From a virus: a DNA stretch of 29,241 nucleotides. The first letter of the stretch is position 1; each line of letters opens with the position of its first letter. The stretch lies in the IMG/VR virus record IMGVR_UViG_3300047317_000322, positions 1-29,241 of that record; one strand, 5' to 3'. The notes beneath the pieces were generated by a model. The model was not told where the DNA came from and searched no databases. It saw only the letters and a list, made by a program, of their open reading frames with translations. Positions 1 to 29,241 of this stretch are shown here, piece after piece. A program made the translations under genes and the position numbers.

Positions 1-86
1 AACGCATCTTGAATAGCAGCGAAATTGCTATTGACGGTAGAAATGTTCTGTCCATTTGTTACTGTTGGGAGTGTAATCTTACTCAC
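1..86 (-). CDS. Partial gene, N-terminus of a tail-fibre-like virion protein
   Basis: Only the first 28 codons are in the window; the gene runs off the left edge. A GTG start overlaps the TGA stop of the holin gene (GTGA). The visible peptide begins VSKITLPTVTNGQN and continues with a short Asn/Ser-rich stretch ending near FAAIQDA. This opening is common at the N-termini of phage tail fibre or tail-associated proteins, but no domain can be seen in so short a piece, so the product name is an inference. It follows the holin gene in the same leftward transcript and would be a late gene. Confidence 0.5.
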   Translation of the reverse strand, partial: MSKITLPTVTNGQNISTVNSNFAAIQDA

Positions 87-295
87 GGAAGCGAATCCTC
101 ATCTTTTAGTTGTTGTTTTCCTTTCCATTCCCTGTACCACACCCAAGCCTTGTGCCCAATTAACATAGAAATATAAAGGGCTGTAGCTACGTTGATGAAG
201 ATGGGGAGCATGGCTATTAGATTTGCCCCTGTCACGCCTGCGGCAATTGGAACTGCTACAGCGGGACTAGCGGCAATATCTGTAATTCCATACAT
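83..295 (-). CDS. Putative class II-type holin
   Basis: A 70-residue protein with a strong ribosome binding site (GGAGG) ahead of the ATG. Residues about 7-46 are hydrophobic, with Pro/Gly breaks that allow one long or two short membrane segments. The C-terminal tail is short, highly charged and begins with aromatic residues (WVWYREWKGK). Size and layout resemble T7 gp17.5. Holins permeabilise the inner membrane at lysis so that murein-degrading enzymes reach the wall. It is the first minus-strand gene of the left edge and sits just upstream of a tail-fibre-like gene, as in many podoviruses. Holins are called by size and topology rather than sequence, so the assignment is moderate. Confidence 0.65.
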   Translation of the reverse strand: MYGITDIAASPAVAVPIAAGVTGANLIAMLPIFINVATALYISMLIGHKAWVWYREWKGKQQLKDEDSLP

Positions 296-416
296 GTATT
301 CCTCCTTTTTTATCCTTCAATGTATTTATCGGCCATAAGACATATTTATTACCTAGAGGGCCATTTGTTTACATTTCTTGGAGAAAAATTGAAGGTGGAG
401 TGCACATAGGATCAAG

Positions 417-444
417 ACCCCCAAGCCCCCTTGGGAGGGGTTTT
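417..444 (+). terminator. Terminator-like hairpin
   Basis: ACCCC (417-421) pairs with GGGGT (437-441) and CAAG (422-425) with CTTG (430-433), with a CCCC loop, a GGA bulge and a TTTT tail on the plus strand. No plus-strand gene precedes it within the window, so it may insulate early transcription from read-through or have another structural role. Confidence 0.4.
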
Positions 445-522
445 GTGCTAGGGAATCCGTTCCTTCGGAACAGTTGATAACAGTTATTATGTCAAATCAC
501 CCCTCAAGTGAGTATGCACACT

Positions 523-535
523 AGGTGTAAACACC
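523..535. promoter_or_regulatory. Palindromic operator candidate, copy 1
   Basis: AGGTGTAAACACC is a perfect inverted repeat (GGTGT-AA-ACACC) ending 2 nt before a TTGACA box at 538-543. The preceding bases ACT are shared with copy 2 at 740-753. No convincing -10 hexamer follows the TTGACA at 17 nt (CAGTTA). The regulator is unknown. Confidence 0.4.
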
Positions 536-739
536 AATTGACAGACACGCCACGTTGTGGCAGTTAAAACGGGCTATGTTTAGGGCACTATGTGTATCCC
601 GGCACTCACCATGCAATATTCATTGGCATACAGAGAGCATCGATCAGGCTAGAACGCCTGCGGCATAAGGCTGTGCGCCGTGGGCGCGTATTAAAAACAC
701 GCCTTCGGCATTGCTAGTATGTGTTGTTCGCAAGCAACT

Positions 740-753
740 AGGTATAAACACCT
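740..753. promoter_or_regulatory. Palindromic operator candidate, copy 2
   Basis: AGGTATAAACACCT repeats copy 1 (523-535) with one change and forms a near-perfect inverted repeat. It lies 14 nt upstream of the TTGACA of the first early promoter. A shared palindrome just upstream of two TTGACA boxes suggests a binding site for a host or phage regulator. Confidence 0.4.
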
Positions 754-767
754 ATAGTAGCTATTGC

Positions 768-796
768 TTGACACTTTGTAACTGAGTGTATAAGCT
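768..796 (+). promoter_or_regulatory. Sigma70-type early promoter
   Basis: TTGACA at 768-773 is followed by CTTTGTAAC, the same block found at two other promoters (3204 and 5223). The -10 is weaker: TAAGCT at 17 nt spacing, or TATAAG (789-794) at 15 nt. It lies about 50 nt upstream of the first rightward gene. Confidence 0.6.
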
Positions 797-843
797 CTGT
801 CTAACGAATGCGAAACAGCATTCACAACCTAACAGGAGCGGAC

Positions 844-1026
844 ATGTTCAAGATTGGCGACAAGGTGAGAACTAAGGCATTCCCCGAGCATGCTGGCCAT
901 GTTCAAGACATTGGTGTTAAGGAAGGCGTAGCTGTGTACGTGATTGAGTTCGATCACAACCAAACGTGTGTGTCGTATGCCCACGAGCTTGAACGTGTTG
1001 TGCCTTTCGGATGGGACAAGGTATGA
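844..1026 (+). CDS. Small early protein with SH3/KOW-like fold pattern
   Basis: A 60-residue protein starting at the ATG at 844, chosen because AGGAG lies at the right distance upstream; an in-frame ATG at 808 has no such site. The sequence opens MFKIGDKVRTKAF and continues as short alternating strands with Gly turns (VYVIEFD), the pattern of a small SH3-like or KOW-like barrel. Similar GD-V units recur in the 661-residue protein at 6490. Function unknown; it could bind nucleic acid or a host protein. It is the first gene of the early run, and its stop overlaps the next start (ATGA). Confidence 0.75.
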   Translation: MFKIGDKVRTKAFPEHAGHVQDIGVKEGVAVYVIEFDHNQTCVSYAHELERVVPFGWDKV

Positions 1027-1151
1027 ACCAAGAACTAGAATTCACTGCGCGTGACTGGCTCTCAATCGTGGTGCAATCTGCCCTACTCACATCTTTGATT
1101 GTTGGCGTAGTGTGTGCAGTTGGTAAGCTCGCTATCATCATCAACACGTAA
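1023..1151 (+). CDS. Small single-pass membrane protein, 42 aa
   Basis: ATG at 1023 overlaps the previous stop as ATGA, so translation is probably coupled. The first 12 residues are polar with acidic residues (MNQELEFTARDW). Residues about 13-40 form one hydrophobic span rich in Val, Leu and Ile, then the protein ends. No family is recognised. Tiny membrane proteins are common among phage early genes and often act on the host envelope or exclude other phages, but nothing in this sequence shows the job. Confidence 0.6.
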   Translation: MNQELEFTARDWLSIVVQSALLTSLIVGVVCAVGKLAIIINT

Positions 1152-1165
1152 CAAGGGGAATGACA

Positions 1166-1369
1166 ATGGACGTTACACTTATAGTTGCGCCGATGCACTT
1201 GGTCGATATCACTGGCGTAGCTGCTATTCAGATAAGCGCACGTAAGATCAAACTGTGTGATGCAACACTCAAGCCAGTCATGCAATGCTCACGCAAGAAC
1301 ACGGACGATGTAACAATGCCGTTTCTTGAATTGGTCAAGCTTGTGTGTGAACGTATTGCAAACAAATAA
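1166..1369 (+). CDS. Hypothetical early protein, 67 aa
   Basis: The start at 1166 is preferred because AAGGGG (1153-1158) is spaced correctly for it; an in-frame ATG at 1160 is too close. The protein (MDVTLIVAPMHLVD...) has a hydrophobic N-terminal half and a more polar C-terminal half with a probable helix (FLELVKLVCERI). There are three Cys residues, with no metal-binding spacing. Not recognised. Confidence 0.6.
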   Translation: MDVTLIVAPMHLVDITGVAAIQISARKIKLCDATLKPVMQCSRKNTDDVTMPFLELVKLVCERIANK

Positions 1370-1381
1370 CAAAACGCCATC

Positions 1382-1552
1382 ATGCTAAACTGGGGTTTGC
1401 GCGATTACTGGGTAGGTGTGTTCGTTGATGGACAGAAACACATGCTAGTAATCCAAGCGCTTAATGAGAATGAGGCCGAACAAGAAGCCTTGTCTCAATT
1501 CGAAGAGACCGGACAAATCTATTTTTGTGAACTAGCTAAGGGATGGAGCTAA
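1382..1552 (+). CDS. Hypothetical early protein, 56 aa
   Basis: The frame opens at ATG 1382 and ends in TAATG, overlapping the next gene. No good ribosome binding site precedes the ATG, so the start is uncertain. The composition looks coding: a strand-like start (YWVGVFVDGQKHMLVIQAL), an acidic helix (NENEAEQEALSQFEE) and a final strand (QIYFCELAKGW). It is probably a small alpha/beta protein. No family recognised. Confidence 0.55.
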   Translation: MLNWGLRDYWVGVFVDGQKHMLVIQALNENEAEQEALSQFEETGQIYFCELAKGWS

Positions 1553-1905
1553 TGAACATTGGATACCATACGCGATTGAAAAGCGATAACCGCGTTAAAG
1601 TCGTTGGCGGGAGTTTCGGTGGATCATTGGACATTGAAACAGCTAACCGATTGGTTAAAGCACTCTTCACGGTTAAGATATTGAAATCTGGTCGTGCTGT
1701 GTTTGTGGATAAACAAGGGCGCGAAGTTTCCCTGTATATCTCTGTTGATCCTGAACTAACAGATGAAGGAAAAGCAGCACTGAAAGCGTATCGCGCATGT
1801 GTGGAGCAAAGAGAGAAGGCAGAGAATGAGAAAGCGCAACAGTTACAGGATATGCTAGACTCATTGAGTGTAGACGAAGCAATCGAGCGTTTGAAAAATC
1901 TTTAA
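1552..1905 (+). CDS. Hypothetical early protein with C-terminal helix, 117 aa
   Basis: The start at 1552 is favoured over the in-frame ATG at 1543 because AAGGG lies at the right distance and the ATG overlaps the upstream stop (TAATG). Residues 1-70 look like mixed strands and helices (SGRAVFVDKQGREVSLYI). From about residue 70 on, the chain is highly charged and helical, with Glu/Lys/Gln repeats suggesting a coiled coil that could mediate oligomer formation. The repeated GCTATCATC motif follows the stop directly. Function unknown. Confidence 0.7.
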   Translation: MNIGYHTRLKSDNRVKVVGGSFGGSLDIETANRLVKALFTVKILKSGRAVFVDKQGREVSLYISVDPELTDEGKAALKAYRACVEQREKAENEKAQQLQDMLDSLSVDEAIERLKNL

Positions 1906-1906
1906 T

Positions 1907-1915
1907 GCTATCATC
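1907..1915 (+). repeat. GCTATCATC leader motif
   Basis: GCTATCATCATTTG sits between a stop codon and the ribosome binding site (AGGGG) of the next gene. The core TATCAT resembles a -10 hexamer and is preceded here by TG at extended -10 spacing. It is one of six non-coding copies in the early region. Confidence 0.6.
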
Positions 1916-1933
1916 ATTTGTTAGGGGCTTAAC

Positions 1934-2290
1934 ATGACAATGCAAACTGTTTCTTACAAGCGTGGCTACATTCACTACACTACAGAAGGCAACGACACAA
2001 AGATTGAAGCACAGCACAGCGATGGTTCGCGCAAGGTTGTTAGCTCTGAGCGTGCGGCAAAGGAGTTTATCAACAGCTACAACGGGCACAAGAACTGGAC
2101 TCATTGGAACGTGTCTCTGTACATCAACAATGAAGAACCTTTGTACAGGATGGCACTGGATTACAAGAAGCGATATGGTGCGGCTGTTGGTGCGCGTAAG
2201 TTGTTGGAGTTGTTGCCCAGTAAGACGCCAGACGGCGCAACGTATAGCCTTACTGCCGTGCGTGCTGCACTAGTAGACATTGACAAGTAA
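1934..2290 (+). CDS. Early protein, fused paralogue of the 5285 and 5457 products
   Basis: A 118-residue protein; the ATG at 1934 has AGGGG six nt upstream. It has two parts. Residues about 7-48 resemble the protein encoded at 5285-5455 (shared TK-E... and KVVS.. or RVVS..AK/AAKEF patterns). Residues about 50-117 clearly resemble the protein encoded at 5457-5684: both have GH(K/R)N..(H/Y)WNV, then AR(K/Y)LLE.LP..TPD and a final R.AL..(I/F)D. So one gene here corresponds to two adjacent genes 3.3 kb downstream. No known domain or function is recognised. A terminator follows the stop. Confidence 0.75.
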   Translation: MTMQTVSYKRGYIHYTTEGNDTKIEAQHSDGSRKVVSSERAAKEFINSYNGHKNWTHWNVSLYINNEEPLYRMALDYKKRYGAAVGARKLLELLPSKTPDGATYSLTAVRAALVDIDK

Positions 2291-2294
2291 CCCT

Positions 2295-2324
2295 AGCCCG
2301 CGATGTTTGCGGGCTTTGTCTTTT
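2295..2324 (+). terminator. Rho-independent terminator
   Basis: AGCCCGC (2295-2301) pairs perfectly with GCGGGCT (2309-2315), followed by TTGTCTTTT. It ends the transcript of the 1934 gene, and a GCTATCATC motif follows 12 nt later. Confidence 0.85.
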
Positions 2325-2335
2325 GTACGCAATGC

Positions 2336-2344
2336 GCTATCATC
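2336..2344 (+). repeat. GCTATCATC leader motif
   Basis: This copy follows the terminator at 2295-2324 and precedes the gene at 2382. TTGTCT lies 16 nt upstream of TATCAT and could serve as a -35, which supports a promoter reading. Confidence 0.6.
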
Positions 2345-2381
2345 GCTACACGTAGCACAACAACAGACAACAGGGGTATGT

Positions 2382-2549
2382 ATGTTTTGGATCGGGGCAA
2401 CAATCATAGGCGCAAGCATAGTCATCTACAATTTCTGGATGATCTATCTTCGCGGGCTTCAAATTCTTAACGAGAAGGGAGAGTATCAACATGGCCGATA
2501 CACTGAAGTCGCTACTCAAGCAACAGGAAGAACTAGCAGAGAAGATTGA
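2382..2549 (+). CDS. Small membrane protein, 55 aa
   Basis: ATG at 2382 follows CAGGGG by a usable distance; an ATG at 2378 is too near and in another frame. Residues 2-24 are a hydrophobic span (FWIGATIIGASIVIYNFWMI), followed by a positively charged flank (YLRG) and a polar tail of about 30 residues. The gene overlaps the H-NS-like gene at 2491 by 59 nt in another frame, so part of the tail may be constrained by that overlap. Function unknown. Confidence 0.55.
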   Translation: MFWIGATIIGASIVIYNFWMIYLRGLQILNEKGEYQHGRYTEVATQATGRTSRED

Positions 2550-2838
2550 CGCCCTGCGCGCAGAGAGCAAGGGCAAGGGGATAGAGCAAATCAAAACCAT
2601 CATGGATGAGCTAGGAATTACCGCAAGCGATCTAGGCTTCTATGATGTTGACCATCTGCCACAAGGCAAGCAAGGACCGCGTACATTCAAGCAACGCAAG
2701 GCAGCAGCACCAATCGAGCCTAAGTATCGTGATCCAGCTACGGGCAACACATGGAGCGGACGCGGCAAGCCTCCACGATGGTTACAAGGCGATAGGGATG
2801 CATACCTAATAGGTAGAGAGCAACCCAAGGCAGCGTAA
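2491..2838 (+). CDS. H-NS-family nucleoid protein
   Basis: A 115-residue protein with the usual H-NS layout. Residues 1-40 form a helical oligomerisation region (LLKQQEELAEKIDALRAE). A linker follows, then the C-terminal DNA-binding motif at 79-98 with YRDP..G.TWSGRGK.PRWL. This matches the Trp-Ser-Gly-Arg-Gly core of H-NS proteins, in the betaproteobacterial style. H-NS proteins bind AT-rich DNA in the minor groove and silence foreign genes. A phage copy could compete with or poison the host silencer, protect phage DNA, or time phage genes. The ribosome binding site GAAGGGAGAG precedes the ATG, and a terminator follows the stop, so it ends its own unit. Confidence 0.9.
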   Translation: MADTLKSLLKQQEELAEKIDALRAESKGKGIEQIKTIMDELGITASDLGFYDVDHLPQGKQGPRTFKQRKAAAPIEPKYRDPATGNTWSGRGKPPRWLQGDRDAYLIGREQPKAA

Positions 2839-2858
2839 GCGCCCCGCCCTTTCTGACA

Positions 2859-2884
2859 AGCCCGCCATGTGCGGGTTTTCTTTT
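2859..2884 (+). terminator. Rho-independent terminator
   Basis: AGCCCGC (2859-2865) pairs with GCGGGTT (2871-2877) with one G-U pair and a five-base loop, followed by TTTTCTTTT overlapping the stem end. It ends the H-NS-like transcript. Confidence 0.85.
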
Positions 2885-2921
2885 GCCTGTATGTGTGCAT
2901 ATGCACTCGCTATGGTTCACA

Positions 2922-2930
2922 GCTATCATC
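2922..2930 (+). repeat. GCTATCATC leader motif
   Basis: GCTATCATCATTTGTC follows the terminator at 2859-2884. Downstream there is only a GTAGGG and an ATGTAA (start-stop) at 2971, so no gene is served directly. Confidence 0.55.
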
Positions 2931-2994
2931 ATTTGTCAACACGTAAAACTTACATCGTAGGGTAAACTACATGTAACAACACTGAAACAAAGTG

Positions 2995-3023
2995 TTGACT
3001 TTCCCCCTATCGTATGGTGTAAT
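2995..3023 (+). promoter_or_regulatory. Sigma70-type promoter 1 of a tandem set
   Basis: TTGACT (2995-3000), a 17-nt spacer and TGTAAT (3018-3023). An AAACAAAGTGT sequence, close to the inverted form of the ACACTTTGTAAC box, overlaps its -35. Confidence 0.7.
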
Positions 3024-3071
3024 AGATTCCATTGCAGGACGTAGTGAAACGAAGTGCCAAGTAAGTTTTGC

Positions 3072-3101
3072 TTGACGCGGTGTTACAAAGTGTGCGATAC
3101 T
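3072..3101 (+). promoter_or_regulatory. Sigma70-type promoter 2 of a tandem set
   Basis: TTGACG (3072-3077), an 18-nt spacer and GATACT (3096-3101). The spacer contains GTTACAAAGTGT (3082-3093), the exact reverse complement of the ACACTTTGTAAC box that overlaps the -35 of other promoters here. Confidence 0.65.
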
Positions 3102-3203
3102 GCACACACTGAATGATGAACGAGAACTGCGGAACGCGAGAGCGTACGATGTGGTAAGGGATTCAGGCAGTAGGCAAACACTGTGCCAGTCGTAACAAAA
3201 CGC

Positions 3204-3232
3204 TTGACACTTTGTAACGTAAGGTCTACAAT
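3204..3232 (+). promoter_or_regulatory. Sigma70-type promoter 3 of a tandem set
   Basis: TTGACA (3204-3209), a 17-nt spacer and TACAAT (3227-3232), a near-consensus promoter. ACACTTTGTAAC (3207-3218) overlaps the -35, exactly as at 768 and 5223. Confidence 0.8.
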
Positions 3233-3241
3233 GCTTCACAT

Positions 3242-3335
3242 GATGTAACGGCAACAAGATGTAACGGCGTAAGGTAGAAGTTACCCGCTCCGCACTATGT
3301 AATAGATTGTGTGAGAGTGTTTCGAGATGTAACGG
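3242..3335 (+). repeat. Three GATGTAACGG repeats
   Basis: GATGTAACGG occurs at 3242-3251, 3258-3267 and 3326-3335, just downstream of promoter 3 and therefore in its transcript leader. The TGTAAC core is shared with the ACACTTTGTAAC box. Possible repeated protein-binding site or RNA element. Confidence 0.5.
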
Positions 3336-3429
3336 GTGATAATTTATCTTATGTTATATCCAAGCAGTCCGAATTAACTGTTCGGTTAGCTAGGATGCCT
3401 AACGATTCATAGCGAACGTTAGGACGCAT

Positions 3430-3441
3430 TGCTCTTTAACA
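3430..3441 (+). promoter_or_regulatory. boxA antitermination element 1
   Basis: TGCTCTTTAACA matches the boxA of bacterial rRNA operon leaders, the RNA site bound by NusB-NusE in antitermination complexes. It lies in the untranslated leader about 200 nt below promoter 3. Confidence 0.65.
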
Positions 3442-3498
3442 ATACGGATGCATGAACCATCAGTAGATGGAACCCGCCAACACTAGCCCAGTGGGCTT

Positions 3499-3598
3499 GT
3501 GCGGTTGTGTCGTGCTGGAGAAGTGAGATAGGTGCTAGTCACCGAAAGCCGGATACGGTTGCTTGCGGATACCAGTCTCCAATCGCACTTAAGCTGGA
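3499..3598 (+). ncRNA. Candidate structured leader RNA
   Basis: Between boxA 1 and boxA 2 the transcript can form a long stem: GTGCGGTTG (3499-3507) pairs with CAATCGCAC (3590-3598) with one G-U pair, enclosing a GGTG-CACC hairpin (3531-3543). A smaller AGCCC-GGGCT hairpin lies just upstream. No known RNA family is recognised. It may be part of an antitermination leader, or simply a folded leader with no separate function. Confidence 0.3.
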
Positions 3599-3685
3599 GT
3601 GTGTTGTGTGTAGATCGGGGGAAAGTCAATGGATGGGGAAGGGCAGGGCTATGCTTTGCCCCTAATTACAGTGCATCGTGTGTTG

Positions 3686-3697
3686 GTTCTTTAACAA
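3686..3697 (+). promoter_or_regulatory. boxA-like element 2
   Basis: GTTCTTTAACAA shares TCTTTAACAA with boxA 1. The shared TCTTTAAC begins 255 nt downstream of that in element 1. Confidence 0.55.
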
Positions 3698-3807
3698 TCT
3701 ATTCGTCAGTTCTTTGTGCGCCAGTTGAAAGGACACATTGTAGCAAAATGTTTCGTGGCTTGACATTCCCTTTGAGGCGAGACTAGCAGACCCTCATATA
3801 GTGTAAC

Positions 3808-3816
3808 GCTATCATC
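3808..3816 (+). repeat. GCTATCATC leader motif
   Basis: GCTATCATCATTTTTC follows GTGTAAC in the non-coding block. If TATCAT is a -10 element, transcription from here would read through boxA 3 and the tRNA-like gene. Confidence 0.55.
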
Positions 3817-3942
3817 ATTTTTCTACGATTGTGTCAGGCAAGCAAAGGTAATACGCTGCTGTAAAGCATCCGTTCTGACGTGCTAGGTAAAGACTAGATT
3901 GAGCGGCATTCACTGGACTAAGCATTGAGTGACGCTTGATAT

Positions 3943-3952
3943 GTTCTTTAAC
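3943..3952 (+). promoter_or_regulatory. boxA-like element 3
   Basis: GTTCTTTAAC ends on the base before the tRNA-like gene. Its TCTTTAAC starts 257 nt after that of element 2, nearly the same interval as between elements 1 and 2. Confidence 0.5.
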
Positions 3953-4031
3953 GCGGGTTCTAAATGGATAGTGCGTGTGGCTGATTACCACATAATCAAC
4001 GCAGTGTGTTCAAGTCACACAACCCGCTCCA
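3953..4031 (+). tRNA. tRNA-like gene with atypical D/anticodon region
   Basis: A 79-nt sequence with a perfect 7-bp acceptor stem (GCGGGTT, 3953-3959, with AACCCGC, 4021-4027), a perfect T arm (GTGTG, loop TTCAAGT, CACAC, 4004-4020) and encoded CCA (4029-4031). The middle is ambiguous. One fold has anticodon stem TGTGG/CCACA with loop CTGATTA (anticodon GAT, Ile), but it needs a short D arm and an 11-nt variable region. The other has TGATT/AATCA with a normal 5-nt variable region, but loop ACCACAT lacks U33. It could be a decayed tRNA or a tRNA mimic. It directly follows a boxA-like element and precedes a small-gene operon. Confidence 0.6.
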
Positions 4032-4047
4032 ATTTCTAGGAGGTTGT

Positions 4048-4161
4048 ATGGATGACTTCGGTAATCGTATCTACCACAAAATCCGTTCTTATCAATACAC
4101 AGCCGCAATGGCTTTCCTTCATGAAGCAGACTGGGAGGTAACTCACTATGTCGTATTCTGA
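4048..4161 (+). CDS. Hypothetical small protein, 37 aa
   Basis: ATG at 4048 has a strong TAGGAGG ribosome binding site four nt upstream, right after the tRNA-like gene. The peptide (MDDFGNRIYHKIRSYQYTAA...) is mostly helical in character, with aromatic residues. It overlaps the next gene by 14 nt in another frame. No family recognised. Confidence 0.6.
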   Translation: MDDFGNRIYHKIRSYQYTAAMAFLHEADWEVTHYVVF

Positions 4162-4303
4162 ACGTTCTAATCTTCGCATTGCTCAGGCCAATCATGCTCG
4201 CAATATTCGTGACAATTTCAAGTGCTGTGAACGGGCTTATGTCTACTTGCGCAAACGTGGTTGGTCTGAAGAAGGCGCGGCGTTTGTTGTGTTTGGTGAG
4301 TGA
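4148..4303 (+). CDS. Hypothetical basic small protein, 51 aa
   Basis: ATG at 4148 lies 8 nt after GGGAGG within the end of the preceding gene. The protein is rich in Arg and aromatic residues, with a central CC pair and a motif YVYLRKRGWSEEGAA. It is probably helical. No family is recognised. It ends in TGA overlapping the next, small membrane gene. Confidence 0.6.
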   Translation: MSYSERSNLRIAQANHARNIRDNFKCCERAYVYLRKRGWSEEGAAFVVFGE

Positions 4304-4394
4304 GTATTGGTTGTTGCTTGTGTTTCAGGTTGGTCTTATCACGTTAGGCGTGCTTTGGTGCGTAACAATCGCAAAGCTTCTTTCCCACGCTTAA
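4296..4394 (+). CDS. Small membrane protein, 32 aa
   Basis: GTG at 4296 overlaps the end of the preceding gene. The peptide is one hydrophobic span (YWLLLVFQVGLITLGVLWCV) followed by a short basic end (AKLLSHA). No clear ribosome binding site is visible, so expression would depend on coupling. Supported mainly by position and membrane-like composition. Confidence 0.45.
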   Translation: MSEYWLLLVFQVGLITLGVLWCVTIAKLLSHA

Positions 4395-4430
4395 CATCAT
4401 ACCATTGAATTTTATATTAGGGGTAACATC

Positions 4431-4958
4431 ATGTTTGATCGTGCTGCATTTGAATCGGGCTTCAACGGTCGTATCAAAATCTTGGCTAAGGCAGAGAAGT
4501 TGACGAAAGAAGGATTGCGTGACTTGTCCCGTGAACTGTTGCTTATCACGCAGGAAACTGAGGATATCGGCTATGTCAATCGCACTCTTGAAGTGTTGAG
4601 TCCCGCCAACAAGCGTATTTGCGTGCTGTTCTTCCGTGAGTTCTCCGGCTTCCTGTTCTCGGACGAGAGCAACACGTTCGTTAAGAAGGACAAGAAGCGC
4701 TATGACGATATCAAAGCTAAGGCTATTGCCTTTCTGGATGATCCGCACAACAACGTGTGGACGTGGCAAGAACGCAACGTAGATATCGAAGTCAAGCCTT
4801 TCGATCTGACAAAAGTTACGGCATTCGCAACGAACGTGCTGAAGAAGGCAGAGAAGGAAGGCGTGTCACAAGTGGATGTGCTGAATGCTTTCTTTGCGGC
4901 AGGCTTCAAGCCCGAAGCATTGATGGCAGTCATGGACAAGATGACGGCAGGGCAATAA
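4431..4958 (+). CDS. Conserved-looking early protein, 175 aa
   Basis: ATG at 4431 with AGGGG upstream. The protein opens MFDRAAFESGFNGRIKILAKAEKLTK and appears largely helical, with a charged middle (KKDKKRYDDIKAKAIAFLDD) and a C-terminal part ending EALMAVMDKMTAGQ. No catalytic motif, membrane span or metal site is visible. It is the largest gene of the early region. In phiEco32-type phages early proteins include inhibitors of host RNA polymerase, but nothing here shows that function. Confidence 0.8.
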   Translation: MFDRAAFESGFNGRIKILAKAEKLTKEGLRDLSRELLLITQETEDIGYVNRTLEVLSPANKRICVLFFREFSGFLFSDESNTFVKKDKKRYDDIKAKAIAFLDDPHNNVWTWQERNVDIEVKPFDLTKVTAFATNVLKKAEKEGVSQVDVLNAFFAAGFKPEALMAVMDKMTAGQ

Positions 4959-4960
4959 GC

Positions 4961-4969
4961 GCTATCATC
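4961..4969 (+). repeat. GCTATCATC leader motif
   Basis: GCTATCATCGTTTGTAGGGCTT starts two nt after the stop of the 4431 gene. ATGACG lies 16 nt upstream of TATCAT. The wider match with the 1907 copy (GTTTGT.AGGGCTT) includes the downstream AGGG. Confidence 0.6.
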
Positions 4970-5064
4970 GTTTGTAGGGCTTGGCATGGGTTGCCTATGC
5001 CTGCCTATCTGTTTTCTTTTCGAAGCCCACCAAGGGGCTATAAACCAGTCTAAAGGGTATTTAC

Positions 5065-5208
5065 ATGCATCAGGCAATGGCAGCAGCATTGATTCAGGCA
5101 GGCTACGCAAAGAAAGACGACAAGCGTGGCAAGTTTAAAGAAGGCTTCAGTACGAAACTGAGCTACCGCACGTATCAGGCATTGAAAGCACAAGGGGTGC
5201 TTGAATAA
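5065..5208 (+). CDS. Hypothetical small basic protein, 47 aa
   Basis: ATG at 5065 with AAAGGG upstream. The protein opens with a helix (MHQAMAAALIQAGYAKK), followed by a Lys-rich stretch and a second helix (YRTYQALKAQGVLE). Net charge is positive. The two-helix arrangement could suit a small DNA- or protein-binding factor, but no family is recognised. Confidence 0.6.
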   Translation: MHQAMAAALIQAGYAKKDDKRGKFKEGFSTKLSYRTYQALKAQGVLE

Positions 5209-5222
5209 GCACATCTATTCGC

Positions 5223-5251
5223 TTGACACTTTGTAACCGTTAGTCTATTCT
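5223..5251 (+). promoter_or_regulatory. Sigma70-type early promoter
   Basis: TTGACA (5223-5228), a 17-nt spacer and TATTCT (5246-5251), placed 34 nt upstream of the gene at 5285. ACACTTTGTAAC (5226-5237) overlaps the -35 as in the promoters at 768 and 3204. Confidence 0.8.
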
Positions 5252-5284
5252 GTAGCTGTCTTACACAACTACGGGAGAGCAACG

Positions 5285-5455
5285 ATGGTTTTCTTCATAT
5301 TGTTTGGGAAGCAATACCGGACAGATTTCAGCGCAACAAAGGTTGAAATGTTGGAGGATGGTGGCAAGTGGACCGCAACACGTAACCCAAGAGTTGTAAG
5401 CAGGGCTAAGGCGGCTGTCCAAGAGTGGCTTGAGAAGGCTAAAGGAGGGCAGTGA
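5285..5455 (+). CDS. Small early protein, N-terminal-half paralogue
   Basis: A 56-residue protein; ATG at 5285 with GGGAGAG upstream, driven by the promoter at 5223. It resembles the N-terminal part of the 118-residue protein at 1934, sharing the order TK(I/V)E, then a Gly-containing turn, (K/R)VVS, and a helix with AK/AAVQEW. Together with the next gene it forms a split version of that protein. Function unknown. Confidence 0.7.
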   Translation: MVFFILFGKQYRTDFSATKVEMLEDGGKWTATRNPRVVSRAKAAVQEWLEKAKGGQ

Positions 5456-5456
5456 C

Positions 5457-5684
5457 ATGGCAGCATTCCAAGGGCATCGTAATTACAGTTATTGGAATGT
5501 GTGGTATTGGCTGCGTAATGATGACAATTTGAACATCCGTGCAACGGAGGCAATCAGGTCATTACGAGATAAGGACAAGGCAGCTAGGTATCTGTTGGAG
5601 CAGTTGCCCCAATCAACCCCTGACAGTGTGAGGTTTACATTCAGAAATATTCGGGAAGCACTGAAAGAATTCGACGTTGTATAG
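5457..5684 (+). CDS. Small early protein, C-terminal-half paralogue
   Basis: A 75-residue protein; ATG at 5457 has GGAGG upstream and starts just after the stop of the preceding gene. It matches the C-terminal half of the 1934 protein: GHRNYSYWNVWYWL against GHKNWTHWNVSLYI, then ARYLLEQLPQSTPD against ARKLLELLPSKTPD. The conserved Trp/Asn/His cluster suggests a compact domain, but it is not one that can be named. A strong terminator follows. Confidence 0.75.
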   Translation: MAAFQGHRNYSYWNVWYWLRNDDNLNIRATEAIRSLRDKDKAARYLLEQLPQSTPDSVRFTFRNIREALKEFDVV

Positions 5685-5710
5685 CTGAAGCTACGCAACA
5701 ATCCACATAG

Positions 5711-5748
5711 AGCCCTGCAATGTGCAAACATTGTGGGGCTTTTTCTTT
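5711..5748 (+). terminator. Strong rho-independent terminator
   Basis: A 13-bp stem (5711-5723 with 5728-5740, two wobble pairs) with a GCAA loop and a T-rich tail TTTTCTTT. It ends the 5285-5684 unit. Confidence 0.9.
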
Positions 5749-5755
5749 GTCCAAC

Positions 5756-5764
5756 GCTATTATC
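5756..5764 (+). repeat. GCTATTATC, variant of the leader motif
   Basis: A one-base variant of GCTATCATC placed just after the terminator at 5711-5748 and 33 nt before the next gene. This is the same position as the other copies. TATTAT is also closer to a -10 consensus. Confidence 0.45.
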
Positions 5765-5796
5765 AAAGCGTTAAAGCAACGAGCGGTGAATATGAA

Positions 5797-6018
5797 ATGA
5801 ACGCAAATGAAACGAAATTAGCAGAAGCAATGCAGAAATGCTTGCCTCCTGCGGAGTATGTTAACTTTCTGGATGGTTTGCAGGAAGTGTTGGACTCAGG
5901 TGTGCCGTACAACAATTCAGATAGAGTAATGAGTGCATTCGCATGGTTTGAGGCTCCGCAAGGAGAGCATTACTGGCTTGATTATTGCGATATCCAGGAA
6001 AGGCATCGCGATGATTAG
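5797..6018 (+). CDS. Hypothetical acidic protein, 73 aa
   Basis: The likely start is ATG 5797 (MNANETKLAEAMQKCL...). The ribosome binding site is weak, and the in-frame extension upstream crosses the terminator. The protein is acidic and rich in aromatic residues (AFAWFEAPQGEHYWLDYCD), with a helical N-terminal half. No family recognised. The next gene overlaps its end. Confidence 0.6.
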   Translation: MNANETKLAEAMQKCLPPAEYVNFLDGLQEVLDSGVPYNNSDRVMSAFAWFEAPQGEHYWLDYCDIQERHRDD

Positions 6019-6187
6019 CGCTGTGTTTGTACACGAACAGGGCTACAAGTTCGAAGAACGCTACGGAGACAAAGACAGTTTTCGTAGGGCACTGAAACGG
6101 AAACATGCAACATTCCTGCATGCCACTGACTTTGTTGCTGGCATTGCGATTCGTCCTGCAAACCTTTGGGGGTATCTACGCTCATGA
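6011..6187 (+). CDS. Hypothetical basic protein, 58 aa
   Basis: ATG at 6011 follows AGGAAAGG at a usable distance and overlaps the preceding gene by 8 nt. The protein opens with a strand-like MISAVFVHEQGYKFEERY and continues with a basic helix (FRRALKRKHATF). No family recognised. Confidence 0.55.
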   Translation: MISAVFVHEQGYKFEERYGDKDSFRRALKRKHATFLHATDFVAGIAIRPANLWGYLRS

Positions 6188-6279
6188 CTTCTCAATGGTA
6201 TTTGATGTACCTGAAGTATAAGGCAACAAACAAAGGTACAACAATCAGCTATAAAGAATGGCTAGATTGTAGAAAGTAA
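6184..6279 (+). CDS. Very small basic protein, 31 aa
   Basis: ATG at 6184 overlaps the upstream stop as ATGA. The peptide MTSQWYLMYLKYKATNKG... is rich in Tyr, Lys and Trp. Supported by coupling and composition only. The gene ends the early block, before about 210 nt of non-coding DNA. Confidence 0.45.
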   Translation: MTSQWYLMYLKYKATNKGTTISYKEWLDCRK

Positions 6280-6333
6280 TACCTCTGTGCCTGCGGCAGG
6301 CCCAACATGCTGTTGGATTGCTGTATGTCTTAT

Positions 6334-6435
6334 AGATTCTCTAGGAAATAAAAGGAGAAGGTGACTTCCCCCTTATATCCCCCAAGATTCTCTGAGGTTT
6401 CTAGGTATCAGCGACTTCCCCACAAGGTTCCCCTT
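6334..6435 (+). repeat. Two imperfect tandem repeats of about 51 bp
   Basis: Each copy begins AGATTCTCT (6334 and 6385) and contains G(T/C)GACTTCCCC (6361 and 6411) followed by a second CCCC run. The pair lies in the 210-nt leader before the large operon starting at 6490 and could be duplicated binding sites. A TTTATACATT sequence (6466-6475) stands close to the gene start and could be a -10 region. Confidence 0.55.
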
Positions 6436-6489
6436 GCACATCTACTTACCGATGTGCTGTAGCAATTTATACATTCAGGAGAGAAAGAA

Positions 6490-8475
6490 GTGAACATTAA
6501 AGATATTCGTGTTGGTATGTGGCTCGTGTTCGGTCAAGAAAAGCTGCGTATGACCAAAGGCAAGGCATATGAAGTGATTGGCAAAGAGGAGGAAAATCTT
6601 GGTGAAAATGGAATTGTCAATGTGAAGGATGACATTGGCCGTGAGCGTGGTTTCTTCGCCAAACGTTTTGAACGTGTTGCAGATGTGCCGCAAGTAGCGG
6701 CTCCTGTACGGAAGTTTCAGATTGGCGATGTGGTGGCGAACAATTTTGGAAACGAATACGCAGTTATTGGCTTCAATGCTGATGGCTTTTTACACCTCCA
6801 AAGAGACGGTATGATTTTCCGTGGTAATGGGATTGGAGTGGAAAAAGAAGCTCATGGCTATGATCCTGAGCGCTTCAATCTTGTCCGAGCAGTTGCCAAT
6901 GCCCCTGCGGCTGCACCAGAAGCGCCACAACAGGCTGCTGTAGGTGAGGCTATACCCAAGTATGTCCCGAAGATTGGAGACCGTGTACGGCTTATTAATG
7001 GCCGTGGTTTGCCGCGCAATCCTAATGCAGGTTGGGTTCAACAGTTTGATCGAATGGTGGGTCTTGATTTTGTTGTTAGCGACGTTGTCGTTGATAAGAA
7101 ATACGTCCACTTCGAAAACGATAATGGGGCTTGGGCATACGCATTCGCATTCGAATGGCTAGAGCCTGTTGAAGCTGCTCCTGCCCGTCCGTTTGCTGTT
7201 GGGGATATTGTTAAAGAGCCCAACTATCTGAACGAATACAAGGTATTGGAATTGATGGGCGAAGGATACATCCGTATCAGCGGCCGCCGCGACCATGAAA
7301 AGCCGATGGGTAATTTCCGTGAGGCGTTGTTCGTTCTAGTGCGCCGTGGCAATGAGGTTGAAGCCAAGCCCGCTATCATCCAATTGAAGATTGGTGATTT
7401 AGTCAAAGTAGTTAAGGCATTCAAGAGCAGTCCCAAGCTCCATTGGAATGAGTTGATGGAGGACACCATTGGCAAGGTGTACAAGATTCAAAGTTATGAC
7501 GACTGGGCAAAGGCCTATCAACTCTCTAACGGCTGGATGTACTTGGCCGAATCGTTGGAACTCGCCAAAGAGGAAGATATCAAGGTGGCAAAGAAGAAAG
7601 CAGCAGCACAGCCGTCCTTGCGTGATTTGATTGCGCAAAGCCGTAAAGAGGACATTAAGGGTGTTGGTGGTGTGTCCAGCTATGTCGTGTTCCTAAAGAA
7701 CAAAAAGACTGGCGAGATTACGCTGAGCAAGCATCTTCGTGACGTGTGCCATGCTCGCCTTGCTGTGTATTACGGTGGCCGTGAAGATGTTAAGGAAGCT
7801 GTTGCTGTGATTGATTACCAGCAGGCCCACGAAAAGCAAGCATTGGCAGCAGGCAAGCAATACAAGGCAACCTATCGTAAGTTTGTCGATTACATCGTCA
7901 ATCGCTCCCCTTGGGCTGTAGCGTTCCAAGGCAAGACGGTGAAGAATGTATTGGAGAATGGCGTTCTCATGAACGTAGAAGCTCCTAGTGGTGCTGTAGC
8001 TGGTGCATGCCAAGCTCTGCGTTATCTGTCCGAGTTCAACGCACAGAACGCTGTGTGGAAGCTCATGATGGATAACGGCATTCAGGAAGATGCTGCATTC
8101 CTCACCACGTATGCATTCATTGCCGAGAAGGATGGCAATTACACCAAGCACCCTATGGGCGGTGGTCATCAGCCGATCAACGGAGAAATCACAGCAGGCT
8201 CGCTAATTTCTTTCTTTGCCAATGGCTATGAAGAGAAGTTTCTGAAGTCCACGCCCTATCGTGAACAGACGAGTTATCGTGTTCATGAGCATGTTGAGGC
8301 AGTGAAAGACGTGCTGAAGATGCCTGAGACCTACAACGATTTCGTTCTGAATGCAACAGAATGGACGGACGTGAAAGACGGTTGGGCTGTGGTGAAGAAG
8401 GCTACTGAAGAACAAGTGCTGACGTTTGCAAAGCGTCTGGAACAACTCATCAACAAGGCACGGGAAGCAAAGTAA
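6490..8475 (+). CDS. Large protein with five SH3/KOW-like repeats
   Basis: A 661-residue protein from a GTG with GGAGAG upstream. The N-terminal 370 residues contain five related units, each opening with a small-barrel signature: DIRVGMWLVF (5), FQIGDVVANN (75), PKIGDRVRLI (160), FAVGDIVKEP (235) and LKIGDLVKVV (300); positions are rough. Units are joined by Ala/Pro-rich linkers. Residues about 385-661 are mostly helical, with no motif recognised. It heads the operon of peptide-ligase genes, and its stop overlaps the next start (TAATG). It could be a scaffold, a nucleic-acid-binding protein or a substrate of that cluster; none of these is shown by sequence. Confidence 0.85.
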   Translation: MNIKDIRVGMWLVFGQEKLRMTKGKAYEVIGKEEENLGENGIVNVKDDIGRERGFFAKRFERVADVPQVAAPVRKFQIGDVVANNFGNEYAVIGFNADGFLHLQRDGMIFRGNGIGVEKEAHGYDPERFNLVRAVANAPAAAPEAPQQAAVGEAIPKYVPKIGDRVRLINGRGLPRNPNAGWVQQFDRMVGLDFVVSDVVVDKKYVHFENDNGAWAYAFAFEWLEPVEAAPARPFAVGDIVKEPNYLNEYKVLELMGEGYIRISGRRDHEKPMGNFREALFVLVRRGNEVEAKPAIIQLKIGDLVKVVKAFKSSPKLHWNELMEDTIGKVYKIQSYDDWAKAYQLSNGWMYLAESLELAKEEDIKVAKKKAAAQPSLRDLIAQSRKEDIKGVGGVSSYVVFLKNKKTGEITLSKHLRDVCHARLAVYYGGREDVKEAVAVIDYQQAHEKQALAAGKQYKATYRKFVDYIVNRSPWAVAFQGKTVKNVLENGVLMNVEAPSGAVAGACQALRYLSEFNAQNAVWKLMMDNGIQEDAAFLTTYAFIAEKDGNYTKHPMGGGHQPINGEITAGSLISFFANGYEEKFLKSTPYREQTSYRVHEHVEAVKDVLKMPETYNDFVLNATEWTDVKDGWAVVKKATEEQVLTFAKRLEQLINKAREAK

Positions 8476-9104
8476 TGGATAAGCTTGTCTACATCGTCAA
8501 CGGTAACGCTCAATACCGAAGTTTGTTTCAATCATTGGGCTTCAAGGTGGCTCAGGATTTGGGCAAGCATGTCGATCTTGTTTGCTTCACTGGTGGGGCA
8601 GACGTAACCCCTGCAATGTATGGGGACAATAAACACCCCTACACAGGAAACGACATTGCACGAGATCAGTTTGAAGTGCGTATGTTCGACAAGGCTAAGG
8701 ACTTGGCTATCCCGATGGTGGGTATCTGCCGTGGTGGTCAATTCCTGAATGTCATGAGCGGTGGGCGCATGTATCAGCATGTCACCAAGCATGGCATTCA
8801 CGGCACACACGACATGATTGATGTGGAGACAGGTGAACACATCCCTGTTACGTCCACTCATCATCAAATGTTCATGCCCAGTGAGCAAGCTATCATCGTT
8901 GCAATTGCTACGCTTGGTGGTGAGCGTGAGTGGTATGACGGAGAAGTGTTCAAGCGGGATGTGAGCAATACGGATTACGAAGTGGTGTATTACGAAGCCA
9001 CCAACAGCCTGTGTTTTCAGCCGCACCCTGAATTCAATGGCGAAGGTCTTGAAGCAATGAAAGACTATTTCGCTCGTTGCCTTAACAAATACCTCGGAGT
9101 TTGA
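8475..9104 (+). CDS. Class I glutamine amidotransferase / gamma-glutamyl hydrolase-like
   Basis: A 209-residue protein with the class I glutaminase triad: nucleophile Cys85 in GICRGGQFLN, and His184 and Glu186 in QPHPEF. An oxyanion-type TGGADV lies near residue 40. The SxHHQ segment is typical of the gamma-glutamyl hydrolase / PuuD-like branch (peptidase C26). Such enzymes cleave gamma-glutamyl amide bonds or release ammonia from glutamine. All key residues are present, so it should be active. In this operon it may trim or recycle a gamma-glutamyl product or supply ammonia. The start overlaps the upstream stop (TAATG). Confidence 0.85.
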   Translation: MDKLVYIVNGNAQYRSLFQSLGFKVAQDLGKHVDLVCFTGGADVTPAMYGDNKHPYTGNDIARDQFEVRMFDKAKDLAIPMVGICRGGQFLNVMSGGRMYQHVTKHGIHGTHDMIDVETGEHIPVTSTHHQMFMPSEQAIIVAIATLGGEREWYDGEVFKRDVSNTDYEVVYYEATNSLCFQPHPEFNGEGLEAMKDYFARCLNKYLGV

Positions 9105-9105
9105 A

Positions 9106-9456
9106 ATGTGGGAATTTCTGCGTAAGATCGGTGCTCGTGTAAATGCTTTCGGCAATGAAGATCATCTACCGTGCTACATCAACCGTGCCACTGTGACCGA
9201 TGACTTCGACAAGGTGTCTCTGATTCGTGAGTACATCGAACAGTGCAAGAAAGAGAAGGGTGATGGGGCGTATCGCCAAATCAGTACCCTGTTGTTCAGT
9301 GTCACTGAGAACGACAAGTGGCACAAGAAGTGGCTGCTTGTTGCAGCAAAGGACGGCCATGTAGTGATTGAAGGAAGTTCGATTCATGGTGATTACAAGT
9401 GCTGGTCGATCATCGTTCAGAACAACCTGTTCACGAGGATGACACGCTACCGCTAA
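9106..9456 (+). CDS. Hypothetical protein in peptide-ligase cluster, 116 aa
   Basis: ATG at 9106 follows the preceding TGA by one base. The protein has an N-terminal helix (MWEFLRKIGARVNAF), a charged middle (EYIEQCKKEKGDGAY) and a C-terminal half of likely strands (KKWLLVAAKDGHVVIEGS). It has no membrane span and no recognised motif. Position between two enzyme genes suggests a role in the cluster. Confidence 0.7.
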   Translation: MWEFLRKIGARVNAFGNEDHLPCYINRATVTDDFDKVSLIREYIEQCKKEKGDGAYRQISTLLFSVTENDKWHKKWLLVAAKDGHVVIEGSSIHGDYKCWSIIVQNNLFTRMTRYR

Positions 9457-9480
9457 GGATTTGTCACGTCCATACGTCTC

Positions 9481-9492
9481 ACACTTTGTAAC
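9481..9492 (+). repeat. ACACTTTGTAAC box without TTGACA
   Basis: The same 12-mer that overlaps three early promoters lies 10 nt upstream of the HExxH gene start, but here without a preceding TTGACA. A near-copy, ACACTTTGTAAT (9825-9836), lies across the stop of the same gene, before the class II amidotransferase. Possibly an operator within the operon. Confidence 0.5.
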
Positions 9493-9502
9493 AGAGGATG
9501 GA

Positions 9503-9835
9503 ATGAAGAAGTACATTGCAAACCCCTACGGCTCAGAAGTGTTCTTTACACAGGACGCCAACCGATTCAAAAGATTGGCGGGGTTTGCTGTGGAAGATGC
9601 TGCTGGTGTAACGCATTGGGATGAAAACGGAACAGCTATCATCATGTACGTTGGTGATGGGCTGTTAGAGACATTGGTGCATGAATGTTGTCATGCCGTC
9701 TTGTATATCTTTCAGCGTGTGGGAATTGATCCTGCATGTGGAAATGGGGAACCTATGGCATATCTGCTTGATTCAATGTTTACCTGTTTCAAAGATGAAA
9801 TGAATAAACACGTCTGTACTCCAGACACTTTGTAA
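9503..9835 (+). CDS. HExxH putative zinc metallopeptidase-like protein, 110 aa
   Basis: The ATG at 9503 has AGAGGATGG upstream; a longer in-frame TTG start at 9461 lacks support. The protein carries HECCH (His60, Glu61, His64) followed by a helix and GEPMAYLLD, where Glu83 could be a third ligand. This pattern fits small phage zinc-peptidase-like proteins. If active, it would hydrolyse a peptide bond; a peptidase beside amide-bond-forming enzymes could process a precursor or remove a tag. The Cys pair inside the HExxH is unusual. Catalysis is inferred only. Confidence 0.65.
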   Translation: MKKYIANPYGSEVFFTQDANRFKRLAGFAVEDAAGVTHWDENGTAIIMYVGDGLLETLVHECCHAVLYIFQRVGIDPACGNGEPMAYLLDSMFTCFKDEMNKHVCTPDTL

Positions 9836-9861
9836 TTTAACTTGATTTAGTGGGGTGGGCT

Positions 9862-11226
9862 ATTTGTGGAATCGTGGGAATTGCCGGTGAATTGGATGGT
9901 AAGGCAGACAAGGTACTGAAACATTTGTTGATTTTTGACACTGTACGTGGAGAAGATTCCACTGGAGTTGCCACTGTTGGACGCCATAACGAAGATGTTC
10001 TCGTGGCTAAGACGCTTGGCAATCCGTATGAACTGTTTGAACATCGCTTGTACGGCAAGACAGTAACAGGGCGTCAGAACCGTGTTGTCATCGGCCATAA
10101 CCGATATGCCACATCTGGTGGTGTGAGCAAAGCAACGGCACATCCTTTCGAGTTTGACACGTTGGTAGGCGTCCATAACGGTACGCTTCACAACAAGCAT
10201 GTGCTGGACAATGCCGGTGACTACAAGGTTGATTCAGAAAACCTATATCACCACATTGAGAAGAATGGCTTGGATGCCGCAATCAAAATCATCCGTGGTG
10301 CTTGGGCTCTCGTGTGGTGGGACAAGGAAGAAGAAACCATCAACTTCCTGCGTAACAAAGAGCGGACGCTGTACTACTGCGTCAACGAAGCAGGCAATCA
10401 GTTGTACTGGGCATCTGAATCTTGGATGCTAGAAGTTGCTCTTTTCCGCAACGATATCAAGCACAAGGGGATTCAACTTTTCGAAGAAGATACCCTCCAT
10501 TCCGTTCCTGTAGCTAAGGGCGGAAAGCTTGGTAAACCGGTGTTGCGAAGGATTGTGAATGATCCTGCTCCGCTGCCTGTTCAACAGGGGAGGGTGTATG
10601 ACAATCGCCACTCTTTTACGAAGGGGACTACTACTGGTTCTAGCGGCAGTCAGTCCCCTAAGAACAACGTGGCAAAGCTTGAGAAGCCTGCTAACGCAAA
10701 GATAGACAGCCGCAGCAAGGTTGATGCGGAGTTCATGCAGGCAAAAAAGCTGGTGTTGGAAGCTGTAGTGGTGGTGCAGGAAAAGACTGGAGCAGAGTAC
10801 GTGCTTTGCTTCTGTCCTGATAAGCCCTTCTACGAAATCCGTCTGTACGTTCACAGCAAGCACGCTGTTCAGCAAGACATTGGCTGTGAGTTCGAAGGGG
10901 ATATTAGTGGCTTCGTTCAGACAGAGAGTGAAGGTGTTGGGTATTACAAGGTGAGCCCACATGGAATCATCATCACAGCTACAGCAGATGCCAATGCATG
11001 TACGGCTGTTGGCACTGTTGGTGAGTACCTAACCCACGATGGCAAGTATCTCGGCAAGGCAGATTGGGAAGCAGTGTATGGCACCTGTGCATTCTGTTCC
11101 GACAACATCGCAGCAGACGACATGCTGGATAAGGGCGCACGTCTTACCAAGGCTGGTGATGCTCTGTGTGGTGGTTGTATGCAGGATGAAGAAATCAAAC
11201 AGTACGTTAATACGGTGGAAGTCTAA
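9862..11226 (+). CDS. Class II (Ntn) glutamine amidotransferase with C-terminal zinc-ribbon-like end
   Basis: An Ntn-hydrolase glutaminase domain in residues 1-210: Cys2-Gly-Ile-Val-Gly, RGEDSTG (29-35), GHNRYAT (78-84), HNGT (105-108) and DSE (124-126). All match the catalytic set of PurF/GlmS/AsnB-type glutaminase domains, which release ammonia from glutamine. The remaining 240 residues have no recognised synthase domain and end with CAFC...CGGC, a likely zinc site. The nucleophile Cys must be N-terminal. The in-frame codon before it is ATT, with GGGG six nt upstream, so an ATT start is proposed. The alternative GTG at 9850 lacks a ribosome binding site and would leave a five-residue leader. 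Confidence 0.85.
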   Translation: MCGIVGIAGELDGKADKVLKHLLIFDTVRGEDSTGVATVGRHNEDVLVAKTLGNPYELFEHRLYGKTVTGRQNRVVIGHNRYATSGGVSKATAHPFEFDTLVGVHNGTLHNKHVLDNAGDYKVDSENLYHHIEKNGLDAAIKIIRGAWALVWWDKEEETINFLRNKERTLYYCVNEAGNQLYWASESWMLEVALFRNDIKHKGIQLFEEDTLHSVPVAKGGKLGKPVLRRIVNDPAPLPVQQGRVYDNRHSFTKGTTTGSSGSQSPKNNVAKLEKPANAKIDSRSKVDAEFMQAKKLVLEAVVVVQEKTGAEYVLCFCPDKPFYEIRLYVHSKHAVQQDIGCEFEGDISGFVQTESEGVGYYKVSPHGIIITATADANACTAVGTVGEYLTHDGKYLGKADWEAVYGTCAFCSDNIAADDMLDKGARLTKAGDALCGGCMQDEEIKQYVNTVEV

Positions 11227-11243
11227 TTTCTAAGGAGTAGTAC

Positions 11244-12041
11244 ATGACTAAAATTCTCGTTGGCGCGGACCCTGAAGTGTTCGTGAAGAAGGATGGCGTA
11301 TTCAAGTCGGCACATGGTCTTATCAAGGGGGATAAAAAGAACCCTCAGAAAATCCATCGTGGTGCTGTTCAAGTGGATGGCATGGCGTTGGAATTCAATA
11401 TTGACCCGGCTGCAAGCGAGGATGAATTCTGTCTCAATGTGCAAGACGTTTTCGCAGCAATGTGTGCAATGGTTCCGGGTTATGAAGTGGTGGCAACTCC
11501 AGTGGCTCACTTCGATCCGGCGTATATGAAAGCCCAACCGGAAGAAGCGAAGGAGCTTGGCTGTGATCCTGATTACAACGCTTGGACTGGTATGGCTAAT
11601 CCGCGTCCTGATGGTGAGCGTTCTTTCCGTACTGCTTCGGGCCATGTGCACATCGGTTGGACGAATGGGGTGGACGCAGCATCGGGAATTCATCTGGCGC
11701 AAGCTAATGCGGCTGTCAAGCAGATGGACTTTTACCTCGGCCTTCCGTCCTTGCTCTATGACCCGGATAGCGAGCGTCGTGAAATGTATGGCAAGGCTGG
11801 CGCATGCCGATACAAGAGCTACGGGGTGGAGTATCGCACTCTTTCGAATGCTTGGCTCAAGAGCGAAAGCCTGATGCGTTGGGTGTTCCGTGCTGTTCAG
11901 AAGGGTATGAACGATCTGATGCAAGGCAAGGCTCTCGTGGATACGTTCGGTGATGTGCAGGAAGTGATTAACACGTCCAACGTCACGGAAGCGAAAGCTA
12001 TCATCAAACACGCAAAACTGGAGGTTGCAAATGCTGTCTGA
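11244..12041 (+). CDS. phiEco32-like COOH-NH2 ligase (glutamine-synthetase fold)
   Basis: A 265-residue protein resembling the predicted COOH-NH2 ligase type 2 family named after phage phiEco32. Visible motifs are GADPEVF (7-13), a second acidic strand with DGMALEF (45-51), SGHVHIGW (132-139), and the basic block YGKAG..R.K..GVEYRTLSN (182-202). The Glu-rich and His/Arg positions suit ATP and metal binding in the glutamine-synthetase fold. Such enzymes are predicted to join a carboxylate to an amine, making an amide. Length is typical for the family. The neighbouring glutaminase could supply ammonia. The substrate is unknown. Confidence 0.85.
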   Translation: MTKILVGADPEVFVKKDGVFKSAHGLIKGDKKNPQKIHRGAVQVDGMALEFNIDPAASEDEFCLNVQDVFAAMCAMVPGYEVVATPVAHFDPAYMKAQPEEAKELGCDPDYNAWTGMANPRPDGERSFRTASGHVHIGWTNGVDAASGIHLAQANAAVKQMDFYLGLPSLLYDPDSERREMYGKAGACRYKSYGVEYRTLSNAWLKSESLMRWVFRAVQKGMNDLMQGKALVDTFGDVQEVINTSNVTEAKAIIKHAKLEVANAV

Positions 12042-12141
12042 AACACTTCTTGTATGGATTTTCGTGGTTCCCTTCGGGGTTTCAGTTTTGGGGATGGTTG
12101 GGGCTTTTATTTACTGCCTGTACAAACTGCTTACGGAGTGA
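12031..12141 (+). CDS. Very small membrane protein, 36 aa
   Basis: ATG at 12031, with GGAGG six nt upstream, lies inside the end of the amidoligase gene in another frame. The peptide is one hydrophobic span (LLVWIFVVPFGVSVLGMVGA) followed by a short basic-acidic end. The strong ribosome binding site makes it credible. It places a membrane component inside the peptide-ligase cluster. Confidence 0.65.
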   Translation: MLSETLLVWIFVVPFGVSVLGMVGAFIYCLYKLLTE

Positions 12142-12144
12142 ATA

Positions 12145-12738
12145 ATGCCGCATGAAATGAGTATTGACGATATTCGTCAGAAGTACGAACAATCGGTTGT
12201 GATGTACAAGAAGAAGCCGGTGTTGTTCAAGAAGATTAGTGGGGACTTCTCCGTTCGTATCTTCGATCTGATGGCACAGAAAGAGGAGCAAGTGGAGTTT
12301 GACATGAAGGAGTTTCAACCTCCTCCTTCTCGTGTTGGCTTTGTCAACATCAACGGTAGTGTTGTCTACGCAGTGCGTAACGCTATCCGTCGATACAAGC
12401 TTGGACTCTCGAAAGAGAACTTCAATGTTCAGGTGTTGGGTGTCCCGTATCCCGATGGCCGTTCTGACGTGTATGTAAGGCTCGTGGCGGGCTTGGAGCG
12501 ACGTGAGCTAGGGGAGGCATTGCTTAGCAAGTATCCGACCCTTCAGCAGGCTATACGCCGTGTCTCACAGTTTGAGGGTGCATGTGCATTCGACAAGCAA
12601 TTCGCTATCGATCATACCCATGCTGTGTACTACAAACTTCAGCAGGTTGGCCGATTGGTTAACGGTGCTGTCCAGTTTGACGAAGGCTTCGAACATCTTC
12701 ACATTCTTTTGAACAAAGGCTATGAAAAAAGTAATTGA
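12145..12738 (+). CDS. Hypothetical protein of the peptide-ligase cluster, 197 aa
   Basis: ATG at 12145 with GGAG upstream. The protein opens MPHEMSIDDIRQKYEQSVVMYK, has a strand-rich middle (VGFVNINGSVVYAVRNAIRRYK) and a helical C-terminal half. No enzyme motif or membrane span is visible. It lies between the two glutamine-synthetase-fold ligases and overlaps the second by 17 nt. It may be a partner or substrate-recognition protein for them. Confidence 0.75.
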   Translation: MPHEMSIDDIRQKYEQSVVMYKKKPVLFKKISGDFSVRIFDLMAQKEEQVEFDMKEFQPPPSRVGFVNINGSVVYAVRNAIRRYKLGLSKENFNVQVLGVPYPDGRSDVYVRLVAGLERRELGEALLSKYPTLQQAIRRVSQFEGACAFDKQFAIDHTHAVYYKLQQVGRLVNGAVQFDEGFEHLHILLNKGYEKSN

Positions 12739-13750
12739 GTTGTTGGGCTGCAAGAGCCAACGCGGTGACATTGGTATCGAGATTGAATGCGAAGGTGACA
12801 ACATGATTGCGCTAGACGAAGCTGTTTGGCGCAGTGAGGATGACGGGAGCTTGCGAGGGATTTATCCCACAACTCGCTGTGAGTACATCTTGGCTAAACC
12901 GCTCAAGATTGACGCAGTTCCTGTTGCTCTTGATGGCCTCTCCAAGCGTCTGAAAGAGGCCGGTGCTGTTCTCGAATTCAGTCACCGTTGCAGCGTGCAT
13001 GTGCATGTGAACGTACAGCAGCTTGAGTATCAACAGCTTCTGGCTTTCATGTACACCTACTACCTGCTTGAAGAACCCTTCATGACCTATTGCGGCAAGA
13101 GCCGTAAGGGAAACAACTTCTGCCTACGCTTGCAAGACGCAGAGGGTGTTCTCGAAGTGGTGAATCACATGTTTGAGCTTGGTGAGGAAGGTATCCACCA
13201 CATTGGTCAGGACCGCCAACGATATGCCGCAATGAACTTCGAAGCCCTGCGTAAGTATGGCTCTGTTGAGTTCCGTGGTATGGAAGGCAATATGAATGTG
13301 CGTCGTATCAGTTTGTGGTGCGAAGCATTGATTCGTATGCGTCAATTCGCTGTGCGTATGGACAATCCAAAGGCTGTGTATGACCTGTTCACGAAAACTG
13401 GTCCTGTGGATTTTGTCTCTGAAGTGTTGGGGGATATCTCTGCGGAATTCCACTACGTTCGTTTTGTGAAGGATGTTCAGAAGTCCTTCTCAATCAGCCT
13501 TGACCTTCCGTTCAAGTTTGAATCCTTCCTGAAGCAGCCGAAGGATGATGGCGAGTATCAGCTTGGTCAGATGGTGAACTATGCAACGGCTGTGAAGATT
13601 GCCAAGAAGGGATATCAACTCGATTACGGCCCTGATGGCATGTACAAGATTGTTGTGCTTCCTAAGAAGCCGAAGGCTATGAAGCCTGCATATGCAAATA
13701 TCGCAGCCCGTGCTTGGGAACTCCAACCTAACGATGAAGTGGACTTCTAA
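12722..13750 (+). CDS. Amidoligase enzyme (second glutamine-synthetase-fold ligase)
   Basis: A 342-residue protein with the pattern of the predicted Amidoligase_2 family: GIEIECEG at 18-25 (acidic metal-binding strand), CSVHVHVNV at 90-98, and GSVEFRGMEGN at 180-190. The family adopts the glutamine-synthetase / gamma-glutamylcysteine-synthetase fold and is predicted to form amide bonds using ATP. It differs clearly from the ligase at 11244, so the cluster holds two distinct ligases of one fold. Its end overlaps the ATP-grasp start (TAATG). Substrate unknown. Confidence 0.85.
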   Translation: MKKVIELLGCKSQRGDIGIEIECEGDNMIALDEAVWRSEDDGSLRGIYPTTRCEYILAKPLKIDAVPVALDGLSKRLKEAGAVLEFSHRCSVHVHVNVQQLEYQQLLAFMYTYYLLEEPFMTYCGKSRKGNNFCLRLQDAEGVLEVVNHMFELGEEGIHHIGQDRQRYAAMNFEALRKYGSVEFRGMEGNMNVRRISLWCEALIRMRQFAVRMDNPKAVYDLFTKTGPVDFVSEVLGDISAEFHYVRFVKDVQKSFSISLDLPFKFESFLKQPKDDGEYQLGQMVNYATAVKIAKKGYQLDYGPDGMYKIVVLPKKPKAMKPAYANIAARAWELQPNDEVDF

Positions 13751-14481
13751 TGAAAATCTATCCGTACATGAATGGCAGCAAGAGCGCTAAAGCGTTGGCT
13801 GAAGGGTTGGGTATCAAGGTATTGCTGCGTGAGGGCAAGCCCGTAAAGAACCATCTGGTGATTAACTGGGGGTGTTCTGCGATTGACCGAGAGGTTGGGG
13901 GAAAGATTCTCAACAATCCTGTCAACGTTGCCGGTGCAGCTAATAAGCTTCTTACGTTCCAGATGTTTGCTGCTAACGATGTCCCTACGGTGGAATGGAC
14001 TACGGATAGGGACCAAGCAATCTTGTGGATGGGTGAGGGACACTCTGTAGTTGTTCGGGAGAAGTTGACCGGACATAGCGGGGAAGGCATTGTCATCGTT
14101 AAAGACAACGATGCAGTTCCCAATGCCCCCCTCTACACCAAGTACACGAAGAAGAAGGATGAGTACCGAATCCATGTGTTCGGGGGGGAAGTTATTTTCC
14201 AACAGCGTAAAGCACGAAAGAAGGAAGTTCCCGATGACCAAGTTAATTGGCAGGTTCGTAATCTTGCTGGCGGATTCATCTTTGCGAACGATCAGATTGA
14301 TGCCCCTGAGTGTGTTAAAGAAGCTTCCAAATCCGCTGTTCAAGCTCTTGGTTTGGACTTCGGTGCAGTTGATGTTGGTTTCCGTGAAGGGGCATGTGTT
14401 GTCTACGAAGTGAACACTGCTTGTGGCCTTCAAGGAAAAAATCTTGAAGCTTATGTAAAAGCTTTCCAAGCAGCGGGGTAA
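13750..14481 (+). CDS. ATP-grasp ligase, RimK/glutathione-synthase-like
   Basis: A 243-residue protein with ATP-grasp signatures: a Gly-rich nucleotide loop in VREKLTGHSGEGIVIV (102-117), a Lys/Asp-rich strand DEYRIHVFGG (137-146) and the metal-binding EVNTACGL (220-227). ATP-grasp ligases activate a carboxylate as acyl phosphate and join it to an amine. It is shorter than RimK but contains the full core. As the last enzyme of the cluster, translated by TAATG coupling, it adds a third ligase of a second fold. It could add amino acids to a peptide or modify a host or phage protein. Confidence 0.85.
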   Translation: MKIYPYMNGSKSAKALAEGLGIKVLLREGKPVKNHLVINWGCSAIDREVGGKILNNPVNVAGAANKLLTFQMFAANDVPTVEWTTDRDQAILWMGEGHSVVVREKLTGHSGEGIVIVKDNDAVPNAPLYTKYTKKKDEYRIHVFGGEVIFQQRKARKKEVPDDQVNWQVRNLAGGFIFANDQIDAPECVKEASKSAVQALGLDFGAVDVGFREGACVVYEVNTACGLQGKNLEAYVKAFQAAG

Positions 14482-14483
14482 AT

Positions 14484-14642
14484 ATGAGTCCTTGGGTACT
14501 AATTGTTACGCTGTGGATTTCGAGCGGGTCAACAAGTGTTTCGGTTCCAATGGCAAGCGAAGCAGTGTGTCAAGTAGCAGCGGCAAAAGCAAAGGCTACT
14601 AGGGATGGGCATGATGCATTCTGTCTACGAACCGGTTACTAA
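14484..14642 (+). CDS. Small protein with signal-like N-terminus and two Cys, 52 aa
   Basis: ATG at 14484 follows the ATP-grasp stop by two nt. Residues 1-23 look like an uncleaved or cleaved signal segment (MSPWVLIVTLWISSG...SVPMAS). The mature part is short and basic, with Cys29 and Cys47 able to form a disulfide. Proteins of this type occur in many phages, without known function. Position makes it a possible exported partner or substrate of the peptide-ligase cluster, but this is speculative. It overlaps the next gene. Confidence 0.6.
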   Translation: MSPWVLIVTLWISSGSTSVSVPMASEAVCQVAAAKAKATRDGHDAFCLRTGY

Positions 14643-14904
14643 AACATCCCAATGGATTCTCGAAGAGTCTAAATGGTGTCGTCAACAACTCAAGGAAATG
14701 GGGTATGCAATGGACATTAAAGGTGCTTTGAAGGTTGCAGATTTGATGGAAGATGAGGGTGTGATTTCTACTTGCGCTCTGGCTCTCCGCTGTCTTGCTA
14801 AGGAATACCGTGATGCTAAGTTGGAGCTTGAGGCAGTTGAGTATGAACGCACCAAACACATTCCACAACTATTGAAGGGGGCGAATGGCGGGGATTTGCG
14901 TTGA
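14611..14904 (+). CDS. Hypothetical helical protein, 97 aa
   Basis: The start at 14611 is preferred because AGGG lies six nt upstream; in-frame ATGs at 14605 and 14614 are alternatives. The protein appears all-helical, with Glu, Lys and Leu repeats (LKVADLMEDEGVISTCALAL), and has no recognised motif. It overlaps the primase-helicase start by 20 nt and may accompany it. Confidence 0.65.
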   Translation: MMHSVYEPVTKTSQWILEESKWCRQQLKEMGYAMDIKGALKVADLMEDEGVISTCALALRCLAKEYRDAKLELEAVEYERTKHIPQLLKGANGGDLR

Positions 14905-16546
14905 AAAAGTAGTCCATGATGATCCAAAGTGTGGCGCACATGCACTTCAGATTTTCATGGCAGACGATGGAAGCTATAACGGATTCTGTTTCTCATGCGG
15001 ACGATATGAACACGATCCGTATAAGGACAAGCCGAAAGACTACAAGCCCGTAGTTATCCGCAAGACTCAGGAACAGATTGACAAAGAGATTGCGGAGATT
15101 CATGACTACGTAACGGTAGCCCTTCCTGAGCGCAAGCTGAGGAAAGACAGCCTTGAATACTTCGGCATCAAAATCGGTGTCAGTGAGGCTGATGGCGAGA
15201 CCCCAGTCTCCCACTACTACCCGTACTACTTGGACGGCGTGTTGGTGGGTTACAAGGCTCGTGTGATTGAAAACAAGCAGATGTGGAGCATTGGAGATTG
15301 CAAGGATGTTGACCTGTTCGGTTGGAATGAGGCAGTTGCCGCAGGTGGTAAAACCCTCTACATCACTGAGGGAGAGTGCGATTGTGTTGCCCTGTTCCAG
15401 ATTTTCAAGGACAAGGCGCGTGGTGGACAGTATGCCGACCTCAATCCCGCTGTGGTGTCCGTCCCGCACGGAGCAGCAGCAGCCGCTAAAGACCTCACTA
15501 AACTAAAGGCAAAGATTGATCGAGTCTTTAAGGAAGTTGTGTTCGTATTCGATACGGACAAAGCTGGCGAGGAGGCTGTTGAGAAGTGCATGGTTGTGTT
15601 TCCGAATGCTAAGAGTGCTGTTCTCCCCGGCAAGGATGTAAATGATTGCCTCATTAAAGGGAAAGGCATTGCGGCGTTCAACGCTATACGCTTCAACGCC
15701 ACCAAGCCAAAGAACACACGGCTTGTATTTGGTCAGTCCCTCCATGAGACAGCTAAGGAACCGGCAGTATATGGGGTGTCGTGGCCTTGGAAACATATCA
15801 CTGAAGCCACACGAGGTATTCGTCTTGGTGAAACGATCTACATTGGGGCAGGGCAGAAGCAAGGTAAGTCAGAAGTTGTTAACTCACTTGCGGCGCATTT
15901 CATTAAGGAGCACGGTTGGAAAGTGTTTCTTTGCAAGCCAGAGGAAAGCAACAACAAGACGTACAAGCTCGTTGCAGGAAAGATGGTTGGAAAGATTTTT
16001 CACGATCCCAATGTAGCCTTTGACGAAGTAGCGTTTGATAAAGCGGGAGAAATGATTGGCGACAATCTGTTCATGTTGAACTTGTATCAGCACGTAGGAT
16101 TTGAAACGCTGAAGGACGATATCAAGGCAGCAGTGGCAGAGGGTTGCAAAGCTATCATCATTGACCCAATCACCAACTTCACTAACGGCATGAGTGCAGC
16201 AGATGCAAACGTCAAGCTTCAAGAGATTGCGCAAGAGTTGGCAGCGATGGCACTTGATCTTAACATTGTTATTTTCATCTTCTGCCATTTACGCAATCCA
16301 GATTCGGGACCGCCACATGAACGGGGTGGAGAAGTTCTCTCGTCTCAGTTCGCAGGAAGCCGCGCTATGGCACGTTCGTGCAACCTCATGTTGGGTTTGG
16401 AAGGAAACCGAGATCCGAATCTCACACCCGAAGAAAGGAATGTGCGAACTCTGGTACTCCTAGAGGATCGTGAATTCGGTAACACAGGTAGGTACGGGTT
16501 GTATTGGGACAAAGCCACTTCATTGTTTAACGAGATAAACGCATGA
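14885..16546 (+). CDS. T7 gp4-type primase-helicase
   Basis: A 553-residue replication protein that unwinds DNA and makes primers at the fork. The N-terminal zinc site uses Cys16, His19, Cys35 and Cys38, a CxxH/CxxC variant. The TOPRIM primase domain has Glu162 in YITEGECDC and Asp223/Asp225 in FDTDKAGE. The DnaB-type helicase domain has Walker A GAGQKQGKSE (Lys328) and Walker B AIIIDPI (Asp427), then an ArgF-like C-terminal region. Length is close to T7 gp4 (566). A strong GAAGGGGG precedes the ATG. It should act with the DNA polymerase at 17319. Confidence 0.95.
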   Translation: MAGICVEKVVHDDPKCGAHALQIFMADDGSYNGFCFSCGRYEHDPYKDKPKDYKPVVIRKTQEQIDKEIAEIHDYVTVALPERKLRKDSLEYFGIKIGVSEADGETPVSHYYPYYLDGVLVGYKARVIENKQMWSIGDCKDVDLFGWNEAVAAGGKTLYITEGECDCVALFQIFKDKARGGQYADLNPAVVSVPHGAAAAAKDLTKLKAKIDRVFKEVVFVFDTDKAGEEAVEKCMVVFPNAKSAVLPGKDVNDCLIKGKGIAAFNAIRFNATKPKNTRLVFGQSLHETAKEPAVYGVSWPWKHITEATRGIRLGETIYIGAGQKQGKSEVVNSLAAHFIKEHGWKVFLCKPEESNNKTYKLVAGKMVGKIFHDPNVAFDEVAFDKAGEMIGDNLFMLNLYQHVGFETLKDDIKAAVAEGCKAIIIDPITNFTNGMSAADANVKLQEIAQELAAMALDLNIVIFIFCHLRNPDSGPPHERGGEVLSSQFAGSRAMARSCNLMLGLEGNRDPNLTPEERNVRTLVLLEDREFGNTGRYGLYWDKATSLFNEINA

Positions 16547-16704
16547 TCTACTGTGTAACGGCAAGCCAAGTTGGAACATATGAGTGGGAAGTGTTGGGCT
16601 ATGTGAAAACCGACAGCTTTCCTGTTGAGGTGGTCGATAGGTTGCAAGGTGAATATGGCAATGACTACAGTATTTATGCAGAACCGGTTGAGGAGTTGAA
16701 ATGA
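16543..16704 (+). CDS. Hypothetical small protein, 53 aa
   Basis: The start overlaps the helicase stop (ATGA). The protein looks like a small strand-rich fold (IYCVTASQVGTYEWEVLGYV) with an acidic end. Not recognised. Coupling on both sides (ATGA to the next gene too) supports it. Confidence 0.6.
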   Translation: MIYCVTASQVGTYEWEVLGYVKTDSFPVEVVDRLQGEYGNDYSIYAEPVEELK

Positions 16705-16856
16705 GCCACACATATCGAATTAACCCTGAGACCTACGAAGAAGAAGTAGAGCGACGATATCTAGACCACAAGAAGCGGAAGAAAGAACGTGATGAACGGC
16801 TGAAACTTAAGGAAGCCGCGCTTCTTGAGGAGGCAAATGACGAATCAAGTAATTGA
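16701..16856 (+). CDS. Highly charged helical protein, 51 aa
   Basis: ATG at 16701 overlaps the previous stop (ATGA). About two thirds of residues are charged, with a Lys/Arg/Glu-rich helix (ERRYLDHKKRKKERDERLKL). It may form a coiled coil or bind nucleic acid. It carries the ribosome binding site of the sigma-like gene within its end. Not recognised. Confidence 0.6.
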   Translation: MSHTYRINPETYEEEVERRYLDHKKRKKERDERLKLKEAALLEEANDESSN

Positions 16857-17322
16857 AGAACACTACAGGAAGAACTTTGACAACCTTTGCAAGAAGCTCA
16901 GCTTTCGAGCAGGTACGCTTTGGGATGCAGAAGATGCAATCCATGATGCTTACGAACGGGCTATTAAATACTTTGGCTCTTTCGATCCAAGCAAATCCAC
17001 TTTTGGCGCTTGGTTTAATCGTATTGTTGTAAACGCAATCAAGGAGCATTACAACCACAACCAAGGACGTAATGATGTTGAGTTTGAAGAAGATATGGTT
17101 GACGGGATTCCTTGTGGGCATTATGCGGATAAAGTTGTTGCTGAAATCCGTGACCGAATCCAAACCCGTAAGCCCCACATTGCCGAAATCCTGCATCTAT
17201 TCTTCGAGAAAGGATATGGAGCAAAGGACATTTCACGCATGGTTGAAAGCTCCCATATTGCAGTTAATCAAACCATCTTCCGCTTTCGGGAAGAACTGAG
17301 AAAGGACTACCGTAGCGAGTGA
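16837..17322 (+). CDS. ECF-like phage sigma factor
   Basis: A 161-residue protein from ATG 16837, which follows GAGGAGG. Residues about 10-75 match sigma region 2: DAEDAIHDAYERAIKYF, then FDPSKSTFGAWFNRIVVNAIKEHY, the -10 binding and core-binding helices. Residues about 110-160 match region 4, a helix-turn-helix with GYGAKDISRMVESSHIAVNQ and a basic end. Regions 1 and 3 are absent, as in ECF sigma factors. In phiEco32 an ECF-like protein redirects host RNA polymerase to phage promoters. This gene probably does the same for middle or late genes, such as the minus-strand late genes at the edges. Confidence 0.85.
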   Translation: MTNQVIEEHYRKNFDNLCKKLSFRAGTLWDAEDAIHDAYERAIKYFGSFDPSKSTFGAWFNRIVVNAIKEHYNHNQGRNDVEFEEDMVDGIPCGHYADKVVAEIRDRIQTRKPHIAEILHLFFEKGYGAKDISRMVESSHIAVNQTIFRFREELRKDYRSE

Positions 17323-19202
17323 AAGTAAGAGTATTCGATACTGAGGCAAACAATCTCTATCCTGCGGTAACTGTTTGTCATTGCGGCGTATTCACTAGCC
17401 TAGATGGAAAGGAAGTAGACAAGTTTCCTCCTGAGCGGCAGCAGGACATGCTTCGGTTTATGGATACTTGTGATGTACTGATTGGGCATAACGTCATAGG
17501 CTATGACTTCCCGATGCTCAAGAAGGTGTGTGGATATGTGTTCAAGGGTAAGGTGGTAGACACCCTGCTCATGTCTCGTGCACTCAACCCTAAACGTTTT
17601 CTCCCTCCACATGCGAAAGATCGTAGAGCAGGCCCTCACAGCATTTATGCTTGGGGCGTTAGAGTTGGGGTTGATAAGCCCGAACACGAAGATTGGGAGA
17701 ATTATTCTCCTGAAATGCTTCACCGATGTACCGAAGATGTAGAAATCAATCGACTCACCTACCACGCCTTGATGAAGGAGGCGGCTGAGTCTGGTGGGAA
17801 GTGGAGGGATGCGTTCCTCCTGACGTTCAAGCTTTTCCAGAATCTCCAAGAGCAAGAGGAGTATGGCTGGTACGTGGACAAGCAGAAAATGCTTGACAAC
17901 ATCGTTGAACTTGAGCAGCTTATGCAAGAGATTGATGATGAAGTGATCCCGCAACTGCCTAACATCCTTGAGATTTTGGAGGTAAAGAAAGATGGACAAG
18001 TCAACTGGGTACGGAAGCCCTTCCTCAAGAGCGGCAAGCCTTCTGAATCGAGTAGCAAACATTTTGGACTGGACGGGTGTGCTTGCATTGGCGGTCCCTA
18101 TAGTCGTATTGGTTTTCGCCCTGTTGACCTAAACAGCCGTAACGAGGTTGTATCCTATCTTCTGAAGGAGGGTTGGGAACCTCTTGAGTGGAACTACAAT
18201 GATGACGGAGAAAGAACGTCGCCTAAGCTTTCTAAGGATGATCCATTCGAAGGCGTGGAGGGCGAGGTTGGAAAGCTCGTTTCCAAACGAGTGCAGTGTC
18301 GGCATCGAAAATCTCTCGTTGAAGGCTTACTTGAGCTTGTGCGAGACGATGGCCGTATATCAAGCAGTATTGCCGGGATGGCTGTTACCGGCAGAATGCA
18401 ACACCGAGGAATTGTAAATATCCCCGGAGAAAAATCTTTCTTCGGCCACGAGATTCGCCAGATATTCTCCTGCCCACCCGGCAAAGTGATTGTTGGGTGC
18501 GACTCAGATGCTTGTCAGATTCGTATGCTCGCGGGTCGGATGAACGACCCTGCATATACGGAAACCGTCATCAACGGTAAGAAAGAAGATGGCACTGACA
18601 TGCACACAGTAAACATGAATGCCACAGATGGACTCGTTACTAATCGTGACGATGCCAAGACGTTCTTCTATGGCTTTCTGTTTGGTGCGGGGGATGGGAA
18701 GGTTGGGAAGATCATTAAGGGGACTGCTGCACAAGGGAAGATGTTGAAAACGAAGTTCATTGATGGGCTTCCCGCCTTGAAGGCACTACTCGAAAAACTT
18801 ACGGCAGAGTGGAGGGCAACTGCCAAGAAACGGATGAATAAGAAGTTTGATCGAATCGAATACTACGATGGAACCATCATTGGTTTAGATGGCCGTCCCA
18901 TCAAAATCCCCTCAGAGCATCAGTTGCTTGTCTATATGCTTCAGTCGGACGAAGCAATAATGATGGCTGCTGCATACTGTAAAGTAAATTCAGACCTATC
19001 AAAGCGGTATATAAAAGGTAAGCAGTTTGGATTTCTTACATGGATGCACGATGAATACCAAATCGAATGCGATGAAGATATTGCAGATGACGTAGGTAAG
19101 ATCGCAGCAGCAGCAATCGAATGGGCAGGGAAGTATTACAAAATCCCATGCCCACATAAAGGGGACTATAAGATTGGTAGAAATTGGGCGGAAACTCACT
19201 GA
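17319..19202 (+). CDS. Family A DNA polymerase with 3'-5' exonuclease, T7 gp5-type
   Basis: A 627-residue replicative polymerase. The N-terminal proofreading domain has Asp7/Glu9 (FDTEANNLY), Exo II in IGHNVIGYDFPML (52-64) and Exo III in CTEDVEINRLTY. Polymerase motifs are A with Asp395 (GCDSDACQIR), B with Lys447 and Tyr451 (DDAKTFFYGFLFG), and C His577-Asp578-Glu579. All catalytic residues are present. It is somewhat shorter than T7 gp5 (704), so a thioredoxin-binding insertion may be absent. A GTG start overlaps the sigma stop (GTGA), linking sigma and polymerase synthesis. Confidence 0.95.
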   Translation: MKVRVFDTEANNLYPAVTVCHCGVFTSLDGKEVDKFPPERQQDMLRFMDTCDVLIGHNVIGYDFPMLKKVCGYVFKGKVVDTLLMSRALNPKRFLPPHAKDRRAGPHSIYAWGVRVGVDKPEHEDWENYSPEMLHRCTEDVEINRLTYHALMKEAAESGGKWRDAFLLTFKLFQNLQEQEEYGWYVDKQKMLDNIVELEQLMQEIDDEVIPQLPNILEILEVKKDGQVNWVRKPFLKSGKPSESSSKHFGLDGCACIGGPYSRIGFRPVDLNSRNEVVSYLLKEGWEPLEWNYNDDGERTSPKLSKDDPFEGVEGEVGKLVSKRVQCRHRKSLVEGLLELVRDDGRISSSIAGMAVTGRMQHRGIVNIPGEKSFFGHEIRQIFSCPPGKVIVGCDSDACQIRMLAGRMNDPAYTETVINGKKEDGTDMHTVNMNATDGLVTNRDDAKTFFYGFLFGAGDGKVGKIIKGTAAQGKMLKTKFIDGLPALKALLEKLTAEWRATAKKRMNKKFDRIEYYDGTIIGLDGRPIKIPSEHQLLVYMLQSDEAIMMAAAYCKVNSDLSKRYIKGKQFGFLTWMHDEYQIECDEDIADDVGKIAAAAIEWAGKYYKIPCPHKGDYKIGRNWAETH

Positions 19203-19656
19203 GCCTAACAAGGCAAAGGAAATCGTTATCGAGTTGGATGGAGAGTGCATGATTTGCACTTCTCACGTACCCAATCATGACGGGTACATTCGAATCTTCC
19301 AAGGCAGCGAATCTAAGAAGCGTTATGAAATGCTTCACAGAATGTCTTGGATGCAGCACAAGGGTCCAATCCCAAGCGGCATGGAAGTAGATCATAAGTG
19401 CCGTAACAGAAGGTGCTGTAATCCAGAGCATCTGCAACTCCTCTCCGAATCAGAGCACAAATCCAAGACTAACCGAGAACGGTATGCCGATAGAATTTCG
19501 GCAATAGTGGAGTGCATTCTGAACGGAGAAAAGTCGAAAGGTATCGCAGCTAAGTTTGGTGTAAGCCAACACACAGTTACCTACCATAAGCGAAGGGTGA
19601 CGGGTGTAACACGAACGTTCACATGGAGAAATCGTGACAAACAACGAACTGATTGA
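19174..19656 (+). CDS. HNH homing-type endonuclease with C-terminal HTH
   Basis: A 160-residue frame starting at TTG 19174 (AAAGGGG upstream; the start is uncertain and overlaps the polymerase end). The HNH core is at about residues 54-95: HRMSWMQHKGPIP, then EVDHKCRNRRCCNPEHLQLL. The C-terminal part includes a helix-turn-helix (SKGIAAKFGVSQHTVTYHKR) that would guide DNA recognition. Such genes insert next to conserved replication genes and spread by cleaving copies lacking the insert. Position directly after the polymerase is typical. Confidence 0.8.
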   Translation: MVEIGRKLTEPNKAKEIVIELDGECMICTSHVPNHDGYIRIFQGSESKKRYEMLHRMSWMQHKGPIPSGMEVDHKCRNRRCCNPEHLQLLSESEHKSKTNRERYADRISAIVECILNGEKSKGIAAKFGVSQHTVTYHKRRVTGVTRTFTWRNRDKQRTD

Positions 19657-19752
19657 ACAATTGAAGTAGTTTCCGGCAAGTCCTCTGTTTGCCTTGGAAA
19701 AGTAGGCGACATTGAGTACACAACTCCACTAATGGAATTTGAGGTTCATTGA
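19634..19752 (+). pseudogene. Frameshifted small gene, paralogue of the 20051 gene
   Basis: GTG at 19634 has GGAG upstream and encodes VTNNELIEQLK, nearly the same opening as the 20051 protein (MTNKELIEKLQ), then meets TAG at 19667. In the -1 frame, coding continues from about 19666 as VVSGKSSVCLGKVGDIEY and ends in TGA at 19750-19752, overlapping the next ATG. A single-base change, a sequencing error or a programmed -1 shift could explain this. No classic slippery heptamer is seen at the junction, so a broken gene is the simplest reading. Confidence 0.65.
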
Positions 19753-20054
19753 TGAAAGTTCGAGAGAATGTTGCAAGCTTCGGTGCATATGACTGGGATG
19801 GTGGAATTGACGACATTATCGTTATGTTCACAGACTTGAAGGAAACGTATTCCGATCAAGAATTGAAAGTATCTGCTGATTATGAGCAGGACTACGATGA
19901 TGAACGTGTGTTTCGTATGGAAGTGTACTACGACCGGGGAGAGACACAAGAAGAAAGGATTGCTCGTGAAAATAGAGAAGAAAAAGCCAAACAACAAAGC
20001 TTGCACTGGAAGCGTAGGCAGCTTGAAGCGTTGAAAAAGGAGCTTGGAGAATGA
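19752..20054 (+). CDS. Hypothetical acidic protein, 100 aa
   Basis: ATG at 19752 overlaps the upstream TGA (TGATG). The N-terminal half is acidic with likely strands (DGGIDDIIVMFTDLKETY); the C-terminal third is a charged helix (EERIARENREEKAKQQ). No family recognised. It lies between two related small genes (19634 and 20051). Confidence 0.7.
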   Translation: MKVRENVASFGAYDWDGGIDDIIVMFTDLKETYSDQELKVSADYEQDYDDERVFRMEVYYDRGETQEERIARENREEKAKQQSLHWKRRQLEALKKELGE

Positions 20055-20200
20055 CTAACAAAGAACTGATTGAGAAGCTACAGAAGCTTCCACAAGACGC
20101 AGAGGTATGGCTTGAGTATTATGACTACGGCAATCATTTTGCACGGCCCGTAGTTGCAGCAACGAATCTGATTGATGAAAACACTATCGTAATCGAATAA
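20051..20200 (+). CDS. Small acidic protein, 49 aa
   Basis: ATG at 20051 overlaps the previous stop (ATGA), with TTGGAGA upstream. The peptide MTNKELIEKLQKLPQDAEVW begins with a helix and continues with strand-like VWLEYYDYG. This ELIE.L..LP.DAEV pattern is common among small phage proteins without known function. It is the intact version of the frameshifted copy at 19634. Confidence 0.75.
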   Translation: MTNKELIEKLQKLPQDAEVWLEYYDYGNHFARPVVAATNLIDENTIVIE

Positions 20201-20215
20201 GGAAAAATAATAAAT

Positions 20216-20932
20216 ATGGGTTTGAACGCATCGAAGGTCAAAGGCGGTAACGCAAATAAAGTAGAACAGCCGGTGATGGAAGCAGGTACTTATCCTGCAC
20301 GATTGGTACAAGTGATTGACTTTGGCCTTCAGCCTCAACGAGCTTTCAAGGGTGATCCTAAGCCACCTGCACATGAAATCTCCACCACGTATGAATTCGT
20401 AGATTGCTTTATGGTGGACGAGAAGGGTAACGATATTGAAGATAAGCCACGTTGGGTGAGTGAGAGTTTCCCTCTCCGTAACATCATGGCTGAGCTTGCA
20501 ACTAGTACGAAGCGAGCTAAGGCACTGGACCCGGAAGGTATTCATAACGGTGACTGGCCTGCAATGCTTGGCAGTCCTGTGAATGTAACTGTAGTGATTA
20601 ACGAGAGCAAAGGTAAGTTTTATACGAACATTGCTTCCACTGCCACCATGCGAGCTAAGGACGCTCAGAAGTGTCCTGAGCTGAAGAACGATACCAAGTT
20701 CTTCGATTTGAGCGAGCCTGATTTGGAAGTGTTTAACAGCCTTCCTGAATGGATTCGAGAGAAGATTAAGGGGAATCTGAATTATGCTGGTTCGAAACTT
20801 GAAGCGTTGCTTGGTGGGGAAGCTCCGCCTGAGAAGAAAAAGGCAGAAGCACAGCCCGAACAACCGAAGAAGCAGCGAGAAGTACCTGATGAGGTGGGTG
20901 AGGAAGGCGTAGAGGAAGATGCGCCGTGGTAG
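20216..20932 (+). CDS. Putative single-stranded-DNA-binding protein
   Basis: A 238-residue protein. Residues about 18-150 look strand-rich (GTYPARLVQVIDFG, then PVNVTVVINESKGKFYTNIAS), consistent with an OB-like fold. From about 200 it becomes a Pro/Glu/Lys linker and ends in a strongly acidic tail (DEVGEEGVEEDAPW) finishing with an aromatic residue. Acidic tails ending in an aromatic residue are characteristic of phage and bacterial SSBs such as T7 gp2.5, where the tail contacts polymerase and helicase. Position between polymerase and exonuclease fits. The fold itself is not proven by motif. Confidence 0.7.
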   Translation: MGLNASKVKGGNANKVEQPVMEAGTYPARLVQVIDFGLQPQRAFKGDPKPPAHEISTTYEFVDCFMVDEKGNDIEDKPRWVSESFPLRNIMAELATSTKRAKALDPEGIHNGDWPAMLGSPVNVTVVINESKGKFYTNIASTATMRAKDAQKCPELKNDTKFFDLSEPDLEVFNSLPEWIREKIKGNLNYAGSKLEALLGGEAPPEKKKAEAQPEQPKKQREVPDEVGEEGVEEDAPW

Positions 20933-21318
20933 TTTATGTGAAGGGCTTTGAAGGTCTGTACGAAGTGTGGGAGAACGGGATTGTCGTGTCCGTTCTCCGT
21001 CAGACCTCTGACACTTTTAAGGGAAAGCCGCGGCTTCGTTGGCAAGGTGGAAAGATACTGGCGCAAGTTCGTAATAAGCGTGGGTATATGAAGGTCATGT
21101 TGTGGAAGGATAACAAGATGTACACCAAACTTGTACATCGAATTGTGGCCGAAGCCTTCCTTGATAACCCTGAAAACAAACTTGAGGTAAATCACATAGA
21201 CGGCAATCCTAGTAATAACCATGTGACCAATCTTGAATGGAACACTCGTGTAGAAAATGCGAGACATTCAATTGATGTGCTTAGACGTTGGCCGAGGTTG
21301 CGATGCGCCAGTGTCTGA
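20926..21318 (+). CDS. HNH endonuclease with NUMOD4 motif
   Basis: A 130-residue protein from GTG 20926 (GTG 20938 is an alternative). The N-terminal NUMOD4-like segment is GFEGLYEVWENGIVVSV; the HNH core is HRIVAEAFLDNPENK, then EVNHIDGNPSNNHVTNLEW. This is the usual homing endonuclease layout in phages. It is inserted between the SSB candidate and the exonuclease gene and overlaps both by a few bases, so it has become part of the operon. Confidence 0.85.
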   Translation: MVVYVKGFEGLYEVWENGIVVSVLRQTSDTFKGKPRLRWQGGKILAQVRNKRGYMKVMLWKDNKMYTKLVHRIVAEAFLDNPENKLEVNHIDGNPSNNHVTNLEWNTRVENARHSIDVLRRWPRLRCASV

Positions 21319-22106
21319 TTGATGCGGATGTGCTCTTGTATGAAATAGGCTTCGCTAGTGAGACGGCATGGAAACATGCCTCTCCCAACTCAGACGATCC
21401 TCCTCCTTGGAGCAAAGTTGAGGAGTTATTGCACCAGCGTATTGAGCACATTGAACATGCATGTGAAGCAACCGTTCCTTCAATCTTCTTTCTAACAGGC
21501 AATGGCAATTTTCGCTATGAGTTGGCTAAACGAACTCCTTACAAGGAACGCGTTGGACACAAACCGTTTCACTACAAGAACATCAAAGCCTACATCAAGG
21601 GTTGTTTCGAATACCGAGAAACGGACGGCCTTGAAGCAGACGATCTTATGTCGATTGAGCAAACTCTTCGAGGGGACGAAACCATTATCTGCACTAGAGA
21701 CAAAGACTTGCGCAGTGTGGATGGATGGCATTATGGATGGGAACTCGGAGAGCAGCCTTCGTTCGGACCTTTCAGAGTGGATGGTTATGGAGCTATTTTT
21801 CTTAGTGACGACCGCAAGAAAATCACAGGCTACGGGCTCAAGTTCTTCCTCTCACAGTGCCTAACTGGGGACAGGGTAGACAGCATTCCCGGATTGCCCA
21901 AATGCGGGCCTGTAGCAGCCTTTGAGAGGTTGGTTGATACCAGCACATATGCCGAGGGCTTGGAAGCCGTAGCAGAGGCTTACAGAGGCCCCTACCCCTG
22001 TACATGGGATGTTGAGTTGACAGAGCAGGGTAGGTTGCTCTGGATGACTCGGAAGCTCAACGAGGATGGTACGCCTGTCCTATGGGATGTGCATGCCACG
22101 TACTGA
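21303..22106 (+). CDS. 5'-3' exonuclease (FEN/Pol I 5'-nuclease family)
   Basis: A 267-residue protein; ATG 21303 with GAGG upstream is preferred over TTG 21288. Acidic metal ligands are visible: Asp7/Asp9 (LIDADVLLY), Glu111 with Asp113/Asp114 (DGLEADDLMS) and Asp133/Asp135 (CTRDKDL). The helix-hairpin-helix at 188-205 (LTGDRVDSIPGLPKCGP) contacts DNA. These enzymes remove RNA primers and flaps and help recombination; T7 gp6 plays this role. The motifs are complete, so it should be active. Confidence 0.9.
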   Translation: MRQCLIDADVLLYEIGFASETAWKHASPNSDDPPPWSKVEELLHQRIEHIEHACEATVPSIFFLTGNGNFRYELAKRTPYKERVGHKPFHYKNIKAYIKGCFEYRETDGLEADDLMSIEQTLRGDETIICTRDKDLRSVDGWHYGWELGEQPSFGPFRVDGYGAIFLSDDRKKITGYGLKFFLSQCLTGDRVDSIPGLPKCGPVAAFERLVDTSTYAEGLEAVAEAYRGPYPCTWDVELTEQGRLLWMTRKLNEDGTPVLWDVHATY

Positions 22107-22482
22107 GTTCAATGGAGGTAAATGGACAGAAGCAAAGTTTCATTCGTTCGTCAAATCGGCTCTACGGGCTGCTTCTCGCAAATGGCCCCCGAAGTACGAA
22201 ACGATAAACGATGCATATGTCGGAACCCAAATCAATGCATCAAGTGGTCGCCTAGCAAAGCACTTCCGGTGTGCAGCTTGTGCAGGCTTATTCACCAGCA
22301 CGAACATTCAGGTTGACCACATCAACGCTATCATCGATCCGAAAGTTGGCTTCACCAATTGGGACGATGTTGTTAGCGCGATGTTCTGTGAAAAAGAAAA
22401 TCTTCAAGTTCTTTGTAAAGCATGCCACAAGATTAAGACGGCAGAAGAACGAAAACTAAAAAAGGAATCAAAGAATGGATAA
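22093..22482 (+). CDS. HNH nuclease with two Cys pairs
   Basis: A 129-residue protein; the start at 22093 (MPRTEFNGGKWTEAKF) is inferred from where a typical N-terminus would lie, and in-frame ATGs at 22066 and 22087 are possible. It contains a zinc-binding CAAC and CKAC pair around an HNH core (NIQVDHINAIID). The basic C-terminal end is KKESKNG. Unlike the other HNH genes it lacks NUMOD motifs. It may be a resident phage nuclease for DNA processing rather than a homing gene. Confidence 0.75.
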   Translation: MPRTEFNGGKWTEAKFHSFVKSALRAASRKWPPKYETINDAYVGTQINASSGRLAKHFRCAACAGLFTSTNIQVDHINAIIDPKVGFTNWDDVVSAMFCEKENLQVLCKACHKIKTAEERKLKKESKNG

Positions 22483-22720
22483 CTACAAAGGCTTCTCCCT
22501 GTTCAACGATGTTGAAGATGAATCGCTTCAGTCGTTCAATCGTGGCCGTGTAATGGCTAACATCTTCCAAGACCATATGCGGGATGGCCGTGTGAACATC
22601 AAAGGCTCTGCACTCGTTCTAGGATATTTCAAAGAGATTCCTGAAGCTGAACGTCTTCCTGCTCAGATGCAATTCAAGAGCTTGATGGAGAAGGAAGGCT
22701 TTGCATTGGTGGCTCGATAA
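22475..22720 (+). CDS. Conserved small phage protein, 81 aa
   Basis: ATG at 22475 with AAAGGAA upstream, overlapping the preceding gene. The sequence MDNYKGFSLFNDVEDESLQS...NRGRVMANIF followed by LVLGYFKEIPEAER is a pattern common in small proteins of T7-like phage replication regions. No function is known to me. Mostly helical, with no catalytic motif. Confidence 0.75.
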   Translation: MDNYKGFSLFNDVEDESLQSFNRGRVMANIFQDHMRDGRVNIKGSALVLGYFKEIPEAERLPAQMQFKSLMEKEGFALVAR

Positions 22721-22998
22721 TGGCAGCGATAACTGAGAGAGATTGGTTGGTGCGAAACGGAGATGTTCCTACTCCCCCTATTGAATTCAACAATCAGCCC
22801 GCACCGAAGCAGGATAACAATTACCCCGATGTTTGGGAGCTTGTTATCGATGACATGCAGCGTCGCAACAAATTCGGTAAAGAAAAGTACGGAGTCGGAT
22901 TGAAGCCGTTCAATGGGCGTAACGCTTTGGTGGACGCATATGAAGAAGCTCTTGATCTATGTGTTTACCTGCGGACGGCAATCTATGAAACTGAGTGA
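22720..22998 (+). CDS. Possible MazG-like nucleotide hydrolase-related protein, 92 aa
   Basis: The start overlaps the preceding stop (TAATG). The C-terminal half has DMQRRNKFGKEKYGVGLKPF, then DAYEEALDLCVYLR. The EE-D-L-YLR helix and preceding KYG.. block resemble the all-alpha NTP pyrophosphohydrolase (MazG-like) superfamily found in phages, but the full set of acidic metal ligands cannot be confirmed. Position before ThyX and RNR suits nucleotide metabolism. Confidence 0.55.
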   Translation: MAAITERDWLVRNGDVPTPPIEFNNQPAPKQDNNYPDVWELVIDDMQRRNKFGKEKYGVGLKPFNGRNALVDAYEEALDLCVYLRTAIYETE

Positions 22999-23620
22999 GA
23001 TTAATGTTGAATACCTTGGTGGGTACGGATGCGACACAACAGTTGTTAATGCAGCACGAGTTAGTTTTGCAAAGCAAGCAACCGAACTTGGCGAGGGAGA
23101 TACCAGACTTATTCACTATCTGGCACGACACAAGCACCACTCGCCATTCAACCATGCGTTCCTTTCATTTAGAGTTTCTGCGCCAGTATTTGTTGCACGG
23201 CAACTCGTCAAGCACAAGTTTCTTCCGTGGAACGAGGTTTCACGAAGATATGTGGATTCCGAACCGGAAATCTACTTCCGTAAGTTCCACGGTAGAGCAG
23301 CCAATGTTAAGCAAGGTTGCGACGAAACAGCGATCCTTAAACTTGATTACGCAAAATACGCAAAGACAATACGAGAACAAATCGAGAATTATCAAGAAGC
23401 TCTCGATTGTGGATCGGCTCCTGAAGATGCACGAATGCTCTTGCCCCTGAACCTCATGACCGAGTGGGTGTGGAGCGGAACCCTTGGTGCGTTCCTTGAC
23501 ATGCTTGTTCTTCGTCTTGATCCGCACACACAGTTTGACAGTCGTATCGTGGCAAAGTTGATTGCAAAGAAGGTTGAGGAGTTGTTCCCAATCTCCTATA
23601 GCGCCTACATAAAAGGATAA
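22985..23620 (+). CDS. thyX: Flavin-dependent thymidylate synthase
   Basis: A 211-residue protein starting at ATG 22985 and overlapping the preceding gene by 14 nt. It converts dUMP to dTMP with methylene-tetrahydrofolate and reduced FAD. The ThyX motif, normally RHRxxSxNExSxRY, is read here as KHKFLPWNEVSRRY (76-89), so both Arg are Lys and the Ser is Pro. C-terminal features are conserved: EWVWSGTLGAFLDMLVLRL and DSRIVA. The length is close to the family norm. It would supply dTTP together with the ribonucleotide reductase downstream. Confidence 0.9.
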   Translation: MKLSEINVEYLGGYGCDTTVVNAARVSFAKQATELGEGDTRLIHYLARHKHHSPFNHAFLSFRVSAPVFVARQLVKHKFLPWNEVSRRYVDSEPEIYFRKFHGRAANVKQGCDETAILKLDYAKYAKTIREQIENYQEALDCGSAPEDARMLLPLNLMTEWVWSGTLGAFLDMLVLRLDPHTQFDSRIVAKLIAKKVEELFPISYSAYIKG

Positions 23621-23623
23621 TAA

Positions 23624-24382
23624 ATGACGCGAATCGTTGTTGTGCCCGATACACAGGTTCACGATGGGATTGACCTATCGTACCTCAACCATATCAGCCA
23701 ATACATTGTAGAGAAGAAACCCGATTATGTTGTACACATTGGCGACCATTGGGACATGCCTAGTCTGTCCAGTTATGATTTCGGGAAACGGCAGTTTGAA
23801 GGTAGGCGCTATCGTAACGATATTGACGTTGGTAACTACGGTATGGACATTCTTACCCAACCTATTCTAGATGAAGTGGATCGGTTGGAGCGTAACAAGA
23901 AGAAGCGTTGGTTTCCTAAGCTTCATTTCCTTATGGGTAATCATGAAAATCGAATCAGCCGTGCTGTGGATAATGATGCAAAGCTTGAGGGTGCTATTGG
24001 GCTGGCCGATCTACGTCTTGGTGCATGGACTGTACATTCTTTTCTTGATCCTCTGTTCATTGAGAACGTTGCTTTTAACCATTACTTCACGACTGGCCTT
24101 GCTGGACGCCCGGCTTCAACGGCGTCTGCGCAGCTTAACAAGCAGCACATGAGTTGTATTGCAGGGCATCAACAAGGTTTGCAGATTGCCACTGGGAAAC
24201 GTGCTGATGGTGCTCTGCTAACTTCGGTGATTGCAGGTAGTGCCTATCCCCATGAAGAAGCTTACTTGGGCGTACAGGGGAACAAGCATTGGCGTGGCAT
24301 CCTTGTCCTGAATGACGTACATGATGGTGAGTTTGATTTGATGCCAGTCTCGTTGAAGTATCTGGAGCAGAAGTATGCGTAA
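23624..24382 (+). CDS. Metallophosphoesterase (calcineurin-like)
   Basis: A 252-residue protein with the metal-binding motifs of the family: PDTQVH (8-13), GDHWD (40-44), GNHENR (105-110) and GHQQG (181-185). The first motif has Gln where many have His (D-x-Q-x-H). Members cut phosphoesters in nucleic acids, nucleotides or proteins; phage versions often resemble SbcD/Mre11-type or nucleotide phosphatases. The substrate is unknown. It lies between ThyX and RNR, so a nucleotide or DNA role is likely. Confidence 0.85.
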   Translation: MTRIVVVPDTQVHDGIDLSYLNHISQYIVEKKPDYVVHIGDHWDMPSLSSYDFGKRQFEGRRYRNDIDVGNYGMDILTQPILDEVDRLERNKKKRWFPKLHFLMGNHENRISRAVDNDAKLEGAIGLADLRLGAWTVHSFLDPLFIENVAFNHYFTTGLAGRPASTASAQLNKQHMSCIAGHQQGLQIATGKRADGALLTSVIAGSAYPHEEAYLGVQGNKHWRGILVLNDVHDGEFDLMPVSLKYLEQKYA

Positions 24383-24569
24383 GTACAAGATTGTACAGAC
24401 AGGTGAAGATACTTTCTATGCCTATTGCAAGGGCTTATTGACTTGGAAGTGTCTGAACCCTCCTAGCTGGTGGGAGGGATACGACAGCGTAAATAGCTAT
24501 AAGGAAGCACAGCAATTGATTGAAGATCACAAGACCTACCCCAAGGAATTCCACATTGATTCAAATTGA
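24375..24569 (+). CDS. Hypothetical small protein, 64 aa
   Basis: ATG at 24375 overlaps the phosphoesterase end by 8 nt. The protein is rich in Tyr and Trp (YKIVQTGEDTFYAYC, then NPPSWWEGYDSVNS) and ends with a helix. No family is recognised. Its end carries the ribosome binding site and start of the RNR large subunit. Confidence 0.65.
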   Translation: MRKYKIVQTGEDTFYAYCKGLLTWKCLNPPSWWEGYDSVNSYKEAQQLIEDHKTYPKEFHIDSN

Positions 24570-26379
24570 CATTAAACGCGATGAAAACTTTAACGAGCAG
24601 GGAAAAAATCTACTTTCGAAATATTATTCGGACGGCAGAGAAGGAATCCAAAAAGCTATCGCTAGGGCAGCCAACTGCTTTAGCTATGGCGATGAAGCCC
24701 TTGCTCAGCGTATCTATGACGCTGCCAGTAAGCATTGGTTCTTCTATAGCTCGCCAGTGCTTAGTAATGCTGTGGACGGACATTGGGAGCATCCTGTTGA
24801 AATCTGGACAAACGACGAAGTAGGGATTGCACATCGTAAGGAGGCTTGGAATGGAGAGCTTCCTAAAGCCATGCCCATTGCCTGCTTTGGTGGGTACGTA
24901 CCGGACACCATTCAAGGACAGATTGATGTTAGTAGCGAGCTTGCTTTGCTTTCTGTTATGGGCGGTGGCACTGCTCTCCATAGCGGGATTCGTGCTGTCT
25001 CTGAGAAAGCTCCGGGACCAATTCCATTCTTCAAAACCGTTGATGGGATTATGGGCTACTACCGCCAAGGGCGTACTCGCCGTGGCAGTACTGCTCTTTA
25101 TCTTGACATTAGCCACCCCGATATTGTCGAGTTTATCAATATCCGTAAGCCCAGTGGTGGAGACATTGCCCGAAAGATCAACAACCGTCCCGGTGTGCAC
25201 AACGCGGTAAACATCACTGACGCTTTCAAGGAAGCTGTAGATCAAGACGCAGACTGGGAGTTGATTTGCCCGCACACGAAGAAAGTACACCACACCCTCA
25301 AGGCTCGTGAGCTTTGGGAACAACTACTAGAAACAAGGGAACTAACTGGTGAGCCTTACCTGTATTTCATTGATGTTGCTAACCGTGCTTTGCCTGTATC
25401 TCAGCGTGCTCTCGGTCTTACGAACAAAGGTAGTAATCTTTGTAGTGAGATTACGCTCGCTACTGACGATCTTCGCACTTTTGTTTGCTGTCTTAGCAGC
25501 CTTAATCTAGAGAAATATGATGAGTGGAAAGACACAACGCTTGTTAGCGATCTCGTGCGTTTCCTTGACAATGTGGTGCAGTGGTTTATTGACTACGCTC
25601 CTTCCGGCTTGGAGCGTGCTGTTTATTCTGCTAGCCGTGAGCGCGCACTTGGCATCGGTGCTATGGGTTTTCACAACTACCTAATGTCGAAAGGCATTCC
25701 CTTTGAATCTGGAGGTTTTAACAGTGCTGCTCAAATCAATTTCAATATATTTAAGCGAATCAATGAAGAAGGTTTGCGAGCGTCAAAGGCTCTTGGTGCA
25801 GAGCGTGGAGAGTGCCCCGACATGGAAGGGACTGGCCGCCGTAATAGCCACGTCTTTGCCATTGCTCCTAATAGCAACTCCTCTGTTCTTTGTAATACAA
25901 GTCCTTCTATTGAGCCTATCGCTTCCAATGCTTTTACTCAGAAAACTCGTGCAGGCATCTATCTCGTAAAGAACAAATGGCTTGAGCCAGTGTTGGAGAA
26001 GTATGGAATCAATACCGAGGAAACTTGGCAGTCTATTGTTCGTAACAACGGAAGCGTCCAACATATCGAAGCACTTCCGGCTGAAGAAAGGAACGTCTTT
26101 AAAACTGCATGGGAAATCGATCAACACTGGGTTATTGAACATGCTGGCAACCGACAACAATTCGTCTGCCAAGCACAGTCTCTCAATGTATTTTTCCTAC
26201 CCGGCTCAGATAGAGGCTATCTTAATTCTGTGCACCTGAAAGCAATGAGGGAAGGGAAAATCAAGAGTATGTACTACCTGAGGACCGGCGCCGCTAGTAA
26301 GGCCGATACGGTTAAAACAATTCAACGTGTTGTGCTGAATCAAGAATCGGCTACAGCATGTCTTAGCTGCGAAGGGTGA
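24556..26379 (+). CDS. nrdA: Class I ribonucleotide reductase large subunit
   Basis: A 607-residue protein; start TTG 24556 with AAGGA eight nt upstream, since no ATG fits. It reduces ribonucleoside diphosphates. Catalytic residues visible: Cys110 (PIACFGG), Asn294-Cys296-Glu298 (SNLCSEI), a reducing partner at Cys311/Cys312, PNSNSSVLCN with SPSIEP (phosphate site), the Tyr-Tyr pair in SMYYLRT, and the C-terminal CLSCEG shuttle cysteines. It is shorter than E. coli NrdA (761) and shows no N-terminal ATP-cone, so dATP feedback inhibition by that domain is probably absent. Confidence 0.95.
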   Translation: MIQIDIKRDENFNEQGKNLLSKYYSDGREGIQKAIARAANCFSYGDEALAQRIYDAASKHWFFYSSPVLSNAVDGHWEHPVEIWTNDEVGIAHRKEAWNGELPKAMPIACFGGYVPDTIQGQIDVSSELALLSVMGGGTALHSGIRAVSEKAPGPIPFFKTVDGIMGYYRQGRTRRGSTALYLDISHPDIVEFINIRKPSGGDIARKINNRPGVHNAVNITDAFKEAVDQDADWELICPHTKKVHHTLKARELWEQLLETRELTGEPYLYFIDVANRALPVSQRALGLTNKGSNLCSEITLATDDLRTFVCCLSSLNLEKYDEWKDTTLVSDLVRFLDNVVQWFIDYAPSGLERAVYSASRERALGIGAMGFHNYLMSKGIPFESGGFNSAAQINFNIFKRINEEGLRASKALGAERGECPDMEGTGRRNSHVFAIAPNSNSSVLCNTSPSIEPIASNAFTQKTRAGIYLVKNKWLEPVLEKYGINTEETWQSIVRNNGSVQHIEALPAEERNVFKTAWEIDQHWVIEHAGNRQQFVCQAQSLNVFFLPGSDRGYLNSVHLKAMREGKIKSMYYLRTGAASKADTVKTIQRVVLNQESATACLSCEG

Positions 26380-26380
26380 C

Positions 26381-26527
26381 ATGAACGAACCAGATGTGTT
26401 TGACCATCTAGACGAAATCGATGACGAGATTGAAAGCGAATGGGACTGGGAATCGGAGCGTACTTGCTCCTTCCCTTGTAAAGAGTGTGGCGAGTCTTGG
26501 GAGGACGAAGATGATTCCGATGAGTAA
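26381..26527 (+). CDS. Extremely acidic protein with Cys cluster, 48 aa
   Basis: ATG at 26381 follows the NrdA stop by one base. Twenty-two of 48 residues are Asp or Glu. The centre carries CSFPCKECGESW, with Cys29, Cys33 and Cys36 and no obvious fourth ligand. It could bind zinc, exchange electrons with the reductase, or mimic DNA by charge. It lies between the two RNR subunit genes, where some phages place a glutaredoxin, but no thioredoxin fold is visible. Confidence 0.65.
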   Translation: MNEPDVFDHLDEIDDEIESEWDWESERTCSFPCKECGESWEDEDDSDE

Positions 26528-26651
26528 CCTGTATATCGAGAAAGCGCATGATGGTGACGAGGAGTTGTTCCTTGTCACTAACGCTTATGGTGAGATTGTG
26601 TTTGAGTCGTACAATCGTTTGGCATGTGAGGAATTCATTAATGCTGCTTGA
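26511..26651 (+). CDS. Hypothetical small protein, 46 aa
   Basis: ATG at 26511 has GGGAGGA at good spacing; ATG 26520 is an alternative. The sequence MIPMSNLYIEKAHDGDEELF ends with strand-like FLVTNAYGEIVFES and a short helix. It overlaps both neighbours, so it depends on coupling. No family recognised. Confidence 0.6.
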   Translation: MIPMSNLYIEKAHDGDEELFLVTNAYGEIVFESYNRLACEEFINAA

Positions 26652-27588
26652 AGTATCAAAGAGCTACGTACCAATCTACCCCCAGTTTGTAGAGATTACG
26701 AAAGAACACGAAGAAGCCCATTGGCACGAAGGGGAAGCAAAGCTCCAACAGGACATTGAACAATGGAAAACAGGCATCATTACGGATAAGGAAAAATATT
26801 TTGTCAACTCCATCTTACGACTATTCACCCAATCAGACGTTGCGGTTGGAAGCGATTATTACGACAATCTTATCCCGGTCATCCGAAATAACGAGGCAAG
26901 AAATATGCTCGGTTCTTTCGCGGGACGAGAAGGAGTACATCAACGGGCTTACGCTCTCCTCAACGACACTCTCGGATTTGGAGAAGAGTTCTATACAGAG
27001 TTTCTTGAATACGGGGAAATGAAGGAAAAGCTTGAGTTCATGCTTGATGTTAAGAACACTAACCCGGAGGAGATTGCTAAAGGGATTGCAAAGCAAGTCT
27101 TGGTGGAAGGTGTTTGTCTGTTCGCTTCTTTTGCTATGCTTCTTAACTTCCAGCGTCAAGGAAAGCTTATGGGCATGGGTGATGTAAACCAATGGAGTAT
27201 CCGTGACGAATCTATTCACGTTAAGGGGCTTACTGCGCTTTTCCGCCAGTTTGTCAAAGAGCAACCATCCATTCTCACTGACGACTTCAAACAAACCGTT
27301 TACCAGACAGCCCGAAATTGCGTTCATCTGGAAGATGGATTCATTGATCTGGCCTTTAGAATGGGCGGTATTGACGGAATTACTTCGGAAGATACAAAGC
27401 AATATATCCGATCCGTCTGTGACTATCGAATGGTTCAGATGGGATTTAAGCCAGAATACGATGTGCGAAATCCGTTTGACTGGCTTGACTGGCTCACAAG
27501 CAGTTCGACTATTGAGAATTTCTTCGAAGCGAATACAACCGGATACAGTAAGAATTCTATGACAGGAGCGTACAGCAATGGGTATTAG
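26641..27588 (+). CDS. nrdB: Class I ribonucleotide reductase small subunit
   Basis: A 315-residue protein; start ATG 26641 with GAGGAA upstream. It houses the di-iron centre that generates the tyrosyl radical. Ligands visible: Asp66, Glu97 and His100 in REGVHQRAY, a Glu in VEGVCLFAS, and Glu/His in RDESIHVKG. Tyr104 sits in the E-xx-H-xxx-Y position of the radical Tyr of E. coli NrdB, so a class Ia-type cofactor is expected. The C-terminal peptide is the usual docking tail for NrdA. Confidence 0.95.
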   Translation: MLLEVSKSYVPIYPQFVEITKEHEEAHWHEGEAKLQQDIEQWKTGIITDKEKYFVNSILRLFTQSDVAVGSDYYDNLIPVIRNNEARNMLGSFAGREGVHQRAYALLNDTLGFGEEFYTEFLEYGEMKEKLEFMLDVKNTNPEEIAKGIAKQVLVEGVCLFASFAMLLNFQRQGKLMGMGDVNQWSIRDESIHVKGLTALFRQFVKEQPSILTDDFKQTVYQTARNCVHLEDGFIDLAFRMGGIDGITSEDTKQYIRSVCDYRMVQMGFKPEYDVRNPFDWLDWLTSSSTIENFFEANTTGYSKNSMTGAYSNGY

Positions 27589-27841
27589 GATTGAAGGAGG
27601 TTGTTGGATTGCGGACCATGACCTGTTCGGTACGCCACTCTGGCAGTACCCTTGGAACGATAGTGATGGATTCCATGTGGAGACATTCACCACAGGCGGA
27701 TTGATTCCTGTGATTGGAGACACGATTGAGAATGGTGTGTTGGTTCCTAAGAGCGGATACATCATCAACAACGATCCGGGTTTCCAGAAGAAGCACACAT
27801 TCAAACCAAGGGCATGGCCGATTGAAGGGCAGGACAGCTAG
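27578..27841 (+). CDS. Hypothetical protein, 87 aa
   Basis: ATG at 27578 lies within the end of nrdB, with AGGAG upstream. The protein is strand-rich, with many Gly and aromatic residues (GGCWIADHDLFGTPLWQYPW) and no recognised domain. It is the last gene of the long rightward operon; terminators follow. Confidence 0.65.
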   Translation: MGIRIEGGCWIADHDLFGTPLWQYPWNDSDGFHVETFTTGGLIPVIGDTIENGVLVPKSGYIINNDPGFQKKHTFKPRAWPIEGQDS

Positions 27842-27856
27842 TCCTTCTCTTAACCG

Positions 27857-27893
27857 AAAAAAAAAGCCTCTAGGGATTTCTCCTTAGAGGCTT
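27857..27893 (-). terminator. Terminator for minus-strand transcripts
   Basis: AAGCCTCTA (27864-27872) pairs with TAGAGGCTT (27885-27893). An A9 run on the plus strand (27857-27865) becomes a T9 tail on the minus strand. It ends the late leftward unit where it meets the rightward operon; for plus-strand RNA it lacks a T tail. Confidence 0.85.
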
Positions 27894-27909
27894 AACACAC
27901 TTGAGGTCT

Positions 27910-27928
27910 GCTCCGCAACGGAGCGTTT
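27910..27928 (+). terminator. Hairpin, possible plus-strand terminator
   Basis: GCTCCG (27910-27915), loop CAA, CGGAGC (27919-27924), then GTTT. The T tail is short, so termination of the rightward operon here is likely but weaker. Confidence 0.45.
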
Positions 27929-27938
27929 GGATTCTACC

Positions 27939-28220
27939 TCACTTTTTCCTACCGTGGTCTTTCAGATGATGTTTATTCTTGGCGCGATTGGCCTTCACTG
28001 AGATAGCATGCAGGTTCTTACTGCTGTTGTCTGCCGTGTTCATGTTCTTATGATCCACGTCCTTACCATCCCCCTTGTGCACCTTGCCTTCCTTCTCCAG
28101 CTTCCTACGTGCTGCGTTACGCTGTGCCCTACGTTGCTTCTGTAGTGGGCTTGAGTTATAAGCCCGTTGCCGTTTGCTATCTGCTGTAGCATTGGCTTTT
28201 AGCTGCCCTTTCTTCGCCAT
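27939..28220 (-). CDS. HNH-like basic protein, 93 aa
   Basis: A very basic protein with an HNH-like core near its C-terminus: KDVDHKNMNTADNSSKNLHA, then NRAKNKHH. The N-terminal half is Lys/Arg-rich and helical. It resembles small HNH proteins of phage late regions that may assist packaging. Its start overlaps the upstream stop (TAATG), and a terminator follows. Confidence 0.75.
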   Translation of the reverse strand: MAKKGQLKANATADSKRQRAYNSSPLQKQRRAQRNAARRKLEKEGKVHKGDGKDVDHKNMNTADNSSKNLHAISVKANRAKNKHHLKDHGRKK

Positions 28221-28387
28221 TACTTTTTCTTATTTCCTTTGTATCGGTTGCCATGCCCAGTGGTGTCTTTGCCATTGTGAGTTTTAGTAGCCCAAGCCAA
28301 GATTCCCTTAGCCTGCTTAGTAGACATGTGTTCTTTCTTTGCCATCGACTTAGCCGCCGATGCTTTAGACATATGTGCCTTTGCCAT
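28220..28387 (-). CDS. Small basic late protein, 55 aa
   Basis: The ATG reads leftward from 28387 and the TAA overlaps the next ATG. The peptide is rich in Lys, Ala and His, with two similar units (MAKAHMSK and MAKKEHMS) and a C-terminal basic GNRYKGNKKK. It may bind DNA. The ribosome binding site is weak. No family recognised. Confidence 0.6.
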   Translation of the reverse strand: MAKAHMSKASAAKSMAKKEHMSTKQAKGILAWATKTHNGKDTTGHGNRYKGNKKK

Positions 28388-28441
28388 GTATAAAAGTTAT
28401 CCCAATATAGGTAAATGTATTGTAAATAACTAGGAGACCTC

Positions 28442-28936
28442 ATGCTAATTGAAATCTGGAAGCCGACTTACGTAGAAGGCTATGAAGTGTCTAACTTTGG
28501 ACAAGTACGGAACATCAAAACTAACCATATCCTCTCACCCACTGTTAAGCCGAAAGGCTACAAAGAGCTTAGGCTTAAAGGGAAATGGTGCAGTGTCCAC
28601 AGACTTGTTGCGAAGGCTTTCATAGATAACCCAAACAACTATCCGCAAGTTAATCACAAAGATCACAACGAAGGTAATAACCTAGTTCTCAATTTGGAGT
28701 GGTGTACTGGTGCGTACAATATAGAATATTCACAAGCCAAAACTTTTTATTTCAAAAGTCCAGAAGGTGTTGTGAGTAAGGTCCACAACCTGAATTCGTT
28801 CTGCCGTAGGTTCGGTTTGCCTACAGGAAACATGCACAGATTGTGGACAGGAAAGCACAAAAAGATTAAAGGGTGGACTCGCGCCTCAGCCGAGGATTTT
28901 CTTGACGTAATTCCTAGTCTCTGCGGGAATATATAA
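28442..28936 (+). CDS. Homing-type HNH endonuclease on the opposite strand
   Basis: A 164-residue protein; ATG 28442 with TAGGAGA upstream. NUMOD4-like start: WKPTYVEGYEVSNFGQVRN. HNH core: HRLVAKAFIDNPNNYPQ, then VNHKDHNEGNNLVLNLEW. The C-terminal part carries a DNA-binding-type module (LNSFCRRFGLPTGNMHRLW). It lies against the direction of its late-gene neighbours, and its 3' end overlaps the transglycosylase gene by 51 nt. Both facts point to a mobile gene with its own expression. Confidence 0.9.
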   Translation: MLIEIWKPTYVEGYEVSNFGQVRNIKTNHILSPTVKPKGYKELRLKGKWCSVHRLVAKAFIDNPNNYPQVNHKDHNEGNNLVLNLEWCTGAYNIEYSQAKTFYFKSPEGVVSKVHNLNSFCRRFGLPTGNMHRLWTGKHKKIKGWTRASAEDFLDVIPSLCGNI

Positions 28937-29241
28937 TTTCCAGTCGCCTCCCGTCCTAGCTGCCTTGTCTAACGCAGTTTGAATGCGTTTTGGCCCTGCG
29001 TTATAGGCAGCTACGGCCTGTTCCGAATTCCCATGAAAGTTCTTCATCATCGCATTCAGATAGTCCTTACCGAAGCGTAGGTATTCATCAGGGCTGTTGT
29101 TCTGAATCGGAGTGACACCGTATCCGGGATCGCCCCCAGTCTTAGGCATCACCTGTGTAATCCCCTTGGCACCAGCAGAGCTAGTTAGGAGATTGCCGCT
29201 ATCATCCAAATGCTTCCCACCACTCTCCGTGTTCACCAGCT
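28886..29241 (-). CDS. Lytic transglycosylase domain (partial, C-terminal end)
   Basis: The frame runs off the right edge; only the last 116-118 residues are seen. The SLT domain is clear: catalytic Glu in VNTESGG near the edge, GAKGITQVMP, and AVAAYNAGP. These proteins cleave peptidoglycan, and phage versions occur in virions to open the wall during entry or in lysis. The domain finishes at the stop, so the protein ends with it. The first in-frame GTG (29236) encodes an internal Val, since the family needs residues before it. Confidence 0.85.
   Translation of the reverse strand, partial: LVNTESGGKHLDDSGNLLTSSAGAKGITQVMPKTGGDPGYGVTPIQNNSPDEYLRFGKDYLNAMMKNFHGNSEQAVAAYNAGPKRIQTALDKAARTGGDWKLYIPAETRNYVKKILG

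Follow-up and report, generated by a model that had tools for sequence, protein, structure and literature searches.

The boxA elements of rRNA (rrn) operons and the nut sites of lambdoid phages are already well known. According to PMC10250234, boxA is both required and sufficient for the rrn complex, the 23S of rrn operons is preceded by another set of signals, and pairing of leader with trailer closes the 16S in a helix. Lambdoid nut sites comprise boxA and boxB and act with an N protein. Outside rrn operons, in the leaders of CRISPR arrays and in suhB, boxA guards long untranslated stretches of RNA against Rho. GOLLD and ROOL lie close to tRNA genes. They are, according to PMC12286853, large, folded, noncoding RNAs associated with phages. 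Here we report a phage leader that shares traits with each of these systems. We found no description of such boxA leaders in these phages in the literature searched, which took in PMC9960094 but few subscription papers, so that an earlier one is possible; the term boxA has 0 occurrences in PMC8948821 and PMC4331800.

The window, i.e., the whole stretch of DNA analyzed, comprises the 29,241 bases of a virus record and represents a fragment of a Zobellviridae-like podovirus. Its proteins include a primase/helicase, a family A DNA polymerase, an RNA polymerase sigma-like factor, amidoligases, and a glutamine amidotransferase, a predicted gene set that puts it alongside podoviruses of the Zobellviridae, e.g., PA11, CW02, and CVT22. 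In the protein comparison, core replication and amidoligase genes were held in common with this family: the primase shares 55 to 63% identity with the best matches listed and the COOH-NH2 ligase up to 63%, and the matches of both are mostly phages classed as Zobellviridae in their own records. No DNA-level relative of the window was found in the phage collection; relatives, such as G005, were drawn from IMG/VR. Four open reading frames (ORFs) of the window (19174-19656, 20926-21318, 22066-22482, and 28442-28936) resemble, by eye, HNH homing endonucleases.

The leader spans approximately 1.2 kb, from an ORF ending at 2838 to the first small ORF of the early genes, and contains the following features.

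2995 to 3023, + strand: sigma70-like promoter P1 (TTGACT-17-TGTAAT), identified by eye; kept in G004
3072 to 3101, + strand: sigma70-like promoter P2 (TTGACG-18-GATACT; 9/12); kept in G004
3204 to 3232, + strand: sigma70-like promoter P3 (TTGACA-17-TACAAT; 11/12); kept in G004
3398 to 3423, + strand: hairpin just 5' of boxA1 (CCTAACG...CGTTAGG), identified by eye and placed like the rrn boxB
3430 to 3441, + strand: boxA1, TGCTCTTTAACA, whose core equals that of the boxA in the E. coli rrnB leader
3441 to 3684, + strand: structured RNA domain with a helix joining its ends (covariation, conserved core, fold)
3686 to 3698, + strand: boxA2, GTTCTTTAACAAT, in which TTCTTTAACAA is invariant in all six aligned sequences
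3699 to 3940, + strand: second interval, folded and ending in a 43-nt hairpin (3898-3940)
3942 to 3952, + strand: boxA3-like element, TGTTCTTTAAC, the weakest of the three boxes
3953 to 4031, + strand: tRNA-like gene (ARAGORN: Ile GAT) with encoded CCA
4048 to 4161, + strand: first small early ORF (37 amino acids [aa]), closely preceded by a Shine-Dalgarno-like AGGAGG

The original prediction had described three boxA-like elements in a noncoding leader downstream of three tandem promoters. The three TCTTTAAC sites were confirmed on the + strand at 3433-3440, 3688-3695, and 3945-3952, and the first is indeed a full rrn-type boxA, namely, the 12-mer listed above. The whole window contains 6 copies of TCTTTAAC on both strands, compared with a mean of 0.89 in shuffled sequences, and none of 100 shuffles reached 6. 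TCTTTAACAAT in boxA1 is invariant in 6/6 aligned sequences; boxA2 may also be written as GGTTCTTTAACA, and the third box reads TGTTCTTTAACG. The sequences of E. coli rrnB used for comparison were GCTCTTTAACAATTT (leader) and GCTCTTTAAAAATCT (spacer), and the core of boxA1 and boxA2 equals the rrnB core (leader form, GCTCTTTAACA; spacer form, GCTCTTTAAAA). This identity holds against the boxA of E. coli rrnB, Halomonas, and Vibrio, which may not be the boxA of the host of this virus. In predicted folds, the boxes are mostly unpaired and lie between helices.

That the leader is noncoding was borne out in practice, because the only + strand ORF of at least 60 aa across the block (3532-3786) loses its frame in two relatives; a protein-coding leader was rejected on the same grounds. 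The promoters fared less uniformly: P3 is strong and 27 nt of its upstream part are identical in G003, P2 is weaker, and the third, P1, was recognizable by eye. Hairpins of varied sequence were seen by eye at the place matching that 5' of boxA1 in G003, G008, G012, and G016. The third box touches the tRNA-like gene, as had been claimed, with the box ending at 3952 and the tRNA-Ile(GAT) called by ARAGORN starting at 3953. This gene scores 20 bits in the Rfam tRNA model, compared with a gathering score of 29. A pseudo-tRNA of phage GP100 with a stop anticodon (L085 2034-2106) occupies a comparable place ahead of the first early genes and shares its acceptor stem, GCGGGTT/AACCCGC-TCCA, with the tRNA-like gene of the window. 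From 3604 to 5300, no site resembling an intrinsic terminator was detected on the + strand.

Two further repeats were noted in the window. GCTATCATC has 13 copies, all on the + strand, versus 0.3 expected; they are found at 1131, 1907, 2336, 2922, 3808, 4961, and 7 further places. Several copies are intergenic and some others probably code for Ala-Ile-Ile; one falls in the interval from boxA2 to boxA3, and similar copies are present in G008 and G012. This word is possibly a promoter element for the phage sigma factor. The 16-mer CTTGACACTTTGTAAC occurs exactly three times (767, 3203, and 5222), and each copy resembles a strong promoter core.

Comparison with the described systems revealed both likenesses and differences. 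(i) As in E. coli rrn operons (boxB-boxA-boxC), the boxA core is identical, each helix-closed RNA domain has a boxA ahead of it, so that another boxA follows the first, and the transcript carries a tRNA; the hairpin seen by eye 5' of boxA1 is a candidate boxB. Unlike rrn operons, this is a phage leader without rRNA, in which domains of 200 to 250 nt or small genes replace 16S and 23S, and boxC is not evident, with no clear UGUGU seen by eye after boxA1 (the rrn position being ~18 nt after boxA). (ii) Like lambdoid nut sites, the boxA elements lie in a phage early transcript, but in the window the hairpin precedes boxA. No N-like protein was recognized among the window proteins scanned, which covered the small early ORFs in part. 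A lambda nut site operating with an N protein does not fit the 5' position of the hairpin or the absence of an N-like family among the proteins scanned. (iii) The boxA of CRISPR arrays and suhB is single, precedes host genes or arrays, and has neither a phage leader nor closing helices, unlike the elements of the window. (iv) The leader RNA recalls GOLLD and ROOL in being large, folded, and noncoding but differs from them in matching no Rfam family, in its size of ~245 nt, and in being bounded by boxA.

The interval between boxA1 and boxA2 holds a conserved structured RNA, which the original prediction had overlooked. An alignment of six sequences of this interval (alignment A2) folds into a long closed structure. 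Both sides had changed in 19 of 75 pairs, compared with 8.3 (standard deviation, 2.2) in shuffles (0/500), and 93.9% of cells were paired versus 86.6% in shuffles, with none of 500 reaching the observed value; sliding the partners lowered pairing to 34 to 44%. The folding energies of the two intervals of the window are modestly low (z values of -1.44 and -1.19), and because the energy by itself (-1.44) is unexceptional, the case for the RNA domain is built on covariation. Parts of the domain are common to three more relatives, firmly in G014 and weakly in G012 and G016; nhmmer searches with the window RNA likewise gave a firm match to G014 and weak partial matches to the other two, and no sequence relationship to CW02, T2S1, KZY1, PA11, or Vp670 beyond the boxA words. 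L081, which matched a pattern of the RNA core, was rejected as a chance match, since it looks like coding DNA and lacks boxA. In Rfam, there were 0 matches of the leader RNA at the gathering score (GOLLD, ROOL, and others) and otherwise only chance-level ones, so that a known RNA family was rejected. On this comparative evidence, the domain is, in the relatives of the window, a conserved RNA with compensatory changes, and it appears to be unnamed.

Near relatives differ in what they retain. The leader of G005 (L009) is 93% identical and keeps all three boxes, including the third, as well as the tRNA-like gene. G001 (L027) is 82% identical, with an imperfect boxA1 (TGATCTTTAACA), an intact boxA2, TTCTTTATG at the third place, and a different CCA-ending sequence replacing the tRNA. 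In G003, boxA1 and boxA2 are kept, the third place reads TATTTAAC, and no tRNA was found. In G008, which has 62% identity in the polymerase, the boxes lie 246 nt apart, and the sequence that separates them is very different. Rfam did not score the sequences ending in CCA, in G001 and G008, as tRNA. The terminal hairpin of the second interval is also readable in G001 and G003. No TTCTTTAAC occurs in the record of G007, nor any boxA-like site in the 17.9 kb of it that were read. The pattern in G005, G001, G003, and G008 indicates that boxA1 and boxA2 form a conserved pair and that boxA3 is weak; the third box thus does not hold as an equal element, given that it decays in G001 and G003, which keep the others, and taken alone it could be a chance occurrence. 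At the ends of IMGVR 3300048861_000006 (L045 3601-3963 and L046 1-364), we observed versions of the boxA1-boxA2 unit that are only 92% identical, a difference that may reflect strain variation, an inexact repeat, or two copies. Contigs of other relatives likewise end in the boxA1-boxA2 region.

The distribution of boxA was assessed in 19 reference phages belonging to this group and neighboring ones, of which 17 were obtained via protein matches and two, VpV262 and phiEco32, were chosen by name; many records were taken in part, and ~500 bases of T4S1_462158 were left out. An 11-mer pattern that takes in both boxA forms of E. coli rrnB, leader and spacer, was found 21 times on the early-gene strand of the noncoding leaders (28.5 kb) and never on their other strand, compared with 8 times in 502 kb outside leaders, both strands included. 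At least one such 11-mer is present in 11 of the 19 phages and at least two in 6, namely, PA11, CW02, Vibrio 1.235, T2S1, KZY1, and phiEco32, the last of which has three strict 11-mers plus a near match in a single 1.9-kb gap. The strict 11-mer is absent from 8 phages (T4S1_462158, GP100, CVT22, 521E56, PS32B.1, Slicky01, T4S1_502596, and T5S1); CVT22 has the near match GCTCTTTAAAAG, and GP100 and 521E56 have degraded forms only. With the shorter word TCTTTAACA, triplets were found in CW02 (240/226 nt apart), T2S1 (213/204), and KZY1 (247/239). The near-equal spacing that had been pointed out, 255 and 257 nt, is correct for the window but is not conserved: boxes lie 246 to 247 nt apart in some near relatives, and in other phages the values are those of the triplets or 310 nt. 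A fixed period of 255 nt was therefore rejected.

To extend the survey, 2.9 million viral contigs were scanned for two TCTTTAACAA at 232 to 262 nt, so that the spacing of the matches is imposed by the pattern. This yielded 98 stretches, of which 80 were fetched. In 69 pairs at least one box lies within a possible ORF of at least 80 aa, mostly AT-rich coding DNA, and in 11 pairs neither box does. The latter, which include Zobellviridae-like phages, correspond to CW02, three already-known loci, and seven new ones, among which are a 77-kb phiEco32-like genome and the Vibrio phage Vp670, whose relative VEN, classed in the Autographiviridae, has two leader-type boxes and one of the spacer type. A stricter two-boxA pattern matched only 2 places in 257 Gb of bacterial genomes, an rRNA operon leader of Halomonas and a stretch of Vibrio diabolicus with a tRNA gene between the boxes; these matches provide independent support that the boxA word pair marks leaders of stable-RNA operons. 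The stricter pattern with the spacer form allowed retrieved 7 stretches from the viral contigs, including G005, G003, and two 77-kb genomes. A scan for three near-equally spaced boxes gave 25 stretches, which, except for L009, were judged by eye to be repetitive or AT-rich coding DNA and were rejected.

Neighboring boxA elements often flank a closed RNA domain, with an end helix running from just after one boxA to just before the next. For 26 intervals, the 35-nt arms after one boxA and before the next paired with a mean of -16.8 kcal/mol, versus -11.5 kcal/mol for mismatched arms; no permutation of the arms in 20,000 reached this, also with the 24 intervals left after removal of two near relatives. 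A control in which arms were slid along the leader gave -16.65 versus -11.1 for 24 intervals (Wilcoxon P = 1.6e-5), and 10 of the 24 fell in the top tenth of their slid controls. The first interval of the window is outside this tenth (fraction, 0.17); for the second, pairing was as strong or stronger in only 4% of controls. Closing helices are thus present as a group property, though some intervals fail. Many of the records come from the boxA-pair scan and were therefore selected for boxA, not for a helix. The strongest helices are those of PA11 (24 bp, -37), G015 (-27), interval 2 of CW02, interval 2 of the window, Vp670, and interval 1 of T2S1; the helix is absent or weak in interval 1 of CW02, Vibrio 1.235, interval 1 of G018, G019, and G020. 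In PA11 and TC6 the closing helix encloses a small ORF, and O4, in which the first boxA is damaged (TCATTAACA), has a PA11-type helix with pair-preserving changes, seen by eye, around a different ORF. With its different small ORFs, the frame of these PA11-like phages (L082 43588-43920, L093 8550-9150, and L199 580-900) resembles an exchangeable slot. HHBS10_2 and FBPa8 retain one boxA without the helix frame. The phage phiPLS27, of the Autographiviridae, has boxA and a helix arm in common with PA11, a likeness suggesting that the boxA-helix frame may move between podovirus families.

From these comparisons, we consider it probable that the block forms the 5' leader of the early transcript, has the layout of a miniature rRNA operon, and confers N-independent antitermination through NusB-S10. 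The idea that it mimics an rRNA operon leader is partly upheld, by the rrn boxA of host type, its concentration in the early leaders of many related podoviruses on the transcribed strand only, and the frame resembling that of an rRNA operon; as to what would be resisted, Rho acting on the untranslated leader is a likelier target than terminators in the early genes, which had been proposed, because of the lack of intrinsic terminator-like sites noted above. Copies of a short AT-rich word arising by chance would be compatible with the frequency of the word in AT-rich coding DNA seen in the viral scan, but this explanation is extremely improbable in view of the enrichment confined to one strand and to leaders in phages picked mostly by protein homology and of the conservation in relatives; it is already refuted for boxA1 and boxA2, and the shuffles together with the strand and location controls rule out a chance origin of the boxA sites.

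Two further explanations assign the boxes another role. The leader RNA might be abundant and stable and, through its several boxA elements, act as a decoy that titrates host NusB-S10 and weakens rRNA synthesis, an effect in cis being secondary. Several boxA elements per leader, their confinement to one strand, structured RNA, and strong promoters would suit such a decoy, which we nevertheless regard as unlikely, given that a role in cis accords with the rRNA-like order and with the location ahead of the early genes, that leaders with a single boxA exist, and that PA11 and O4 enclose ORFs instead of stable RNA. Alternatively, the boxes might be AU-rich single-stranded linkers serving as RNase E sites that free the RNA domain and the tRNA-like RNA, their likeness to boxA being secondary; their mostly unpaired state in predicted folds and the contact of boxA3 with the tRNA-like 5' end are in line with this. 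An exact 11-mer is not required by RNase E, yet TCTTTAACAAT or TTCTTTAACAA stays unchanged in 6/6 aligned sequences and agrees with the rrn boxA in every base, and single boxA elements persist without a helix in HHBS10_2 and FBPa8, which makes processing as the primary role quite unlikely.

Under the favored reading of an antitermination leader, host RNA polymerase would initiate at the sigma70 promoters, and NusB-S10 would bind boxA1 on the nascent RNA. NusA, NusG, and SuhB would then join to form an antitermination complex of the rrn type in which no phage N protein takes part, allowing the polymerase to cross ~800 untranslated nucleotides despite Rho and to reach the early genes. RNA held at boxA would aid formation of the closing helix, as proposed for pre-rRNA, later boxA elements would renew the complex, and RNase III and RNase P may excise the RNA domain and the tRNA-like RNA. 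The comparison suggests that related phages with similar leaders may borrow the same host protection against an early stop of transcription. More tentatively, and as a possibility rather than a probability, these leaders may constitute a widespread class of miniature rRNA operons, in which rrn-type boxA elements punctuate helix-closed modules holding new RNA or exchangeable genes, with N-independent antitermination and rRNA-like folding and excision.

If this is true, lytic podoviruses of several groups directly exploit the rRNA antitermination of their hosts without a phage antiterminator protein, which would explain how long untranslated early leaders are transcribed in the face of Rho and would turn NusB and SuhB into host factors for the phages concerned. 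It would also add a conserved phage RNA family and provide a short natural model for how a polymerase bound to boxA helps distant RNA ends to pair.

Follow-up and report, generated by a model that had tools for sequence, protein, structure and literature searches.

A phage amidoligase cassette with two conserved companion genes and an exchange of predicted gamma-glutamyl-cleaving enzymes

What do phages join together with a row of ligases and glutaminase-like enzymes encoded side by side? This question is raised by positions 8475-14481 of a 29,241-base piece of viral DNA (IMGVR_UViG_3300047317_000322; hereafter the window), for which the first-pass annotation had proposed active ligases working in one pathway, from families of predicted peptide ligases, one of which takes its name from phiEco32. 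The open reading frames of the cluster are present where that annotation had placed them, and the cluster matches the known cassette of phiEco32. We consider it almost certain that the region is a complete copy of this phage amidoligase cassette, a known kind that is also carried by PaP3/LUZ24, PA11, CW02 and HP1 and to which the window adds a member; as judged from sequence, it encodes predicted amide-bond-forming enzymes that join amino acids. What is new here, compared with the later published accounts of the cassette, is that the conserved unit is wider, including a protein that we call X and the core of a protein that we call B, and that a C26-type enzyme is exchanged among relatives for a gamma-glutamyl cyclotransferase (GGCT), an exchange that makes the chemistry testable. 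The nearest relatives found for the window are phages of 48-52 kb, and its gene order is that of Salinivibrio phage CW02 and Pseudomonas phage PA11, both Zobellviridae; the predicted source is an as yet uncultured, podovirus-like phage of the type of CW02 and PA11. The features of the locus are listed in Table 1.

Table 1. Features of the cassette region in the window, in order of position.
Feature	Coordinates	Strand	Basis
B, 661 aa, variable N-terminal repeats and conserved C-terminal core (aa 390-655, DNA 7657-8475), unannotated	6490..8475	+	core in 54/62 full-flank loci
C26-type gamma-glutamyl hydrolase-like enzyme (class I GATase fold)	8475..9104	+	PF07722 6.1e-21
116-aa protein, sporadic, no family	9106..9456	+	6/62 full-flank loci
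HExxH (HECCH) protein, accessory	9461..9835	+	PHROG 1365 1.1e-22
Class II (Ntn) glutamine amidotransferase, Cys-rich C-terminal tail	9862..11226 (probable ATT start; listed ORF 9850-11226)	+	PF13522 4.7e-17; PHROG 4736 3.5e-75
L1, GS-fold COOH-NH2 ligase (PF14395)	11244..12041	+	PF14395 5.3e-8; PHROG 3815 1.4e-91
36-aa single-span membrane peptide	12031..12141	+	hydrophobic ORF; conserved counterpart in L002
X, 197 aa, tandem SH3-like, unannotated core member	12145..12738	+	PHROG 11055 5.8e-21
L2, GS-fold Amidoligase_2 (PF12224)	12722..13750	+	PF12224 1.8e-10; PHROG 7469 8.1e-62
ATP-grasp ligase, RimK-like	13750..14481	+	PHROG 2599 1.6e-83; NCBIfam rimK_fam 1.7e-10

Related loci were fetched, their open reading frames were called, and they were searched with profiles built in this analysis. 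Sixty-two of them had full flanks, i.e., at least 6 kb upstream and at least 4.5 kb downstream of L1. Besides L1 (62/62), these loci contain L2, the ATP-grasp ligase and the class II glutamine amidotransferase (GATase II) in 61 cases each, X in 59, B in 54, C26 in 53 and GGCT in 16. The genes are therefore not independent in related phages, in agreement with the linkage expected earlier, and the linkage is far beyond chance. A tblastn search of the whole phage collection returned 316 records with L1, 325 with L2, 310 with the ATP-grasp ligase and 324 with GATase II; L1 was present in at least 569 viral contigs, in only 10 contigs of the genome collection scanned, all of them metagenome-assembled, and in none of the sequences covered by the plasmid search. 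Based on this linkage and the near-absence from genomes and plasmids, the genes look phage-bound and functionally coupled. None of the PADLOC families of anti-phage defence matched the cassette.

The active sites of the enzymes were judged by conservation, using alignments of 25-39 relatives per enzyme. The two GS-fold amidoligases are indeed different, as had been noted, and both lie above the Pfam curated cut-offs: L1 scores 32.8 bits against PF14395 (COOH-NH2_lig, cut-off 25) and L2 scores 41.6 bits against PF12224 (Amidoligase_2, cut-off 22). Residues D9, E11, D45, E50, H134, H136, R178, R189, K191, E196 and R198 of L1, for which no significant PDB relative was found by sequence, are invariant in A1, and residues E20, E22, E24, E54, H93, H95, R128, E183 and R185 of L2 are invariant in 33/33 relatives. 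The presence of an ATP-grasp ligase is borne out by the strong match to its PHROG family, and the metal and ATP residues K66, R103, E138, D208, E220 and N222 are kept in 39/39 relatives. By sequence it is classed as RimK-like only, and not as a member of the RimK family proper, reaching 40.7 bits against TIGR00768, where the cut-off is 143.4; RimK and peptide maturases are among the NCBIfam models closest to it, rimK_fam scoring below its curated cut-off. Membership of the R2K clade was also considered and rejected (Pfam R2K_2, 15 bits versus a cut-off of 26.2). Together with GATase II (GATase_6, 62.7 bits versus 27) and the C26 enzyme (Peptidase_C26, 75.6 bits versus 20.5), this makes five enzyme genes in which the predicted catalytic residues are intact and invariant or nearly so, the predicted ATP and metal ligands of the ligases among them. 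Residue conservation and linkage thus lend support to the earlier view of probably active ligases in one pathway.

In the case of GATase II, the Cys motif is intact, as had been claimed, but an N-terminal Cys is not obtained from the listed GTG start. In Ntn amidotransferases the nucleophile Cys must be N-terminal; the GTG start puts it further inside, and the codon directly before the Cys is ATT. Most relatives in which the start is intact begin with ATG-TGT or ATG-TGC, and ATT-TGT is found in the window and in two relatives (L004 and L008), with upstream extensions that differ. Based on the need for an N-terminal Cys and on the start context of the relatives, the true start is probably the ATT at 9862.

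The membership of the cluster also needs some revision. The five enzyme genes proposed as its members stand, but the HExxH gene does not belong to the core: among the loci searched it was found only in the window and in L002 (1/62 of those with full flanks). The unit is wider instead, and adds X and the core of B. As to the tiny genes, a membrane peptide is supported by its counterpart in L002, and in L003 the gap between L1 and X is too short to hold it, but no support was found for tiny secreted genes.

X sits between L1 and L2, the three genes being consecutive in 97/101 loci, and its identity falls to 16-20% among distant phages. It matches no Pfam family and has no significant PDB relative by sequence. 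Alignments for structure prediction consisted of window and viral-contig sequences only; the AlphaFold (AF2) model of X has a pLDDT of 91, its best PDB matches, all weak (none with E <= 0.001), are SH3, KOW, Tudor and PWWP domains, and strong structural matches were obtained to phage proteins alone, one of them from CW02. Gly, Arg and Pro make up most of its conserved residues, and X is therefore read as a binding or scaffold protein; it is likely to be a scaffold or adaptor that holds both GS-fold ligases. B lies directly upstream of the C26 gene in 50 of the full-flank loci, and weak similarity to its core was detected in same-position proteins of Aeromonas phage 4_4572, HP1 and phiM6. The AF2 model of the B core (pLDDT 90) gave no PDB match in a fold search. 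Conserved positions of the core are C420 (65/65), R511 (69/69), E515 (66/69), S473 (64/69) and H560 (62/65), a pattern of Cys, Ser, Arg, Glu and His residues that suggests a more enzyme-like protein.

The C26 enzyme provides a clue to the chemistry. It had been counted as one of two glutaminases, which holds for class II but is doubtful for class I: the Cys-His-Glu triad is intact as stated (C85, H184 and E186, invariant in 25/25 aligned relatives together with S127, H129, H130 and Q131), but the closest relatives are gamma-glutamyl amide hydrolases. These include PuuD among the nearest named NCBIfam models, and the PDB relatives are 3fij, 7d4r and 6vtv (PuuD). This relatedness suggests that the enzyme of the window cleaves gamma-glutamyl amides. 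Moreover, 45 of the full-flank loci contain C26 only, eight contain GGCT only, eight contain both and one contains neither, so that at least one of the two is present in 61/62; in three relatives (L032, L034 and L035), GGCT occupies the C26 slot between B and GATase II. The complementarity has a Fisher p of 3e-5 when loci are treated as independent and shared ancestry is ignored, and it may partly reflect that ancestry, the GGCT-only loci representing perhaps four or five lineages. No GGCT was found in the window, where the gamma-glutamyl-cleaving enzyme of the cassette (GGCT or C26) is C26, nor in the PA11 stretch, though PA11 is listed in the literature among the phages with this pathway; since 45/62 cassettes lack GGCT within the flanks searched, GGCT alone does not define the cassette. 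GGCT cannot supply ammonia, and the activity that it has in common with C26 is the cleavage of gamma-glutamyl amides. From the exchange and this common activity we infer that a gamma-glutamyl group is added and later removed, a reading that we give slightly less than even weight, in place of a second glutaminase.

Our best overall explanation, about which we are evenly divided, is that the cassette encodes a gamma-glutamyl put-on and removal assembly line to which X and B belong. The enzymes would form a short assembly line in the cytosol, active in the middle phase of infection: GATase II would feed ammonia to one GS-fold ligase, and the other GS-fold ligase and the RimK-like ATP-grasp enzyme would add amino acids. 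An amine would be blocked by a gamma-glutamyl group attached in one ligation, and C26 (GGCT in some relatives) would take this group off again, following the logic of PuuA/PuuD in bacterial polyamine metabolism or of butirosin synthesis. X would serve both GS-fold ligases as scaffold or adaptor, and B might be a further enzyme. In PaP3, ORF42-48, which is the numbering of the cassette in the PaP3 record, are middle genes (PMC4707531). In phage FJK, two successive evolved stages carried missense mutations in genes annotated as amidoligase and aminotransferase, alongside other mutations (PMC11450229). The COOH-NH2 ligase of the pathway is present in more than 300 sequenced phages, among which are phages of E. 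coli and Pseudomonas, including some that have been studied for therapy; with the C26/GGCT exchange and the two companion genes, the long-standing question of what the pathway makes can be narrowed to tests of a single defined bond and a few proteins.

As acceptor, a small molecule or a soluble precursor of the cell wall would be the most probable choice, ahead of a protein end. On the one hand, it is possible, and held only tentatively, that the product is a soluble gamma-glutamyl small molecule or peptide made by protection and deprotection, and not modified peptidoglycan or protein ends; B would then represent a new family of enzymes, and X a scaffold reserved for the two GS-fold ligases. 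On the other hand, a cell-wall precursor is an acceptor to which we give similarly tentative credit. The published proposal of this kind (PMC5498523, PMC11945000) is peptidoglycan modification, in which the three ligases would put unusual linkages in the stem peptides of cell-wall precursors, blocking superinfection or preparing lysis; we regard it as a minority option. It fits with the annotated hosts, which as listed are mainly Gram-negative bacteria with similar wall chemistry. Among 49 phages, a sample made up of cassette carriers only, lysins are Phage_lysozyme muramidases in 33 and Amidase_2 in none, which is compatible with altered stems that leave glycan cleavage unhindered, but six carry M15-type peptidase lysins, and the prevalence of muramidases speaks mildly against a cassette that makes the targets of its own endolysin. 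GGCT and C26 hydrolases cut gamma-L-glutamyl groups with a free alpha-amine, not the internal gamma-D-Glu of the stem. The label "peptidoglycan degradation genes" therefore fits poorly with the substrate of these enzymes.

Protein tagging appears rather unlikely. Here the target of the RimK-like ATP-grasp ligase and the amidoligases would be a phage protein or a host protein, for instance a ribosomal protein or an RNA polymerase subunit, to which they would add residues or whose residues they would amidate; the RimK and peptide maturase models near the ATP-grasp ligase and the middle-phase expression beside replication genes in relatives speak for it, and protein modification has been proposed for other phage peptide ligases (PMC7824862). 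However, the RimK similarity is remote (PDB E 0.1), and neither the N- nor the C-termini of X and B, the candidates within the cassette, are conserved among relatives, which speaks against X or B as an end-tagged substrate with a conserved tail. Among the tag carriers suggested earlier as examples (a host protein, the cell envelope or the protein at 6490), the last does belong to the system, but its unconserved C-terminus makes it a less likely C-terminally tagged substrate.

That C26 (class I) and GATase II (class II) are both glutaminases, each feeding ammonia to a GS-fold ligase of its own, is improbable: both have a glutaminase-superfamily fold and intact catalytic residues, but C26 is swapped for an enzyme that cannot take over this task, and its nearest named models point to hydrolysis of gamma-glutamyl amides. 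Finally, the idea that unrelated auxiliary genes merely travel together in one phage lineage has next to nothing to recommend it beyond the relatedness and common gene order of many surveyed loci, as the set is kept in differing orders (C26-GATase II-L1-X-L2-ATP-grasp versus L1-X-L2-GATase II-ATP-grasp-GGCT) across carriers that lie far apart, such as phiEco32, PaP3, Sinorhizobium phage phiM6 and a roughly 103-kb Aeromonas phage, between which X has strongly diverged.

The gamma-glutamyl assembly line can be compared with systems that are already known. A "peptidoglycan modification cassette" was predicted in PSA-HP1, RIO-1, phiEco32, 7-11, PA11, tf, MR299-2, LUZ24, PaP3 and CW02 (PMC5498523), and was described again, also as a prediction, in a LUZ24-like phage (PMC11945000); OM43 phages with amidoligase and GATase genes have been reported, with function again predicted (PMC10580990). 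As an earlier source of the idea, these three papers cite Iyer et al. 2009 and Hardies et al. 2013, and no biochemistry or other experiment on any cassette member was found in the literature searched. The window shares with the named phages the COOH-NH2 ligase, Amidoligase_2, the ATP-grasp ligase and the class II amidotransferase, and in the loci compared the cassette lies near the DNA primase/helicase gene, as it does in the named phages. It differs in having C26, in the lack of a detected GGCT and in the additional accessory HExxH gene. Neither X nor B is named in the later accounts of the cassette, to which this comparison was confined.

Outside phages, the Puu/Pau polyamine pathway has a GS-fold gamma-glutamylpolyamine synthetase working with the C26 hydrolase PuuD. 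The cassette shares this pairing of a GS-fold ligase with a C26 hydrolase, its C26 enzyme counting PuuD and the 7d4r protein among its relatives; however, the phage ligases belong to PF14395 and PF12224, and no oxidase or dehydrogenase genes were recognised in the cassette. Butirosin synthesis relies on gamma-glutamyl protection by BtrJ and BtrG. The window differs from it in having C26 instead of GGCT, and no carrier protein was recognised there. The GGCT-bearing relatives, on the other hand, combine an ATP-dependent ligase and a GGCT in one pathway as BtrJ and BtrG do, and the record of phage tf annotates its GGCT as BtrG-like.

The class II glutamine amidotransferase gene of the window appears to start with ATT at position 9862 (region 9850-9870), ATT being a rare start codon. 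Our locus comparison points to an ATT start likewise in the related loci L004 and L008, and the upstream extensions differ. The short membrane peptide of the cassette (see the table) is kept in locus L002, and locus L003 has no space for such an ORF.

Elsewhere in the window, four ORFs look like HNH endonucleases in translation, and the phage-encoded sigma factor gene directly follows the primase/helicase gene.

Additional features of the window
Feature	Coordinates	Remark
Candidate HNH endonuclease ORFs	19174-19656, 20926-21318, 22066-22482, 28442-28936	translations judged by eye
Phage-encoded RNA polymerase sigma factor	16825-17322	PHROG 1740, 3e-15
36-aa membrane peptide	12031-12141	between L1 (COOH-NH2 ligase) and X (tandem SH3-like protein)

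The Sinorhizobium and Rhizobium phage loci L028 and L033 carry an additional class II amidotransferase gene, located 3' of the ATP-grasp gene. In many relatives (L003, L006, L008, L009, L010, L012, L016 and others), an ATP-grasp gene lies between the genes for C26, the gamma-glutamyl hydrolase-like enzyme, and the class II amidotransferase; in some, this is an extra copy, besides the one after L2, the Amidoligase_2 gene. In the window, on the other hand, this interval is occupied by the HExxH gene.
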